Shown: positions 1 through 64,000, counted from the stretch's first letter. The stretch: DNA of 64,000 bases from Halorubrum vacuolatum (GCF_900188065.1 NZ_FZNQ01000007.1:62001-126000); one strand, 5' to 3'. Numbers and translations: made by a program. Notes: generated by a model from the sequence alone, not told the origin.

Positions 1-629
1 CCGCGAGCGACGTCACCGACGCGGTGCGGGCGATCAACTACTACGAGCGGATCGAGTGGATCTCCCCGGACGCCGCGGACGGCCTCCGTGATTTCCTCTC
101 CGGCTTCGGCACGGTCGACCGCAATATCGTCGACCGGCCGGGAACCGCCCGGCTCGTCCGCGAACACCACACCCGCAGCCTTCGGTACATCACCCAGCTC
201 AACGGGACGAGCCCGCAGACCGTCCTGCTCGACCGCTGGGACGACCTCGCCGGTGGCTCGCTCGTCGGCGGATCGGTTCCGGATCCGGCCCCGCGTCGCC
301 GGCCGAGGGGACGGAGCCGACAGCACGGTGACGCCCCCGGCGGACGGCAAGCCGCGCCGCGGACGACCGACGCCGCGCCGCAGGCGGCACGCGATGCATA
401 CGATGACGCGCGGACGGCACGCGACAGTGAGGGCGACCACGGGGTTCGTGACGGTTCGAACGGCCACGACACGCCGCGGGAGGACAACGGCGCTCACGAG
501 GCACAGCCCGCGGGACGCGACCGTACGGGTCGCGAGGCGAACGGCACGTCGCCGCGCCCGATGAACGACCCGAACCCGCGTTCCGACCGCGCCGACCCGG
601 CCGACGGAGGGTGGGACGATGGGTATTAG
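1..629 (+). CDS. arlCDE: archaellum accessory protein ArlCDE-type (FlaCE/FlaD), C-terminal part
   Basis: The reading frame is open from base 3, so the 5' end lies outside the window. The visible start, residues AINYYERIEWIS, then a short helical segment and RSLRYITQL, matches the conserved C-terminal domain of archaeal FlaC/D/E, cytosolic ring proteins that link the archaellum motor to chemotaxis input. After about residue 85 of the visible part comes a tail of roughly 115 residues rich in Arg, Asp, Gly and His with no recognisable domain; its many arginines are unusual for a haloarchaeal protein. The end overlaps arlF by 11 bases, so the genes are co-transcribed. Confidence 0.8.
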   Translation, partial: ASDVTDAVRAINYYERIEWISPDAADGLRDFLSGFGTVDRNIVDRPGTARLVREHHTRSLRYITQLNGTSPQTVLLDRWDDLAGGSLVGGSVPDPAPRRRPRGRSRQHGDAPGGRQAAPRTTDAAPQAARDAYDDARTARDSEGDHGVRDGSNGHDTPREDNGAHEAQPAGRDRTGREANGTSPRPMNDPNPRSDRADPADGGWDDGY

Positions 630-1131
630 CGTCTCGGCATCCACCGCGATCATCGTCGCGGGGTTGTTCTTCGCGTTCACCGCGTTCTACCCCGTCGCAG
701 CCAACGGCTTCGATCGCGTCACCGACGCCACCCACGAGGTCAACGAGCGCGCGCTGGAACAGCAGAACACGGACGTCTCGCTCGTCTCGGCCATCCTCTT
801 CGAGGGCGAGGAGGACGCTGCCGACGAGCTCGTCATCGAGGCGGACAACGACGGGTCGGCCGGTCAGGTCGTGAGCGACACGACGCTGCTCGTCGACAAC
901 GAGTACGTCGCGCTCGATGCGGTCGACACGTCGGTTTCGGACGGCGAGGATGAAAGCGCCACGACCGACCTCTGGCTTTCGGGGGAGACGCTGACGATCA
1001 CGCTGACCGACGACGCGCTTGATGGGGACGTGTCCGATGTCGCCCGCGTCGTCCTTGTGACCGAATCGGGCGTCCAGGCCGCCGCCGAGGTCGAACCGGA
1101 AGACGACGAGGAGAACGGAGGCGAGGAGTAA
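619..1131 (+). CDS. arlF: archaellum stator protein ArlF (FlaF)
   Basis: 170 residues. One N-terminal hydrophobic segment (residues 6-28) is followed by an acidic beta-rich domain, the family layout in which the soluble domain sits in the pseudo-periplasm. In other archaea ArlF binds the S-layer and, with ArlG, anchors the rotating motor. Position supports the call: it overlaps the arlCDE end and precedes arlG by one base. The last 15 residues are almost all Glu/Asp. Annotation rests on topology, size and gene order more than on a motif. Confidence 0.85.
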   Translation: MGISVSASTAIIVAGLFFAFTAFYPVAANGFDRVTDATHEVNERALEQQNTDVSLVSAILFEGEEDAADELVIEADNDGSAGQVVSDTTLLVDNEYVALDAVDTSVSDGEDESATTDLWLSGETLTITLTDDALDGDVSDVARVVLVTESGVQAAAEVEPEDDEENGGEE

Positions 1132-1132
1132 C

Positions 1133-1627
1133 ATGGCAAGCGTCCCAGTCTCCCATCTCATCCTCTTCGTGGCGAGCCTCGTCATCGCCGCCGGCGTCGT
1201 CGGCACGGTGACGACGGGTGTCGACCGGGTGAGTTCGGCGGTCGACGACGGGAGCCTTGATGCGACCGAGGAGCTTCGGACCGACGTGACGATCATCTCC
1301 GATGCGAACGCGGGGGTGTACGATGCAGATGAAGACGAGGTGACGCTGTTAATAAAGAACACCGGCACCCAACGGCTCGCGCCGGACGGCTCCGATATCG
1401 ATCTCGTCCTCGACGGGACGTTCGTCCGTCCCGACGCCATGGAAGGGGAGGTCGTCTCCACGGAGGGCTCGACCGCTTGGGGGCGCGGCGACGTCCTGGA
1501 GTTAACGATCGACCTTGATGACGCCGATATCGATCCGCTTGAGCAGGACGGGGAAAGCGACCACCGGATCCACCTCACCGTCAATGGCGACGAGGAGCTG
1601 TTCCAGTTCCGCGTTGGAGGGGACTGA
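1133..1627 (+). CDS. arlG: archaellum stator protein ArlG (FlaG)
   Basis: 164 residues. Begins MASVPVSHLILFVASLVIAA, a hydrophobic N-terminal helix typical of haloarchaeal FlaG, followed by a beta-sandwich-like domain. Family knowledge: ArlG forms filaments capped by ArlF and is part of the stator. It starts one base after the arlF stop and ends two bases before arlH, so it sits within a tightly packed operon with no room for its own promoter. Confidence 0.87.
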   Translation: MASVPVSHLILFVASLVIAAGVVGTVTTGVDRVSSAVDDGSLDATEELRTDVTIISDANAGVYDADEDEVTLLIKNTGTQRLAPDGSDIDLVLDGTFVRPDAMEGEVVSTEGSTAWGRGDVLELTIDLDDADIDPLEQDGESDHRIHLTVNGDEELFQFRVGGD

Positions 1628-1629
1628 TC

Positions 1630-2382
1630 ATGGCGCGTGACACGAACCTGCTCTCGCTCGGCTTGGAGGACCGCGACCGGCTGAACAAGGAGCTCGGCGG
1701 CGGCATCCCGCGCGGCAGCATCGTGCTCATCGAGGGCGATTACGGCGCGGGCAAAAGCGCCATCTCCCAGCGGTTCTCCTACGGACTCGTCCAGGAGGGT
1801 GCCTCGGTCACATTGCTGTCGACGGAGCTGACCGTCCGCGGCTTCATCGACCAGATGCACTCACTGGAGTACGACATGGTGAAGCCGCTGTTAAAAGAGG
1901 AGCTCCTCTTTTTACACGCGGATTTCGACTCCGGTGGAGCCTTCTCGGACGACGACGGTGAACGCAAGGAGCTGCTCAAGCGGCTGATGAACGCCGAGGC
2001 GATGTGGCGCTCGGACGTCATCTTCCTCGACACCTTCGACGCTATCTTCCGGAACGACCCCACCTTCGAGGCGCTCGTCCGGAAGAACGAGGAGCGGCAA
2101 GCCGCCCTGGAGATCATCTCCTTTTTCCGGGAGATCATCTCACAGGGAAAGATCGTCGTGCTCACCGTCGACCCGTCCGCGGTCGATGACGACGCGATCG
2201 GCCCGTTCCGTTCGATCGCCGACGTCTTCCTGGAGCTGGAGATGGTCGAGGTCGGAACCGACATCCGCCGGCAGATCAACGTCAAACGCTTCGCGGGGAT
2301 GGGCCAGCAGGTCGGCGACACGATCGGCTTTTCGGTCCGCTCCGGCACCGGCATCGTGATCGAAAGCCGGACGGTCGCCTGA
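1630..2382 (+). CDS. arlH: archaellum motor regulatory ATPase ArlH (FlaH)
   Basis: 250 residues, RecA/KaiC-like fold. Walker A GDYGAGKS lies at about residues 36-43 and Walker B (VIFLDTFDAIF) at about 131-141. In this family ArlH binds nucleotide, often with little hydrolysis, and docks on ArlI, possibly as a switch for assembly or rotation. The start is two bases after the arlG stop. Length matches the family. A 103-base gap follows before arlI. Confidence 0.93.
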   Translation: MARDTNLLSLGLEDRDRLNKELGGGIPRGSIVLIEGDYGAGKSAISQRFSYGLVQEGASVTLLSTELTVRGFIDQMHSLEYDMVKPLLKEELLFLHADFDSGGAFSDDDGERKELLKRLMNAEAMWRSDVIFLDTFDAIFRNDPTFEALVRKNEERQAALEIISFFREIISQGKIVVLTVDPSAVDDDAIGPFRSIADVFLELEMVEVGTDIRRQINVKRFAGMGQQVGDTIGFSVRSGTGIVIESRTVA

Positions 2383-2485
2383 TCGTGTCGCCGTGGGTCC
2401 ACCGCCACGGCCGAACGGGCGGGACTCGCCCACAGGGCGGGTTCGGGACGCATCGAGAGACGAACGACATCTCACAAGGCGATAA

Positions 2486-4159
2486 ATGACAGACCACGGG
2501 ACCGCGAAACCCTCGGATGAACTACGAAAGGCCGCCATGCGGCGTCCCCACCTCCGGGAACACCTCCGCGAGTTCAAACAGATCACCGGGGAGTTCCCGC
2601 TGTTCATCGAGGAGCCGAAATCGGAGTACGAGTCGGACCGGCCGAACGTGCTCTATCCGGTCGGCGGTCCGATCTACTGTCACGTCTACGGCGACATCGG
2701 CCAGCAGACGAAGTACTACGCCATCGAGCCGGAGATGTCCGGCCCGCAGGCGACGGTCCTCGACCAGGTGAAAAACAAGCTGCTCACCGTCAGCGGCAAC
2801 CATCAGGCGCCGGAGTCGGAGGCCGAATACGACGACCTGATCGAACAGCTGTTGGAGGACGTCACCCACGTCGAAGGGCGACAGGACGGGTGGCGCTGGC
2901 TGATCGAGCGTGTGCTCAACTGGGGGAAACTGCCCGTCACCGAGGCGACCTACGAGGACATTCGCTACCGGCTCAACCGGGATATCGTCGGGCTCGGTCC
3001 GCTCGAACCCGTGATGCGTGACCCGGCGAACGAGGACATTCACGTCATCGGCCCCCACGAGTGCCACGTCGATCACGGCACGTTCGGGATGTTGGAGACG
3101 ACCGTCGATTTCGGCACCCGAAAGGCGTTCGACAACTGGCTTCGCAACATGGGCGAGCGCATCGGCGACCCGCTCTCCGATGCCGATCCGATCGTCGACT
3201 CGACGCTGCCGGACGGCTCACGTATCAACATCATCTACTCCGATGACGTCTCCGTGAAGGGCTCCTCGCTCACGATCCGGCAGGGCGAGGACACGCCGCT
3301 TTCGGTCAACCAGATCACCAACTGGGGGACGCTCTCGCCGCAGCTCGCGGCGTACCTCTGGCTCTGTCTGGAGAACGAACAGACGGTCTTCGTCGTCGGG
3401 GAGACGGCGTCCGGGAAGACGACGACGCTCAACGCCATCCTCTCGTATATCCCCCGGGACTCGAAGATCTATACCGCGGAGGACACCGCCGAGGTCATCC
3501 CGCCGCACAACACGTGGCAGCAGCTCTTGACCCGTGAGGGCGGCGATGAGGGATCCTCGGACGTCGACATGTTCGATCTGGTCGCCGCCGCGTTGCGTTC
3601 GCGTCCCGACTACATCATCGTGGGTGAGGTTCGTGGGGCGGAGGGGCGGATGGCCTTCCAGGCCGCCCAGACGGGTCACCCCGTGATGCTCACGTTCCAC
3701 GCGTCCGACATCGTCTCGATGATCCAGCGGTTCACCTCCGAGCCGATAAACGTCCCCGAGACGTTCATGGACAACGCGGACGTCGCGCTCTTCCAGAACC
3801 GGGTGAAACAGGGCGACGACGTTCTCCGTCGGGTGACGAGCGTCCAGGAGATCGAGGGCTACTCGAAGGAGATGGACGGCGTCGTCACGCGCGAGGTGTT
3901 CAGCTGGGATCCCGTCGAAGACGAGATCGTCTTTCAGGGGATGAACAACTCCTACGTCCTTGAAGAGCAGATCGCGACGCTGCTCGGCTATGCGGACACC
4001 CGTGACATCTACGATGACCTCGCGTTCCGCGCGGAGCTCATCGAACGGATGATTCAGGAAGGGATCCTGGGCTATCACGAGGTCAACGAGGCGATCGACT
4101 CCTTCCAGCGCGACGGCGTCGAGGGACTCCCCTTCGATATGCATCGGAAGATCGGGTGA
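2486..4159 (+). CDS. arlI: archaellum assembly and rotation ATPase ArlI (FlaI)
   Basis: 557 residues, type II/IV secretion-type hexameric ATPase. Walker A GETASGKTT is at about residues 304-312, a Walker-B region DYIIVGEVRGAE at about 374-385, and the downstream TFHASD is the usual His box. The roughly 200-residue N-terminal domain is longer than in bacterial PilB-type enzymes, as expected for haloarchaeal FlaI. It powers archaellin insertion and filament rotation at the inner face of the membrane with ArlH and ArlJ. Confidence 0.95.
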   Translation: MTDHGTAKPSDELRKAAMRRPHLREHLREFKQITGEFPLFIEEPKSEYESDRPNVLYPVGGPIYCHVYGDIGQQTKYYAIEPEMSGPQATVLDQVKNKLLTVSGNHQAPESEAEYDDLIEQLLEDVTHVEGRQDGWRWLIERVLNWGKLPVTEATYEDIRYRLNRDIVGLGPLEPVMRDPANEDIHVIGPHECHVDHGTFGMLETTVDFGTRKAFDNWLRNMGERIGDPLSDADPIVDSTLPDGSRINIIYSDDVSVKGSSLTIRQGEDTPLSVNQITNWGTLSPQLAAYLWLCLENEQTVFVVGETASGKTTTLNAILSYIPRDSKIYTAEDTAEVIPPHNTWQQLLTREGGDEGSSDVDMFDLVAAALRSRPDYIIVGEVRGAEGRMAFQAAQTGHPVMLTFHASDIVSMIQRFTSEPINVPETFMDNADVALFQNRVKQGDDVLRRVTSVQEIEGYSKEMDGVVTREVFSWDPVEDEIVFQGMNNSYVLEEQIATLLGYADTRDIYDDLAFRAELIERMIQEGILGYHEVNEAIDSFQRDGVEGLPFDMHRKIG

Positions 4160-4200
4160 TTCAGTGCCGATGAGACGACTCCAATGGTGATCTCGCTCCC

Positions 4201-5937
4201 ATGTCAGTAAAACAGGCTGGAAACTCGGTCGCGACCGCGATGGCGGTCACCTCCGAGCTGTTGGAGTCGTACGACCAGCTCGACATCTCGAAACGCCAGT
4301 ATCTCGGCTACGTCCTCGTGCCGGCGGTCGCGCTGTTCGGCGTCACCGTCCTCGCGGGCCTCTTCGCGCCGTTGCCGCTCGCCGCGCGGGTTCCCATCCC
4401 GATGATCGGGGGGTTGGCGGTCGTCTCGGCGGTCGTCTACCCGAAGATCTACCTCTCCAGCCGGGAGAACCACATCGACAACCAGCTCCACCTCGTGATG
4501 ACACATATGACCGTGTTGTCGACGACGAACATCGACCGCATGGAGGTGTTTCGGACGCTCGCGGCCGAGGAGGAGTACGGCGTCGCCGCCGAGGAGATCG
4601 GCCGGATCGTTCACCTCGTGGATACGTGGAACCAGAGCCTCGATGACGCGTGTCGCCGTCGGGCGAAGAAGGTCCCCTCCGAGGCGATGGGCGATTTCTT
4701 CGATCGGCTCGGCTACACGCTCGGGGCGGGTCAGCCCTTGGAGGACTTTCTCGTCTCCGAACAGGACGTGATGCTCTCACAGTACGAGACGCTGTATGAG
4801 TCCTCGCTGTCGAATTTGGAGGTGATGAAGGACCTCTACATGTCGATGATCCTCTCGGTGACGTTCGCGCTCGTCTTCGCCATCGTCCTCCCGATCCTCA
4901 CCGGCAACGACCCGACCGCGATGGTCGCGGCCGTCATCGTCCTCTTCGTGTTCGTCCAGCTGGGCTTTTTCGTCGCGATCCGTGCGATATCGCCGCATGA
5001 CCCCATCTGGTATCACCCCGAGGAGCGTTCGCCCGGCGATCTCAAACTCTGGGGGTCGCTCGTCCTCGGCGGCGTCGCCTCGCTTCTGCTCATCGGGATC
5101 ACCGCCGCGGGCATGTTCGGGTACGGACCGGGCTTGCCGGGGCTCCTGTTCTTCCTCGACACCGTTCGGCTCCCGTTGTATCTGGCGGTGCCGATCACGC
5201 CGCTCATCGTGACGGGGTTCGTCCTTCGGCGCGAAGAGCAGGCGATCACCGCCCGCGACGAGGAGTTCCCCTCCTTCATTCGGGCGCTCGGGGCGACCGA
5301 GAGCGCGAAGCAGTCGACGACGACGGACGTGTTGACCACGCTCCGTGACAAGGACTTCGGGACGCTCTCGCCGGCGATCACCCGGCTGTACCGGCGGCTC
5401 AACATGCGGATCAGTACCGAGGGGGCGTGGCGTGCGTTCTCACGGGATACGCGCTCGTATCTCATCCAGAAGTTCTCCGAGATGTACCTCGTCGCCCGCC
5501 GCATGGGTGGGGAGCCGAAACAGCTCGGTGAGCTGATCTCGAAGAACATGAGCGCCGTCAACAACCTTCGCGAACAGCGCCGGCAGGCAGCGGTGACGTT
5601 CATCGGACTCATCTACGGGATCACGGCGGCGGCGACGTTCGCGTTCTTCATCGGGCTGGAGATCGTCGCGATCCTCGCCGAGCTGTCCGCGGATTTCGAG
5701 CTGGATCAGATGGATATCGGCCAGATCATCTACCCCGGCGCGTACGACATTCCGCTCATCGAGTACCTGCTCCTCACGGTCGTCATCTTCAACGCCGCGC
5801 TCTCCTCCCAGATGATCCGCACGATCGACGGCGGCAACCCGGCGAACGGCTACATCCACTTCGTGTTGCTCACGTGGCTCGGCGCGCTCACCGCCATCGC
5901 GACCCGGACGCTCGTCAACGCGCTGTTGACGATCTGA
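4201..5937 (+). CDS. arlJ: archaellum platform membrane protein ArlJ (FlaJ)
   Basis: 578 residues with about nine predicted membrane spans: two near residues 38-80, a group at about 215-340, and the last three in residues 465-575. Two cytosolic basic/helical loops (about 85-210 and 340-460) are the TadC/GspF-like domains that contact ArlI. This is the membrane platform of the archaellum. It follows arlI after 41 bases and is the last arl gene of this run. Confidence 0.94.
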   Translation: MSVKQAGNSVATAMAVTSELLESYDQLDISKRQYLGYVLVPAVALFGVTVLAGLFAPLPLAARVPIPMIGGLAVVSAVVYPKIYLSSRENHIDNQLHLVMTHMTVLSTTNIDRMEVFRTLAAEEEYGVAAEEIGRIVHLVDTWNQSLDDACRRRAKKVPSEAMGDFFDRLGYTLGAGQPLEDFLVSEQDVMLSQYETLYESSLSNLEVMKDLYMSMILSVTFALVFAIVLPILTGNDPTAMVAAVIVLFVFVQLGFFVAIRAISPHDPIWYHPEERSPGDLKLWGSLVLGGVASLLLIGITAAGMFGYGPGLPGLLFFLDTVRLPLYLAVPITPLIVTGFVLRREEQAITARDEEFPSFIRALGATESAKQSTTTDVLTTLRDKDFGTLSPAITRLYRRLNMRISTEGAWRAFSRDTRSYLIQKFSEMYLVARRMGGEPKQLGELISKNMSAVNNLREQRRQAAVTFIGLIYGITAAATFAFFIGLEIVAILAELSADFELDQMDIGQIIYPGAYDIPLIEYLLLTVVIFNAALSSQMIRTIDGGNPANGYIHFVLLTWLGALTAIATRTLVNALLTI

Positions 5938-6049
5938 GGTGGTGGCGCTCCGATCGCCATCCGGCTGATAACCGGCATGGAGGCGCGTTGCAATCCGTTA
6001 ACACTTATTTGTCGAATGATACTTGTGTCCGGATGGCAAACCCTGGCCC

Positions 6050-6781
6050 ATGCAAACAGCGCTTAATCGGGTGCTCATCCCGATCGATGTCTCGGGGACG
6101 GTTTCGCTCGGCGGACCCCTTATCGAGACGTTGCCGCTGGCGGAAGCCGTCCTGCTCGGGTACTGGCCCATCCCGGAGCAGACGACGGCCAGTCAAGCCC
6201 GCAACCAGTTCGGAACCGAAGCCAAACAGCGATTGGAGGCCGTTGCGGATCGCTTCTCGGATCGAGACGTCGAGGTACGGACGCAGTTGGTGTTCACCAG
6301 GGACCGTCGGGAGTTGATCGATAGAGCGACCAACCAGTATGCGTGTCAATCCGTCCTGATCCCCGGGACGGAACCGCCGCCGTCGGGGACGACACGCGGC
6401 ATCGTCCTCGTGAAACCGGATGCCGATCTCGAACGGATGGTTACCACCCTCGGAACGTTGTTCGGCGAGACCGGCGTCGAACTCCGCTTGTTCCACGCCG
6501 TCGAGGATCAGGACGAACGGTTGTCTGATTCAACGGAGTACATGCTTCGAGGCATGGTGGATCACCTCGCTGCGCTCGGAATCGACCGTGAGCGACTGAC
6601 GTGGGACCAATCGACGGACCGTGATCGCCTCGATGTCATCCTTTCTGAAGCCGCCGAGTACGACTTCATTGTTTTGAGCGAGACGCAGCCAAACCTCCGG
6701 GAGCGGGTCTTCGGGACCGTTCAATCACAACTCGCGACGACCACGGGCAAACCACTTCTCACGGTTCGAGCCCGTGACTGA
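6050..6781 (+). CDS. tandem UspA-type universal stress protein
   Basis: 243 residues. Two weak Usp (Rossmann-like alpha/beta) repeats: residues about 5-105 (NRVLIPIDVSG at its start, QSVLIPG at its end) and about 110-243 (RGIVLVKPDAD at its start, GKPLLTVRA at the end). The Gly-rich ATP-binding signature is degenerate. I chose the ATG at 6050 over an in-frame start at 6023 because MQTALNRVLIPID matches a normal Usp N-terminus and a TATA-like stretch lies at 6004-6010. Specific role unknown. Confidence 0.75.
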   Translation: MQTALNRVLIPIDVSGTVSLGGPLIETLPLAEAVLLGYWPIPEQTTASQARNQFGTEAKQRLEAVADRFSDRDVEVRTQLVFTRDRRELIDRATNQYACQSVLIPGTEPPPSGTTRGIVLVKPDADLERMVTTLGTLFGETGVELRLFHAVEDQDERLSDSTEYMLRGMVDHLAALGIDRERLTWDQSTDRDRLDVILSEAAEYDFIVLSETQPNLRERVFGTVQSQLATTTGKPLLTVRARD

Positions 6782-6794
6782 CCCGTTCTTGTAG

Positions 6795-7973
6795 TTATAA
6801 GATCCGTCCGTCCTCGACCGCCGAGCGTCCCCGGAGCGCGCTCGGTGTTCCACCCGTCTGGATGACGTTGAACGCCGTCATCAGGTCAGATCGGGAGATA
6901 AGTCCGACGAGGTCGCCGTTCGCGTCGATGACCGGCAGCCGTCCAACGCCGTGGCGCTGCATCAGCTGGAGGGCCTCCAACGCGTCGGTTTCGGGCGTGA
7001 CTGAGGCGATCTCGGTCACCATCACGTCGCCGACGCGGTAGGCGTCGCGTTCGACCTCACGGACCTCGCGGGCGTCCTCCAGGGTCACCATGCCGACGAG
7101 GTCGTCGCGGTGCAGGACGGGATAGCCCGTGTGCCGCTCGCGGAACATCCGGTCCATCAACTCGGCGACGCTCGTCTCCTCGGTGACGGTATGTAACTGC
7201 TCCCGTGGGGTCATCACGTCGTCGACGCGGACGTCCTCGAAGGCCGCTTTAAGTACGGTCTGTTGGGCCTCCCCGGAGGCGGCGATGTAGATGAAGAAGG
7301 CGAGCAGGATGAGGATCACGTTGAACGCGAACAGCCCGAAGATCGCCATCATGAACGCGAACACCTTGCCGACGGCCGCGGCCCGCTGGGTCGCCTGTGC
7401 GTGCGGCTGATTCCGGGCCATGAGCGCGCGCAACACCCGTCCGCCGTCCATCGGGAACGCGGGTAGCATGTTGAAGACGGCGAGCACGATGTTCAAAAGC
7501 GCCAGATAGCCGAAGACGAACAGGGTGGCGTTCGCCCCCGCAGGCGCGAGCACGAAGACGACGTAACAACCGACGCCGACGGCGACGCTGACGATCGGGC
7601 CGGCGACGGCGATCCAGAACTCGTGTTTCCAGTCCTCGGGGAACTCCGCGAAGTTGGCGAGTCCGCCGAGCAGCCAGAGGGTGATCGACTCGATCTCGTA
7701 GCCGTAGCGCATGGCGACGAGCGAGTGACCGAACTCGTGGAGAAGGACGCCGCCGAACAGTCCGAGCGCGGCCGCGAGTCCGAGCAGCCACGGAGTGTAG
7801 CCGGCGCTCACGGCCGCGACGTCGATGCCGACGCCCATCGTCTCGTTCATCAGATCCGCGATCGCCGCGACCTCGGAGCCGATGAGAAAGGCGAACAACG
7901 GCAAGACGATGAGAAACGTCCAGTTGAGCCGGATCGGAATCCCGAACGCCGATCCGACGTGAATGCCTCGCAT
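6795..7973 (-). CDS. site-2 protease family (M50) membrane metalloprotease with two CBS domains
   Basis: 392 residues. Six or so membrane spans in residues 1-240, with the zinc motif HEFGH near residue 80 and the second metal motif NMLPAFPMDGGRVLRAL near residues 165-181; then two CBS repeats (about 255-375) beginning VDDVMTPREQL. Rip/SpoIVFB-like proteases cut within membranes, and the CBS pair probably senses an adenosyl ligand. Start at 7973 is supported by a TATA box at 7999-8004, giving a leaderless mRNA. Substrate unknown. Confidence 0.92.
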   Translation of the reverse strand: MRGIHVGSAFGIPIRLNWTFLIVLPLFAFLIGSEVAAIADLMNETMGVGIDVAAVSAGYTPWLLGLAAALGLFGGVLLHEFGHSLVAMRYGYEIESITLWLLGGLANFAEFPEDWKHEFWIAVAGPIVSVAVGVGCYVVFVLAPAGANATLFVFGYLALLNIVLAVFNMLPAFPMDGGRVLRALMARNQPHAQATQRAAAVGKVFAFMMAIFGLFAFNVILILLAFFIYIAASGEAQQTVLKAAFEDVRVDDVMTPREQLHTVTEETSVAELMDRMFRERHTGYPVLHRDDLVGMVTLEDAREVREVERDAYRVGDVMVTEIASVTPETDALEALQLMQRHGVGRLPVIDANGDLVGLISRSDLMTAFNVIQTGGTPSALRGRSAVEDGRIL

Positions 7974-7998
7974 GTCGTTCGGTTGGGGCCGGCGTCGC

Positions 7999-8029
7999 TT
8001 TAAACGTCGGGTGGACGGCTGTTTATATA
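7999..8029. promoter_or_regulatory. divergent leaderless promoter pair
   Basis: On the minus strand TTTAAA at 7999-8004 lies about 26-31 bases before the M50 start; on the plus strand TTTATATA at 8022-8029 lies about 23-30 bases before the cupin ATG. The two boxes sit back to back, so the genes may compete for or share transcription factors. Confidence 0.65.
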
Positions 8030-8051
8030 CCGTGTGTTCGAATCCATCGGT

Positions 8052-8438
8052 ATGACCGAACCATCCAATATCGAGCCAGCGGCCGTGATCAAACGCGGCG
8101 ACGACATCGACTACGAACCGGTCGGTGCCGCCGAGGGACTCACGAAGGGCGTGCTGATCGACGCCGCAGACGGCGCGCCGAACTTCGCGATCCGTCGATT
8201 CGAACTCGCCCCCGGTGCGTCCGTCCCCCGGCACACCAACGCGGTCGAACACGAACAGTACGTCCTCGCCGGCGAGTACGTCGTCGGGATCGACGAGGAG
8301 GAATACACGGTCTCGGCCGGCGATTCGCTTCTGATCCCCGCCGGCGTCGAACACTGGTACCGCAACGAGCACGACGAGCCCGGCGCGTTCCTCTGTGCGG
8401 TCCCCAACGGCGACGACGAGATCGAACTCGTGGAGTGA
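8052..8438 (+). CDS. cupin-domain protein
   Basis: 128 residues, one conserved beta-barrel cupin. Motif 1 is PRHTNAVEHEQYVLAGEYVVG (His and Glu metal ligands) and motif 2 is the PAGVEHWYRNE region (third His). Such small cupins bind a divalent metal; activity ranges from dioxygenase to isomerase to plain binding, and nothing here decides which. ATG at 8052 is preferred over 8034 because the TATA box at 8022-8029 gives a leaderless start there. Confidence 0.85.
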   Translation: MTEPSNIEPAAVIKRGDDIDYEPVGAAEGLTKGVLIDAADGAPNFAIRRFELAPGASVPRHTNAVEHEQYVLAGEYVVGIDEEEYTVSAGDSLLIPAGVEHWYRNEHDEPGAFLCAVPNGDDEIELVE

Positions 8439-8520
8439 CGGTATCGCGATAGTATATAAACCGATCCCGACCGGACGGCCGGATATATAAATAGAAGGCA
8501 CCCCGGTCGCGCTTGCGGGC

Positions 8521-8955
8521 CTACTCGACCGTCTCCTCGCCGGCGTTGGGCGCGTGGGCCTTCACGTTGGTGACGGCCTCAACCGCCCCGGATCGGGAGC
8601 CGTAGCCCTCGCCGGAGTCGGCGACGACGTTGCCGTTCCGGTGGCGGAGCCGCCAGCGCCACTCGCCCGCGTTGTCCTCGTAGATCTCGAAGGCGGCGGC
8701 CCCGACATCGAGGATGTCCGCGTCGGCCGCATACTGCTTAAGCCGTTCGACGGCGTCCTCGACGCCACCTTTCGAGGCGTAGCCCTCGCCGGAGTCGGCG
8801 ATGAGGTTGCCGTTCCGGTGGATGAGCCGCCAGCGCCACTCGCCCGCGTTGTCCTCGTAGATCTCGACGGTCGCGTCGCCATCGTCGCCGGTCGGCTCGC
8901 CGATTCGCCCCGCGTACAGGCCCGCAAGCGGACCGGATGGTGTCTGATCTGCCAT
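8521..8955 (-). CDS. tandem DUF1508 (YegP-like) protein
   Basis: 144 residues containing two near-identical copies of a short beta-alpha unit, each with FEIYEDNAGEWRWRL or VEIYEDNAGEWRWRL, then HRNGN and ADSGEGY. This is the DUF1508/YegP fold; a small double-copy haloarchaeal relative is known, but a biochemical role is not. TATA TTTATATAT at 8981-8989 fixes the start at 8955 (leaderless) rather than at an upstream in-frame codon. Confidence 0.88.
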   Translation of the reverse strand: MADQTPSGPLAGLYAGRIGEPTGDDGDATVEIYEDNAGEWRWRLIHRNGNLIADSGEGYASKGGVEDAVERLKQYAADADILDVGAAAFEIYEDNAGEWRWRLRHRNGNVVADSGEGYGSRSGAVEAVTNVKAHAPNAGEETVE

Positions 8956-8980
8956 GTTCTTTCCGATACTCCTCCGATCA

Positions 8981-8989
8981 TTTATATAT
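8981..8989 (-). promoter_or_regulatory. TATA box of the DUF1508 gene
   Basis: TTTATATAT (plus-strand reading) about 26-34 bases upstream of the ATG at 8955; strong match to an archaeal TATA box and consistent with a leaderless transcript. Confidence 0.65.
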
Positions 8990-9230
8990 GTTTGTGATAA
9001 CCACCCACATTCTCCACGCTTCGTGATAGCCCTGCTCTCACCGATGTGGCCGGTTTTCGACACCGTCTGTTTGAAAACATAACAGTCTGGTTACCTGACT
9101 ACCCCGTTTGATACGCTGCTTCCGGCAGGTGCACGGGACCGTCACCGTTCCGACTCCCTTGTCGGGATGACTGTCGCCCCGGGGTTCCGCGATCCAACCA
9201 TTTAGGCCCTCTCCGGGGGAGCTATCGGGT

Positions 9231-10415
9231 ATGTACGTACTGACCGGTGGCGAGGTGGCGGACGTCGACGGCACGCGACGGGCGGACGTCGCGCTCGCGG
9301 ACGGGGAGGTCGTCGCCGTCGGCGAGGACGCCGCGGAGAAAGCGGCTGAAGCGGCAGCGGGCGGGGAGGAGCCCACCCATGTCGACGTCTCCGGGAACGT
9401 CGTCGCGCCGGGGCTCATCGACGCCCACGTCCACGTGATGATGGACGGCCGCCCGGACGTCGCCACGGCGGTCGGCGAGAGCGACTTCACGGCGAGCTTT
9501 CGGGCCGCCCAGAACCTCCGTGCGGCGCTCGCCGCCGGCGTCGTTGCGGTGCGCGATCTGGGTGCCCGTGGGACGCTCGCGCTCGATGCGGGCGCGCTCG
9601 TCGAAGACGGGGTACTCAGGGGCCCCCGCGTCGTCGCCTGCGGACACAACGTGATCATGACCGGCGGGCACGGCCACTGGTTCGGCCGGGAGGCGGACGG
9701 CCCCGCCGAGGTCCGCAAGGCGGCCCGCGAGCAGCTCAAAGCCGGCGCGGACGTCCTCAAGTGTATGGCGACCGGCGGCGTCCTCACCGAGGGAGCGGTC
9801 ACCGGCGCGCCGGAACTCACCCCCGAGGAGCTGGCGGCGTTCACCGACGCGGCCGCCCCCACGAACACCCCGACGGCCGCCCACGCCCACGGCGACGAGG
9901 GGATCGCGAACGCGGTTCGTGCGGGGATCACGAGCATCGAACACGGGACGTTTATGAGCCGGGAGACGGCCGAGTTGATGGCCGACCGTGGTACCTACTG
10001 GGTCCCGACCGCGAGCGCGTTACACGGCATCGTCGACAACGGGATCGAGGCGGGGATCCCCGCGGATGCCGTCGAGAAGGCCGAGGAAGCCACGGATGCC
10101 TTCGCGGACGCGTGGGAACACGCCATCGACGCGGGCGTCACCATCGCGATGGGGACCGACGCTGGAACCCCGTTCAACACCTTCGAGGGCATCGCCGGCG
10201 AGCTGACCTACATGGTCGAGTACGGGCTCTCACCCGCCGAGGCGCTCGAAGCCGCCACCGTCAACGCCGCCGAACTGCTCGGCTTGGCGGACACCGGACG
10301 GGTCGCGGTCGGCTATCGCGCCGACCTCGTCGTGCTCGGGGGCGACCCGAACGCCGACGCCGGCGCGTGGGCCGAGCCCGAGTCGGTATTTTTCGGCGGC
10401 GAGCGAGTCGTCTGA
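9231..10415 (+). CDS. metal-dependent amidohydrolase (imidazolonepropionase / Xaa-Pro dipeptidase-like)
   Basis: 394 residues, TIM-barrel amidohydrolase. Metal ligands are visible in order: HVHV near residue 65, a Lys in [10 protein letters not shown] near 178, AHAHG near 220, SIEHGT near 240 and MGTDAG near 310. Closest named relatives are imidazolonepropionase-like hydrolases and arginine/proline dipeptidases; the substrate cannot be read from sequence. A single-gene unit with TATA-like ATTTAGG at 9200-9206 and a leaderless ATG. Confidence 0.88.
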
Positions 10416-10548
10416 GGGTATCCATCGCGCCGGACGCGATGGTTCAAGGTCGCGGTTTTCCCGCCGTGATCGCTCCCGGATCTTGACACCCGTTCACGCG
10501 GTCCGGTCCCTCCGAAACGGTTTTGCTGGCCCCTACCCCACGGTCGGT

Positions 10549-12204
10549 ATGCCGACGGATCCCGATACGGGGTACGACCCCTCGCTGGGTCGGAAGTTCG
10601 TTTTCGTGACGGGGGGCGTCATGTCCGGGTTGGGCAAGGGAATCACGGCCGCGAGCACCGGCCGACTCCTCGCCAACGCGGGCTTCGACGTGACCGCCGT
10701 AAAAGTCGATCCCTACCTCAACGTCGACGCCGGGACGATGAACCCATACGAGCACGGCGAGGTGTACGTGCTCAAAGACGGCGGGGAGGTCGATCTGGAC
10801 CTGGGGAACTACGAACGGTTCCTCGGGACGGACATGACCTTCGATCACAACGTCACGACCGGAAAGACCTACGAACACGTCATCGAGCGCGAGCGCGCCG
10901 GCGACTACCTGGGCAAGACGGTCCAGATCATCCCGCACGTCACCGACGACATCAAACGGCGCATCCGGGAGGCCGCCGAGGGCTCGGACGTCTGTCTCGT
11001 CGAGATCGGCGGGACGGTGGGCGACATCGAGTCGATGCCGTTCCTCGAGGCGCTTCGACAGTTCTCCCACGAGGAGGACCCAGAGGACATCCTCTTTACG
11101 CACGTCACGCTCGTTCCGTACTCGAAAAACGGCGAGCAGAAGACGAAACCGACCCAGCACTCCGTCAAGGAGCTTCGCTCCATCGGGCTCCAACCGGACG
11201 TGCTCGTCGGGCGCTGTGCCGAACGGCTCGATCCGGACGTCAAAGAGAAGATCGCGCTCTTTTGTGACGTGCCCACCGACGCCGTCTTCTCGAATCCCGA
11301 CGTCGAGGACATCTATCACGTCCCGCTGTCCGTCGAGGACGAGGGCCTCGATGAGTACGTGATGGAACGGCTCGGATTGACCGACGAGGCGCTCCCGCGC
11401 GAACAGCGGTCGACGGAGTGGCGCGAGCTGGTCACCCGCGAGCGAACCCACGAGATCGACGTCGCGCTCGTGGGCAAGTACGCCTTAGAGGACGCCTATA
11501 TGTCGATCTACGAGGCGTTGAAGCATGCGGGTATCCAGATGGAGACGGAGGTGAACGTCCAGTGGGTCGACGCCGACGAGACCCGCGATCACCACCTCGA
11601 ACGACTGGAGGCGGCTGATGCCGTCGTCGTCCCTGGGGGATTCGGCTCACGGGGGACGGAGGGGAAGATCGACGCGGTTCGCCACGCCCGCGAGAACGAC
11701 GTGCCGTTCCTCGGGCTCTGTCTCGGCTTCCAGATGGCGGTCGTCGAACACGCGCGTAACGTGCTCGGCATGACAGGGGCGCACTCGGCCGAACTCGATC
11801 CCGAGACCCCGTACCCCGTTATCGACCTGCTTCCCGAACAGCACGAGACCGAGGAGATGGGCGGCACGATGCGGCTCGGCGCCCATGAGACGCAGATCGA
11901 ACCGGACACGCTCGCGGCCGAGGTGTACGACGCGACCGCCTGTACGGAACGGCATCGCCACCGCTACGAGGTGAACCCCGAGTACATCGCCGACCTCGAA
12001 ACCGAGGGGCTCCGCTTCTCGGGTCGGACCGGTCGGCGGATGGAGATCCTCGAACGCGAGGATCACCCGTTCTTCTTCGGCACGCAGGCGCATCCGGAGT
12101 TCCGGTCGCGACCCGACCGGGCGAGTCCCCCATTTGTCGCGCTCGTTGAGGCGGCGCTCGAATCGACGGACACAACCGAGCGGAACGCGGACGCCACGAT
12201 ATAA
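10549..12204 (+). CDS. pyrG: CTP synthase
   Basis: 551 residues. The N-terminal synthetase domain opens with [20 protein letters not shown] (ATP loop), and the C-terminal class I glutamine amidotransferase domain carries the nucleophile in GLCLGFQM (Cys near residue 391) and the His-x-Glu pair in AHPEF near the end. Converts UTP to CTP with glutamine-derived ammonia. Start at 10549 is preferred over 10483 because family members begin shortly before this loop and a TATA-like TTTTGCT sits at 10521-10527. Its stop overlaps the guaAb ATG by one base. Confidence 0.96.
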
Positions 12205-13121
12205 TGGTCGAGACGGACACCTTCATCGACGAGGCGGTCGCGGAGATCGAGGCGGCGATCGGCGACGCCAACGCCGTCATCGCGCTCTCGGGCGGCGTCG
12301 ACTCCTCGGTCGCCGCGACGCTCGCCCACCGAGCGATCGGCGACCGACTCACCCCCGTCTACGTCGACACGGGGCTCATGCGTAAAGGCGAGACCGACGA
12401 GATCCGCGAGACGTTCTCGTTCATGGACTCCCTGCGGGTGATCGAGGCACAGGATCGCTTCTTCGAGCGGCTCGCGGGCGTGACGGACCCCGAGGAGAAA
12501 CGACACGTCATCGGCGAGGGCTTCATCGCGGAGTTCGAGGACGTCGCCCGCGAGGTCGACGCCGACTACCTCGTGCAGGGGACGATCTACCCGGACCGGA
12601 TCGAATCGGAGGGGAACATCAAATCCCACCACAACGTCGGTGGCCTCCCCGAGGTCGTCGATTTCGAGGGGATCGTCGAGCCGGTGCGTGACCTCTACAA
12701 AGATGAGGTTCGCGAGGTCGCCCGCGCGCTCGGATTGGAGGAGGTCGTCTCCGAGCGGATGCCCTTCCCCGGTCCCGGGCTGGCGGTGCGGGTCGTCGGC
12801 GAGGTGACCCCGGAGAAGGCGGCGGTGGCCCGCGAGGCCTGCCACGTCGTCGAGGAGGAACTGGAGGAGTACGAGCCATGGCAGGCGTTCGGGGCCGTCC
12901 TCGGCAAGGCGACGGGGGTGAAAGGCGACAACCGCGTTCACGGATGGGTCGTCGCCGTCCGCGCCGTCGAGAGCCGTGATGGAATGACCGCGCGCGCCCA
13001 GGAGATCGACTGGGGGACGCTCCAGCGGATCCAGAGCCGGATCACCGGCGAGAACGAGAACGTCGCGCGCGTCGTCTACGACGTCACCCACAAGCCGCCG
13101 GCGACGATCGAGTACGAGTGA
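12204..13121 (+). CDS. guaAb: GMP synthase subunit B (ATP-pyrophosphatase half)
   Basis: 305 residues. PP-loop SGGVDSSV near residue 30 and the C-terminal dimerisation domain ending [13 protein letters not shown]...PPATIEYE. In archaea GMP synthase is split: this half adenylates XMP and uses ammonia from a separate GuaAa glutaminase, which is not in the window. The start codon overlaps the pyrG stop (TAATG), so translation is probably coupled. Confidence 0.96.
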
Positions 13122-13498
13122 TGTCGGGACTCACCATGCTCGTGGTCGGCGACGACCCGCACGGCCTCGGCGAGGAACTGGAGGCGCTCGACGTGACGAT
13201 CACCCGAGTCGCGGTACCGGTCACGGGCGAGACGATGACGGACGCGGGCCTTGCGGACGCCGCGGTCGTCGTCGTCACCGAGATGTCGGAGGCGGCCGCG
13301 CTCGCGGTCGCGAAGGAGCACAACCCCGCCGTCCGGGCGGTCACCTATTCGGGCCGCTCCCTCCCGGCGTATGCCGCCCGCGTGACCGATCTCGCGGTCG
13401 ACCCCGACCTCGTTCCGGTGGGGGTCGTCGCCGAGGAGCTGGTCGCGGAGGCGACCGGTGAGGGCGTCGGGACGGCGCCTGAGGAAGCGACCGACTGA
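13121..13498 (+). CDS. DUF7126-type haloarchaeal protein
   Basis: 125 residues, alpha/beta, with a Rossmann-like opening (MLVVGDDPHGLG) and a second strand AAVVVVTEM. I believe this is the haloarchaeal DUF7126 family, which is sometimes mislabelled CTP synthetase because it neighbours pyrG; it contains no synthase motif. ATG at 13121 overlaps the guaAb TGA by one base, so all three genes form one translationally coupled operon. A role in nucleotide supply is inferred from position only. Confidence 0.7.
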   Translation: MSGLTMLVVGDDPHGLGEELEALDVTITRVAVPVTGETMTDAGLADAAVVVVTEMSEAAALAVAKEHNPAVRAVTYSGRSLPAYAARVTDLAVDPDLVPVGVVAEELVAEATGEGVGTAPEEATD

Positions 13499-13565
13499 TC
13501 GCTCCCACCACGCGTCATGTTCATGCCGTCCGAATCACCTGCGGCTTCTGCCCACGCTCCCCCCG

Positions 13566-13573
13566 CTTATGTA
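13566..13573 (+). promoter_or_regulatory. TATA box of the DUF7119 gene
   Basis: CTTATGTA lies 22-29 bases before the ATG at 13595, implying a leaderless transcript and separating this gene from the pyrG operon. Confidence 0.55.
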
Positions 13574-13594
13574 TCAGGCGACGTTTGATCACGT

Positions 13595-14257
13595 ATGACC
13601 GAGGAATCGGGCGGTGACCGTCGCTCGCCGGTCGGATCGCCCGTCGTTCGCGCGGACCCGGAGATCACCGGTGAGCGGGCCGCGGAGGCGGTCGGATTTG
13701 ATCCCGATGACCCAGAGAGCGTCGCGCTCGCCGCGGAGACGGTACGTCGGTTCGCGACCGGGGACGTCGCGGACGGGGACCACGTGTTGATGTTGCGCGG
13801 GGCGGCCGCCTGTGCCGCGCTCGTGCGCGGCGTCGGGTCATACAAGGCGGCCGCCGAGCGGGCCGGTGACGGCGTCTCCGTCTCCTTCATCAGAAAGTGG
13901 GCGCGGGTCCACGACCTCCCGCAGGCGATCCGCCGCCACGTCGCCCGCGGGGATATCGCGCCGAGCGCGGCGAAACACGTCGCCCGCGTCGCCGGCACGG
14001 ACCGCTACCTGCTCGCGTGGGCGACGCTCGATGCCGATCTCACCGTTCGGGAGGTCCGGTCGGTCGTCTCGGCGGTCCATGATGGGACCGACGCCGTCAC
14101 CGCGCTTTCGGAGCGCGGCGTCGACGTCGGCGAACTGACCGTCCAGCTCCCGGTGGATGCGTACGTCGAACTCCGCCGTCGGGCGTCGATGGCGAACGCC
14201 GATCCCGGAGCGATCGCCGGGGAGGCGCTCGAAACGTACTTTTCGACGGACAGTTGA
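13595..14257 (+). CDS. DUF7119 haloarchaeal protein with ParB-like helical core
   Basis: 220 residues, acidic. I recognise the haloarchaeal DUF7119 type. Residues about 85-165 (SVSFIRKWARVHDLP, then DIAPSAAKHVARV, then LDADLTVREVRSVVSAV) resemble the helix-turn-helix plus helical core of ParB/Spo0J-type DNA-binding proteins. No CTP-binding or nuclease motif is seen. A DNA-binding role is an inference from that resemblance. Confidence 0.6.
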   Translation: MTEESGGDRRSPVGSPVVRADPEITGERAAEAVGFDPDDPESVALAAETVRRFATGDVADGDHVLMLRGAAACAALVRGVGSYKAAAERAGDGVSVSFIRKWARVHDLPQAIRRHVARGDIAPSAAKHVARVAGTDRYLLAWATLDADLTVREVRSVVSAVHDGTDAVTALSERGVDVGELTVQLPVDAYVELRRRASMANADPGAIAGEALETYFSTDS

Positions 14258-14280
14258 GCGAGCCCCCCGACCTCGGTTCG

Positions 14281-15645
14281 TTATCTCCCCCCGCCGTTTC
14301 TGTCCATCTCCGCGAACGCCATGACGGCCGCCGCGATCGCCTCACGACCCCGCTCCACCTCGCTCCAGCGGATCGACTCGTTCGGGTAGTGCGCCTCTCG
14401 GATGTCGCCGGGGCCGAAGAGGACCGCCGGGATCCCGGCGTCGACGAAGTGGCGCGAATCGGCCCCGTAGGTCGCCCCCGCGGGTTCCGCGTCCGGGACC
14501 CCCGCTTTTTTCGCCCCAGCCCGGACGGCCTCGACGATCGGCTCGTCGGGGTCGATGGCGCAGGGCTCGAACTGGACGGAGAAGCGCTCGAAGGTCGGCG
14601 GATGGTCGCGGAGCCACGGGTCGTCCGCGACGATGGCGTCGAGTCGGTCACGGAAGGTCCGCTCCGCTTCGGCGACGGTTTCGCCGGGGGCGACGCCGAT
14701 CCGGAACTCGGCGGTCAGCGATGCCGGGACCGTGGAGGCCCACGATCCTGCCCGGACGGTCCCACAGACGACGGGATACGGGACGGGGAAGTCCTCATAC
14801 AGCGGGTGAGCGTGCGTCTCGGCGCGCTCGGCTTCGAGCTCCATGAACGCCCGGCGGATCCGTTCGAATCGCGGGAGGACGTCCTCGCCGTGCCAGCGCG
14901 CGGCGGCGTGGGCGCTCCGGCCGGTCAGTTCCAGCCGGGCCATGAGGCTCCCGCCGCAGGCGATCACCGGGGTCAGGTCCGTGGGCTCCGCGACGATCGC
15001 CGCGTCGCGCTCGAACGGATAGGGGTTCGCAAGCGCCGCGGTCGCCGCGCCGTAGCCGCCGTCCTCCTCGCCCGCGACGGCCTCGACGACGATTCGGAGG
15101 TTCAGATCGCGCGCCCCGGATTCGACCGCCTCGCGCACGTCGAGGGCGGCGCCCACACACGCGGCGACCCCCGATTTCATGTCGGTGGCCCCGCGTGCGG
15201 TCAGCGTCTCACCGGGGTCGGTTCCCTCGAATCTCTCGCCGTCTTCATCCTGATCGCCCCCGTGGCGGGTCGGTTTGAACGGGTCGTTCTCCCACGAGTC
15301 GGCCTCGGCGGGCACGACGTCGAGGTGGCCGTTGCAGACGATCGTCGGGTACTCGTCGCCGGCGGCTTCGGTGTCGGGTGCATCTGCAGCCGTCGGATCG
15401 AGGGGTGCCTCGCCGAGTGCGAGGACGCCGGCGACGCTTCGGCGGTCCTCGACGTCGATCGCTGTGGGGTCGTCGGGGAAGGAGGGATGGGCCGCGAGCA
15501 GGTCGGCGTCGGCCTCCCAGGTGTACGTGTGAAACCCGAGGGCGTCGAGGCGGTCGCGGAGCCAGTCGGCGGCCGCGGCCTCCTCGCCGGCGGTCGACCG
15601 GAATCGGCAGAGCCGGTCGGTGAATCGGCGCAGGTCGAACTCCAT
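14281..15645 (-). CDS. M20 family metallopeptidase (ArgE/DapE-like)
   Basis: 454 residues. Di-zinc site signatures in order: NGHLDVVPAE near residue 105, GATDMKSGVAA near 160 (bridging Asp) and EEDGGYGA near 190 (catalytic Glu); the lid dimerisation domain follows, and GADSRHFVDAGIPAVLFGPG near 400 carries the last His. Probably a deacylase or dipeptidase; ArgE, DapE and carboxypeptidase-type members are hard to separate by eye. Monocistronic, convergent with DUF7119. Confidence 0.88.
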   Translation of the reverse strand: MEFDLRRFTDRLCRFRSTAGEEAAAADWLRDRLDALGFHTYTWEADADLLAAHPSFPDDPTAIDVEDRRSVAGVLALGEAPLDPTAADAPDTEAAGDEYPTIVCNGHLDVVPAEADSWENDPFKPTRHGGDQDEDGERFEGTDPGETLTARGATDMKSGVAACVGAALDVREAVESGARDLNLRIVVEAVAGEEDGGYGAATAALANPYPFERDAAIVAEPTDLTPVIACGGSLMARLELTGRSAHAAARWHGEDVLPRFERIRRAFMELEAERAETHAHPLYEDFPVPYPVVCGTVRAGSWASTVPASLTAEFRIGVAPGETVAEAERTFRDRLDAIVADDPWLRDHPPTFERFSVQFEPCAIDPDEPIVEAVRAGAKKAGVPDAEPAGATYGADSRHFVDAGIPAVLFGPGDIREAHYPNESIRWSEVERGREAIAAAVMAFAEMDRNGGGR

Positions 15646-15732
15646 GGTCGCGGCGATGCGGTCGGCGGCCCTAACGGTTCTGGTCGGGGTGGGGTGGGTG
15701 GATCGGCGGCGTCGACTGCCCCCCTTTCTAAA

Positions 15733-15740
15733 CGCTTATG
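15733..15740 (+). promoter_or_regulatory. TATA box of tRNA-Lys
   Basis: CGCTTATG lies 27-34 bases before the mature 5' end of the tRNA, the usual archaeal spacing. Confidence 0.55.
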
Positions 15741-15766
15741 AGGGCGCTGGCGCTAGGGAGGAGTGC

Positions 15767-15840
15767 GGGCCGGTAGCTCAGTTAGGGAGAGCGTCCGGCT
15801 TTTAACCGGACGGTCGGGGGTTCGAATCCCTCCCGGCCCG
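15767..15840 (+). tRNA. tRNA-Lys (anticodon TTT)
   Basis: 74 bases folding into a normal cloverleaf: acceptor GGGCCGG/CCGGCCC with discriminator G, D arm containing TAGCTCAGTTAGGGAGAGC, anticodon stem GTCCGG/CCGGAC with loop CTTTTAA (anticodon 15801-15803), and T arm GGGGGTTCGAATCCC. No intron and no encoded CCA. Confidence 0.97.
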
Positions 15841-15857
15841 CTTTCTCGCGGCGAGCA
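15818..15857 (+). repeat. direct repeat copy 1: tRNA-Lys 3' end plus flank
   Basis: This 40-base stretch covers the T loop, acceptor 3' strand and 17 bases after the tRNA. It recurs at 15933-15972 with 38 of 40 bases identical (differences at 15838/15953 and 15853/15968). Confidence 0.85.
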
Positions 15858-15903
15858 ACCCCGCGAGCCGCGAGGTTGTCGAAGAGGGGGGGATTCGAAC
15901 TAC

Positions 15904-15928
15904 GCGAGACGAGCGGAGCGAGTCTCGC
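15904..15928. repeat. inverted repeat between the tRNA-Lys 3' copies
   Basis: GCGAGAC (15904-15910) and GTCTCGC (15922-15928) form a perfect 7-bp stem with an 11-base loop. It could be a terminator-like structure of the tRNA gene or part of a degenerate intergenic repeat; no T-run follows. Confidence 0.5.
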
Positions 15929-15932
15929 CATC

Positions 15933-15972
15933 GGGTTCGAATCCCTCCCGGCTCGCTTTCTCGCGGCAAGCA
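15933..15972 (+). repeat. direct repeat copy 2: displaced tRNA-Lys 3' end (attachment-site-like)
   Basis: Second copy of the tRNA-Lys 3' end, 115 bases downstream of the first. Direct repeats of a tRNA 3' end are what site-specific integration by tyrosine integrases leaves (attL/attR). Here only about 75 bases lie between copies, so no element remains. A local duplication is the alternative. No integrase gene is in the window. Confidence 0.6.
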
Positions 15973-16080
15973 GATTCTCTGTTTAAACGAAGAGAGGATA
16001 TTGGTTGTCGATAGAACCGGGCGTTTATGAATCGACACGGTTGCGTAGGCCCTGCTGTGGTTGTGTTGACGCTCCCACTT

Positions 16081-16263
16081 TTAAGAGTGGCCGACGCCCA
16101 TCGCGGTCCGGCACTTTCGGCAGCGGAAGAACGTTTTGTTACTGCTGTAGACGCTGATCGATCCGTCGTCCGAGACCTCCATCTCGGATACCTCTTCGCT
16201 TTCGAGATCGTCCGCCGATTCGATCGTTTCGCCGCACTGGGGACAGGTTAACGGTCCTGACAT
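16081..16263 (-). CDS. small two-CxxC zinc-ribbon protein
   Basis: 60 residues. CPQCGE near residue 8 and CRKCRT near residue 50 form a likely zinc ribbon, with an acidic middle. Start MSGPLTCP at 16263 is preferred to an upstream in-frame codon, because TATA-like TGTATAC on the minus strand at about 16283-16290 gives a leaderless start. Many small zinc-finger proteins of this kind exist in haloarchaea; function is not known from the sequence. Confidence 0.7.
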   Translation of the reverse strand: MSGPLTCPQCGETIESADDLESEEVSEMEVSDDGSISVYSSNKTFFRCRKCRTAMGVGHS

Positions 16264-16648
16264 ACCCTGCACTACCACGACAGTATACAAGTAGCTGCCA
16301 CGGATGTGTGTCACTCACGCACAGACGAGAGATCGCTCACTGGAGCGCTTGGATAGCCCCGTCAGATCGGCTCCCGGTGCCACCCCCTCAATCGCAGCCT
16401 CAGTTCCCCACAGCCTCAGCCCTCCCCAGCCTCGCAGCCGGCGGACCGCCAGCACCGCTTGGCGGTCCGCCGACTGCTCCCTCGCGCTCGGTTCACGCCC
16501 TTCGGGCGCTCACCGGACCGCGCCAACCGCGCCGGAAATATATAAGCGGCGATCCTCGCGCTCGTAAATATATAACTCCGAGTCCGCAACGGTCGGTTCC
16601 GCCTTCCGCCTCCCGACGCCTTTTGAGGGTGCCGTGGAAGGGGGATGT
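16264..16648. other. 385-base gene-free region with palindrome and AT-rich boxes
   Basis: Holds the promoter of the zinc-ribbon gene at its left end, a C-rich stretch (16370-16435), a perfect hairpin at 16441-16470, TATA-like ATATATAAG at about 16538-16546 and AAATATATAAC at about 16565-16575, and the S9 peptidase promoter TTTTGAGG at about 16621-16628. Short open frames here have neither haloarchaeal acidic bias nor recognisable domains and are not called. Confidence 0.6.
16441..16470. repeat. perfect 11-bp-stem hairpin
   Basis: GCGGACCGCCA (16441-16451) and TGGCGGTCCGC (16460-16470) are exact reverse complements around an 8-base loop. No T-run follows on either strand, so it is not an obvious terminator; it may belong to a GC-rich intergenic repeat family. 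Confidence 0.75.
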
Positions 16649-18829
16649 ATGCAGCCCGTGACCGCGGCGGACTATCACGAGATCGCGAAACCGGCGGATC
16701 CTCGCCTTTCGCCCGACGGCGAGCAGGTCGCGTTCCTCCGAAAACAGGCGCTCGATGACGAACGAACCGAGTCGACGGTCTACCTCGTTGACTGCGACGG
16801 TTCACGCCCGCCACGTCGGCTCACCCTCGCGGAGGGCGTCGACGCCGAACCACGCTGGAGTCCCTCGGGCGACCGCCTCGCGTTCACCTCCACGCGCGGC
16901 GAGGACGACCGCAGCCAGCTGTGGATCCTTCCGATCGACGGCGGCGAGGCCCGTCGGGTGACGAACGTGGTGGGCGGCGTCTCCGATATCGCGTGGTCGC
17001 CCGACGGCGAGCGCCTCGCGTTCGTCCAGTCGGTGACGCCCGAGGACCGTGAGGAGGGTCGTGACCTGTCGGTTCCGGACGACTACGAACCGGCGGATCA
17101 CCCCGACCCGCGCGTGATCGACCGGACGGTCTACCGGACCGCCCAGCAACACTTCGACGGCCGGCGCCCCGGGATCTATCTCGTCGACGCGGACGCGACG
17201 GTCGAGGGCGCGGAGGCGGACGACGACCCCGCGATCACCCGCCTCACCGACCGCGAGGCCGACTTCGGCTCGCCGGCCTTCGGCGACGCCGAAACGCTCT
17301 ATTACACCGAGTCGGTCGGCGAGGACCCCGACGACTCCTATGCGATCGCGATCCACGCACACGACCTCGCGAACGTCGCCTTCGGGGACGACGAAACTGG
17401 CGGGGATGACGGCGACGACGGGGACGGCGACGGCTCGACCGAGGACGACGCCGTCGAACGGATCCACACCACCTACGGCTGGGGAACGCCGCTCGCGGCG
17501 ACCGCGGACGGTCGGGTCGCATTCGCGCACGTCGAGCCGGATCAGGCCTCGCTCAGACAGACCGATCTGCAGGTGTTCGATCGCCACTCGGGGGAGGTCG
17601 TGAACCTCACGGCCGACCTCGACCGCGGCCTCGGCTATGAGGCGGCTCCCATGTGGGGCCCCGACGACGACACTCTCTATTTTTCCACCGCGGACGAGGG
17701 CGCGGTCGCCGTTTGGGCCGCCCCGGGCGACGGCTCCGTCGATCCCGAGCGGGTCGTCCGAAAGGGGATGGTTTCGGGTGCAACGGTCGCGGGCCCCATC
17801 GATGCCGGGCCCGAGCGCGTGACGGTCGCGTTCGCGACGAGCGAGTGGGACCATCCCGGTGATCTCTTCGTTTACGACGCCACAGCCGACGAGACACGTC
17901 GACTGACGACGCTGAACGCCGCGTTCCTCGCCGAACGACACGTCGGCGAACCCGAGGAGATCCGGTTCGACTCGGACGGAACGGAGATACAGGGATGGGT
18001 GTTGACGCCGCCGGACGGGGGTGCCGATCCCGATCGAGAGACGCATCCGCTCGTCGTCGAGGTGCATGGGGGGCCGCACGCGATGTGGTCGCCGTCGGGG
18101 ACGATGTGGCACGAGTTTCAGACGCTCGCGGCCCGTGGCTACGTCGTCTTCTGGTCGAACCCGCGCGGATCCGCGGGGTACGGTGCCGAACACATGGCCG
18201 CCATCGAGCGCGACTGGGGCGCGGTGACGCTCTCGGACGTCATGGCGGGCGTCGATGTCGTCGCCGAACGCGCGGACGTCGACGAGGAGGACGTCTTCCT
18301 CACCGGTGGCTCCTTTGGCGGGTTCATGACCGCGTGGGCGGTCGGCAACACCGATCGCTTCCGTGCGGCCGTCGCCCAGCGGGGCGTCTACGACCTCACC
18401 GGCTTTTACGGCTCGACGGACGGCGCGTACAAGCTGTTGGAGGGCGACTTCGATACGACCCCGATCGAGGAGCCGGCGTGGCTCTGGGAACAGTCGCCGA
18501 CGGGTCACGTCACGGACGTCGACACGCCCACGCTCCTCATCCATGCCGAGGACGACACCCGGACGCCGATCTGCACGGCCGAGCTCTATCACCGGCTGCT
18601 CCGCAAGAAGGGCGTCGAGACGCGGTTCGTTCGGTACCCGCGCGAGGGTCACGAGCTGTCACGATCCGGCGAACCCGGCCACATCGTCGACCGGATCGAG
18701 CGGATCGCCCGTTGGTTCGACGGCTACTCCACCCACCACGACGCGCCGAAGGCGCTGGATCGACCGGAGGGGGAGGGGTTAACCGCCGAGGCGGACGAGG
18801 CCGATTCGGCGGCTGAAGACGACGAATAA
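16649..18829 (+). CDS. S9 family prolyl-oligopeptidase-type peptidase (acylaminoacyl-peptidase-like)
   Basis: 726 residues. N-terminal beta-propeller (about 1-440) with repeated blades such as PRWSPSGDRLAFTS and IAWSPDGERLAFV, then an alpha/beta hydrolase with catalytic Ser in GGSFGGFMTAW (near residue 554), Asp in HAEDDTRTP (near 636) and His in EGHELSRSG (near 666). Likely a cytosolic peptidase trimming short or acylated peptides. An Asp/Gly-rich insert (about residues 246-270) interrupts the propeller. ATG at 16649 fits a leaderless start from TTTTGAGG at about 16621-16628. Confidence 0.92.
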   Translation: MQPVTAADYHEIAKPADPRLSPDGEQVAFLRKQALDDERTESTVYLVDCDGSRPPRRLTLAEGVDAEPRWSPSGDRLAFTSTRGEDDRSQLWILPIDGGEARRVTNVVGGVSDIAWSPDGERLAFVQSVTPEDREEGRDLSVPDDYEPADHPDPRVIDRTVYRTAQQHFDGRRPGIYLVDADATVEGAEADDDPAITRLTDREADFGSPAFGDAETLYYTESVGEDPDDSYAIAIHAHDLANVAFGDDETGGDDGDDGDGDGSTEDDAVERIHTTYGWGTPLAATADGRVAFAHVEPDQASLRQTDLQVFDRHSGEVVNLTADLDRGLGYEAAPMWGPDDDTLYFSTADEGAVAVWAAPGDGSVDPERVVRKGMVSGATVAGPIDAGPERVTVAFATSEWDHPGDLFVYDATADETRRLTTLNAAFLAERHVGEPEEIRFDSDGTEIQGWVLTPPDGGADPDRETHPLVVEVHGGPHAMWSPSGTMWHEFQTLAARGYVVFWSNPRGSAGYGAEHMAAIERDWGAVTLSDVMAGVDVVAERADVDEEDVFLTGGSFGGFMTAWAVGNTDRFRAAVAQRGVYDLTGFYGSTDGAYKLLEGDFDTTPIEEPAWLWEQSPTGHVTDVDTPTLLIHAEDDTRTPICTAELYHRLLRKKGVETRFVRYPREGHELSRSGEPGHIVDRIERIARWFDGYSTHHDAPKALDRPEGEGLTAEADEADSAAEDDE

Positions 18830-18835
18830 TCGTCC

Positions 18836-19096
18836 TCACGCCGCCGCGAGCAGCTTCAACCGCAACCCGCGCTCGTCGACCTCGTATTTAAACGCCGGTC
18901 GGCCATCGACGAGCACGTACGGCACCCGTTCGCCGTACTCAGCGGCGAGTTCCGGGTCGTCATCGACATCGACGAGGTCGACCTCGACCGACACGTCGAG
19001 CCCGTCGGCGACGCGCGTGACGGTCTCGTGGGCGACCTCACAGAGCGAGCACTCGTCGCGGGTGTAGATCGTGACGCGGACGGCGTCGTCGCTCAT
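18836..19096 (-). CDS. glutaredoxin-like (DUF836) thiol protein
   Basis: 86 residues, thioredoxin fold: VTIYTRDECSLCEVAHETV with the CSLC redox pair near residues 16-19 and the cis-Pro in ERVPYVLVDG near residue 60. A small thiol-disulfide oxidoreductase. It converges on the S9 peptidase, with 6 bases between stops. TATA-like CTAAAG at 19131-19136. Confidence 0.88.
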   Translation of the reverse strand: MSDDAVRVTIYTRDECSLCEVAHETVTRVADGLDVSVEVDLVDVDDDPELAAEYGERVPYVLVDGRPAFKYEVDERGLRLKLLAAA

Positions 19097-19177
19097 GGAC
19101 TCCCTGTCGTCCGGGCGGACCTCAACGGACCTAAAGCTCCCGGCGTCGGCCCGGCCCGCCCCGCGTTCTCCCCGGGT

Positions 19178-19381
19178 TCACTCGGCATCGGCGTCGACGA
19201 CGAACTCCACGTCGCCCGCGATGACGGCGCTTAAGATCACCGCCGTCCCCACCACGAGCGCGACGACGAGCGTGGTGAGCGAGATGGTCATCGGGTCACC
19301 GCCGATGCTGACGCCGACGAACGCCCCGACCGACCCGCCGACGCCGCCCGCGATCACCGCGAGCGTCTTCGCGTCGTCCAT
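19178..19381 (-). CDS. small two-helix membrane protein
   Basis: 67 residues with two hydrophobic stretches (about 7-26 and 33-56) rich in Gly, Ala and Val, and a short acidic C-terminus. No family recognised. The call is supported by a TATA-like box at 19407-19413, about 26-32 bases before the ATG (leaderless). Confidence 0.6.
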   Translation of the reverse strand: MDDAKTLAVIAGGVGGSVGAFVGVSIGGDPMTISLTTLVVALVVGTAVILSAVIAGDVEFVVDADAE

Positions 19382-19465
19382 ATAACATGACTTCGCTCAT
19401 CCGGGTAATAACGGTTCGTGTCGGGTTCTCCGGTCTGATAACCGGATCCACCGCGCTCGCCGCGG

Positions 19466-20374
19466 CTATTCGTGTTCGAGGTCGAAGTCGGCGTCCTCGG
19501 TTCCGTCACCATCGACGGCCTCGTTCGCGGGGCTGACGCTGCCGGTTCGGTAGCCGGCTAGATCGATGGTGACGTAGTCGAACCCGAGATCGGTGAGTCG
19601 CTCCCGTGCGGCCGTGGCGAAGGCCGGATCGAGCGCGCGTTTCAGCTCGTCGGGGGCGATCTCGATCCGGGCGAGCCCGTCGTGATCGCGGACGCGGAAC
19701 CCCTCGAAGCCCCAGTCGCGGAGCACCCGTTCGGCCCGCTCGACCCGCGTCAGTCGCGCCTCGGTCACGGCGAGCCCGGTCGGGATCCGTGAGGAGAGAC
19801 ACGCCATCGCCGGCTTGTCGGCGACGGAAAGCCCGTACGCCTCGGCGATTGCGCGCACTTCCGTTTTGGTGATTCCGGCATCCAAAAGCGGCGAGACGAC
19901 CGACAGCTCCTCGACGGCCCGGAGCCCGGGACGGTGGCCCTCGCCCGGATCGTCGGCGTTCGTCCCGTCACAGACGGTCCCGATCCCGATCTCGCGGGCG
20001 GTCTCGTACATCCGGCCGAGCCGCATCGTCCGGCAGTGATAACAGCGGTCGCCGTCGTTGGCGACGAAGTCCGGATCGTCGAGTTCGGAGAAGGAGACGA
20101 CCTCGTGACGGATCCCGATCTCCGCGGCGACGCGGCGGGCGTCCGCGAGCTCGGCGGCCGGCAGCGTCTCCGATCGGGCCGTGCAGGCCACCGCGTCCTC
20201 CCCGAGTGCGTCGTGGGCGAGGGCGGCGACGACCGCGGAGTCGACGCCGCCGGAGAAGGCGACGAGCACCCCGTCGTGTTCGCCGAGTCGCTCACGGGCG
20301 GCCCTCGCCTTCTCGGCGGTCTCCGGATCGAGCCGATCCGCCCCGGCGGCGAGGACCTCCCCGTGTTCGTCCAT
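19466..20374 (-). CDS. larE: ATP-dependent sacrificial sulfur transferase LarE-like
   Basis: 302 residues. PP-loop AFSGGVDSAVV near residue 39; YHCRTMR and the CLSSRIPTG motif are family hallmarks, the Cys of the latter being the candidate sulfur donor. In bacteria LarE adds sulfur to the pincer nickel cofactor of lactate racemase. No larA, larB or larC is in the window, so the target here is uncertain. TATA box at 20395-20404 supports the ATG at 20374; upstream in-frame codons are rejected. Confidence 0.83.
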   Translation of the reverse strand: MDEHGEVLAAGADRLDPETAEKARAARERLGEHDGVLVAFSGGVDSAVVAALAHDALGEDAVACTARSETLPAAELADARRVAAEIGIRHEVVSFSELDDPDFVANDGDRCYHCRTMRLGRMYETAREIGIGTVCDGTNADDPGEGHRPGLRAVEELSVVSPLLDAGITKTEVRAIAEAYGLSVADKPAMACLSSRIPTGLAVTEARLTRVERAERVLRDWGFEGFRVRDHDGLARIEIAPDELKRALDPAFATAARERLTDLGFDYVTIDLAGYRTGSVSPANEAVDGDGTEDADFDLEHE

Positions 20375-20394
20375 GGGTTCGGTTCCAACGGATG

Positions 20395-20404
20395 GAATAA
20401 AAAG
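20395..20404 (-). promoter_or_regulatory. TATA box of larE
   Basis: Minus-strand CCTTTTTATT lies 21-30 bases before the larE ATG, implying a leaderless mRNA. Confidence 0.6.
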
Positions 20405-20550
20405 GGCGTCGGCCGGGTTGCGGATCAACGACGTCGGCCGGGCAACCGCTCGACGACGACGTTCGTCCGGGAGCCTAACCCCGCGCGGCGGAATTCGTCG
20501 ACGATGCCGACCCGTATCCTTTTGCACCTTCCCGCGATATCCGCGGGTAG

Positions 20551-22587
20551 ATGGACCTCGAGGCGATCCCGGGCGTCGGCGAGAAGACGGCCTCGGCGCT
20601 GCGGACGCTGGAGGACCCGGAGACGGTCGTCGAGTCGGGTGACGTCGCGGCGATCGCCCGCGCGCCCGGCGTGAACGAGGCGCGGGCGGCCCGTATCGCT
20701 CGCGGAGCGATCCGCCGGCGACACGACGATCTCGGTCGGCTGCTCGCGACCGACCGCGCCCGGGAGATCTACCGCGATGCGGTCGGACTCCTTCAGGACC
20801 GGACCGTCACCGACTACGCCGCGAAGCGGCTGGAGACGTTCTATCCGAGCGGGTCGGCCTCGCGGATCGCGGAGGCGCAGGCGTTCGTGACGGCGGCGAT
20901 GGAGCGGGAGCCGACCGCCGCGGTGCTCGATGCGCTCGCCGACGTCGAACCGCTCACTACGCCGCCCACCGTCCGGGTGCGTGACCGGTGTCTCGCGACC
21001 GCGGACGCGGAGACGTACGCGAAAGCGGAGGCGGCGATGCCGGAACTCTCCGTCGAGACGGTGGAGAACCCGCGTGATATCTCCGAACTCGCCCGCTCGT
21101 ACGCGACGGTGATCGTCTTGGACGAGTCGTTCGCGGGCCTCGACGTCGAGGGCGACGTCCACGTCCGACCGGACGCCCTGCAGACGCCCGCCGAAACGGT
21201 TCCGGAGCGGCTGCTCTCGTTTTTCGCGGCGAACCGCGACCGGCTGCTCGCGGCCGCACGCGTCCACGAGGCCGCGGGACTGGAGCCGGCGGCCGACCTC
21301 GACCGCCTGCGCGACGCGCTTTCACGACTCACGGACGACGCGACGATCGTCGGCGACGACGAACTGGGCCGGCTTACCGATGCCGTCTCCGACCTCGATG
21401 CCGCCGTCGCCACGGCGGAGTCCGTCGCGGACGATCGACTTCGGGACGCGATCCGCGAACGCGACGTCACCATCGAGGGGACCGACTTCCTCTCGCTCGT
21501 CGAGCAGGGCGCCCGCGTGGACTCGTTGCTCGACCGTGAGCTGGCCGACGAGTACGACGCGGCGCTCCGGGCGGCCCGCGAGCACCTCGCGGACGCGCTC
21601 CGACTCGACCCCGGTGAGGCCGAACTCGCCGCCCGGGCGTTTCCCGAGGGCGACCCCACGTTCCCCGTGACCGCCGATGATGCCGCGGTTTCCCAGCTGC
21701 GGACCGAGCTCTCCGTCGCCCGCGACCGTCGAGCCGCCCGCCTGAAGGCGGCGCTGGCGACCGACCTCGGGGAGCTTCGCGACCCGGTCGAGACGCTCGT
21801 GGCGGACGCGCTCGAACTCGACGTCGAACTCGCCATCTCCCGATTCGCCCGCGACTACGACTGTGTCATGCCGCGGGTGGTCGATCCGGCCGGCGACGGC
21901 GAACGCGATACCGACGCCGACGCCGGCACCGGGTCCGTCGACACGACACGCGGCTTCCGTATCGAGGGCGGTCGCTCGCCCCTGCTGGACGTCGAGTTCG
22001 AGGCCGTCGACCCCGTCGCGTACGAGGTGCGCGGGGTCACGCTCCTTTCCGGGGTGAACTCCGGTGGCAAGACCTCGCTGCTCGACCTCGTCGCGCTCGT
22101 GGTCATCCTCGCGCACATGGGGATGCCCGTGCCCGCCCGTTCGGCGACCGTCGAGCGTTTCTCGGAGGTCCACTACTACGCGAAATCACAGGGGACGCTC
22201 GATGCGGGCGCGTTCGAGGCGACGCTCCGTGACTTCGGGGACCTCGTCGCCGGCGCGACCGGCCGGTTAGTGCTCGTCGACGAGCTGGAGTCGATCACGG
22301 AGCCGGGTGCGTCCGCGAAGATCATCGCGGGTATCCTGGAGGCGCTCGACGGGCAGGACGCGACGGCGGTCTTCGTCTCACACCTCGCCCGGGAGATCCG
22401 CGAGGCGGCGGCCGCGCCCGTCGCCGTCGATGGCATCGAGGCGACTGGGCTCGAAGACGGCGAGTTGCGCGTCAACCGATCGCCGAAGAAGGACCACCTC
22501 GCACGGTCGACGCCGGAGCTCATCGTCGAAAAGCTCGCCGAGGAGCGCGGCGACGACTTCTACGGCGACCTCTTAGAGAAGTTCTGA
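20551..22587 (+). CDS. MutS-related ATPase with N-terminal helix-hairpin-helix (archaeal MutS5-like)
   Basis: 678 residues. Residues 1-50 hold two HhH units (IPGVGEKTASAL and APGVNEARAARI), the centre is long helices, and the C-terminal ABC-type ATPase has Walker A GVNSGGKTS (near 502-510), Walker B VLVDELESI and a signature-like EPGASAKI segment. There is no mismatch-recognition domain, unlike the true MutS at 56036-58861. Archaeal MutS5/HhH proteins are thought to act on branched DNA or recombination, not mismatch repair. TATA-like CCTTTTGC at 20518-20525. Confidence 0.85.
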   Translation: MDLEAIPGVGEKTASALRTLEDPETVVESGDVAAIARAPGVNEARAARIARGAIRRRHDDLGRLLATDRAREIYRDAVGLLQDRTVTDYAAKRLETFYPSGSASRIAEAQAFVTAAMEREPTAAVLDALADVEPLTTPPTVRVRDRCLATADAETYAKAEAAMPELSVETVENPRDISELARSYATVIVLDESFAGLDVEGDVHVRPDALQTPAETVPERLLSFFAANRDRLLAAARVHEAAGLEPAADLDRLRDALSRLTDDATIVGDDELGRLTDAVSDLDAAVATAESVADDRLRDAIRERDVTIEGTDFLSLVEQGARVDSLLDRELADEYDAALRAAREHLADALRLDPGEAELAARAFPEGDPTFPVTADDAAVSQLRTELSVARDRRAARLKAALATDLGELRDPVETLVADALELDVELAISRFARDYDCVMPRVVDPAGDGERDTDADAGTGSVDTTRGFRIEGGRSPLLDVEFEAVDPVAYEVRGVTLLSGVNSGGKTSLLDLVALVVILAHMGMPVPARSATVERFSEVHYYAKSQGTLDAGAFEATLRDFGDLVAGATGRLVLVDELESITEPGASAKIIAGILEALDGQDATAVFVSHLAREIREAAAAPVAVDGIEATGLEDGELRVNRSPKKDHLARSTPELIVEKLAEERGDDFYGDLLEKF

Positions 22588-22589
22588 TC

Positions 22590-23228
22590 CTATTCCAGCC
22601 GCAGCCCGCCGGCCTCCTCGGCGGCGCGGATCAGGTCGGCGATCGAGTCGTCGGGCGAGAGTCCCTCGCTCGCGGCGAAGCGTTTGAGCGCGACGGTCGG
22701 GATCTCGACGGGGGTGTCGGCGGCGACGAGCAGCAGTCCGAGCGCCTCCGGCGGCGGGGAGTCGCCGCCGGCGTTGGCGGCGAACCACGAGACGAGCGCG
22801 TCGAAGGTGTCGGTGACGTCGTTCGAGACCATGCGGTTGCGGCTGGTCTCCCCGCGGGCGTGGAGGGTCGCGTCGAAGCCGTACGCGAAGCCGTCGTCGT
22901 CGAAGGAGCTCGCGAGCCACCGGCTCACCGCCCGTCGGTCGACCTCGCCGCTCGCGGTTGCAGGCCGTGCGCGATGGCCACCGCCCCCGCCCGCGGTGCT
23001 CGCGCGTGGGTCGGCTCCCGTGGGTTCGCGTTCGCTGGCGTGTTTCGGTTCGGCGGGGGTCTCGAAGCCGGAGTCCTTCGTGAGGGGATCGGGTGGGGGC
23101 GTGCCGTCGACGTTCGGGCGGCCGCTCGTGCCGACGACGTAGCGGCCGTCGTCGATCTCCGCGACGCGCTCGTCCTCGGTGAAATCGAGGTCGTCGGGCG
23201 TCGCCGGCGACTTGTCGTCGTCACTCAT
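22590..23228 (-). CDS. uncharacterised haloarchaeal protein (probably DUF7500)
   Basis: 212 residues. An acidic, Pro/Gly-rich low-complexity half (1-100, with a GGGGG run) precedes a compact helical domain (about 105-212) containing RWLASSFDDDGFAYGFDATLHARG. I think it is the haloarchaeal DUF7500 family, with modest confidence. It lies 51 bases downstream of the last archaellin gene on the same strand, so read-through or a link with motility is possible but unproven. Confidence 0.55.
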   Translation of the reverse strand: MSDDDKSPATPDDLDFTEDERVAEIDDGRYVVGTSGRPNVDGTPPPDPLTKDSGFETPAEPKHASEREPTGADPRASTAGGGGGHRARPATASGEVDRRAVSRWLASSFDDDGFAYGFDATLHARGETSRNRMVSNDVTDTFDALVSWFAANAGGDSPPPEALGLLLVAADTPVEIPTVALKRFAASEGLSPDDSIADLIRAAEEAGGLRLE

Positions 23229-23279
23229 GGGGAACGATAGCGCGCGACAAAAGAAAGCTGTTCCGGGGGTTCGAGACGC

Positions 23280-24062
23280 TTACAGCGCGACCGCGTCGCG
23301 GTCGATGAGCGAGTCGGGAACACGGACCTCCTCGATGGTGGTCGCGCCGGAGGCGGTCGTCAGGCGGACCTCCATCGTGTCGCCGCCCTCGAGGTCACCG
23401 GCCCAGGCTTGATCGCCCTCAACCGAGTCGTCATTAACTTCACTGACGTCATTGTTATTCATCGGAACGCCCTCCTCGAAAGAGAAGTAGACGTTACTAC
23501 TGGTGTCGTCATCCTCAAATGCGTAGCCAGCAAAACTGATCTGGTACCGGTCACTCGAACTGGTGATCACCGAATCCTCACCGTCTCCAGTAATTTCACT
23601 GATGGCAACCGGTGCTTCAGTGTGGTCCGCATTCGAATCATCTGCATCGAGTGTGCTGCCCGGGTCATCGACCCCATCTCCAAGGACGACCTGCTCGACG
23701 CCGTCGTCAGTGATGAGTTCGGCGGTAACGTCCTCGAGATCGATGTCGTCCGCGCCCGGTGCTTGCGTTACGGTTAGGTCGACCCCATATAACGCGAGGT
23801 CGTCACCATCGGCACCTTCCGAGCTGTCGATATCATCATCGGTGATCTCGGCGACCTGTCCAGTCGCGGACTGGACCTCGATACGATCACTCACTTGACT
23901 GGAACTCTCTTCACCCGTTGCCTCCGCTTGCGTTTGGAGGAAGCCAGCGGTGTTGATGAGCACGCCGGCGGCGATCGCCGCGACAAGCACCATTGCGATG
24001 AACACAATGAGGGTGCCGATACCCACCTGACCGCGCTCCTCATCCGTTATAAACTCGAACAT
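23280..24062 (-). CDS. archaellin, fourth of the tandem array (subtype II)
   Basis: 260 residues. Class III signal peptide MFEFITDEERG, cut after the Gly by the prepilin peptidase, then the invariant [15 protein letters not shown] hydrophobic helix that forms the filament core. The C-terminus [23 protein letters not shown] matches the second gene of the array. The central region (about 65-220) is variable and acidic. There is no N-x-S/T sequon. TATA-like TCTTAAGTA on the minus strand (24122-24130) lies about 60-68 bases before the ATG. Confidence 0.96.
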   Translation of the reverse strand: MFEFITDEERGQVGIGTLIVFIAMVLVAAIAAGVLINTAGFLQTQAEATGEESSSQVSDRIEVQSATGQVAEITDDDIDSSEGADGDDLALYGVDLTVTQAPGADDIDLEDVTAELITDDGVEQVVLGDGVDDPGSTLDADDSNADHTEAPVAISEITGDGEDSVITSSSDRYQISFAGYAFEDDDTSSNVYFSFEEGVPMNNNDVSEVNDDSVEGDQAWAGDLEGGDTMEVRLTTASGATTIEEVRVPDSLIDRDAVAL

Positions 24063-24121
24063 GTTGGTTGTGTGCGCCCGAAACTTTTCTGACGGGCTTA
24101 TTTTGAAGGATGCTGATCATC

Positions 24122-24130
24122 TACTTAAGA
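24122..24130 (-). promoter_or_regulatory. promoter of the fourth archaellin gene
   Basis: Minus-strand TCTTAAGTA resembles the box in front of the first archaellin (CTTTAAGTA) and sits at a similar distance from its ATG. A second AT-rich stretch at 24099-24106 is an alternative. Confidence 0.45.
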
Positions 24131-24240
24131 TCCCGGTGCCAGCTATTTATTCTGATAACGCTCGACTGAGCACGCCACGTTTCGACGTTACGATCCTGGT
24201 GCGACGGATCCGGTTGTGCGGCTCGTTGGCACAGGCGCTT

Positions 24241-24245
24241 AAAAA
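24241..24245 (-). terminator. T-run terminator after the third archaellin gene
   Basis: Minus-strand run of five T about 20 bases after the archaellin stop; such U-runs are the usual archaeal termination signal. Confidence 0.5.
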
Positions 24246-24264
24246 GTATTAGCGGTGAATGCCG

Positions 24265-24984
24265 TTACAGCGAGACGGCGTCGCGGTCGATGAGCGAGTC
24301 AGGGACACGGACCTCCTCGACGGTGGTCGCGCCAGCGGCCGTCGTCAGACGGACTTCCATCGTGTCGCCACCCTGAAGGAAGCCTTCCCAGGTTCCTTCG
24401 TCGGGTGCAATATCGTCTGCCCCCTCTTCAAAGGCACCATCGTCCATGTCACCCTCGTTAGCACCATCGAAGTCGATAATGTACCGATCACCGTTATCGG
24501 TAAGGACGTTATCATCACCGTTCCCGCCCAGTTCGGAAATGTGAGTGATATCCTCATCGTCGCCGCCGTCTTGATCAAGGACAACTTGATTGACGCCGTC
24601 GTCGGTGATCATCTCGGCGGTGACTTCATCCAGATCAATGTCGTCAGCTCCAGGTGCTGCGGTGACGGTCAATGACACTTGACTGATAACGGAAGTATCA
24701 GGTGATTCACCACTACCTACCTCGCCACTACCGTCGACTGCCTCGAAGTCCCCGCTGTCAAACGTTCCTTCCGTCACGATACCAGTCGCACTCTGCACTT
24801 CAAGTCGGTCGCTCACTTGACTTGCACTCTCTTCGCCCGTTGCCTCCGCTTGCGTCTGGAGGAAGCCAGCGGTGTTGATGAGCACGCCGGCGGCGATCGC
24901 CGCCACCAGCACCATCGCGATGAACACGATGAGTGTGCCGATACCCACCTGACCGCGTTCCTCCTCCGTTATAAACTCGAACAT
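24265..24984 (-). CDS. archaellin, third of the tandem array (subtype I)
   Basis: 239 residues with the same class III signal ([11 protein letters not shown]) and hydrophobic N-terminal core as its neighbours. The C-terminus [23 protein letters not shown] and the phrase GVNQVVLD match the first gene of the array (subtype I). The middle is variable and shorter than in subtype II. No N-x-S/T sequon. Start at 24984 (MFEF) is chosen over 25011 because the signal peptide is fixed by family alignment. Confidence 0.96.
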
Positions 24985-25044
24985 ACGTTTTGTGGCTCGA
25001 TGCCCGCGCACGCGAGCACTACTCGAAAGGCCGTTGTCATCATC

Positions 25045-25052
25045 AATAAGCG
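25045..25052 (-). promoter_or_regulatory. promoter of the third archaellin gene
   Basis: Minus-strand CGCTTATT lies about 61-68 bases before the ATG at 24984, the same spacing as the other two archaellin promoters. Confidence 0.45.
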
Positions 25053-25145
25053 TACGGTGCCGATTATCATACGTGATTTCAGCTCATTCGATCACGGGCG
25101 ATATCGGCGGTGGCTGCACCGCTCAACGTGGTCGTAGTCGTGTAT

Positions 25146-25151
25146 AAAAAA
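25146..25151 (-). terminator. T-run terminator after the second archaellin gene
   Basis: Six T on the minus strand, 15 bases after the stop at 25167, would end the two-gene transcript. Confidence 0.55.
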
Positions 25152-25166
25152 GGGAACAGTGCGCGT

Positions 25167-25967
25167 CTACAGCGCGACGGCGTCGCGGTCGATGAGCGAG
25201 TCGGGGACGCGGACCTCTTCGATCGTGGTCGCGCCGGAGGCGGTGGTCAGACGGATCTCCATCGTGTCGCCGCCTTCGAGGTCACCGGCCCAGGCTTGGC
25301 TTCCTTCGCGCTCGTCTACGTCATTACTGATTCCGTCGTCAGTCGGGACAACATCCCTGAAGGAGTAGAAGACGTCGTCCTCACCCTCTTCTTCGAGCGC
25401 GTATCCAGCCAATCGGATCTGGTAACGGTCACTCGAGTCGGTGATCACGTTATCATCGCCGGACTCGGTGATGCTGTCCACGTACACGGGTGCTACTGTC
25501 TCGATGTCGCCAATTTCATTAATATCGTCAGCGGTCGCGGCATCGGCATCTTCCAGTGGGACGCTAGGATCATCCACACCGTCACCGAGAACGATCTGCT
25601 CGACACCCTCATCGGTGATGAGTTCGGCCGTTACATCATCGAGGTCGATGTCGTCCGAGCCCGGTGCCTGTGTCACGGTGAGGTCGACCCCGTACAGCCG
25701 CAGATCACTTTGTCCTTCCGAGCTCTCGATTTCATCGCTATCGTCGAACCCGCCAACGAGCCCGGTCGCGGACTGGACTTCAATGCGGTCGCTCACTTGG
25801 CTTGCACTCTCTTCGCCCGTCGCCTCCGCCTGCGTTTGGAGGAAGCCAGCGGTGTTGATGAGCACGCCGGCGGCGATCGCCGCGACGAGCACCATCGCGA
25901 TGAACACGATGAGTGTGCCGATACCCACCTGACCGCGCTCCTCTTTGTCTGTAATAAATTCGAACAT
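25167..25967 (-). CDS. archaellin, second of the tandem array (subtype II)
   Basis: 266 residues, the longest copy. Class III signal MFEFITDKEERG, conserved core helix, and C-terminus [23 protein letters not shown] as in the fourth gene. Central parts also match that gene (GVDLTVTQAPG, SSDRYQI, SQAWAGDLEGGDTM), with clusters of differences between them. No N-x-S/T sequon. Only four bases separate its ATG from the stop of the first gene, so these two are co-transcribed and share one promoter. Confidence 0.96.
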   Translation of the reverse strand: MFEFITDKEERGQVGIGTLIVFIAMVLVAAIAAGVLINTAGFLQTQAEATGEESASQVSDRIEVQSATGLVGGFDDSDEIESSEGQSDLRLYGVDLTVTQAPGSDDIDLDDVTAELITDEGVEQIVLGDGVDDPSVPLEDADAATADDINEIGDIETVAPVYVDSITESGDDNVITDSSDRYQIRLAGYALEEEGEDDVFYSFRDVVPTDDGISNDVDEREGSQAWAGDLEGGDTMEIRLTTASGATTIEEVRVPDSLIDRDAVAL

Positions 25968-25971
25968 GGTC

Positions 25972-26679
25972 TTAGAGTGAGACGGCGTCGCGGTCGATCA
26001 ACGAGTCAGGGACACGGACCTCCTCGACGGTGGTCGCGCCGGCGGCCGTGGTGAAGCGAACCTCCATGGTGTCGCCGCCTTCAAGATGGCCGACCCAAGA
26101 CCCGGCGTCTTCACCGTCTTCTCCGTATTCCGGACTGCTACTTAGGTCGTTGAAGATACCACCGTCACTGCCATCCACCTGATACCCAGCGAACGAGACG
26201 GTGAAGCGGTCGCTACTATCGGTGATGACGTTGTCGTCACCCTCGACGTTGAGCCCGTCGATCTCGACGAGTTCATCATCATCGAGCACGACTTGGTTCA
26301 CACCGCTGTCGGTGATGAACTCGGCCGTCACGTCTTCGAGGTCGATATCATCGGACCCTGGTGCCTGTGTCACGGTAAAGTCGACAGTATAAATACCGTC
26401 GAAATCAGCGTCATCATCTCCGGGCTCTTCCAGTGATGAACTTCCGCCATCTTCGTCAATCCCCGCAACCTGTCCGGTCGCGGACTGGACCTCGATACGG
26501 TCGCTCACTTGGCTCGCACTCTCTTCGCCCGTTGCCTCCGCTTGCGTCTGGAGGAAACCAGCGGTGTTGATGAGCACGCCGGCGGCGATCGCCGCGACGA
26601 GCACCATCGCGATGAACACGATGAGGGTGCCAATACCCACCTGACCCCGCTCTTCCTCGTTTGTGATTGCTTCGAACAT
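25972..26679 (-). CDS. archaellin, first of the tandem array (subtype I)
   Basis: 235 residues. Signal MFEAITNEEERG then the [15 protein letters not shown] core helix, variable acidic centre, and C-terminus [31 protein letters not shown] and the C-terminus group it with the third gene. No N-x-S/T sequon. MFEA at 26679 is chosen over an in-frame ATG at 26694 by alignment with the other three. It is the promoter-proximal gene of a two-gene unit. Confidence 0.95.
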   Translation of the reverse strand: MFEAITNEEERGQVGIGTLIVFIAMVLVAAIAAGVLINTAGFLQTQAEATGEESASQVSDRIEVQSATGQVAGIDEDGGSSSLEEPGDDDADFDGIYTVDFTVTQAPGSDDIDLEDVTAEFITDSGVNQVVLDDDELVEIDGLNVEGDDNVITDSSDRFTVSFAGYQVDGSDGGIFNDLSSSPEYGEDGEDAGSWVGHLEGGDTMEVRFTTAAGATTVEEVRVPDSLIDRDAVSL

Positions 26680-26742
26680 TTTGTCTCTCTGCAACGACCC
26701 GCATCTGCCCGGCGGGCGTTATCGGAGACGAGCCCGTTTCCA

Positions 26743-26751
26743 TACTTAAAG
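26743..26751 (-). promoter_or_regulatory. promoter of the first archaellin pair
   Basis: Minus-strand CTTTAAGTA about 64-72 bases before the ATG at 26679, predicting a 5' leader of about 40 bases. No clear Shine-Dalgarno sequence is seen in front of any of the four archaellin starts. Confidence 0.6.
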
Positions 26752-26858
26752 ACTCTCCACAAAATATCACACCGGATAAACCGACGCAGTCTAGCGGTTT
26801 TCAGGTATATTTCGGGCCGTAAAAACGCGAGTAAACAGTCCGGGACGCCGCCCGTTTC

Positions 26859-27194
26859 TCACTTCTGAAACTTGGTGAGATCGCTCTCGGGGATCACGAA
26901 CTCGCGTGTGCCCGGTTCATAGACGACGAGGCTGACCGCGACGAGCGACGTCGCCGCCGCATACAGCCCGGTGTTCACCGCGAGCAACGCGACCGGGTTC
27001 GCGACCGTCCCGGCGAACCAGAGCGCGGGCGTCCCGACCGCGGCGGCGACGATCAGCCCGAACCCGGCCATCAACGCCGCCATCGACCGCCGCCCGGACT
27101 CACGATACGCCGAGACCGCGAACGCAAAGAGCACGCCGCCCGCGAGCGCCAACACCGTCGTCGTCACCACGTACGTCCCCGCCAACGGATCCAT
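26859..27194 (-). CDS. four-helix membrane protein (DUF7521-type)
   Basis: 111 residues with hydrophobic spans at about 8-27, 37-56, 60-78 and 82-98, and a short soluble C-terminus ending FVIPESDLTKFQK. I think this is the haloarchaeal DUF7521 family, commonly found next to a winged-helix regulator, as here (divergent, 27383). TATA CTATAAAG at 27217-27224 makes the ATG at 27194 leaderless. Function unknown; a membrane partner of the regulator is a guess from position. Confidence 0.65.
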   Translation of the reverse strand: MDPLAGTYVVTTTVLALAGGVLFAFAVSAYRESGRRSMAALMAGFGLIVAAAVGTPALWFAGTVANPVALLAVNTGLYAAATSLVAVSLVVYEPGTREFVIPESDLTKFQK

Positions 27195-27216
27195 GCATCC
27201 ATTCCCCCCACGAACG

Positions 27217-27224
27217 CTATAAAG
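27217..27224 (-). promoter_or_regulatory. TATA box of the DUF7521-type gene
   Basis: Minus-strand CTTTATAG, 23-30 bases before the ATG at 27194. Confidence 0.6.
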
Positions 27225-27347
27225 CTCCGGTATCGAGTATCAATATCGATACGGAAACGAACGCGGAGTTTGTTAATCCCCATCGTGTCTGAACAAAGCG
27301 TCTGACGGCCCGCTCGAACCGCATATCCGGGGAATCGGCACCGACAC

Positions 27348-27355
27348 GCTTTTAC
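27348..27355 (+). promoter_or_regulatory. TATA box of the winged-helix regulator gene
   Basis: GCTTTTAC, 28-35 bases before the ATG at 27383, in the shared region with the divergent membrane-protein gene. Confidence 0.5.
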
Positions 27356-27382
27356 GTCTGACAATCATTTCTGATACCGAGA

Positions 27383-27721
27383 ATGACGGGGGAGAACCTG
27401 ATCACGGTGCTCGGCAACAAGTACAACACGGACATCCTGAGCGCGACCGGCGAGGCGAAATCGGCACAGGATTTAACCGAGGAGCTGGACGTCCCGATCG
27501 CGACCTGCTACCGCCGGATCAACGAACTCGAGGAGGCGGAGCTGCTGGAGCTCCACGACCGCCCGCTCTCGGATGAGCACCGCCGCGTGAAGGTGTATCG
27601 CCGGAAGGTCGACGGCGTCGAGGTCGACTTCCGCGACGGCGTCACCGTCGAGATCGAGGAGCGCTCGGCCGTGAAGAACCGCCTCGACGACGTCTGGCGG
27701 AACCTCTCCTCGCCGGAGTAA
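27383..27721 (+). CDS. ArsR-type winged-helix transcriptional regulator
   Basis: 112 residues. Residues about 25-65 (SAQDLTEELDVPIATCYRRINELEEAELLEL) form a clear helix-turn-helix with wing, and the rest is a beta-rich tail (VKVYRRKVDGVEVDFRDGVTVEI). No metal-binding cysteine pair, so it is not a metal-sensing ArsR. It lies between the archaellin array and a KaiC-like ATPase. Control of the archaellin genes or of the adjacent membrane-protein gene is plausible but untested. Confidence 0.83.
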   Translation: MTGENLITVLGNKYNTDILSATGEAKSAQDLTEELDVPIATCYRRINELEEAELLELHDRPLSDEHRRVKVYRRKVDGVEVDFRDGVTVEIEERSAVKNRLDDVWRNLSSPE

Positions 27722-27805
27722 CGCCCCCGTTTCTCCTCTCCGTCGCTTCGCGCGGTCTCCACAACCTCCGTGCCGTACCCCCGATCATCCCGAGTTGCCG
27801 CCCGT

Positions 27806-28534
27806 TCAGAACGACGGGCTGTCGGTTCGACCCATCATCGAGAAGCCGGCCGCGCGCTCGTGGATGATGATGCCGCCCTGGCCGATCTCCATCGGGAAGA
27901 TGTCGGTATCGATCTCCTGTTTCCGCATCTTTGCGACCCAGACGTATCGGTTGACCCCCGATTCCGTCGGCGTCTGGATGAAGTAGATGTTCCCGTCGGT
28001 GAGGAAGTTCTCCAGGCCGACCTCCGTCTCCGGGAACACCGCCCCCTGCTCGTTGATGAGCAACGAGGTGAGCCCGTTCGCCTTCAGGATGTCCGAGAAC
28101 TTGAGCAGGTAGGTCCGTTTCTCCTGTTCGTTCTCGAAAAAGAGCTGGAACATCGAGAGCGAATCGAGCACGAGCCGGTCGAAGTCGCCGTCCTCGATCG
28201 TCTCAAGCAGTCGGTCGACCGCCGTCGAGAAGTCGGCCTCACGCAGCATCTGCCGTTTATCAAGGATCACGATGTCGCCGTCGTCGACGTGCTCGCCGAA
28301 GGATTCGAAGCCGACCGATTCCGCCGCCGCGCGGATGTCGTCTTCGTCCTCCTCGAAGGAGACGTATACCCCGCGTTCGTCGTACTCGGAGACCCCGGTA
28401 TAGAGGTACTGGATGCCGAAGATGCTTTTTCCGGTGCCCGGGTTGCCGGAGACGAGGACCGTCGACTGCGCCGTGATGCCGCCGGAGAGGATCGAGTCGA
28501 GTCCATCGACCCCTGTAGGGACGAGCGATGACAT
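27806..28534 (-). CDS. single-domain KaiC/RAD55-family ATPase
   Basis: 242 residues. Walker A GNPGTGKS near residues 30-37 and Walker B FDRLVLDSLSMF near residues 118-129. A single RecA-type domain of the kind annotated as HTR-like or KaiC domain protein in haloarchaea, often close to signalling genes. Distinct from ArlH at 1630. TATA ATATAAA at 28561-28567 gives a leaderless start. Role likely signalling rather than recombination; inferred from family and neighbours. Confidence 0.85.
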   Translation of the reverse strand: MSSLVPTGVDGLDSILSGGITAQSTVLVSGNPGTGKSIFGIQYLYTGVSEYDERGVYVSFEEDEDDIRAAAESVGFESFGEHVDDGDIVILDKRQMLREADFSTAVDRLLETIEDGDFDRLVLDSLSMFQLFFENEQEKRTYLLKFSDILKANGLTSLLINEQGAVFPETEVGLENFLTDGNIYFIQTPTESGVNRYVWVAKMRKQEIDTDIFPMEIGQGGIIIHERAAGFSMMGRTDSPSF

Positions 28535-28560
28535 ATCTACGTGATATACACGACCCCCTC

Positions 28561-28567
28561 ATATAAA
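28561..28567 (-). promoter_or_regulatory. TATA box of the KaiC-like gene
   Basis: Minus-strand TTTATAT, 27-33 bases before the ATG at 28534. Confidence 0.6.
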
Positions 28568-28581
28568 GGACCAGCCGTTAC

Positions 28582-28619
28582 GTCGACGACCTCCCGGGCT
28601 GTCGACGACCTCCCGGCCC
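28582..28619. repeat. two tandem 19-base repeats
   Basis: GTCGACGACCTCCCGGGCT is followed directly by a near copy (GTCGACGACCTCCCGGCCC). It is intergenic and just upstream of the KaiC-like promoter. Confidence 0.75.
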
Positions 28620-28782
28620 GTCGGCTGCTCATCCCCTCCCTCCGCCCGATCGCATCATTCCTCCCGGCGCTCGCTTGGGTCACATCGCCCACGGGCTAAC
28701 GCCGATAGCTTTATTCCTCAACACGACGCCTACAACTGTATGCGCGGTGAAGCATCTTCCGTCGGACCGACGGTGATCGACG

Positions 28783-29346
28783 GTGGGTAAGCCGAACGTC
28801 CTCGTCGTCGAAGACGAGGCCGACATCGCCGCCCTGTATGCCGGCTTCTTGAGGGAGCGGTACTCGGTCACCGTCGCAACGACCGCCGCCGAGGCGATCG
28901 ACGTCGTGGACGAGTCCTTCGATGCCGTGCTTCTCGACCGCCGCCTCCCGGACGGGAGCGGCGACGAGGTCCTCGAACACATCCGCGATCGCGAGCTCGA
29001 CTGTCGGGTCGCGATGGTGACCGCGGTCGAACCGGACTTCGACATCATCGACATGGGATTCGATCTGTACCTGACGAAGCCGGTGAGCCGATCCAACCTC
29101 CTCCGGGCGATCGAGACGCTTCTGGCCCGGACCGAATACGACGACTTGCTCCAGGAGGCGGCCGCGCTCGCCAGTAAACGCGCGGTGCTCAAATCGGAGA
29201 AACCGACGGCACAACTGGAGCGCAACGAGGCGTACGGCGAACTGCTTGAGCGTCTTGAGGCGCTCGATGCCGACATCGACGACCTCACGGAATCCTTCTC
29301 GATGGACGATTATCGCGCCATGTTCCGCGACATCGGCGAGGCCTGA
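28783..29346 (+). CDS. response regulator with HalX output domain
   Basis: 187 residues starting GTG. Receiver domain (1-118): LVVEDEAD acidic pair, phospho-acceptor Asp in VLLDRRLPDGSG (near residue 50), a Thr in MVTAVEP and Lys in LTKPVS. The C-terminal helical HalX domain (about 125-187) is a haloarchaeal output module of unknown action. No partner histidine kinase is in the window. TATA-like GCTTTATT at about 28708-28715. Confidence 0.9.
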   Translation: MGKPNVLVVEDEADIAALYAGFLRERYSVTVATTAAEAIDVVDESFDAVLLDRRLPDGSGDEVLEHIRDRELDCRVAMVTAVEPDFDIIDMGFDLYLTKPVSRSNLLRAIETLLARTEYDDLLQEAAALASKRAVLKSEKPTAQLERNEAYGELLERLEALDADIDDLTESFSMDDYRAMFRDIGEA

Positions 29347-29439
29347 TCCCTTCTCCGTCCCCGTTCACGTCCGCTCCACACTCCGCTTGCAACCGCCCCA
29401 CGCTTCGTTCGCGTCCGTTTTCCTCGCCATCGACTGGCC

Positions 29440-30903
29440 TCAGGACAGCTGTTCGCCGACGAGTCGGTCGGCCTCCGCGAGGAACGCGTCCCGCTCCGCG
29501 GCCGGGATGGTCGCCCCCGCGGCGACGTCGTGGCCGCCGCCGTCGCCGCCGACGGACCGACTCGCCGCCTGCATCACCGCCGAGAGGTCGAGCCCGTCCC
29601 GGACCAACACCCCGGATCCACGGGCTGAAACCTTCAGCTCCGTCGCGTTCGCCTCGGCGAAAGCGAGTACCGGCTTCGAGCGGTCGACGGCCGGGGATCC
29701 GACAGCCATCCCCGCGACGATCCCGACGATCGTCTCGCGGATACGGCTCCCGGCGTCGAACCACTGGAGGTGCTCCTCGTGGGTAACGCCCTCCGATTTC
29801 ACCCACTGCAGCCCCTCCGAGAGGTTCCGCCGGTGGGTTCGAAGCAGCGAACGAGCCTCCGCTAACGCCGTCCCGCGGTCGCCGAGACAGACGGCGAGTC
29901 CCACGTCGGCGCGCTCGTAGCGGGCCGTCGCGTTGAGCAGCGTGGAGAACTCGCTGACGTCACGGAGCTCCGTGCCGGGCTCCTCCTCGGTGAGCGTGTA
30001 GGAGGTGCCGACGAGCGTCTCGATCCGGTCCGCGGGCACCCCCGAACTCACCGCTCGTCGGATCAACGCGGAGACGAGCGTCCGCCGCTCGTCGGCGTCG
30101 AGGTCGACCCAGCGTCGCCACTCCCCGTCCGAGCGCACCTCGATATCGAGGTCGGTGAGGAACGCGACCGCGCCCGCCTCGTCGTTCGAAATACCCGGAA
30201 TCCGGACGTCGGAGGCGTATTCGAGGAGCTTCGGCAACGGGCGTGTCTGCCGTCCGTACAGGTCGATGTCGGTCCGCTCCTCGAGTACGCCCGCGGCGAC
30301 ACCCTCGGCGACGATCGCCCCGTTGGCACCGACGAGCCCGTCGCGGCCGTTCTGCATATCCCCGACCGCCCCGACGACCGCGAGCGCCGCGAGATCTCGA
30401 TTGTCGACCGGTGGACCCCCGACGTCTTCGGCGGCCTCGGCCGCCAGCGCCCGCGCGAGGAGGTAGCTCGCGCCGGCACCCGAAAGCTCGCGCGCGCCGT
30501 TGATGCCCTCCAGCAGTGGGTTGAGGTGGAACTCCGTGTCGACGTCGGCGGGTTGGTGGTGATCCGCGATGACGGGGACGAACTCGCCGGCGGCCTCGTG
30601 TTCGGCGATGACGTCGAGCTGTCCCGAGCCGAAGTCGGTGAAACAGACGACCTCGTGCTCGCGGGCGGCGATGCCGGCGATCGATTCGGCATCGAGCTGC
30701 TTTTCGAAGACGACGTCGTGGTCGATCCCGGCCCGTGCGAGCGCGGTGGAGGCGATCCCGGCGCTCGTGAGGCCGTCGGCGTCGATGTGGGAGGCGAGCA
30801 GCACGCGGTCCGCCTCGAGCAGTCGTCGCGCACACGCGTGCGCCCGCTCGGCGAGTGCTGGAACCGGCGGGTCGCCCGGGACCGGGGTATCGGCGGCGGC
30901 CAT
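29440..30903 (-). CDS. DHH-family phosphoesterase / RecJ-like single-strand nuclease
   Basis: 487 residues. DHH domain motifs: LLASHIDADGLTSAG near residue 40, CFTDFGSG near 88 and VIADHHQPA near 112 (the DHH triad); the C-terminal DHHA1 region carries SVGGDGGGHDVAAGA. Archaeal RecJ-like proteins act as nucleases with GINS or in RNA/DNA end trimming; haloarchaea have several paralogues. Minus-strand TATA GTTTATCC at 30928-30935 supports the ATG at 30903 over longer forms. Confidence 0.85.
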   Translation of the reverse strand: MAAADTPVPGDPPVPALAERAHACARRLLEADRVLLASHIDADGLTSAGIASTALARAGIDHDVVFEKQLDAESIAGIAAREHEVVCFTDFGSGQLDVIAEHEAAGEFVPVIADHHQPADVDTEFHLNPLLEGINGARELSGAGASYLLARALAAEAAEDVGGPPVDNRDLAALAVVGAVGDMQNGRDGLVGANGAIVAEGVAAGVLEERTDIDLYGRQTRPLPKLLEYASDVRIPGISNDEAGAVAFLTDLDIEVRSDGEWRRWVDLDADERRTLVSALIRRAVSSGVPADRIETLVGTSYTLTEEEPGTELRDVSEFSTLLNATARYERADVGLAVCLGDRGTALAEARSLLRTHRRNLSEGLQWVKSEGVTHEEHLQWFDAGSRIRETIVGIVAGMAVGSPAVDRSKPVLAFAEANATELKVSARGSGVLVRDGLDLSAVMQAASRSVGGDGGGHDVAAGATIPAAERDAFLAEADRLVGEQLS

Positions 30904-30927
30904 TATCCGAACGTGGCGCGTCATCGC

Positions 30928-30935
30928 GGATAAAC
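30928..30935 (-). promoter_or_regulatory. TATA box of the DHH-family gene
   Basis: Minus-strand GTTTATCC, 25-32 bases before the ATG at 30903. Confidence 0.55.
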
Positions 30936-31013
30936 CCACGCCTCCGATGGGGAACGCTCCGCGGACACGCGATGTGCCGTCGACGTGTCCGGCAGCGCTT
31001 GCCGTAACTGACA

Positions 31014-31046
31014 GTTATAGATGTATAGAATGATATGCACTGCATA
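31014..31046 (+). promoter_or_regulatory. metYX promoter with palindromic operator candidate
   Basis: TATA GTTATAG at 31014-31020, then a perfect 13-base palindrome TATGCACTGCATA at 31034-31046, ending one base before the metY ATG at 31048. A repressor bound there would cover the transcription start. The matching regulator is not identifiable in the window. Confidence 0.5.
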
Positions 31047-31047
31047 C

Positions 31048-32343
31048 ATGACACGTGGGTTCAGCACCCGGAGTCTCCACGCCGGAGGCGAGCCGGATCC
31101 GGCGACCGGGTCGCGCGCGACGCCGATCCATCAGACGACCTCGTTCGTCTTTGAGGACGCCGACGAGGCGGCGAGGCGGTACGCGCTACAGGCCGACGGC
31201 CACATCTACTCGCGGCTCTCGAACCCGACGGTTGGCGTCTTAGAGGAGCGGCTCGCCGCGCTGGAGGGCGGCTCCGGCGCGGTCGCGACCGCGAGCGGGA
31301 TGGCCGCGATGGATGCGCTCACGACCGTTCTCGCCCGTGCGGGTGACAACATCGTCGCCAGTTCGGAGATGTATGGCGGTACCTCAGCGTATCTGACGAC
31401 TATCGCGAACCGCCGCGGCGTCGAGGCGCGGCTCGTCGACACCCTCGCGTACGACGCCTACGAGGAGGCGATCGACGGGGACACCGCCTACGTCCACGTC
31501 GAGACGATCGCGAACCCCTCGCTCGTCACGCCGGATTTCGAGCGGCTCGCGTCGATCGCCCACGAGCACGCCGTGCCGCTCGTCGTCGACAACACCTTCG
31601 CGACGCCGGCGCTCTGTCGTCCCTTCGAGCACGGCGTCGACATCGTCTGGGAGTCGACGACGAAGTGGATCACCGGCAACGGCACGACGGTCGGCGGGGT
31701 CGTCGTCGACGGCGGCGTCTTTCCGTGGGACCATCCCGACGCCGACTACGACGAACTCTCCGGGGGGTCACCAGCGTTCCCGATCGACTTCGTCGAGCGG
31801 TTCGGCGACGCCGCCTTCGCGAACGTCGTCCGTCAGCGTGGGGTGCGCCCCACCGGCGGTCAGCAGTCCCCCTTCGACGCCTGGCAGACCCTCCAAGGGC
31901 TCAACACCCTCCCGTTGCGGATGGAGCGGCACTGTGAGAACGCCCGCGCGGTCGCGGCGTTCCTCCGCGATGACGACCGCGTCGACTGGGTCACCTATCC
32001 CGGCTTCGAGGATCACCCGACCCACGCGGAGGCGACTCGATATCTCGACGGCTACGGCGGCATGGTCACCTTCGGCGTCGCCGGCGGCTACGAGGCGGCG
32101 AAGACGGTCTGTGAGTCGGTCGAGCTGTCGAGTTTCCTCGCGAACATCGGCGACGCGAGGACGCTCGTGATCCACCCCGCCTCCACGACGCACGCCCAGT
32201 TGAGCCGAGAGGAACAGATCGCCGCCGGCGTCAGTCCCGACATGCTTCGGCTCTCCGTCGGCATCGAGGACCCCGAGGACGTGATCGCCGATCTCGATGC
32301 GGGGCTCGCGGCCGGCGAGTCCCCGCCGGGGGTGTCCCCATGA
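31048..32343 (+). CDS. metY: O-acetylhomoserine aminocarboxypropyltransferase (sulfhydrylase)
   Basis: 431 residues, PLP enzyme of the Cys/Met metabolism family. Opening [36 protein letters not shown], and the PLP lysine in [11 protein letters not shown] near residue 207. Makes homocysteine from O-acetylhomoserine and sulfide; cystathionine gamma-synthase is the alternative, but pairing with metX and length favour MetY. Start at 31048 is supported by the leaderless promoter. It overlaps metX by four bases (ATGA). Confidence 0.9.
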
Positions 32344-33614
32344 GCACGACACCGAGCGACCACGGCGTCGCCGCGCTCGGCTCGTTCACCTTCGAATGCG
32401 GGCAGTCGATCCCGGAACTGGAGGTCGCCTACGAGACCTATGGCGAGTTCGACGGCGAGAACACGGTGTTGATCTGTCACGCGCTCACCGGCAGCCAAAA
32501 CGTCTCGCGGACGCCACACGCCGAGGACGCCGGGCAGGCCGGACAGGCCCGCGCGTGGTGGGACGACGTCGTCGGGCCCGGCAAGGCCATCGACACCACG
32601 AAGTACTACGTCGTCTGCGCGAACGTCCCCGGATCCTGTTATGGCACCACCGGGCCCGCAAGCGAGCGACCCGCGGATCTCGACCATCCGACCTCGCCCG
32701 ATCACGACCGCTGGGGGACCGCCTTCCCGCCGGTACAGGTGGAAGACTGGACGCGCGCGCAACGCCGCCTGCTCGATCACCTCGGCGTCGGCCGGCTCCG
32801 GGCGGTCATCGGCGGCAGCGTCGGCGGGATGAACGCGTTGGAGTGGGCCAAACGCTATCCCGACGATGTCGATCGGCTCATCGTCGTCGCCGCCGCGGCA
32901 CGTCTCGACGCCCAGTGTCTCGCGCTCGATGCGATCGCCCGGCGCGCGATCCGGGCGGATCCGAACTGGAACGGGGGCGACTACTACGGCGAGGACCGAC
33001 CGGATCCGTCCCATGGGCTCGCGATCGCCCGACAGATCGGGCACGTGATGTACCTCTCGAAGGCGTCGATGGAGCGGAAGTTCGGTCGGCGGTCGGCGGG
33101 TCGCGACTCGCTCTCACGCGACGACGGTGGGCTCGGGCTCCCGACCGATCCGGCGGGGACCTTCTTCCCGTACCGTGAGGTCGAGTCCTATCTCGACTAT
33201 CAGGCGGAGGGGTTCACCGATCGGTTCGATGCGAACAGCTACCTGTATCTGACGCGTGCGATGGACGAGTACGACCTCGCCGCCGGCTATACGACCGACG
33301 CGGAGGCGGTCGCCGCCTTCGAAGGCGAGACGCTGCTTGTGAGTTTCACGGGCGACTGGCACTTCACCGTGTCACAGTCCCGGGCGCTCGCGGACGCCTT
33401 CCGCGAGGTGGACGTCCCGGTCGCCCACCACGTGATCGACTCGGACCACGGGCACGACGCCTTCCTCGTCGAACCCGAACGGGTCGGTCCGCCGATCCGG
33501 GACTTCCTCGCGGACGGGGTCGAGGGCCGTGCCGTCACCGACGAGGACGACGATGGGGACGATCCCCCGGCGGTCGATCACGCCCCCGTCCATTCGAGCC
33601 TCTTCGGTGGATGA
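32340..33614 (+). CDS. metX: homoserine O-acetyltransferase
   Basis: 424 residues, alpha/beta hydrolase fold. Nucleophile Ser in [13 protein letters not shown] near residue 160, and the catalytic His in [14 protein letters not shown] near residue 375. Acylates homoserine, supplying MetY; together they are a complete direct-sulfhydrylation route to homocysteine. ATGA overlap with metY indicates coupled translation. A Glu/Asp-rich C-terminal extension of about 30 residues follows the catalytic domain. Confidence 0.95.
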
Positions 33615-33686
33615 TCACGGCCGTCCCTCCGGGGTCGGCCGCTTCGATCCGAACGTTCATGGCGGGCGCTGGCGATGGAAGGGATG

Positions 33687-33902
33687 ATGTCCGAGGAGGA
33701 TCCAACCGTGCCGATCGTCTGTACCGAATGCGGGACGGAGACGCGCGTGCCCCTATCGGACGTTCCGGACGCGCTCTCGCGGCACAACGACGGCAAACAC
33801 GACGGCGAGGAGGTCGCGGAGGTCGACCCGGTGTTGAAGGATCGCCTCGCCGATCTCGTCGCCGAGGATCTCGGGCTGTTCGACGAGCCGCCGGACGGCT
33901 AG
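33687..33902 (+). CDS. small haloarchaeal protein with one CxxC
   Basis: 71 residues. VPIVCTECGTETRVPL near the N-terminus looks like half a zinc ribbon, with His residues in SRHNDGKHDGEE as possible further ligands; the C-terminus is helical and acidic (LADLVAEDLGLFDEP). In-frame ATGs at 33675 and 33684 are alternatives. Not assigned to a named family. It follows metX after 72 bases and could be read from the same transcript. Confidence 0.6.
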   Translation: MSEEDPTVPIVCTECGTETRVPLSDVPDALSRHNDGKHDGEEVAEVDPVLKDRLADLVAEDLGLFDEPPDG

Positions 33903-33951
33903 CTTCGTTCGGCCAACGGGTCGGTTGCCCGGATCGGTCGCCCGAGCCGAC

Positions 33952-34182
33952 TCAGTCGTTTTCGGCGAGTGCGCCCCGTGGGTTCCCCTTATGATGTAAG
34001 TTTCGGTTATCCCACTTCCTGACGGTCGTCGCCGGGATCACTTCCTCGACCTCCGCCCGTGGCCGACCCGTGTAGCCGTGTCCGGAATGCTCCGCACAGT
34101 GGGCCATGGCGTCGTGTGCGCCCTCCCAGGGGCCCGCCTCGCAGTCGTCATCGGTGCAGACGAACACTACGTCGTGTGGCAT
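33952..34182 (-). CDS. small Cys/His-rich protein, possible zinc binder
   Basis: 76 residues. FVCTDDDCEAGPWEGAHDAMAHCAEHSGHGY carries three Cys and several His, compatible with an atypical zinc finger; the C-terminus KWDNRNLHHKGNP is basic. No family recognised. ATG at 34182 is chosen because MPHDVVFVC matches the start of the likely domain. Convergent with the previous small gene. Confidence 0.6.
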   Translation of the reverse strand: MPHDVVFVCTDDDCEAGPWEGAHDAMAHCAEHSGHGYTGRPRAEVEEVIPATTVRKWDNRNLHHKGNPRGALAEND

Positions 34183-34235
34183 GGTTATCACGCCGTTTCG
34201 TTTCAGTCACAAAAACCTTGTAGCGCAAATTATCT

Positions 34236-35366
34236 TCACTGATAACGATCGGGACGATCGGCGACACCCGCGAGAAACCGACGGATCCGATCACAGGTGT
34301 CCTCCCAGTTCGGGTGCCGTTCGAACGTCTCCCGTGCCGCCCGGCTCATTCGACCGAGACGGTCGCGGTCGCGGATCAACGGTTCGATCGCGTCGGCGAC
34401 CGCCGCCGGATCCTCCGGCGGGATCAGCGCGCCGTTCGTATCGTTGACGAACTCCTCGGCTCCCCCACGGGCGGCGGCGATCGCCGGCAACCCGAACGCC
34501 ATTCCCTCCAGATAGACGATCCCGAACGGCTCGTATCGCGACGGGACGGCAAGGACGTGCGCGTCGCGAAGCTCCTCGCGCAGTCGCTCGTCGTCGACAC
34601 GGCCGAGAAACGAGACCGCCTCCGCGACCCCGCGGCGCTTCGCCAGCGTCCGGGCGTCCGCGACGCATTCGGGGTCGACGGCGGTATCGCCGACGACACG
34701 GAGCTCCCACGGTGCGTCGATCCGTGCAAGCCCCTGGATGAGCGTCTTTACCCCCTTTCGTGGCGTCACGTTGCCGACGAAGACGACCCGGAACGGCTCA
34801 CCCCGAAGGTGCTCGGCCGACGGCGACCGTCCGGTTCCGAGCCGGTCGCCCGCGGGTGGGGCGACGACGTCGTGCAGCTCGGCGCTCGGTGTGCCGACGA
34901 GCGCGGCGACCGCCCCGCGCGTCGCCGAACTGTTGTGAATGTAGCCGTCGACGCCCCGCAGATACGCGCGTTCGAGCGCCGTCACCGTCCACACACGCAT
35001 CCGTGCCGTCGCCGTCGTCCCGCCGCGCCACGGTCGCCGTGTCGCCGCCGATCGGAGGTAGTGGACGAGCGCGATAACGGGGGTGTCTCGCAACCGGCGA
35101 TTGCACAGAACCACCGAAGGATGACAGAACGCGTCCTGCACCACCACGTCGCAGGCGCGAAGGCGATCGACGAGCCCCGGCGTGGCGTTCGTCGCGATCG
35201 CCCGGCGGTACCGCCGCTCCGGCAAGGAGATGACGTCAACGTCCAGTCCACGTCCTCGGAGGTGGTCCACGAGCCGACGGTCATAGAGGTAGCCTCCCGA
35301 TCGCTCGTCGAGCTCGCCGTACACGACGAATCCGACCCGCAGGGGGCCATCGCCGCCGCCGGCCAT
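34236..35366 (-). CDS. GT4-type glycosyltransferase
   Basis: 376 residues, GT-B fold. Linker and nucleotide-sugar motifs: FRVVFVGNVTPRKGVKTLIQ near residue 190 and PSRYEPFGIVYLEGMAFGLP near residue 280 (the E-x7-E retaining signature), then AARGGAEEFV. Acceptor unknown. The ATG at 35366 lies two bases past the stop of the upstream GTP cyclohydrolase III gene, so the two are co-transcribed; a link to coenzyme or surface-glycan synthesis cannot be decided. Confidence 0.87.
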   Translation of the reverse strand: MAGGGDGPLRVGFVVYGELDERSGGYLYDRRLVDHLRGRGLDVDVISLPERRYRRAIATNATPGLVDRLRACDVVVQDAFCHPSVVLCNRRLRDTPVIALVHYLRSAATRRPWRGGTTATARMRVWTVTALERAYLRGVDGYIHNSSATRGAVAALVGTPSAELHDVVAPPAGDRLGTGRSPSAEHLRGEPFRVVFVGNVTPRKGVKTLIQGLARIDAPWELRVVGDTAVDPECVADARTLAKRRGVAEAVSFLGRVDDERLREELRDAHVLAVPSRYEPFGIVYLEGMAFGLPAIAAARGGAEEFVNDTNGALIPPEDPAAVADAIEPLIRDRDRLGRMSRAARETFERHPNWEDTCDRIRRFLAGVADRPDRYQ

Positions 35367-35368
35367 GC

Positions 35369-36139
35369 TCAATCGCCCGCGGCGGGCGCTCCGAACAGTT
35401 CGACGCTGGTGCCGTCGTGTCTGCAGTCCTCCAAGGCGTGTTTGGCGGCGAAGCCGGCCTCGTGTGCGGAGGACCCGCGGCCGACGCCCACCTGTAAGGC
35501 CACCTCGACGTCCGCGGCGACGTGATCGACGGCGGCGTTGAAGGCGCGCTCCGGGAGGTCCGGACAGACCGCGATCACGTTGTCGCCGCCGACGAAGAAC
35601 GCGAGCGCCCCGTGTTTTCGGCGGAGATAGCGCATGAGCGAACCGTACGCGGCTTGGATGGTGCTGTACGTGTCGAACTCGTTGAGACGGTCGGTGTATT
35701 TGCCCGTCGCGTCCACGACGTCGAAGTGGGCGATCTGTATGTCCGACCGGTCCGTCTCCGAGAGGTACTCACCCGAGAGCACCTCGGTCCGTCCTTCGTC
35801 CTGTGCGCTTCCTTCGATCTGGAGGCGCTCGTTCGCCGCCTCGAGCGCGTCGATGGGTCGTGCTGCGACGCCCGTCGCGAGGCTGATGCTGACCGGATAG
35901 CGGTTGCCGATCGACTCCTGGAGGGTCGCATGTGCCGCCCCATCGACGCCGTTGGTCACGGCGATCATGTTGTCGAAGCGCGTCGAAAAGACGTACGCGT
36001 CCCGGTGGCCGAGGAACTGTGCCACATCGGCGAACAGGCGGGACTGTAGCGTCTGGAGATCCATCTCCCGACGTGGCTCCGGCGTGACCGTCCACGGCCC
36101 GTAGTTGTCGATCTGGACCAGGGTCACCTGAATCGTCAC
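35369..36139 (-). CDS. arfA: GTP cyclohydrolase III (GTP cyclohydrolase IIa, FAPy-forming)
   Basis: 256 residues, GTG start. Two ferredoxin-like halves, with FDNMIAVTNG near residue 55 and the GGDN motif in FFVGGDNVIAVCP near residue 195, related to GGDEF folds. Archaeal enzymes convert GTP to a formamidopyrimidine for riboflavin and F420 synthesis. The opening MTIQVTLVQIDNYGPWTVTPEP is diagnostic. Minus-strand TATA GTGTAAAG at 36167-36174 makes it leaderless. Confidence 0.93.
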   Translation of the reverse strand: MTIQVTLVQIDNYGPWTVTPEPRREMDLQTLQSRLFADVAQFLGHRDAYVFSTRFDNMIAVTNGVDGAAHATLQESIGNRYPVSISLATGVAARPIDALEAANERLQIEGSAQDEGRTEVLSGEYLSETDRSDIQIAHFDVVDATGKYTDRLNEFDTYSTIQAAYGSLMRYLRRKHGALAFFVGGDNVIAVCPDLPERAFNAAVDHVAADVEVALQVGVGRGSSAHEAGFAAKHALEDCRHDGTSVELFGAPAAGD

Positions 36140-36166
36140 GGTAACACGACCTATGTGATACCGCCG

Positions 36167-36174
36167 CTTTACAC
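36167..36174 (-). promoter_or_regulatory. TATA box of the GTP cyclohydrolase III operon
   Basis: Minus-strand GTGTAAAG, 28-35 bases before the GTG start at 36139. Confidence 0.5.
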
Positions 36175-36278
36175 TTCTGTTATCACGGCGCCGTGATGGG
36201 TATTATATTTTAGACATGCACGTGGGTCGTTCCGGCCGTCTCGGCCCCGTTGGGCCTTTCGGCCCGTCGTTCACCACG

Positions 36279-36965
36279 TCAGGTCGTCGTCGACTCCGTT
36301 CCGCCCTCTTTCTCGGGCGGTTCGACGCCCTCGGCGGCGGCGACGTTCTCGGTCTCCTTTTCGGCCTCGACGTGCCAGCGGTCGACCTCGGACTCGTACT
36401 CGGCGAGGATCCGGCTCACCTCCGATTTCAGCTCGTCGTCGTTGACGTTCACCTCGAAGACGAACGTCTGTCCCTCCTCGCCTCGCCCGACCTGCTGGAT
36501 GTTGGCGCTGACGAGTTCGTTATCGAAGTAGTAGGGGGCGATCTGGGTCATCACCTTCCGATAGACCGTGTCCTCGACTTTTCGGATCGCCTTCCGACCG
36601 ACGGAATCGGCCGCGCGGGCGACGTGTTCGATCGAATCGCTCCATCGGTCCACGGCGACGTCCGCCTCGCCGTTTTCGACCTTCTCGTAGGACTCCGAAA
36701 TCTTTTCACCGGCGGTCTGGAGGTCATCGCCGGGACTCCTTCCGGCGCGTTCTCCCTCCCCCCGATTCACCGATGCCTGCTCGGCCGTCTTCGCCGAGAC
36801 GTCCTCGTCGATCCGTTCGTGGGATTTCGGCCGCCAATCGTCGAAGTCGTGGAAGGCGTCCCCGTCGACGCCCGCCTCACGCAGCGCCTGCGTGATCCGC
36901 TCGCCGTGCTCGACGACGTCGCCCCAGTCGCCGCGCGCTTTGAATCCGGAGATGCTCTCTTCCAT
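36279..36965 (-). CDS. DUF5828-type haloarchaeal protein
   Basis: 228 residues. Highly charged, helical, with a central unit (about 90-190) DSVGRKAIRKVEDTVYRKVMTQIAPYYFDNELVSANIQ and an acidic C-terminal tail (VEPPEKEGGTE). I recognise it as the haloarchaeal DUF5828 type, which has no known function. No membrane span. Minus-strand TATA-like GCTTATACC at about 36993-37001. Confidence 0.6.
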   Translation of the reverse strand: MEESISGFKARGDWGDVVEHGERITQALREAGVDGDAFHDFDDWRPKSHERIDEDVSAKTAEQASVNRGEGERAGRSPGDDLQTAGEKISESYEKVENGEADVAVDRWSDSIEHVARAADSVGRKAIRKVEDTVYRKVMTQIAPYYFDNELVSANIQQVGRGEEGQTFVFEVNVNDDELKSEVSRILAEYESEVDRWHVEAEKETENVAAAEGVEPPEKEGGTESTTT

Positions 36966-37084
36966 CGGTTGGGCGTCATCTATGCGGTGGACCGGTATAA
37001 GCTTCCCCGAATCGAACCGTGCCGGTGGATGCGGGGTGGGGGCGACGGAATGGACACGCCGGTGGTCGATCGCGGGGCTTCGAA

Positions 37085-37119
37085 GTGACGGTCACGACTG
37101 TAGTCGTGTGGAACGTCAC
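37085..37119 (-). terminator. hairpin at the end of the 37116-37340 gene
   Basis: CACGACT and AGTCGTG (37093-37108) form a perfect 7-bp stem with a 2-base centre, inside an outer GTGACG (37085-37090) / CGTCAC (37114-37119) pair that overlaps the gene's stop codon. No T-run, so a terminator or mRNA-stabilising role is only likely. Confidence 0.5.
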
Positions 37120-37340
37120 TTATTGTACATAAGGCGCGTACCGAACCGGTCGACGCGCGTTTTGATCCCCTCTATCCATGCGGCCGGGGAGACACGGCGA
37201 AGTTCGTCCTCGTCGACTTCAATACGGTCGTCGGCGAACGGATCCGTCGCCTCGATCTCCTCGGGCGTTTTGTCCATCTGAGCGACGTCGACGACGGTCG
37301 ACGCCGAACACCGTCCACACTTTTCGACGTCCTTTGGCAT
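37116..37340 (-). CDS. small acidic protein with one CxxC
   Basis: 74 residues. CGRCSAS near residue 8 is a single CxxC; the middle is acidic (ATDPFADDRIEVDEDEL) and the C-terminus is basic and aromatic (IKTRVDRFGTRLMYNK). No family recognised. The start MPKDVEKCGRC is short and plausible. A dimeric zinc site is possible. Confidence 0.55.
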   Translation of the reverse strand: MPKDVEKCGRCSASTVVDVAQMDKTPEEIEATDPFADDRIEVDEDELRRVSPAAWIEGIKTRVDRFGTRLMYNK

Positions 37341-37549
37341 ACGTACACATGCCTACGCGTTCGATCGTGATTAACCCACCGCTCAGCGCCTGTATCGCAG
37401 GTGCCCGTCCGATCCCACCTCCCGCCACGTGCACGGTCGACGTCCCCGGATCGACGACGGCTTTTTGCCCGTCGACAGATACTCCCACGCATGGACCATT
37501 GCATCGTCGATCGGTCGGCCCCACGGATGACCGAACCACCCACGCCGCG

Positions 37550-38242
37550 ATGAGCGATATCGACGGCGGGGATGACCCGCCCGCGTACACAGGGGACGAT
37601 CCGTCCGCGTACGCTGAAGAGGGTGCCGTTACCGGTCGAGCGGACACCGGGCCCGGTGAGGAGGGGGCCGACGAGGGGACGGCCCGTCCCGAGTGGGAGG
37701 ACGGCTACCTCGACCGCGTCGCCGAGCGGTTGATGTACAACTACGACCTCGAGCGTGGCCACGCAGCCGGCGGCGAGAGGTTCGATCTCTACGGCCGGAT
37801 GGAGCTTCACAGCCAGAAGCACTTCTTTCACCCCTCGTTCAACTTCGCACATCACGAGACGGTGGAGCATCTCTTCGCCCGGCGTGTAGACCGCCCACGC
37901 ACGACCGATCTCAATCGGCTCATCGAGCTCGGCCACGACCTCGCCGACGAGCGCGTGGAGGCCAACGAGGAGCACTACGGGACGGAGTTCACGTTCGTGC
38001 TCGTCGCCGAGGAGATCACCGACGACGTGGCCGGATACGTCGACGGGTTCCGTGACCGCACGCTGTTGAAGTACGGCTATTTCGGCCACTACGAGGTCAA
38101 TCTCGTCGTCGTCGCGCCCGAGGACGAACGGCTCGTCGCGAGCGAGCAGGCGGACGTGGCGACCGCGTTCCGCACCTGGGCGCCCATCGAACGCGAGGAG
38201 CCGACGATCCTCGACCTCATCGCCAGGCGGTTCCAAGTCTAA
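37550..38242 (+). CDS. uncharacterised protein with His-rich core
   Basis: 230 residues. The first 55 are acidic and low-complexity; the folded part begins near DGYLDRVAERLMYNYDLE. A His cluster in HSQKHFFHPSFNFAHHETVEH (about residues 85-105) could bind a metal, and the second half is alpha/beta (FTFVLVAEEI, EVNLVVVAPE). No named family recognised. ATG at 37550 is the only ATG start in frame near the domain; longer in-frame forms lack acidic bias. Confidence 0.6.
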   Translation: MSDIDGGDDPPAYTGDDPSAYAEEGAVTGRADTGPGEEGADEGTARPEWEDGYLDRVAERLMYNYDLERGHAAGGERFDLYGRMELHSQKHFFHPSFNFAHHETVEHLFARRVDRPRTTDLNRLIELGHDLADERVEANEEHYGTEFTFVLVAEEITDDVAGYVDGFRDRTLLKYGYFGHYEVNLVVVAPEDERLVASEQADVATAFRTWAPIEREEPTILDLIARRFQV

Positions 38243-38296
38243 CGGCGTGGACGGCGGCGAAAAGAGATCCGAACCGCAGGGTCGGTATCGAACCGT

Positions 38297-40177
38297 TCAG
38301 TCGTCCGATTCGGTGCCGCCGTCGGCGGCGACCGCCTCGTCGGCACCGGCTCCCCGGACGTTCTGATAGTTCCTCCATCCCATCCGCAGCAGGCCGATCG
38401 CGAGCCCGAGCAGGATCAGGATGATCGCGATCTGTGCGACCGCGGCGATCTGTCCGATCAGGTCCTCCGCCGGGGCGGCCGTCATGCCGAGTAACGTTCC
38501 GCCGAGGATCTGGTAGCTTGCGAGCCACGCGAGGCCGGCGACGGTGATGGTGACCATCAGCGCCATCGGAAGCCCGGTGGAGTAGAGCTGTTTGGTATCG
38601 CTCCAGTTCGCGAGCCAGATGGTGGCAACGAGCAGCGCCATCGCGGCCAGCAGTTGGTTCGCGCCGCCGAACAGCGCCCACAGGTCCTCCCAACGGCCGG
38701 AGCCGAGCAGGAAGAAGGCCACGACCGTGATGACCGTCGTGTTGACGTAGCGGTTCGCGGCGAACTCCTCGACCTGCGTCTGGGGCGTGCCGACGATCTC
38801 CTCGAGCATATATCGTCCCAGACGGACCGCGGTGTCCATGCTCGTCAACAGGAAGCTCACTAACACGAGCGCCATGAACACCGATCCGATCGCGAAGGGG
38901 ATACCGAACGCGCTGAGGATCGCGCCGCCGCCCGTCGCGAAGTTCGGAAGCGCGAGCCCGATCCCGCCGTCGGCGGCGGGGATCGCGACGATGGCGACCG
39001 CACAGAGCGCGACCGCGGCGAGCAGCCCCTCCGCGAGCATGCCGCCGTAGCCGATCAGCCGCGCGTCGGTCTCCTTATCGAGCTGTTTTGCGGTCGTGCC
39101 GGAGGAGACCAACGAGTGGAACCCACTGATCGTCCCGCAGGCGATGGTGATGAAAAGCAGCGGGAACAACGGCATCAACGCCGGAAGCAGGTCGGCCTGT
39201 GCGAGCGGACCGCCCTGTCCGAAGAAGCCGTACCAGGCGCCGATGGCGAACTCGAACGTCATCTGGTTGCCGGTCTCCGGGTTGATCGCGTCGGCGCCGG
39301 TTCCGGTGATGAACGTGCCGACGATGACCGCGAGCAGCGCGCCACCGACTCCCGTGTACAACAGGAACGACGACAGGTAATCACGCGGCTGTAACAGCAC
39401 CCAGACCGGAAGCACGCTGGCGATCGCGCCATACACAAGCGTTACGAGCACCCACGCCGCGATGTTCTCGGAGCCGAGGAACGCGAGCGGGAACGCGTCA
39501 CCGAGCAGCACTATCGTGCCGGCCGGATAGTCGCCCGCGACGAGCGCGACCGGGTACTGGATTCCCACCCACACCGAGGCGAACACGCCGGCGACGAACA
39601 GGATCGTCCCCGGGATGAACGGGAGATTAAGTTGGTAGAGCCATACGCCGAACACCAACGCGAGCGCGATGTAAATGAAACTCGCGGTCGCGGACTGCGG
39701 ATAGGCGTCGAACACGACGGCGATGACGAGCGCGAACACCGCCACAACGAGGATCGTGAGCAGGAACGCGAACCACAACAGCATATTCTTGCCCTTCTCG
39801 CCGATGTACTGCCCGACGATGTAGCCGATCGACTTCCCCTCGTGGCGGACGCTTCCGGACAGCGAGACGAAGTCGTGAACCGCACCCATAAGCGGGTTAC
39901 CGATGGCGACCCACAGCAGCGCCGGCGCCCAGCCCCAGATCAGCGCCGCGGTGATGGGTCCGACGACGGGCGCCCCCCCGGCGATGCTCGAGTAGTGGTG
40001 CCCGAGCAGCACCGGTTTCTTCGCGGGGACGTACTCCTGACCGTCCTCGTATTTGTGTGCCGGCGTCTCCGCGGCTTCGTCGAGCTCGACGAAGTTCGCG
40101 AGGTAGCGGCCGTACACGAGATACGCGGCGGTGAACATTCCCAGAATGATTCCGACGATCCAGATTATCCCTGCCAT
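38297..40177 (-). CDS. cstA: carbon starvation protein CstA-type transporter
   Basis: 626 residues with about 16 membrane spans. Family hallmarks include LGHHYSSIAGGAPVVGP near residue 60, the SGSVRHEGKSIG loop near 112, and GTISGFHSLVSSGTTAKQL near 370. CstA-family proteins import pyruvate or peptides under carbon limitation. Start MAGIIWIVGI at 40177 is supported by a strong TATA box at 40207-40217. Confidence 0.94.
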   Translation of the reverse strand: MAGIIWIVGIILGMFTAAYLVYGRYLANFVELDEAAETPAHKYEDGQEYVPAKKPVLLGHHYSSIAGGAPVVGPITAALIWGWAPALLWVAIGNPLMGAVHDFVSLSGSVRHEGKSIGYIVGQYIGEKGKNMLLWFAFLLTILVVAVFALVIAVVFDAYPQSATASFIYIALALVFGVWLYQLNLPFIPGTILFVAGVFASVWVGIQYPVALVAGDYPAGTIVLLGDAFPLAFLGSENIAAWVLVTLVYGAIASVLPVWVLLQPRDYLSSFLLYTGVGGALLAVIVGTFITGTGADAINPETGNQMTFEFAIGAWYGFFGQGGPLAQADLLPALMPLFPLLFITIACGTISGFHSLVSSGTTAKQLDKETDARLIGYGGMLAEGLLAAVALCAVAIVAIPAADGGIGLALPNFATGGGAILSAFGIPFAIGSVFMALVLVSFLLTSMDTAVRLGRYMLEEIVGTPQTQVEEFAANRYVNTTVITVVAFFLLGSGRWEDLWALFGGANQLLAAMALLVATIWLANWSDTKQLYSTGLPMALMVTITVAGLAWLASYQILGGTLLGMTAAPAEDLIGQIAAVAQIAIILILLGLAIGLLRMGWRNYQNVRGAGADEAVAADGGTESDD

Positions 40178-40206
40178 GTTACGTCCGGTGGCATGGGCTA
40201 CCATAT

Positions 40207-40217
40207 CATAAATATAT
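40207..40217 (-). promoter_or_regulatory. TATA box of cstA
   Basis: Plus-strand CATAAATATAT (minus ATATATTTATG), 30-40 bases before the ATG at 40177. Confidence 0.65.
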
Positions 40218-40366
40218 CTCATTGTTCATGACATTATGGACCGGATTTCGGAATTAAAGAAAACGTGGTCGGGTGAGGTGAGATCGGCTGGCGGCGATAT
40301 ATGATCACTGAGTTTGTGTAAGAGGAGATAAACTATCCCCGGCGATCATCGCCATGTCGTCTCATC

Positions 40367-41326
40367 TCAGAGGTCGGTATCGACGTCGAGCTCGGCGGCG
40401 ACCTCGCCGAGCAGATCGCCACGCACCTCCTCGGTCCGTGATTCGATCTCGGCGACGAGCGGCGGATCGAAGCCCTCCCGAACCTGGGAGAGCCGCTCGC
40501 GCTCGGTGGCGACGCGGTCGCGAAGATAGCGGGCCCCCCGACCGTTCTCGTCCGGGTCCGGTCCGGGGGTGAGTTTGTTGGCGACCAACCCACGGACCGA
40601 GAGGTTTCTGTCGGCGAACCCGTCTATCGCCCGCCCGGTCTCGTTGACCGACAGTTGGTCCGGATTCAACACGAGAAAGAAGGCGGCCTCGGAGCGAAGC
40701 GCCTCGCCCGCGTACTCGAAGAACTCCTTTCGCCGCTGTAGCCGCTCCAAGACGGGGTCGCCCTCCATCATCCGACGCGGCTCCATCTTGCCGATCGCCG
40801 CCTTCTCGAAGAGGTCGATCGACTGTCGCCGCTTGTACATCAACCGATCTATCCACCCCTCCAGAAGCTCCGGCAGTCCGAGCAGCCGAAGCGTCGATCC
40901 CGTCGGAGCCGTGTCGAACACGACGCGGTCGTACGGTTCGCTCTCCTCGCGCATCACCTCGATGAAGGCGTCGAACAGCGCCGCCTCATAGGCTCCGGGC
41001 GTTCCGTGGGACATCTCCAGCTGGCGGTTGATCTCCGAAACCATCGCGGCCGAAACCTGCTCGGAGAGCGCCTCGCGGATCCCCTGGAGATGTCTCTGGA
41101 CCTCCTCTTCGGGATCGATCTCCATCGCGTCGAGGTGATCGATCCCATCAACCGGCTCAGGGTCGTCGCCGAAGGGCTGATCGAAGACGTCGGTGACCGA
41201 GTGAGCCGGATCCGTGGAGACGACGAGCGTTTCGACGCCGTCTTCGGCACACTTCCTCGCGTACGCACACGAGACGGTCGTCTTGCCGACCCCGCCCTTT
41301 CCGCCGAAGAAGACGAACGGCTCCAT
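40367..41326 (-). CDS. ArsA/Get3-type ATPase
   Basis: 319 residues. Deviant Walker A GGKGGVGKTT at residues 9-18, switch I STDPAHSVTDVF near 40, and FDTAPTGSTLRLLGLPELL (switch II and A-loop) near 138. Single-domain ArsA, as in Get3/TRC40, which delivers tail-anchored proteins; arsenite-pump use would need an ArsB partner, not seen here. The Get3 CxxC is absent, as is common in archaeal forms. It overlaps the upstream small gene by one base. Confidence 0.9.
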   Translation of the reverse strand: MEPFVFFGGKGGVGKTTVSCAYARKCAEDGVETLVVSTDPAHSVTDVFDQPFGDDPEPVDGIDHLDAMEIDPEEEVQRHLQGIREALSEQVSAAMVSEINRQLEMSHGTPGAYEAALFDAFIEVMREESEPYDRVVFDTAPTGSTLRLLGLPELLEGWIDRLMYKRRQSIDLFEKAAIGKMEPRRMMEGDPVLERLQRRKEFFEYAGEALRSEAAFFLVLNPDQLSVNETGRAIDGFADRNLSVRGLVANKLTPGPDPDENGRGARYLRDRVATERERLSQVREGFDPPLVAEIESRTEEVRGDLLGEVAAELDVDTDL

Positions 41327-41622
41327 CAGAAGTGGTACTGCTGGCCCTTTCGCTCGATGAGGCTCTCACGGTCCCAGAGACGCCGCTCCCACGCCTCGAA
41401 CTCCCGCTCGAGATACGGAAGGAGCTCGGCGGTGTAATAGGAAACGGGCGAGGGGACGCCGAACGCGTCGGGGAAACACGCGAGCATGAATTCGTCCTCG
41501 GCGTCCTCGGCCTCCTTTTCGATCTTCTCGTAGGCCGGATGGGTGATCATGCCGTGATACAACCCGCGAAGCCACTCCTCAAGGTGCTCCCGGAAGATGG
41601 CGATCCGGTCGGCCAGCGTCAT
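41326..41622 (-). CDS. small helical protein coupled to the ArsA/Get3 gene
   Basis: 98 residues, acidic, no membrane span, with aromatic-rich segments (EEWLRGLYHGMITHPAYEKIEKEAEDAEDEF and YYTAELLPYLEREFEAWERRLWDR). No family recognised. Its stop overlaps the next gene's ATG by one base, which points to a physical or functional partnership with the ATPase. Minus-strand TATA-like CTTTTACC at about 41649-41656. Confidence 0.7.
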   Translation of the reverse strand: MTLADRIAIFREHLEEWLRGLYHGMITHPAYEKIEKEAEDAEDEFMLACFPDAFGVPSPVSYYTAELLPYLEREFEAWERRLWDRESLIERKGQQYHF

Positions 41623-41711
41623 GGATCGACACGTTGTGGGGGGATCGGTAAAAGCTGTCGCGGTCGGAAGGGATCGTCCGTCCGACCGGTTCCGCTAACG
41701 GCGGTCATCGA

Positions 41712-42308
41712 TCACTCTTCGTCGCCGTTGGCGAACCCGAGCGTCACGCCGTCCGCGTCGACGGTCACGCCGGCCGCACAGACCGGATGCTCGAAGTCGG
41801 CTCCGAGCACCTCGACCGCGGCGTCGGCCGCCGTGGTTGCCGAGAGCGAATATGGCTCCGGCGAGTCGCGCTCGTAGGTCGCCACCAGCGTCGGCTCCGA
41901 GACGGTCTCGATGAGCAATGCGTCACGGCGAACCGTCCCGATCGTCGCCGTCTCCACGCCGACGACGCCCGCGATCCGTGGCGTGTCGTAGTCGTCCTTC
42001 TCGAAGTCGAGCGCCAACAGCGCGGTCACGAGCGCGTCACGGGCCGGATAGCCCAGTTCGAGCTTTTCGGCGATCGGATCGACGTGCGAGCCGTTCCCAA
42101 CGACGGCCAGCTGCTCATCTGTCGGGGTCGTCACCGCCCGAGCACAGTTATACGAGACGTAGGGATTCTCCGTTTCCGGTGCGTCGGATGTCGGGCCCAC
42201 GGTCAGGAGTCCCTCGCGCTCCACGACGCGACGGTTCGGAAACGAGCGGGACGAGACGCGGTAGGCGCCGACGCCGGGTCCGACGACGGCGAATCGGCCG
42301 ATGTACAT
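41712..42308 (-). CDS. purO: archaeal IMP cyclohydrolase
   Basis: 198 residues, the usual PurO length. Opening [12 protein letters not shown] and [11 protein letters not shown] near residue 20, then [12 protein letters not shown] near 48, are hallmarks of archaeal PurO, the last step of IMP synthesis (unrelated to bacterial PurH). Start at 42308 is supported by a TATA-like box at 42331-42338 (leaderless); the longer in-frame form reads non-acidic sequence. Confidence 0.94.
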
Positions 42309-42330
42309 ACATGAACGTGGACAAAGTAGT

Positions 42331-42338
42331 GCTAAAAG
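42331..42338 (-). promoter_or_regulatory. TATA box of purO
   Basis: Minus-strand CTTTTAGC, 23-30 bases before the ATG at 42308. Confidence 0.5.
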
Positions 42339-42416
42339 GTGGCGATGTATCCATGTTCGAGGCTCTCTCACCGGCCGTCCTGTGAACTTATCACACGGGC
42401 GCGCCGACGCGCAACG

Positions 42417-42424
42417 CTTACAAA
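42417..42424 (+). promoter_or_regulatory. TATA box of tRNA-Gln
   Basis: GCTTACAA, 28-35 bases before the tRNA 5' end. Confidence 0.5.
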
Positions 42425-42451
42425 CACCCACTGGCTACGGAGTTATGCTGC

Positions 42452-42524
42452 AGTCCATTGGGGTAGTGGCCAATCCTGTCGCCTTCTGGGGGCGACGACC
42501 CTGGTTCGAATCCAGGATGGACTA
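42452..42524 (+). tRNA. tRNA-Gln (anticodon CTG)
   Basis: 73 bases. Acceptor AGTCCAT/ATGGACT with discriminator A; the D arm contains GGGGTAGTGGCCAATCC; anticodon stem TCGCC/GGCGA with loop TTCTGGG (anticodon CTG at 42486-42488); T arm CCTGGTTCGAATCCAGG. No intron, no encoded CCA. Confidence 0.95.
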
Positions 42525-42568
42525 CTTCTCACGCGTTCGTGACCGCCGACGAACCCTCCTCTCATCGC

Positions 42569-42573
42569 TTTTT
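42569..42573 (+). terminator. T-run terminator of tRNA-Gln
   Basis: Five consecutive T about 45 bases after the tRNA 3' end. Confidence 0.5.
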
Positions 42574-42649
42574 CTCTCCCAACCCTTCGTTTCATCTGGA
42601 GGATCAATCCCAATAGGGGCGTGCGGTTTGGACTGGAACTAGGGGGGTG

Positions 42650-43240
42650 TCACTTTTCGACGTCGAGCAGGGCGATCCGTTCGTGGACGATGGCCTCGAG
42701 ATCGCCGGCCGTCGCGCCGATCTCGTGTTCGGTAATCGAATACCAGTCGGTGACCGCCTCCGAATCGAACCGTCGCGACGTTTCGGTCGAGTCCCGCCCG
42801 TGTGCGTCGACCAGCAGTGTTTCGACTCGTTCGACGGCGGCGGTGAGGTCGGCATCCGGCCGTTCCGCACGCGGTACCTTCCCGAAGTCGGCGACGACGA
42901 CGATCACGTCGCTCCGACCCTCGGGGACGCCGAGCCGCAACGCTTGGTCGATCTGGCGACGCCCGGCAGCATAGAGCAGTATCTCGACGGCGGGGTCGCG
43001 CGCGACCGCCTCGTCGCGAGCGATCGCCCGTGCCGCGAGCCGGGTGGCGAGCCGTAACGTCTCCTCGGAGACGATCAGGTCGGCGTCGAACGCCTGTATG
43101 ACCGCGCCCGTTTCGTCGGTGATCTCCCGGATGGACCCGAGGAACTCGTCGAGGTCGTCGACCGCTGCCGTTCCGGAGATGATTCTAACCGATGGATCCG
43201 GTGTCGACGCGTCGAGCGACGGTGTACCGGCGTCGATCAT
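42650..43240 (-). CDS. cgi121: KEOPS complex subunit Cgi121
   Basis: 196 residues. Family features: [19 protein letters not shown] near residue 50, [23 protein letters not shown] near 86 (the Cgi121 signature) and VIVVVADFG near 112. KEOPS adds the N6-threonylcarbamoyl group to A37 of tRNAs, with Cgi121 docking the tRNA CCA end. It overlaps the hel308 stop by four bases, so it is translated from the same mRNA. The other KEOPS genes are not in the window. Confidence 0.9.
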
Positions 43241-45741
43241 CCGAAATCACCGAGGTTGGCCTGACCGCTGCCGTCCTCGTCGCTCGCGGACCCGGCGGTC
43301 GCCGCCGCCGAGGCCGACCGATCCGCTCGAACGCCCTCCATCGAGGGGTCTTCACGGCCGGCGTGTTCGAGGATCCGCTCGGCCGTCCGCTCCCGCCCGC
43401 GGAGCGCACCCAACACGACCGCCTTCTCCGCCTCCCGAAGGTCGACACGGCTCTCGATACCTGCCTCATACAGTCGACGAGCGCGCTTCCGTCCGATCCC
43501 TCGGACGCCGGCGAGGTCCAACAGCTCCTCGCGGACGCCGTACTCGACACGTTTCCTCGCCTCTCGAACCGCGAGGACCGCGTCGCCATCGACGCCCTCC
43601 ACGTCGCGCGCGAGCGTCTCCGCCGCTCGAAGCAGCCACTCCGCCGTCTCGACTTTCCCGCGGACGTCGCCAGGGCCGACGCCGTAGCGCTCGGTGATCC
43701 GATCCTCGTCGACCTCGCTCGCCCAGTCCTCCAGCAGACGGGCGGTCTTCAGCGAGGCGAGCCAGTCCTCGAAGTTGACGTCGTCGTATGCAGACGGCGC
43801 GTCCCCGAGCAGTTCCTCCTCGCGTTCATATAGGAGCTCCTCGTACGTCTCGCGGTCGCCGGATTTCAAGTAGAGCTCGTAGGTGTCCGGCGTCCGGCTA
43901 ACGAGGTGATAGAGTCCGAGCGGCGTGAGTTCGCGGGCCGCCCCCTCCGTCTTCTCCTCGCCGGCGCTTTCGCCATTCGCGCCCCCCGCGCCCGCGCCGG
44001 TCTCGGCCCCGGCGTCAACGTCCGACAGCGAGTAGGTTCCGAACGGCCCGTCGTCACCTTCGCCCTCGCTGGTTTCGATCCCATCTCCATCGCCCTCGAC
44101 GCCGGTCCCCGAGAAGGCGTAGTCGGCGGATCGGTCGTCCCCGCCGTCCGCACAGGCTTCCCGAAGGCCGTCGATCATCGTCGCGGCGCTCATCGGATCG
44201 AGGTAGAGCCGGGAGACGGTGTGGCCGATCCCCGTCGCGGTGAGCGTCTCGCGGTTTCCGCTCCACTCCCGTTCGATGAACCCGTTTATTTCCAGGTACT
44301 CGAGCACCCGATCGGTGACGCTTTCGAGCCGCCCCGCGTCGTCGGTCTGGGTCGCATAGAGGGTGTTATCGAGGAACTCGAGTAACCCCTCGCGGGTCGA
44401 AGCGAACCCGGAGGCGACGGTGGCGAGGACGTGTGTCCGGAGCGCGGGTTCGACGGCGAGCTTCGAGCGAACGGGTTCGGCCTCCGCCCAAATGTAGCGA
44501 TCGAACAGTTCGTCCATCGTGTCGGCGCTGGACGCGAGCAACACCGCCTCGCCGTACGGGTCGAGCCCCGGCCGTCCTGCGCGGCCACACATCTGGTGGA
44601 CCTCCAGCACGTCGAGCGGTTTCATCCCGCCGTAGTCCCCGTCGTATCGTCGCCAGTCGCGCACGATCACCCGCCGTGCGGGGGTGTTGACCCCTGCTGC
44701 GAGCGTCGGCGTCGCACAGACACACTTGACGAGTCGGTCGCGGAAGGCGTCCTCGATGAGCGACCGATGCTCGCTCGCCAACCCGGCATGGTGGAACGCA
44801 GCCCCCTCCTCGACGGCGCTCGCGAGGTCGGTGGACGTTTCGGTGTCGGAGACGTCCCGAAGTTCCGATGCGAGCTCACGCAGTTCGTCGCGCTCGTCGT
44901 CGGTCAGCCGGCTCGCGGTCACCTCCCCTAACCGGCGTGCCGCGGATTCCGCGTTGCGGCGTGAGTTGACGAAGACGAGCGAGGAACCGCCCTGCCCGTC
45001 GGCCTCAGTATCGAGCGCGTCGGCGACGAGCGCGGCCGTTTGGTCGCCGCCGCGGTCGACGCGTACCTCCCGTTGGCTCCCGTCGTCGAAGTTGATCGCG
45101 TTGCCGTAGTGGACGCCGACGCGGAGGTCGATCGGTCGCCAGTCGGATTCGACGAGTTCGGCGTCGAGCCAGTCGGCGATGACGTCCGCGTTGCCGACGG
45201 TCGCCGAGAGCGCCACCGTCTGCAGGCCGGGATTCACCCGTCGGAGCTTCGCCAGCGTCACTTCGAGCGTGGGGCCCCGATGCGAGTCGTCGACGAGGTG
45301 GACCTCATCGCTCACGACACAGGTCAGATCGTCGATCCACGGCGCGCCGTTTCGGACGAGCGAGTCGACCTTCTCGCTCGTGGCGACGATGATGTCCCGC
45401 GTCGCGAGCCACTCGCCGTCGGAGTCGTAGTTGCCCGTCGAGACGCCGACGGTGACCCCGTGATCCTCCCAGCGTTCGAACTCGGCCTTCTTCTCGCTCG
45501 CGAGCGCGCGAAGCGGGACGATGTAGAGCGCCTTGCCGCCGCGTTCGACCGCCGAGAGCATGGCGAGTTCGGCGATGAGCGTCTTTCCGGACGCCGTAGG
45601 GACCGCGGCCACGAGGCTTTCGCCCTCAAGGATCCCCGCCTCGACGGCCGCCGCCTGTGGCGGATATAGCTCCGCGACGCCCTCCGCCTCCAACGCGTCG
45701 CCGACGCCCGCGGGAAGGCCGGAGAGCGAACTCGGCTTCAT
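43237..45741 (-). CDS. hel308: ATP-dependent DNA helicase Hel308
   Basis: 834 residues, Ski2-like SF2 helicase. Walker [14 protein letters not shown] near residues 44-56, DEVH box in [12 protein letters not shown] near 146, and motif [12 protein letters not shown] near 385; HhH-like [20 protein letters not shown] near 745. Unwinds stalled forks. An acidic, Gly-rich insert (about 540-595) interrupts the winged-helix/ratchet region, as in other haloarchaeal copies. Minus-strand TATA GTTAAACC at 45764-45771 fixes the start at [10 protein letters not shown]. Confidence 0.94.
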
Positions 45742-46100
45742 ACGTGCCGGTTGTTCCCGATCCGGTTTAACACGTCGGAAGGATGGCGTGTGGAACGTGT
45801 TTTTATCTTTGAATGGTGTGGGCACTCCTGGTCGATTCGGTATATTAGGCGGATCCTGCACCATTGGAGACGTTGGTTCAACCACCCGCGAAAGCCCCGA
45901 CGCGCTCGCGGTGCGAGGCGACGCAAGAACCGCAGGGAGGGAGCGGAGCGACCGAGCGAGGATCGCAGCGAGCCGCAGCCCGCGAGCGCGTCGCCCCTTT
46001 CAGTCCCACCCCGTGGGGTGTCGGGGTCGATCCCGAGCCAAGGGCAGCGGGCTCTTCGATTGTGGTATATAAATGATGATCCGATATGGCGGTGCCTGCG
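45742..46100. other. 359-base gene-free region between hel308 and thrC
   Basis: Contains the hel308 promoter at its left end (45764-45771), a plus-strand T-run at about 45799-45803, the inverted-repeat element at 45889-46020 and an isolated strong TATA-like TATATAAAT at about 46066-46074 that precedes no gene. On the minus strand this box would start an RNA crossing the palindromic element. No protein-coding signal. Confidence 0.6.
45889..46020. repeat. palindromic intergenic element
   Basis: Arms CGACGCGCTCGCGG (45898-45911) and CCGCGAGCGCGTCG (45980-45993) are perfect 14-bp inverted repeats, with GAAAG/CTTTC continuing imperfectly outward. The 68-base interior is purine-rich with repeated GAGCGA units. 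A second hairpin, CACCCC (46007-46012) / GGGGTG (46015-46020), follows. It looks like a dispersed haloarchaeal intergenic repeat or a structured RNA. Confidence 0.65.
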
Positions 46101-47384
46101 TTAGCCGCGAATGTGTTTGAGGACGGCGTCGACGTCGTTCGGCACCGGCTCCGGATCGCCGCCGGCCTCATAAGCCGCGTCGGGATCTTTTAAAAGGTGT
46201 CCGGTGGTTAGACAGACGACGCGCTCGTCGTCATCGACGACGCCCTGTCGGCGGAGCTTTTTGAGGCCGGCGAGGCTCGCGGCGGAGGCGGGCTCCACGC
46301 CGACGCCCTCGACGGCGAGATGTCGTTGGGCGGCCGTGATCTCCACGTCGCTCACGGCGATCGCCGTCCCGCCCGTATTTCGGATCCCGGGAAGCGCCTT
46401 CGGCGCGTTCACCGGGTTGCCGATACGGATGGCCGTCGCACGCGTCTCGACCTGCTCCCAGCGACGGACCTCGTCGGCTCCCTCCTCGATCGCCTCGACC
46501 ATCGGCGCCGCACCCTCGGCCTGCACGCCGGTGAGCTTCGGGACGTCCTCGGGGTCCAACGCGCCGGATTGGACCAGCTCGCGGAAGCCTTTATAAATCG
46601 CCGAGGTGTTCCCCGCGTTCCCCACCGGAAGCACGATCCGATCGGGATAGACGCCGTAGTCGGCGTGGAACTCCTCCAGTATCTCGAAGCCGATCGTCTT
46701 CTGGCCCTCCAGCCGGAATGGATTCAGCGAGTTGAGCAGGTAGACCTCGCCGCGGGCGGCGAGTTCCTGAACGATGTCCAAGCAGGCGTCGAAGTTGCCG
46801 TCGACCTCCAGGATTCGCGCGCCGTGCAGGCTCGCTTGGGCGATCTTGCCCGCCGCGACCTTCCCCTTCGGCAACAGCACCAGCGTCTGCATGTCGCCGC
46901 GGCCGCCGTAGGCGGCGAGCGCGGCCGAGGTGTTCCCGGTCGACGCACACGCGAGCGCGTCGACGCCCAGTTCCTTGGCGACGCGGACCCCCACGGTCAT
47001 CCCGCGGTCCTTGAACGAGCCGGTCGGATTCATCCCCTCGTGTTTGATCCGAAGTGCCTCCACGCCCACGGCCTCCTCGATCCGCGGGACACGGTGTAAC
47101 GGCGTACCTCCTTCCGGCAGGGTGACGCCGAGATCGAACGGAAGCGCCTCACGGTAACGCCAGACGCCTCGGTCGGGTCCCTCCGAGTCGGCTCCCTCGC
47201 CGAAATCCTCGAACGTCGGCGGGTTCGCGTAGCGGACCTCAAGCAACCCGTCGCACTCGTCGCAGGTGTACCGGACGGCCTCGAAGGGCGCGAACGTCTC
47301 CTCGCACTCGATACAGGCGAGCCACGTTCCGTCGTCGGCACACGCCGGTGCCGACGGCGTCGGATCGTCGATAGCGAGACTCAT
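46101..47384 (-). CDS. thrC: threonine synthase
   Basis: 427 residues, fold-type II PLP enzyme. An N-terminal zinc ribbon (CIECEE near residue 21, CDECDG near 39) precedes the PLP lysine in NPTGSFKDRGM near residue 112 and the phosphate loop in ASTGNTSAALAAYGG near 135 (also VGNAGNTSAIYKG). Converts O-phosphohomoserine to threonine. Minus-strand TATA GCTTAAGG at 47408-47415 fixes the start at 47384. Confidence 0.93.
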   Translation of the reverse strand: MSLAIDDPTPSAPACADDGTWLACIECEETFAPFEAVRYTCDECDGLLEVRYANPPTFEDFGEGADSEGPDRGVWRYREALPFDLGVTLPEGGTPLHRVPRIEEAVGVEALRIKHEGMNPTGSFKDRGMTVGVRVAKELGVDALACASTGNTSAALAAYGGRGDMQTLVLLPKGKVAAGKIAQASLHGARILEVDGNFDACLDIVQELAARGEVYLLNSLNPFRLEGQKTIGFEILEEFHADYGVYPDRIVLPVGNAGNTSAIYKGFRELVQSGALDPEDVPKLTGVQAEGAAPMVEAIEEGADEVRRWEQVETRATAIRIGNPVNAPKALPGIRNTGGTAIAVSDVEITAAQRHLAVEGVGVEPASAASLAGLKKLRRQGVVDDDERVVCLTTGHLLKDPDAAYEAGGDPEPVPNDVDAVLKHIRG

Positions 47385-47407
47385 TGGCGGCCCTCCGTCC
47401 CGCCGGC

Positions 47408-47415
47408 CCTTAAGC
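47408..47415 (-). promoter_or_regulatory. TATA box of thrC
   Basis: Minus-strand GCTTAAGG, 24-31 bases before the ATG at 47384. Confidence 0.55.
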
Positions 47416-47497
47416 CGGCCGATGCGGGCGACGTCCACCTGCCCACGTTCCCCGTCGAACACACCTCGCTTATGCGTGCGCAACCCGTACCTCGTCC

Positions 47498-47755
47498 ATG
47501 GCCTCGGAGCCGTGCGACGTCTGTGAACGTAGCGTCCGGATCGCGGGCGGGATCGGCGACCTCTGGAACTTCGCGTTCGAGTCGACACAGGGGTTGACCC
47601 TCGAACTCTCCGACGGCTCGGAGTTCTTCCTCTGTTTCGACTGTATGGAGGAGCTGCCGGGCGACCACGAGCCGACCGCCGAGGACGTCGCCGAACTCAA
47701 GGAGCGAACCGAGCCGGTCGAGGAGGACGGAAACAGCTTCTGGCACTGGCGATAA
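47498..47755 (+). CDS. small four-Cys zinc-binding protein (DUF7561-type)
   Basis: 85 residues. CDVCERSVRIAGGIGDLWNF at the N-terminus and FFLCFDCMEELP near residue 48 provide two CxxC pairs for one zinc. I think it is the haloarchaeal DUF7561 family. Function unknown. It is divergent from thrC, with TATA-like GCTTATGC at about 47470-47477 and a leaderless ATG. Confidence 0.7.
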   Translation: MASEPCDVCERSVRIAGGIGDLWNFAFESTQGLTLELSDGSEFFLCFDCMEELPGDHEPTAEDVAELKERTEPVEEDGNSFWHWR

Positions 47756-47992
47756 CCGTCGCCAGTCGGCATCATCGCACGCGTTCTCTCGTGACTTCCT
47801 GAAGCCGAGCGATACGCGCGCCGGCGTATTTGATATCGCGTCATCTAGTTTATTGATTCGAACGCCCCCGTCCGCCTCCCCCCGATCGAACGGGCCACGG
47901 ACGGCCCCCCGCGTCGACCCGTGGGAGTCCCTCACGGCGCATCACAAACACCATACGCTCCGGCCACGCGGGTTAGGGTATAGGTGGTTTCA

Positions 47993-49108
47993 GTGACCAA
48001 GAAACAGGATTACACGGACGACTACCGGGATAAGACGCTGTATTTACCGGGCCCGACGGAGGTCCGCGAAGACGTCATTGAGGCGATGGCCCAGCCGATG
48101 TTCGGCCATCGGATGGATCGGATGACCGACCTCTATACGACCATCGTCGAGGACACGAAAACGTTCCTCGATACCGACAACGACGTCATCATCCTCACTG
48201 CCTCGGGGACCGAGTTCTGGGAGGCGACGACGCTCAACCTCGTCTCACGGGACGGTCGCGTGCTCTGTCCGACTTCCGGTAGCTTCAGCGAACGCCAGGC
48301 CAACGTTACTGAGCGACTCGGCCGCGAGGTGGACCGGATCGAGTACGAGTGGGGCCGGGCGGTTAAACCCGAGGACGTCCGCGAGGCGCTCGAGGCGAGC
48401 GAGGAGGGCTACGACGCCGTTACCGTCGTGATGAACGAGACGTCGACCGGCGTCCGAAACCCGATCGAGGAGATCGGCGACGTCGTCGCCGAGTATCCGG
48501 ACACCTCCTTCGTCGTCGACGCCATCTCCGCGCTGGGTGGCGATTACGTCGACATCGAGAAACACGGGATCGACGCCATCTTCACGTCCGTCCAGAAGGC
48601 GTTCGCGATGCCGCCGGGGCTCGCGGTCTGTGTCGTGAGCGACGATGCCTACAAACGGGAGGCCTCGAAGGGCACCTCCTCGTGGTACGGTGGGTTCCGC
48701 CGCTGTCTCGACTACTACGACCGGAAGGGTCAGACCCACTCGACGCCCGCCATCCCGCTCATGTTGGCCTACCGCGTCCAGATGAAACACATGCTGGAGG
48801 AGGGCCACGCCGCTCGCGACGAGCGTCACCGCGAGATGCGCGCATACGTCCACGACTGGGCTGACGAGCACTTCGATCTCTTCGCCGAGGAGGGCTACGC
48901 CTCACAGACGGTCACCTGCGTCGAGAACACGCAGGGGATCGACGTCGCGGCGACGATCGAGGAGGTCTCCGAGCGGTATGACATGGTCTTTTCGAACGGC
49001 TACGGCGACATCGCCGAGCAGACCTTCCGGATCGGCCACATGGGTGAACACACCGTCGAGAGCGTTCGCGAGCTGACCGACGCCATCGAGGACGTCGCGG
49101 AATTGTAA
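47993..49108 (+). CDS. class V aminotransferase (alanine-glyoxylate / serine-pyruvate type)
   Basis: 371 residues, GTG start. YLPGPTEVREDVIEAM and PMFGHRMDRMTDLY open the domain, the PLP-binding SGTEFWEA lies near residue 67, and the lysine is in TSVQKAFAMPPG near residue 204. Family members transaminate alanine or serine with glyoxylate; substrate here is not certain. GTG at 47993 matches the usual MTKKQ.YTDDY start; an in-frame GTG lies nine bases upstream. Confidence 0.87.
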   Translation: MTKKQDYTDDYRDKTLYLPGPTEVREDVIEAMAQPMFGHRMDRMTDLYTTIVEDTKTFLDTDNDVIILTASGTEFWEATTLNLVSRDGRVLCPTSGSFSERQANVTERLGREVDRIEYEWGRAVKPEDVREALEASEEGYDAVTVVMNETSTGVRNPIEEIGDVVAEYPDTSFVVDAISALGGDYVDIEKHGIDAIFTSVQKAFAMPPGLAVCVVSDDAYKREASKGTSSWYGGFRRCLDYYDRKGQTHSTPAIPLMLAYRVQMKHMLEEGHAARDERHREMRAYVHDWADEHFDLFAEEGYASQTVTCVENTQGIDVAATIEEVSERYDMVFSNGYGDIAEQTFRIGHMGEHTVESVRELTDAIEDVAEL

Positions 49109-49304
49109 GTAGATCTCTCGCTCTGCGGAACACGCCCGTTTTCGGTCGACTGAGCCGCTTTCTCGGATGGTTACTGATCCGTTGCAGACCCATTATTATA
49201 TCTCATAGCGCTATATCAAAAGCAGAGGCGAACCGATCCAGTCCGCACGGATCGACCGGCGACTCGCCCGAAGACCTTTCGGGTCGGCTCCAGTGCGTCC
49301 ATCC

Positions 49305-50531
49305 ATGGACCCCGACGATCTCCGAACTGCCCTCCGCCGATGGATCGACGAAGGGGTGATCGAGGAGTCGACGGCCGAGCGGATCCGTGCGTTCGAGGAT
49401 CTCGATGAGCCCGCGTCAGTTCGGAACAGTGCAACCGACGAGGAGCCGCTCCCCTCGACCGACACGGAGTCGCGATTGATCACCGATCGGCGCGTCGTCG
49501 TTGCGCTCGCGCTGATGGGCGGCGTCCTCGTCGCCGTCGGCATCGGCACCTTTCTGCTCGAACGCTGGGAAGAGATCCCGGTCGCGGGCCGCGTGCTCGC
49601 GTTGCTGGCCGTCCCGATCGGTGCAGGCGGTGGTGGCTATCGGCTCCGTCGGCGAGCGCCTCGAACCGCGCACGGGCTCTGGCTGCTCGCCGTGCTCTTT
49701 GCTGGCGTCTCGCTTTTTCAGCTGGCGGAGCTATCCGGGGTCATGGACACCCTTGGCTCCACGACCGCCGAACGCTGGCTCCTGCTCGCGTGGACCGCGC
49801 TCGCGCTCGTCGTCGCCAGCGGGCTTGACTCCCGGCCCATCGCCACGATCGGCGTTCTGCTCGGATTGGCGACGAGCGTCGCGGCGATCGATCCCGGCGA
49901 GCCGATCCTGCTCGTCGGGTTCTACGGGGCGGCCGCATACGTCGCGGGAGCGGTCACCTCCCTGTCGTGGGGATCCGTCGACGATTCGACGCGTCCGTCC
50001 GTCCGGTTCGGGAGCGTTCTTCGATGGGTCGGCGCGACGCTCGCCGTCGTCGCGCTCGCCGCTCCGACGGCCTCGGGCGAGCCGCCTCGGCTTGACCCCG
50101 GGACCGGAACCGCACTGTTCGGCGTCGTCGCGGTCGCTGCGGCGTTCGTCGCTTTGGGGCTCGGCCGTCGTACCCGGCGTGTCCGCTACGGCGTGCTTCC
50201 GGGGCTCGTCGCCCCAGTCGGGCTTGCCGCGCTGTGGACCGTTGCTGCCTCACCGGTCGGACGTGTACCGACCGCGTTGTTCGGGCTCGCCTGTCTATTC
50301 GGCGTGGTCGTCGTCCTCGTCGCCGCCGCCGTCGAACTCCAGGAAACGGGACTGGTCAACGTCGCGACGCTCGGGTTCGTCTTGGGAGTGCTCGCGTTTC
50401 TGGCCGGTCCGGTCACCGATGTCGTCTCCGGGCCCCTTGCACTCGTCTTCGCCGGAGTCGTGTTGCTCGCGACGGCGCTCGCCGCCGAGCGTGGACGACG
50501 GGCGGTGCTGGCGCGGATCCGCGCCCGATGA
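49305..50531 (+). CDS. DUF2157-like multi-span membrane protein
   Basis: 408 residues. The cytosolic N-terminus DPDDLRTALRRWIDEGVIEESTAERI is the DUF2157 signature; about ten to twelve hydrophobic spans follow from residue 60 onward. Function unknown. ATG at 49305 is chosen over an upstream in-frame ATG at 49293. The C-terminus is basic (ERGRRAVLARIRAR), consistent with a cytosolic tail. Confidence 0.8.
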   Translation: MDPDDLRTALRRWIDEGVIEESTAERIRAFEDLDEPASVRNSATDEEPLPSTDTESRLITDRRVVVALALMGGVLVAVGIGTFLLERWEEIPVAGRVLALLAVPIGAGGGGYRLRRRAPRTAHGLWLLAVLFAGVSLFQLAELSGVMDTLGSTTAERWLLLAWTALALVVASGLDSRPIATIGVLLGLATSVAAIDPGEPILLVGFYGAAAYVAGAVTSLSWGSVDDSTRPSVRFGSVLRWVGATLAVVALAAPTASGEPPRLDPGTGTALFGVVAVAAAFVALGLGRRTRRVRYGVLPGLVAPVGLAALWTVAASPVGRVPTALFGLACLFGVVVVLVAAAVELQETGLVNVATLGFVLGVLAFLAGPVTDVVSGPLALVFAGVVLLATALAAERGRRAVLARIRAR

Positions 50532-50558
50532 ACGTGGAAGGCGACCGTCGTCGTTGGT

Positions 50559-51896
50559 TTATAAGACCGCCCGATACGCCTCAAGCGTCCGTTCGACGTC
50601 CTCCTCGGTGTGTGCGTAGGAGGTGAACTGGCACTCGAACTGGTTCGCCGTGAGCAACACCCCTTCGTCTTTCATCCCCTGCCAGAAGACGCGCTCCCAG
50701 CGGTCCGTCTCGGCAGCTGCGACGTCGGCACCCGTCTTCGGACAGGCGCCGTACCGTCCACACTCCGGATCCTGTAGACAACCCGCCGGACAGCAGTCAG
50801 CGGCGCTCGTCGGCCCCTCACGAGTGAAGACCGTCTTGAACATCGAGTCGGTTCCGACCACCGTGTACTCCGGGGCCCGTTCGGCGCAGATCTCCGTGAT
50901 CCCCTCACGAAGCATGCGACCGAGTCGGTTGACGTGGTCGTAGACGTCGTTTTCGGCGGCGTACTCCAAGGAGGCCTTGCCCGCGGCCATCGTGACCGGG
51001 TGACCCGAGAACGTCCCCGACTGAAAGACGTCGCCCGCAGGGGTGAACCCCTCGATGATCTCCGCCGTCCCGCCGATGGCCCCGACGGGGAAGCCGCCGC
51101 CGATGATCTTTCCGAAGGTGGTGACGTCCGGGGTGACGCCGAGCGCCGACTGGGCACAGCCGAGCCCGCCGACGCGGAACCCCGTGATCACCTCATCGAA
51201 AATGAGCAGCGAGCCGTGATCCGTACAGAGGTCACGGAGAGTCTCGTGGTAGCCGTCAACCGGCATCACGATCCCGTTGTTCGCGAGGATCGGCTCGACG
51301 AGGACGGCCGCGATGTCGTCGCCGTACTCCGCGAACACCTCCGTTGCCGCCTCCACGTCGTTGAACGGGATCGGGAGGGTGTGTTCGGCGAACGCCTCGG
51401 GAACTCCCGCGGTCGAGGGATGGGCGCTGTCGGACGTGCCCTCGACCAGCGTCGACTCCTGTGCGCCGTGGTAGCCGCCCTGCATGATGACGACCTTCTC
51501 GCGGCCGGTGTAGCCGCGGGCCAGCCGGACGGCCGAGACCGTCGCCTCGGTGCCGGAGTTGACGAACCGGATCGACTCCACGCTCGGGACGTGACGGGCG
51601 ACGAACTCCGCGTGTTCGACCTCGATCTCCGTCGGCATCCCGTACATCGGACCGCCGGCGGTGTGTGATTGGATCGCCGCCTCGACCGGCTCAGGGAGGT
51701 CGTGGCCGTACAGGAGCGGCCCGTAGCCCATCACCCAGTCGATGTAGCGGTTACCGTCCGCGTCGATCACATGCCCGCCGTCGCCGCGCTCGGCGAAGAT
51801 CGGGTGTGGCATCGTCGCGCGGACCGAGGAGTTGACGCCGCCGGGTGCGACCGACAACGCGCGGTCGTACAGCTGGCGTGAGCGCTCGTGGTTCAT
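50559..51896 (-). CDS. hemL: glutamate-1-semialdehyde 2,1-aminomutase
   Basis: 445 residues. Class III aminotransferase with [20 protein letters not shown] near residue 117, the [11 protein letters not shown] Asp near 240, and PLP lysine in [13 protein letters not shown] near 268. Makes 5-aminolevulinate for haem and cobamides in the C5 pathway. An insert [23 protein letters not shown] (about 370-395) with four Cys is unusual for GSAM and may bind a metal. Convergent with DUF2157. Confidence 0.93.
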
Positions 51897-51999
51897 ACTC
51901 GTGGTTTCGACCGGGGGATAGAAATGCGTTGCCGAGCGGGCGCGCCGGGGTCGTGCATTCGCTGGTGACATCTCCCGGGGCCGCCGTCGGTCGCTTATG

Positions 52000-53748
52000 T
52001 TATACCGCTTCCGGCCCGGTCGTCCCCGTCCGAACCTGTAGCGCGTCCTCCACGGGCAGGATGAACACCTTCCCGTCGCCGGGCTCGCCGGTTTCGGCGG
52101 CGCTTCGGATCGCCTCGGCGACCTCGTCGGCCGGGATGTCCGCGACGACGACGTCGACTTTTATCTTCTGGTGGAGGTCGACGACGAACTCCTCGCCGCG
52201 CCACTGGCCCTTCTTTGCGGGCTGGGAGCCGCGCCCGGAGACGTTCGTCACCGTGAGCGAGGGAGCGCCGATCTCAGCGAGGGCGGTCTTGATCGCCGAC
52301 AACCTGTCGGGCCGAACGACCGCGGTGACCAGCTTGATATCGGTCCCGGCTTCCGCGCCGCCGTCGGCACGCGGTGACTCGACGCTCGTTCCCACCGCAC
52401 CCCCGTCGGTCACGACGTTGGGCTTGCCGAACTCGGGGTAGGTATCGATGCCGTGTTCGGTGACATCGAGCCCGTCACGCTCGTGCTCGGGCGTGACGCG
52501 GGCCTGTCCGATCGCCTTGAACGCGCCCCAGACCGCAGCGGTCGCGAGCACCGTCCAGATCGTGATGACCGCGACGCCGACGATCTGCGGGACGAACATT
52601 CCCGCCTCGATCGAGACGATCCCGCCCGCGATCAGTCCGCCGCCGACGGCGGTGCCCTCGATGGACCACAGCGGAAAGAGGATCAGTCCGAGCATCCCCG
52701 CGCTCCCGTGGACCGGGAAGACCGCACAGACGTCGTCGATCTTCAGTCGCTTCTCGACGAACCGGAAGACGAGCGGGAGCTGTGCGCCAGCGAGGAAGCC
52801 GATGGCGATGGCGCCCATCGGCGTGATCAGGTTCGTCGGGCCGGTGACGCCGACGAGGCCGGCGAGCATGCCGTTCGCGACGTAGAGCGTGTCGACCTTG
52901 TCGTTGAGATACAGCGAGACGGCACCCGCGCCGATCGCCCCCATCCCCATGCCGAGGGCGGTGACCATGGCGACGCTGCCGACGTACGCGAAGTCGGCGA
53001 GGACGAGTCCCTCCTCGCCGTAGCCGAGTGGGTTCGCGGCCGTGCCGACGTTGAAGCCGAACCAGCCGAAACAGAGAACGAGCGTGCCGAGCACGGCGAA
53101 CGTCATCGAATGGCCGGGAATGACGTTGACCGAGCCGTCGTCGGCGTACTTGTCCATCCGCGCGCCGAGGACCCACGCCGCGGTCAGTCCGGCGACGCCG
53201 CCGACGCCGTGAACGACCATCCCGCCCGCGAAGTCCTCGAAGCCGAGGCTTGCAAGAATCGGCGCGTCAGCGCCCGGGGCGTACCAGACCATGCCGGCGA
53301 CGACCGGGTAGATGACCGCCGCGAGCAGGAAGGTGTAACCGACGTACGCACGGAGCTTCGCCCGTCCGGCCACCGCCCCGCTCACGATGGTCGCGGCCGT
53401 CATCGCGAAGACGGCGCTGAACAGCCAGAGCGTCCAGCCGGTGTCCGCGGTCTCGCCGAACATGGTCAACGCCGAGGCCTCCCCGCCCGCGAGCAGCGAG
53501 CCGACGTTGTTCGAGATGCCCATCCCGATCACGAAGAAGACGAAAATGCCGACGGCCCACGTCAGCATGTTCTTCGTGAGCTGGTTCGCGACGTTCTTCG
53601 AGCGTACCTGGCCCGCCTCCAACATCGCGAAGCCGGCGTGCATGAAGAAGATGAGGAAGGTGACCGTGAGCCACCAGGTCATGTTGACGCCGTCGACGAG
53701 CGTCTGGATCTCCGCGGCCGACAGCTCAAGCAGCAGCGTGCCCGTCAC
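52000..53748 (-). CDS. ammonium transporter Amt fused to a PII (GlnK) domain
   Basis: 582 residues. Residues 1-415 are an Amt channel: [42 protein letters not shown] (twin-His region) and [13 protein letters not shown]. After an acidic linker (about 430-468), residues 470-582 are a full PII domain: [19 protein letters not shown]-loop [17 protein letters not shown], and a C-terminal loop [22 protein letters not shown]. The E. coli uridylylation Tyr is Trp here (QWRG), as I recall for haloarchaeal GlnK. Amt and GlnK are normally separate genes. Leader of about 85 bases. Confidence 0.92.
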
Positions 53749-53853
53749 GCGGACTCACCTCCGCTGGACGAAATCCGTGAACGATCGTGTACCGATACTT
53801 GTGTTGTGTGTGCGATTGCGTTGTGATTCACGTCTATCCGTCCTGAAACGGGA

Positions 53854-53863
53854 GTATATAAAC
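53854..53863 (-). promoter_or_regulatory. TATA box of the amt-PII gene
   Basis: Minus-strand GTTTATATAC, 106-115 bases upstream of the ATG at 53748. The predicted untranslated leader is unusually long for this window. Confidence 0.55.
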
Positions 53864-53950
53864 ATATGAGTTGAATTTCACAAAAAGACCGATTAATGAT
53901 ACCCTGTGCGTCCAATTTACGGGTGAATCTATGCTATATAAGGTCGTTCT

Positions 53951-54015
53951 TTGGACAGTTGAGACGCAACATTTGCGTCCCCTATGCACGAATGTAGTGT
54001 AAATAAACTGTCCAA
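53951..54015. repeat. 65-base MITE-like nested inverted repeat
   Basis: Perfect 10-bp terminal inverted repeats TTGGACAGTT (53951-53960) and AACTGTCCAA (54006-54015) enclose a hairpin GACGCAA / TTGCGTC (53963-53979). Terminal repeats of this kind suggest a transposon-derived scrap or MITE; no target-site duplication is evident. An RNA structure downstream of the TATA at 53934 is the alternative. Confidence 0.55.
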
Positions 54016-54190
54016 TCGCCGCTCATTCGGCCATTGGTGCCTGTGAACGGGGCGCGCGCGGCCAAAACTTGTTTTAATCTGACAGGTACGGGCATCTGCT
54101 CATATCGGGATACATCACGAAGTGCAGAATTCGAACGTTTTGGGCCTTCTAATGGCTTTATTACGACAATTGGACGTTCGTCAACCGAAA

Positions 54191-55222
54191 CTACTCCGGC
54201 TTCAGACCCTCCTCCTGGACGCGCATGACGGCCTCGCCGTCGGCGAGGTTGGGCGCGTCGACGAGGCGAACGATCCGTTTGTTCCCCTTCGATTTTCGGA
54301 GATACATCCGGAACGTCGAGGCGTGACCGAGGATGTTGCCGCCGATCGCCTGGGTCGGGTCGCCGAAGTACGAGTCGGGATTGGAGGCGACCTGATTGGT
54401 GACGAGGATGGCGGTGTTGTACAGGTCGCCGATCCGCATCAGGTCGTGGAGGTGTTTGTTCAGCTTCTGCTGGCGCTCGGCGAGCTCGCCACGGCCGACG
54501 TACTCGGCACGGAAGTGCGCGGTCAGCGAGTCCACACAGACGATCCGGATGGGCCACTCGCCCTCCTCCTGTTCGCCCGCGAGCTCCTTGGCCTTCTCGG
54601 CCAGCAGGATCTGGTGGTTGGAGTTGAACGCCTTCGCGACGTGGATCTGATCGAGGAACGCCTGGATTAACTCCTCCATCGCCTCCTCGTCGCTCGGGGT
54701 GCCCTCGATCTCACGGCGTTCCATCTCGTGGGCGAGGATCTCCTCGTCAAGTCCGCGGATCATGTCGTCGATCCGCTCGGGACGGAAGGTGTCCTCGGAG
54801 TCGACGAAGATACAGCCGCCCTCCAACCCGCCGTGCTCCTTTGCGAGCTGGACGTTGACCGCCATCTGATGGGTGACCTGTGATTTCCCGGAGCCGAACT
54901 CACCGTACACCTCGGTGATCGACTGCGTCTCGATGCCGCCACCCAGCAGGTCGTCGACCTCGTCGATCTGCCAGGAGAGCTTCCCGATCTCCTGGCGTCG
55001 TTCGAGCACGGTCGCGCCCGTCTCGAAGCCGCCGACGTCGGCCGCGTCGCGTGCGGCGTTGATGATGTCGGCCGCCGACGACTCGCCGATATCGGCCGTG
55101 TTCGACATCTCGCCGGGGCTCGCGACGGCGATCGACTGGTAGCTGTCGAATCCGTTTTCCATGAGTTTGTCCGCGGTCGCGGGGCCGACACCTGGGAGGT
55201 CCTCGAGTTCGTCTTCGGGCAT
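54191..55222 (-). CDS. radA: DNA repair and recombination protein RadA
   Basis: 343 residues, full length, no intein. N-terminal Hh[20 protein letters not shown], Walker [10 protein letters not shown] near residue 106, Walker [15 protein letters not shown] near 225, and the L2-region [20 protein letters not shown] near 275. Forms the presynaptic filament on ssDNA. Minus-strand TATA CTTTATAT at 55248-55255 gives a leaderless start at 55222. Confidence 0.97.
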
Positions 55223-55247
55223 GTATCACGGGGTTGTGCGGCTTGGG

Positions 55248-55255
55248 ATATAAAG
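55248..55255 (-). promoter_or_regulatory. TATA box of radA
   Basis: Minus-strand CTTTATAT, 26-33 bases before the ATG at 55222. Confidence 0.6.
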
Positions 55256-55437
55256 TGTCGTTAACTACAGGGTGAAAGTGAAAGCCAGCGGATCGCCGTC
55301 GCCCGTGTCCCTGATTCCTCATGGTTCATGAATCCTTACGTCGGGGCGGAAGGTATGTCGGTGAAACTCATGCATGCCGCCGGCCTCGATCGGTCGACCG
55401 TGGCCGCCGGGTGTCCGTCGCCGGCGTGGAACACCCG

Positions 55438-55938
55438 TTAAAATCCGACCCGCCGAACGTAGCTGAGTTCGCGTATCGCCACGAGCAGATCGCCGGGGAG
55501 ATCGACGTCGGTGATCACGTAGAGTTTGGGGTCATCGGTGAACTCCGGATCGTCGCTCAACACCTGTCGGATCGGGACGTCGTGGGATGCGAGGATCCCC
55601 GTGACCTCCGCGATGATCCCCGCCTCGTCGGCGGCATCGACCTCGATGGTGAGCACCGTGAGTCCGAGGACGGGCGCGAGGTCCATCAGACTCGGTACCG
55701 AGGAGATGTTCGCGAAGATCCGACGCAGCTCCGGGTCCGCTAAGATCGCGTCCGTCGTCGAATCGACCACCCGTCGGTCCACGTCGAGTTCGCGCGCGAT
55801 GCCCGTGTACGGGATCTCGATGCCGCCGGAGACGACCCGACCCTCGTCGTTGACCGAGAAGCCACGCTCCAAACAGAGCCGGATCACCGCCTGCTGGCTG
55901 GGGGACCCCTCGAACTTCTCGAGGATCTCATCGAACAT
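55438..55938 (-). CDS. HTH plus ACT-domain regulator of amino acid metabolism (COG2150-like)
   Basis: 166 residues. The N-terminal half has a helix-turn-helix (VIRLCLERGFSVNDEG then GIARELDVDRRVVDSTTDAIL); the C-terminal half is an ACT domain (LTVLTIEVDAADEAGIIAEVTGILASHDVPIRQVLSD). ACT domains sense small ligands, mostly amino acids. Target genes unknown. Minus-strand TATA CTTTTTATA at 55964-55972 fixes the ATG at 55938. Confidence 0.85.
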   Translation of the reverse strand: MFDEILEKFEGSPSQQAVIRLCLERGFSVNDEGRVVSGGIEIPYTGIARELDVDRRVVDSTTDAILADPELRRIFANISSVPSLMDLAPVLGLTVLTIEVDAADEAGIIAEVTGILASHDVPIRQVLSDDPEFTDDPKLYVITDVDLPGDLLVAIRELSYVRRVGF

Positions 55939-55963
55939 GCGTTGTCCGCGTTTCACCCCCGGC

Positions 55964-55972
55964 GTATAAAAA
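55964..55972 (-). promoter_or_regulatory. TATA box of the ACT-domain regulator
   Basis: Minus-strand CTTTTTATA, 26-34 bases before the ATG at 55938. Confidence 0.6.
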
Positions 55973-56035
55973 GGCGGACGGCATCGGTTGTCGGCGTTGC
56001 TGTGTGGACGGCATCGACAGCCGGTGTCGTCGCGC

Positions 56036-58861
56036 TCAGCGTTCCTCGTCAGCGTCGAGCCGCTTCTGCCATCTCTGCACCCGACCCACGAGGTCGATCG
56101 GCGTCGTCTCTGCGAGGTCGACGTCGGCCAGTTCCGTCAAGACGGCCGCGGTCTCCTCATCGATGGCGTTCCCACCGTCGTCCGTGGTTTCGTTGTCGGC
56201 GCCCTGCCCACTATCGTCGGCGCCCTGCCCACTATCGTCGGCGCCCCGCGTAGTGCCCTCACCTGCGCGGGCGAACGATCCGCTGGACAGATCGAAGACG
56301 ACCTGTTGGGTTTCGCCGCTCCCGCCGTTCCCGTCTGCGCTTCGTCCGCTCCCGCCGCGGGCCTCGATCGCCTTTTCGGCGCGAAGCCGATCGAGCACCT
56401 CGTCCGCGCGGTCGACGACCGGCTCGGGGACGCCCGCGAGGTCGGCGACGTGGACGCCGTAGGAGCGGTTCGTCGGCCCCTCACGGACGGTTCGGAGGAA
56501 CGTCACGTCGCCGCCGCGCTCGTCGACGGCGACGTGGACGTTCTCGACGCGGGGGAGGTGGTCCGCGAGCGTCGTCAGCTCGTGATAGTGGGTCGCAAAG
56601 AGGGTCCGTGCCTGCACCTCGTTGTGGAGATACTCCGTCGCGGCCCACGCGATGGAGATGCCGTCGTAGGTGGCGGTCCCGCGGCCGACCTCATCGAGGA
56701 TCACGAGCGAATCTTCTGTCGCCGAGTGGAGGATGTTCGACAGCTCCTGCATCTCGACCATGAACGTCGACCGGCCCTGTGCCAACTCGTCGAGCGCGCC
56801 GACGCGGGTGTAGATCCCGTCGACGAGCCCGACCCGGGCGGCGCGCGCGGGCACGAACGAGCCGACCTGTGCGAGCAGCTGGATCAACGCCGCCTGCCGC
56901 ATATAGGTCGATTTCCCGCTCATGTTCGGCCCGGTGACGATCAGGAAGCCGCGCTCCGCGTCGAGCGCGAGGTCGTTGGGGACGAAATCGGTCGTCCGCT
57001 CGACGACCGGATGCCTCCCGGCGTCGATCGACAGCGAGCGTTCCTCGACAAGTTCGGGTCGCGTCCAGTCGTTGCCGGCGGCGTGGGTCGCGAGCGACGC
57101 CAACGCGTCGAGTTCGGCGATCGCCCGGCCGACGTCCTGCAGCAGGTCGCTTTCGTCGGCGACCCGGTCGCGAAGCTCGGCGAACAGCTCGGCTTCGAGC
57201 GCCCCGCGCGCCTCCTCGATCCGGAGGATCTCCCGCTCCCGCTCGGCGAGCTCGTCGGTGACGAACCGCTTCGAGTTCTTGAGCGTCTTGATCTCGCGAT
57301 AGTGATCGGGCACCTCGTCGGCGACCGACTTGCCCACCTGGATGTAGTAGCCGTCGGTCCGGTTGCGGTCGACGGTGACGTGAGTCAACCCGTACTGGCG
57401 TTTCTCGCGCTCCGCGAGGGTGTCCAACCAGCGCTGCACCTCCTCGTGGCGATCGATGAGCCCGTCGAGCTCGTCGTCGTAGCCGCGGCACAACAGGCCG
57501 CCCTGCGTGGTCGTGCTCGGTGGGTCCTCCGCGAGCGCGTCGGACAGCTCCGCACACAGCTCCCGCGCCCGCCCGTGGTCCGGCCGTCCGAGTACGTCGG
57601 CGACGGGTGACTCCGCGAGCGGCGTCCCCTCGACCGCGGAGACGAGTTCGGGCCAGAGCGCGAGGGTGTCACGGACCGAGAGCAACTCGTTCGCGCCCGC
57701 GCCCCCGCTCGTCGCGCGTGCGGCGAGCCGTTCGAGGTCGTAGGCGTCCCCGAGCGTCTCGCGGAGGCGATCCCGCGCGAGCGCGCCCGCCGCGAGCGCC
57801 TCGACCGCGTCGAGCCGCGATTCGAGCGCCTCCCGATCCCGCTTCGGTCGGGTCAGCCACTCGCGAAGCAGCCGCCCGCCCGGCGCCGTGACGGTGTGAT
57901 CGAGCACGCAGAAAAGCGATCCGTCGCCGTCGCCGGCCATCGTCTCCGTCAACTCCAGGTTGCGCTGGGTGGTCGCGTCGAGTTCGACGTGGTCGCCCGC
58001 GCCGTACGTCTGCAGCCGTGTGATCGATGCGAGCACTCCCGCACCCGTCTCCGCGACGTACGCGAGGACCGCGCCGGCCGCCCGGACCGCGAGTTCCGAG
58101 TCGAGCCCGACCGTCTCCGCGGTCTCCCATCCGAACTGCTCACGAACCGCGTGTCGAGCCCGGCCGGGGGCGAACGCCTCCGCATCGAACAGCGAAACCG
58201 ATCCGGACAGCTCCTCGCGGACCGCCGCCAACACGGCGTCGTCGTTCCGGACGAGCGGCCCCGGCAGCACCTCCGCGGGGTCGACGCGGTACAGTTCCGC
58301 ACGGAGGTCGCTTTCGTCGTCGACTTCCGTGACGATGAACCGCCCCGTGGTCACGTCCGCGAGCGCGAGGCCGTAGGGGCCGCCGGAACCGTCGGCAGGC
58401 TCCGTGTGGTCCGTACGGTCCGTCCGCGCCGTTGCGGCCCCGTTTCCGCCCGCGTGCTGCACCTCGCCGTACTCGTCGACGGCGACGTCGCCCTCGCGGA
58501 CGATCGCGGCGAGGTAGCGGGCGTCCGCATCGGTCGTCTCAAGCAGCGTCCCGGGCGTGATCACGCGGGTGATCTCGCGGGCGTGGCCGTCGTCGGTCTC
58601 GTACTGGTCCGCGACGGCGACGCGGTAGCCCCGCTCGACGAGCGCCTTCGCGTAGGGCGTCAGCTCCGAGAGCGGCACGCCCGCCATCGGATACGAGGAG
58701 CCGTGTGAGGACTTCTGTGAGACCTTCAAATCGAGCTCGTCGGCGACGAACTCCGCGTCGTCCGCGAAGAACTCGTAGAAGTCCCCACATTGCATCGCGA
58801 GGACGTCGGCGTCCGTCTCCGCTTTTAACTCCAGAAACTCCCCGACGATGCCCGTTGCCAT
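56036..58861 (-). CDS. mutS: DNA mismatch repair protein MutS
   Basis: 941 residues, five-domain MutS1. Mismatch-reading F-x-E in CGDFYEFF near residues 25-32, Walker A TGPNMSGKSTYMRQ near 630, Walker B SLVILDEVGRGTATYDG near 700, and ATHYHELT near 735. A tail of about 100 residues (from near 830) is low-complexity and carries a 7-residue tandem repeat (see 56195-56245). Minus-strand TATA GTTTTAGC at 58885-58892 supports MATGIVGEF at 58861 over the ATG 15 bases upstream. Confidence 0.95.
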   Translation of the reverse strand: MATGIVGEFLELKAETDADVLAMQCGDFYEFFADDAEFVADELDLKVSQKSSHGSSYPMAGVPLSELTPYAKALVERGYRVAVADQYETDDGHAREITRVITPGTLLETTDADARYLAAIVREGDVAVDEYGEVQHAGGNGAATARTDRTDHTEPADGSGGPYGLALADVTTGRFIVTEVDDESDLRAELYRVDPAEVLPGPLVRNDDAVLAAVREELSGSVSLFDAEAFAPGRARHAVREQFGWETAETVGLDSELAVRAAGAVLAYVAETGAGVLASITRLQTYGAGDHVELDATTQRNLELTETMAGDGDGSLFCVLDHTVTAPGGRLLREWLTRPKRDREALESRLDAVEALAAGALARDRLRETLGDAYDLERLAARATSGGAGANELLSVRDTLALWPELVSAVEGTPLAESPVADVLGRPDHGRARELCAELSDALAEDPPSTTTQGGLLCRGYDDELDGLIDRHEEVQRWLDTLAEREKRQYGLTHVTVDRNRTDGYYIQVGKSVADEVPDHYREIKTLKNSKRFVTDELAEREREILRIEEARGALEAELFAELRDRVADESDLLQDVGRAIAELDALASLATHAAGNDWTRPELVEERSLSIDAGRHPVVERTTDFVPNDLALDAERGFLIVTGPNMSGKSTYMRQAALIQLLAQVGSFVPARAARVGLVDGIYTRVGALDELAQGRSTFMVEMQELSNILHSATEDSLVILDEVGRGTATYDGISIAWAATEYLHNEVQARTLFATHYHELTTLADHLPRVENVHVAVDERGGDVTFLRTVREGPTNRSYGVHVADLAGVPEPVVDRADEVLDRLRAEKAIEARGGSGRSADGNGGSGETQQVVFDLSSGSFARAGEGTTRGADDSGQGADDSGQGADNETTDDGGNAIDEETAAVLTELADVDLAETTPIDLVGRVQRWQKRLDADEER
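56195..56245. repeat. 21-base tandem repeat in mutS tail
   Basis: Two full copies of GTCGGCGCCCTGCCCACTATC (56195-56215, 56216-56236) and a 9-base third, in frame, encoding GADDSGQ repeats near the MutS C-terminus. Copy number is probably variable between strains. Confidence 0.85.
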
Positions 58862-58884
58862 GTCCGTATTCGACACCGTCGGCG

Positions 58885-58892
58885 GCTAAAAC
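58885..58892 (-). promoter_or_regulatory. TATA box of mutS
   Basis: Minus-strand GTTTTAGC, 24-31 bases before the ATG at 58861. Confidence 0.5.
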
Positions 58893-58971
58893 CCTACGGG
58901 TCGTCGCCCCGACACACCGTGGGCGTCCGTGCCAACCGTTATCGGCTCGGCTGTTGAACGATCGGTATCGA

Positions 58972-59744
58972 ATGGCACCACCTGGTGACGACAGCGGCTC
59001 CGCTCGCGCTGACAGTAACTCCCCGCGCGCCGATGGCGAGTCCCCACTCGCCGACCGCTCGATGCGTACGATCATCCTCACCGGCCTCGCGATCGTCGTC
59101 CCGATCCTGATCACCGCCTACGTGATCTGGTTCGCGGTCGGGATCGTGCAGGATATGCTCCAGCCGATCGTCGAGGTCCTCGAACTCGCCGGCATCGAGA
59201 CGCTCGTCACGCTCTTTGCGATGTTGGTCGTGTTCGGGGTCGTCGCGCCGTCGGGTCGCTCGCACAGTATCGATACGGCGAGCGGCTCGTCGAGACGGTC
59301 GATTACCTGATCGCCTCGGTCCCGGGCGTCGGCACCATTTATAAAGGATTTCGACAGGTCGGATCGTTGGCGTTGAACGACAGCGATGAGCGGTTTAAAG
59401 GCGTGAAGCTCGTGGAAATGTTCTCCGACGGGATGTACCTGCTCGCGTTCGAGACGACCGAGGCGCCCGGTTCCGTCGCCGACGCGCTTGAGGTAGATGA
59501 TGGCGTCTCGCTGTTCATCCCGTTGGCCCCGAATCCGGTCACCGGCGGCTATCTCACCTACGTCTCCGAGGACCGGGTGATCGACGTCGATATGACCGTC
59601 GAGGAGGGGATTCGAGCCATCCTCACGAGCGGGATCGCCACCGATGAGGGGGACCGATCGCCGAAGCGATTCACGATGGACGAGATACAACGGGTGGTCG
59701 ACTCCGAGACGCTCGATGACCTGCTCCGATCGCGTCACCGCTGA
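58972..59744 (+). pseudogene. DUF502 membrane protein split by a frameshift
   Basis: The first frame (58972-59310) gives an acidic N-terminus and two membrane spans (TIILTGLAIVVPILITAYVIW and TLVTLFAMLVVFGVV), then turns into non-family sequence and stops. The second frame (open through about 59240 to 59744) reads YRYGERLVETVDYLIASVPGVGTIYKGFRQ and ends in FIPLAPNPVTGGYLTYV, standard DUF502 sequence. A change equivalent to losing one base (or gaining two) lies at about 59236-59290. It may be a real pseudogene, a sequencing error or a -1 recoding site. Confidence 0.85.
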
Positions 59745-59786
59745 TCCATCCGTCGGGGCCTCACCGCTGATCCACCCGTCGGGGCC
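59735..59786. repeat. two tandem 26-base repeats at the DUF502 3' end
   Basis: Unit begins TCACCGCTGATCCA; copies 59735-59760 and 59761-59786 differ at one base. The first contains the DUF502 stop codon and the second abuts the stop of the convergent lipoprotein gene. Confidence 0.85.
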
Positions 59787-60380
59787 TCACCCGATCAACT
59801 GAAACTCGACGCCGACCGGCGGCCCATCGAGTAGCCCCCAGTAGACGAACCGGTGGGGGCCGGGGCCGAGCGCGGGACAGACGGTCAACTCGAGCCCCGA
59901 AACGGCCTCGGCGATGGCGTCCTCACGGAGCGTCAGGTTCCAGTTGTATGCCGAATTCGGCGACAACGACTCCTCTTCGGCCGGCAGCTCGACCGTCTCG
60001 CCCGACGTGGAGCCACGGATCTCCCTCCACCCCTCCTCGGTCTCACGCTGGATGGTGTAGGCGTCCTCGCCGTAGGTTCGCACGTCATCCTCGCCGGCGT
60101 TTCTGAAGGCGAGCCGCATCGAGTTGCCGTAGGTCTCGGAGGTCCCCTCCGCTGAGAGTTCGACGCTCACGCCGTCGGCCACCGCCGAGCGATCGGCGAC
60201 GGCCTCCTCGATCGGCGGTTCCAGCCGGACGAACTCGTCGTCCGCACACGAGAGCGTGTCCGGGACGCCCTCGGGACCCGCTGCGCCCTCGCCCGCGGTA
60301 AAATCGAGGCAGCCGGCGAACGCCCCGGTGCAGACGATCCCCCCGGCCCCGGCGAGGAGATCCCGTCGCGACGTGTCCAT
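59787..60380 (-). CDS. Tat-exported lipoprotein of unknown function
   Basis: 197 residues. Signal: twin-Arg SRRDLLAGAGG at residues 4-14 and lipobox AFAGC with Cys near 24, so a Tat substrate lipid-anchored at the outer face, typical of haloarchaea. The mature part is beta-rich (GVSVELSAEGTSETYGNSM, DAYTIQRETEEGWREIRG), like small immunoglobulin-type extracellular domains. Start MDTSRRD at 60380 is required for the signal; longer in-frame forms are rejected. Confidence 0.8.
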   Translation of the reverse strand: MDTSRRDLLAGAGGIVCTGAFAGCLDFTAGEGAAGPEGVPDTLSCADDEFVRLEPPIEEAVADRSAVADGVSVELSAEGTSETYGNSMRLAFRNAGEDDVRTYGEDAYTIQRETEEGWREIRGSTSGETVELPAEEESLSPNSAYNWNLTLREDAIAEAVSGLELTVCPALGPGPHRFVYWGLLDGPPVGVEFQLIG

Positions 60381-60517
60381 GGAACCGATAGCGGGTCGAC
60401 GGGTTTGAATCCCGCGAGTCGATTCGGGGGTCACCGGTCCGGCGGACGGGCCCATCCGTGGCCGTCACAAACCCCGCGTCCGGAACCGCTTTCCCGTCGG
60501 CCGGCACACAGCCGCGT

Positions 60518-61882
60518 ATGGAACTGTTCGGATCCAGCGGCATCCGGGGGGTCGCGCTGCGCTATCTCACGCCGGAGCTGGTCCTCGACATCGCGAAGGC
60601 GGCGGGCACGGTCTGGGCGGCCGACCGCGTCGCCGTCGCGCGCGACACCCGAACGACGGGTGAGCTGTTCGTCAACGCGGCCGCGAGCGGGCTCGCGGCG
60701 GTCGGCAGCGACGTCGACCGCCTCGGCGTCGTTCCGACCCCAACGGTCGGCCACTACTGTGAGTCCAACGGGGTTCCGTGTGTCCTCATCACCGCCTCGC
60801 ACAACCCGCCGGAGTTCAACGGCGTGAAGCTCGTGGGCGCCGACGGCGTGGAGCTCTCAGTCGACGTGCTCGAACGGATCGAACGGCGCGTGCTCGATGA
60901 CGAGTACGACCTCGCGAATTGGCAAACGGCGGGAACCGAGACGACCGTCGAGGGGGTCGTCGACGACTACCTCACACAGCTCCTCGCTAGCGTCGATCGC
61001 GAGGCGATCGCCGACGCGGACCTCACCGTCGCGGTCGACCCCGCCCACGGGGCGGCCTCGCTTCCCTCCCCGCGGTTCTTCCGCGAACTCGGCTGTGAGG
61101 TGCACACGATCAACGCGACCCCCGACGGCTACTTCCCCGGACGCGAACCGGAACCGGTTCCGGAGAACCTAACCGACCTCTCCCGGCTCGTCGCGACGAC
61201 CGACGCCGACGTCGGGATCGCCCACGACGGCGACGCCGACCGGGCGGTCTTCGTCGACGAAACCGGGCGCGTCATCGACGGCGACACCTCCTTCGCGGCG
61301 CTCGCAGATGCCGAGTTGCGGTCGGGGGATGCCGTCGTCAGCGCGGTCAACGTCTCCCAGCGGCTCGTCGACGTTTGTGAGAAAAACGACGCCGCCCTCG
61401 AACTGACGCCGATCGGCGCGACCGAGATCATCACCCGGACGCGTGAGCTTGCCGCGGAGGGCATCCGCGTCCCGATCGCCGGCGAGGGCAACGGCGGCGT
61501 CTTCTTCCCGCCGTACCGGCTCTCACGCGATGGGCCGTACATCGGCGCGAAGTTTCTCGAACTGCTCGCGAACGCCGACGGCGCGCCGGCAAGCGAGGTC
61601 GTCGCCCCGTACACCGACTACCACTTCGTCCGGGTCAACGTCGAGTACGGCGACCCCGAAGAGCGGGAGAACATGCTCGCGGCGGCCCGTGCGTACGCCG
61701 AGACGGCCGACGCCGAGCCCAACACGACCGACGGCTATCGGCTCGATTACGGCGACGCGTGGGTGTTGGTCCGACCTTCCGGGACGGAGCCGAAGATCCG
61801 CATCTACGCGGAGTCAGCCGACGCCGACCGCGCGGAGCGGCTCGCGGAGGGGATGCGCGAGGCCGTCGAGGCGGGTCGCTGA
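60518..61882 (+). CDS. glmM: phosphoglucosamine mutase-type phosphohexomutase
   Basis: 454 residues. GSSGIRG near residue 4, active-site phosphoserine loop TASHNPPEFNGVK near 92, metal loop AHDGDADRAVF near 238, sugar-binding GEGNGGVFFP near 325, and phosphate-binding RPSGTEPKIRIY near 420. Interconverts glucosamine-6-P and -1-P for UDP-GlcNAc; phosphomannomutase activity is possible. ATG at 60518 is chosen because MELFGSSGIRG is the family N-terminus. Confidence 0.9.
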   Translation: MELFGSSGIRGVALRYLTPELVLDIAKAAGTVWAADRVAVARDTRTTGELFVNAAASGLAAVGSDVDRLGVVPTPTVGHYCESNGVPCVLITASHNPPEFNGVKLVGADGVELSVDVLERIERRVLDDEYDLANWQTAGTETTVEGVVDDYLTQLLASVDREAIADADLTVAVDPAHGAASLPSPRFFRELGCEVHTINATPDGYFPGREPEPVPENLTDLSRLVATTDADVGIAHDGDADRAVFVDETGRVIDGDTSFAALADAELRSGDAVVSAVNVSQRLVDVCEKNDAALELTPIGATEIITRTRELAAEGIRVPIAGEGNGGVFFPPYRLSRDGPYIGAKFLELLANADGAPASEVVAPYTDYHFVRVNVEYGDPEERENMLAAARAYAETADAEPNTTDGYRLDYGDAWVLVRPSGTEPKIRIYAESADADRAERLAEGMREAVEAGR

Positions 61883-61956
61883 TCGGCGGGAGGCGGGCCG
61901 CTGATCGGCGGGAGGCGGGCCGCTGATCGGCGGGAGGCGGGCCGCTGATCGGCGGG
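61878..61956. repeat. 22-base tandem repeats, 3.6 copies
   Basis: Unit GCTGATCGGCGGGAGGCGGGCC begins at 61878, 61900, 61922 and 61944 (the last partial). The first copy contains the glmM stop codon; the rest fill the space to the convergent gene at 61970. Confidence 0.9.
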
Positions 61957-61969
61957 TGTTGAACGCCGA

Positions 61970-63121
61970 CTAGCTCGTCTCCGTCTCCGCCAACACGTCC
62001 TCGACGATCGCGAGCGTCCGCTCCGCCTCCGCGACCCGCTCGTCTATCGCCCCGCTTTCGAGCAGCGCGAGCTCGTCGTCGTCGACGGCCGCCCGCACCT
62101 CGGCGGCGCGGCGGAGGGTCGCGTACTCCTCCTCGCGGGCGAGGTCGCGGACCGATCGGAGGGTCGCGACCAGTTTATCATCGGCGAATCGGGCGACGAG
62201 CGGCACGAGTTCGCCGATCTCGTAGGCCAACTCGTCGCCGGGGGCGGGCGGCCAGCCGAGCGTGAACGGTTCGCCGTCGAGCCGTTCGAGATAGGTTCGA
62301 TGCACCGCGACCGCCGTCCGGAGCGCGCCGGGATCGTCGACGTAGTGTTGGAGCTTCGAGTTGGAGTAGTCCGCATATTCGAGGAGGTCCGTGAGCGACT
62401 CCTCGCCCGCCTCGTGCTCCTCGACGTACTCCTGCAGGTCGGCGGGCGGGACGTCGACCTCGACGAACGGCGTCGCGTCCGCGCGATCGAGGAGCGCGAA
62501 GACGCGCCGGGCGGACGCCTCCCGCTTGAACTCACGGAACGCCGACCGCACCCCCTCGTTATACGATTCGATCGGCTCTCGAATCCGGTCCACGTCGACC
62601 GTGAGGTCGGCGTCGGCCATTTCCGCGACGGTTCGGAGCCGTTCCAGCCGGTCCGCGAGCGCGTCCCGTGCGTCCATCGCCTCCTTGCGGGCCGCCCGTC
62701 GGGCCTCGTCGGCCGCGTCGCGCTCCTCGAGCAGATCGACGTACTCACGGGCGGGTTCGAGCGCCTCCCGCGCGGCCGCGAAGTCGCGCTCGGAGAGCCG
62801 CCGCTTGTTCACGGTCTCGTCGGCGGCGGCGAACGCGTCCGCGGCGAGCGCGTCGTCGCCGACGCTCGTCGCGCTCGAGAACGCCCCCTCAAACCGGACG
62901 TACGAGCCGAAATCGCCGGTTCCGACCGCGTCCTCCTCGTACTGATCGAGCACGCGGTGTGCCGTCCGAAAGGCGTCCGCGGCCGTCTCGACGCGTGACT
63001 CGCCGAGCGTGTCGATCTCCGCTTCGATCCGTTTCAGGTCGTCGTAGCGCTCGCGAAGCTCCGCGGCGGCCTCGCCGGCCGTCCGCACGACGTCCCCGTC
63101 GGTTTCATCCTCACGGCCCAT
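61970..63121 (-). CDS. DUF7118-type coiled-coil protein
   Basis: 383 residues, almost entirely charged alpha helix with long coiled-coil stretches (residues 10-190) and a mixed C-terminal half. I believe this is the haloarchaeal DUF7118 family, with no known function. It follows hisI after three bases and is therefore co-transcribed with it, but nothing suggests a histidine-pathway enzyme. Confidence 0.6.
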   Translation of the reverse strand: MGREDETDGDVVRTAGEAAAELRERYDDLKRIEAEIDTLGESRVETAADAFRTAHRVLDQYEEDAVGTGDFGSYVRFEGAFSSATSVGDDALAADAFAAADETVNKRRLSERDFAAAREALEPAREYVDLLEERDAADEARRAARKEAMDARDALADRLERLRTVAEMADADLTVDVDRIREPIESYNEGVRSAFREFKREASARRVFALLDRADATPFVEVDVPPADLQEYVEEHEAGEESLTDLLEYADYSNSKLQHYVDDPGALRTAVAVHRTYLERLDGEPFTLGWPPAPGDELAYEIGELVPLVARFADDKLVATLRSVRDLAREEEYATLRRAAEVRAAVDDDELALLESGAIDERVAEAERTLAIVEDVLAETETS

Positions 63122-63124
63122 CGA

Positions 63125-63643
63125 TCAATACACCTCGTCGGGGTCGAAGACGCGTTCGGCTCCGTCGACGGTCCCGCCGTCGATGGTCCGGTAGAAACAC
63201 GAGCGGTGGCCGGTGTGACAGGCTCCGACGGCCTGATCGACGAGGTACAACAGCGTGTCGGCGTCACAGTCGATGCGGATCTCCGCTACCGCCTGTGTAT
63301 GTCCCGAAGAGCCGCCCTTCCGCCAGAGTTCTCCGCGCGAGCGCGAGTAGTAGTGTGCGTACCCGGTCTCGCGGGTCCGATCCAGCGCCTCCGGCGAGAC
63401 GTACGCGAGCATGAGCACCTCGCCCGTCTCCACGTCCTGTGCGATGGCCGGCACGAGACCGTCCTCGCCGAAGTCGACGTCGACCTGGCTGTCCGCGGTG
63501 TCGACCGTGTCGTCCGTGGTGTCGACCGTATCGTCCGTGGTGTCGACCGTGTCGTCCGCGGTGTCGACCTGGCTGTCCGCGGTGTCGACCGGATCGTCCT
63601 CGACGGAAACGTTGGCTTCCGTGGCCGGGTCGGCATCGGTCAT
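63125..63643 (-). CDS. hisI: phosphoribosyl-AMP cyclohydrolase with repetitive N-terminal extension
   Basis: 172 residues. The core (about 57-172) has [39 protein letters not shown], the Asp metal triad DCDADTL and [15 protein letters not shown] (zinc ligands). This is the monofunctional HisI, third step of histidine synthesis. The first 55 residues are an acidic extension including five 7-residue repeats (VDTADDT type), absent from the family. It heads a transcript with DUF7118. Confidence 0.94.
63485..63589. repeat. five 21-base tandem repeats within hisI
   Basis: 105 bases encoding [35 protein letters not shown] in frame. It is a minisatellite at the protein's N-terminus; the outer copies are alike and the inner three are alike. 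Confidence 0.9.
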
Positions 63644-63685
63644 GGATCTACGGACGGACGATGACCGAATAGGCCTTTTGTCTGC

Positions 63686-64000
63686 TCAAAGGCTCCCGGC
63701 ACCGATGCCGACACCGACGCCGATCGCGAACGCGACGGCGACGAGGCCCCCGGCGAGCGTGGCGAGGAAGTTCACGCCTTGATTTCCGACGCGTTCCCCC
63801 TCGATCAGCGCGCCCAGCAGGCTGTCGACGGTCATCCCGACGAATCCCGCGGCGCCCACGACACCGCCGGCGAGGGCCGGGTCGCCGAGCGGCATCGTCG
63901 TCGCGGCGAGGACGGCGACCACGGCCGTTCCGGCGATCCCAGCGAGTTCCCCCTGCCACGTGATCGCCCCGTCCGTGCCGGGTTCGACCGGGCGAAGCGT
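63686..64000 (-). CDS. DUF92 family membrane protein, C-terminal part
   Basis: The frame stays open to the window edge, so the start lies beyond base 64000. The visible 104 residues have TDGAITWQGELAGIAGT, membrane spans around LGDPALAGGVVGAAGFVGMTVDSLLGALIE, and a C-terminal span, matching the end of DUF92/TIGR00297 proteins. Some relatives are linked to phytol or prenol phosphorylation, but the archaeal function is not established. Confidence 0.78.
   Translation of the reverse strand, partial: TLRPVEPGTDGAITWQGELAGIAGTAVVAVLAATTMPLGDPALAGGVVGAAGFVGMTVDSLLGALIEGERVGNQGVNFLATLAGGLVAVAFAIGVGVGIGAGSL

Follow-up and report, generated by a model that had tools for sequence, protein, structure and literature searches.

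For Halorubrum vacuolatum four archaellins have been published by Pyatibratov et al. 2020 (WP_089384684/625/626/627 in Table A1 of PMC7349177); they have 239, 260, 266 and 235 aa, belong to the FlaB1 branch and are divided between three operons, one of them with a GACC spacer, and the table also holds duplicated flaB1-flaB2 operons in other species. In the Halorubrum flaB1-flaB2 operon the two proteins are ~50% identical and the spacer is 2 bases, and where the operon has been duplicated the sisterhood of genes 1 and 3 and of genes 2 and 4 is clear. For bacterial flagellins concerted evolution (PMC6053082) and a dual-level diversity (PMC7018530) have been described, with conserved ends, a varied exposed region and homogenised paralogs; the archaeal genes listed in PMC6053082 as evolving in concert are all from methanogens. 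In Haloferax volcanii ChIP-seq revealed the CsmR operator TATCA(N4)TGATA, adjoining the TATA box, with the winged-helix gene situated beside the archaellins and a KaiC-like regulator, CirA, having an overlapping regulon (PMC13286277, published in 2026).

The locus analysed here is situated in a window of 64,000 nucleotides from Halorubrum vacuolatum (the whole stretch studied, NZ_FZNQ01000007.1:62001-126000) and encodes the same four protein sizes, with the same GACC spacer, as the set given in PMC7349177. The gene set is already published, and only the mosaic pattern and the comparison with a sister species are new; the relations among the four genes, their mosaic ends and the sister locus are not described in the available part of the paper. 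In the accessions listed there g4, g2 and g1 are consecutive (625-627) and g3 is set apart (684), and g3 could therefore lie elsewhere in that assembly. In the window misassembly is unlikely, because no exact repeat longer than 68 bases is shared among the four genes and the region is free of N. The locus shares its slot, flanks, promoter type and a two-gene bicistron with the flaB1-flaB2 operon but differs in that its genes are 70-77% identical to each other, with a spacer of 4 bases or none, and the four archaellins form a separate clade together with G013 and three Haloferacaceae-level relatives of another genus (G121-G123). The conserved ends, varied exposed region and homogenised paralogs resemble those of the bacterial flagellins, although here the gene is an archaellin in Halobacteria and the homogenisation is restricted to the gene ends. 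The operator next to the TATA box, the winged-helix gene beside the archaellins and the KaiC-like gene all have counterparts at this locus, although CsmR binding in Halorubrum is predicted from sequence.

The array and its genomic slot

Four intact archaellin ORFs were found in the window, all on the minus strand and here called g1 to g4 in order of transcription (Table 1). All four exceed the cut-off of PF01917, the Pfam archaellin family, in a profile search and carry the N-terminal class III signal peptide and the conserved hydrophobic helix, with a stretch of 28 residues common to all four, and they are linked to the arl/fla assembly genes (FlaDE, F, G, H, I and J at window 24-5937). The intergenic gaps are 4 bases (GACC) between g1 and g2, 182 bases between g2 and g3 and 202 bases between g3 and g4. 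This confirms the first-pass annotation in its description of the first pair as bicistronic with a 4-base gap, and the separate promoters and T-run which it gave to the second pair were also recovered, as an operator and a TATA-like element before each of g3 and g4 and a T5 after g3. The block equivalent to codons 1-69 of g1 is also present in g2-g4. An AlphaFold model of g4, of low-to-medium confidence (pLDDT 59.5), predicts a core helix at residues 7-50 and a strand-rich domain at 61-247; the type-II inserts lie near 132-148 and 181-219, where the prediction is poor. A search of Rfam gave no match at the archaellin locus.

Table 1. Features of the archaellin locus and its flanks; positions are those of the window.
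Feature	Position	Strand	Basis
DUF7500 protein, flanking the archaellin slot downstream (conserved)	22590..23228	-	
g4, archaellin type II', 260 aa	23280..24062	-	ortholog h3
TATA-box-like element of g4, CTTAAGTA	24122..24129	-	sequence
CsmR-like operator upstream of g4, TATCAGAATAAATA, 8/10	24144..24157	-	
T5 run after g3	24241..24245	-	
g3, most divergent archaellin, 239 aa	24265..24984	-	possible ortholog h4 (weak)
TATA-box-like element of g3, CTTATTG (weaker)	25044..25050	-	sequence
CsmR-like operator upstream of g3, AATCACGTATGATA, 9/10	25065..25078	-	
T6 run after g2, probable terminator of unit g1-g2	25146..25151	-	
g2, archaellin type II, 266 aa, without own promoter	25167..25967	-	ortholog h2
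GACC spacer g1/g2 (bicistronic unit)	25968..25971	-	sequence
g1, archaellin type I, 235 aa	25972..26679	-	ortholog h1 of sister species G072
Codons 1-69 of g1, the homogenised 5' block, with signal peptide, core helix and first strand	26473..26679	-	
TATA-box-like element of g1, TTTAAGTA, 14 bases past operator	26743..26750	-	sequence
CsmR-like operator upstream of g1, TATCCGGTGTGATA, 9/10	26765..26778	-	motif from PMC13286277
Small membrane protein, DUF7521-like (slightly below cut-off), upstream flank	26859..27194	-	
Winged-helix protein, 112 aa, probable CsmR	27383..27721	+	HTH_20; size and position beside archaellins as for CsmR; syntenic in genus
KaiC-like ATPase, probable CirA	27806..28534	-	Pfam KaiC; CirA described as KaiC-like

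In the genus the slot is bordered on one side by genes for a response regulator, a KaiC-like, a winged-helix and a DUF7521-like protein and on the other by DUF7500, with FlaDE-J usually coming next within ~10 kb, and in most relatives it holds flaB1-flaB2. In the window the winged-helix gene is probably csmR and the KaiC-like gene probably cirA, to judge from their size, position and domain. The window keeps the slot, but a rearrangement has parted it from the FlaDE-J cluster and turned it round relative to these genes. The junction of DUF7500 and mutS, 2 bases apart at window 22587-22590, marks the rearrangement point; in relatives FlaDE-J follows DUF7500 in the same orientation. In one genome of the genus, G013 (L044 6162), the slot holds just one archaellin, from the broader clade to which those of the window belong, and no flaB1-flaB2, so the content of the slot has apparently been replaced between species. 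The three genomes of another genus of the family (G121-G123; L103, L114 and L128) have 15-16 archaellin-profile matches each, and their archaellins are the nearest relatives of the type found in the window.

In the mature part of the eight archaellins of the window and the sister locus (L088 8251-11869) no N-glycosylation sequon was found (0 of 8) and Asp+Glu amounts to 20-24%, the genus medians being 14% Asp+Glu and 2-4 sequons. The oligosaccharyltransferase AglB is encoded in both genomes.

Promoter regions

When analysing the upstream regions a CsmR-like operator was identified before g1, g3 and g4, 94-99 bases upstream of the ATG and a constant 14 bases ahead of the TATA element, which is the fixed placing of the motif looked for in members of a CsmR regulon. 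The chance of a match per upstream region is 0.026 for at least 8/10 and 0.0013 for at least 9/10 positions, and upstream of g2 no CsmR-like operator was found (best match 5/10). A pattern scan of the window revealed 15 operator-like sites, with 3.4 expected, some of them also before csmR. Among relatives the site precedes 60 of 65 archaellin genes with a promoter of their own (median distance 97 bases) as against 1 of 55 operon-internal ones, the counts being from related and not independent sequences. As an inverted repeat preceding the TATA box the element at first seemed new, but it is the published CsmR operator (PMC13286277). The locus would thus be transcribed as three units, g1-g2, g3 and g4, each provided with a TATA box and an operator of CsmR type and under one apparent regulator, which favours joint expression and disfavours switching.

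Most archaellin genes with their own promoter, other families included, have a GC-rich hairpin (often GCCCG...CGGGC) in the 5' leader, in the window at about 26695-26725, 24990-25025 and 24068-24095. The mean folding z-score is -1.07 over 45 leaders, which are not independent, and the hairpin had no Rfam match in the window; it could stabilise or regulate the mRNA.

Relations among the four genes and the sister locus

The first-pass annotation regarded the four genes as two alternating subtypes, I-II-I-II. As a description of peptides this holds, since g1 and g3, and likewise g2 and g4, share their C-termini and the phrases GVNQVVLD and GVEQ(V/I)VLGDGVDDP are exact, but as a grouping the alternation is weak. 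In the four genes alone the informative DNA sites number 27 for 1+3/2+4, 21 for 1+2/3+4 and 7 for 1+4/2+3, so that the first pattern differs from the last (p=0.0008) but not from the second (p=0.47); in an alignment of eight genes, with those of the sister species, the same patterns count 33, 21 and 8. The alternation rests on the similarity of g2 and g4 together with three C-terminal residues (A/S, V/I and S/A), which occur in the window in the combinations AVS and SIA. In the sister genes h1-h4 the combinations are AIA, SIS, SIA and SVA; the residues have been reshuffled and are therefore not stable subtype markers, and the locus corrects this tempting but wrong use of C-terminal signatures. 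Type II is a real type, because the phrase GVEQ(V/I)VLG and the type-II inserts are conserved in h2 and h3, and g2 and g4, with 77% identity and inserts in common, are true siblings.

A search of 51 other genomes of the genus revealed close homologs only in G072, which also has four archaellins in the same slot and with the same flanks. The order there is I-II-II'-other (h1-h4), that is g1-g2-g4-(g3), with the two type-II genes adjacent. The central domains pair h1 with g1, h2 with g2 and h3 with g4, and possibly h4 with g3; the pairs g2-h2 and g4-h3 are backed by 10 central amino-acid sites against 1 and 1, while the pair g3-h4 is absent from the best tree (AU p=0.10). A comparison of promoters, made for positional as against cassette exchange of g3 and g4, gave homology of z=2.4 for g3-h4 and z=-0.7 for g4-h3.

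Trees made separately for the three parts of the gene differ from each other. The 5' ends (codons 1-69) group by species (g1-g4 90/91, h1-h3 90/94), and g1+h1 is rejected there (AU p=0.0012). The centres group by gene type, with the four type-II genes together (97/96) and a grouping by species rejected (AU p=5e-6), and the centre of g1 is 69.5% identical in DNA to that of h1 and 54-58% to those of the other genes. The 3' ends are mixed, with h2+h3 (97/98) and, weakly, g1+g3 (72/81); this is the only segment in which the expected union of g1 and g3 was obtained, as neither the full-length tree nor that of the centre makes them sisters. For the ortholog v the species pattern the 5' end gives site counts of 0:14, 1:12 and 1:15 and the centre gives 45:8, 46:8 and 16:13; by Fisher's test the two segments differ with p=9e-9, 8e-8 and 1e-5 for all sites and 0.0006-0.02 for third positions. 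Paralogs are closer than orthologs at the 5' ends (g1-g4, h1-h3) and partly at the 3' ends; in the centre they are not. The earlier suggestion that similar ends recombine and centres stay distinct is in this sense supported, as long-term concerted evolution. After correction no individual recent conversion tract was significant between any of the four genes of the window, and conversion here would therefore be old or patchy. From the sequences we infer that gene conversion at the ends, with the centres protected, is the best explanation of the mosaic.

Origin of the array and the archaellum filament

Taken together, the locus is best read as an older gene family, of three types or more, with conversion at the ends and three co-regulated units, not as a doubled I-II unit, a reading to which we give a probability of about 0.7. 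Tandem duplication of a two-gene unit, as proposed in the first-pass annotation, would have given I-II-I-II, its traces being partly obscured afterwards by conversion and by a swap in the sister. The C-terminal peptides common to 1/3 and 2/4 and the site pattern, of which 1+3/2+4 is the commonest, speak for such an origin, pair duplication is documented in the genus, and in rooted trees with 12 outgroup archaellins g1+g3 was neither recovered nor rejected (p=0.29-0.34); neither a grouping of g1 with g2 and g3 with g4 across the whole length nor a four-gene order common to distant genera was found. However, genuine pair duplications look different. As controls six genus loci with duplicated flaB1-flaB2 were used, one of them cut by a contig end, and in the five complete ones identities are 67-85% for genes 1 and 3, 68-91% for genes 2 and 4 and 48-55% for cross pairs, with gaps of 2/167-217/2 bases. 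In the window g1 and g3 are 70% identical, no closer than the cross pairs (70-73%), their DNA identity is the lowest of all six pairs (68.0%, and 54% in the centre, not above the cross pairs), g3 and g4 are without the tight spacing expected of a copied unit, and the sister order does not alternate. Duplication of the pair is on this evidence unlikely, and a duplication of the type II gene by itself, beside an older divergent g3, would fit better. One of these loci, used as a positive control for pair duplication, is the array of L037 1-3473. This is PWFW01000021.1, a MAG contig labelled Halanaerobiaceae (Bacillota) bearing a haloarchaeal flaB1-flaB2-flaB1-flaB2 array; it is almost certainly mis-binned, its archaellins falling inside the genus tree.

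The mosaic might also have arisen without conversion, if strong selection on the filament core kept the ends alike and the grouping by species reflected codon usage; the 5' end does encode a strongly constrained hydrophobic helix, and GC3 differs between the two species (63-71% v 83-92%). Against this, third positions of the 5' end follow species rather than orthologs (11:0, 10:1 and 10:1), whereas in the centre they show little or no excess of the species pattern over the third, uninformative one (5 v 4, 7 v 4 and 11 v 10), which makes GC drift an unlikely cause of the 5' result. The amino-acid changes SQVSD v SQVVD track species in 3 of 4 sister genes, and h1 and h2 share a tract of 134 identical bases, spanning 21 polymorphic sites and matched in length by none of 5000 permutations, so that selection in place of conversion is quite improbable. 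A switching system, in which copies swap their centres and so alter the surface of the filament, for instance as a defence against viruses, is very unlikely: uniform ends with divergent centres, a gene order unlike that of the sister and the replaced slot content would suit it, but promoters and operators are similar in all three units, among the four genes we saw no cassette that is silent or lacks a promoter, and the central types are still recognisable since the species split.

With an older family of gene types, the four-archaellin locus of Halorubrum vacuolatum would have been built in the genus-wide slot beside csmR and cirA from types I, II and II' and the divergent g3, type II having been duplicated alone before the window species and its sister separated. 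Within each genome gene conversion would since have prevented the 5' ends, and to some extent the 3' ends, from diverging, whereas the exposed central domains would have retained their identity. Transcribed as g1-g2, g3 and g4, each from a TATA box with a CsmR-type operator, all four proteins would most likely be made together and build one mixed filament, and such co-expression seems likelier than switching. The uniform N-terminal part would pack in the core and the varied centres, by analogy with solved archaella, would form the surface. A further idea, put forward tentatively and rather doubtful at present, is that end conversion together with whole-gene reshuffling (the order of g3 and g4 has changed relative to the sister) may allow four co-expressed subunits, unglycosylated and very acidic, to diverge at the surface and still replace one another within one filament.

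The locus bears on why haloarchaea keep several archaellins. It offers a natural experiment, the core of the filament having been homogenised while different surface types, apparently under a single regulator, have been retained from one species to another; it predicts a mixed filament, which is directly testable.
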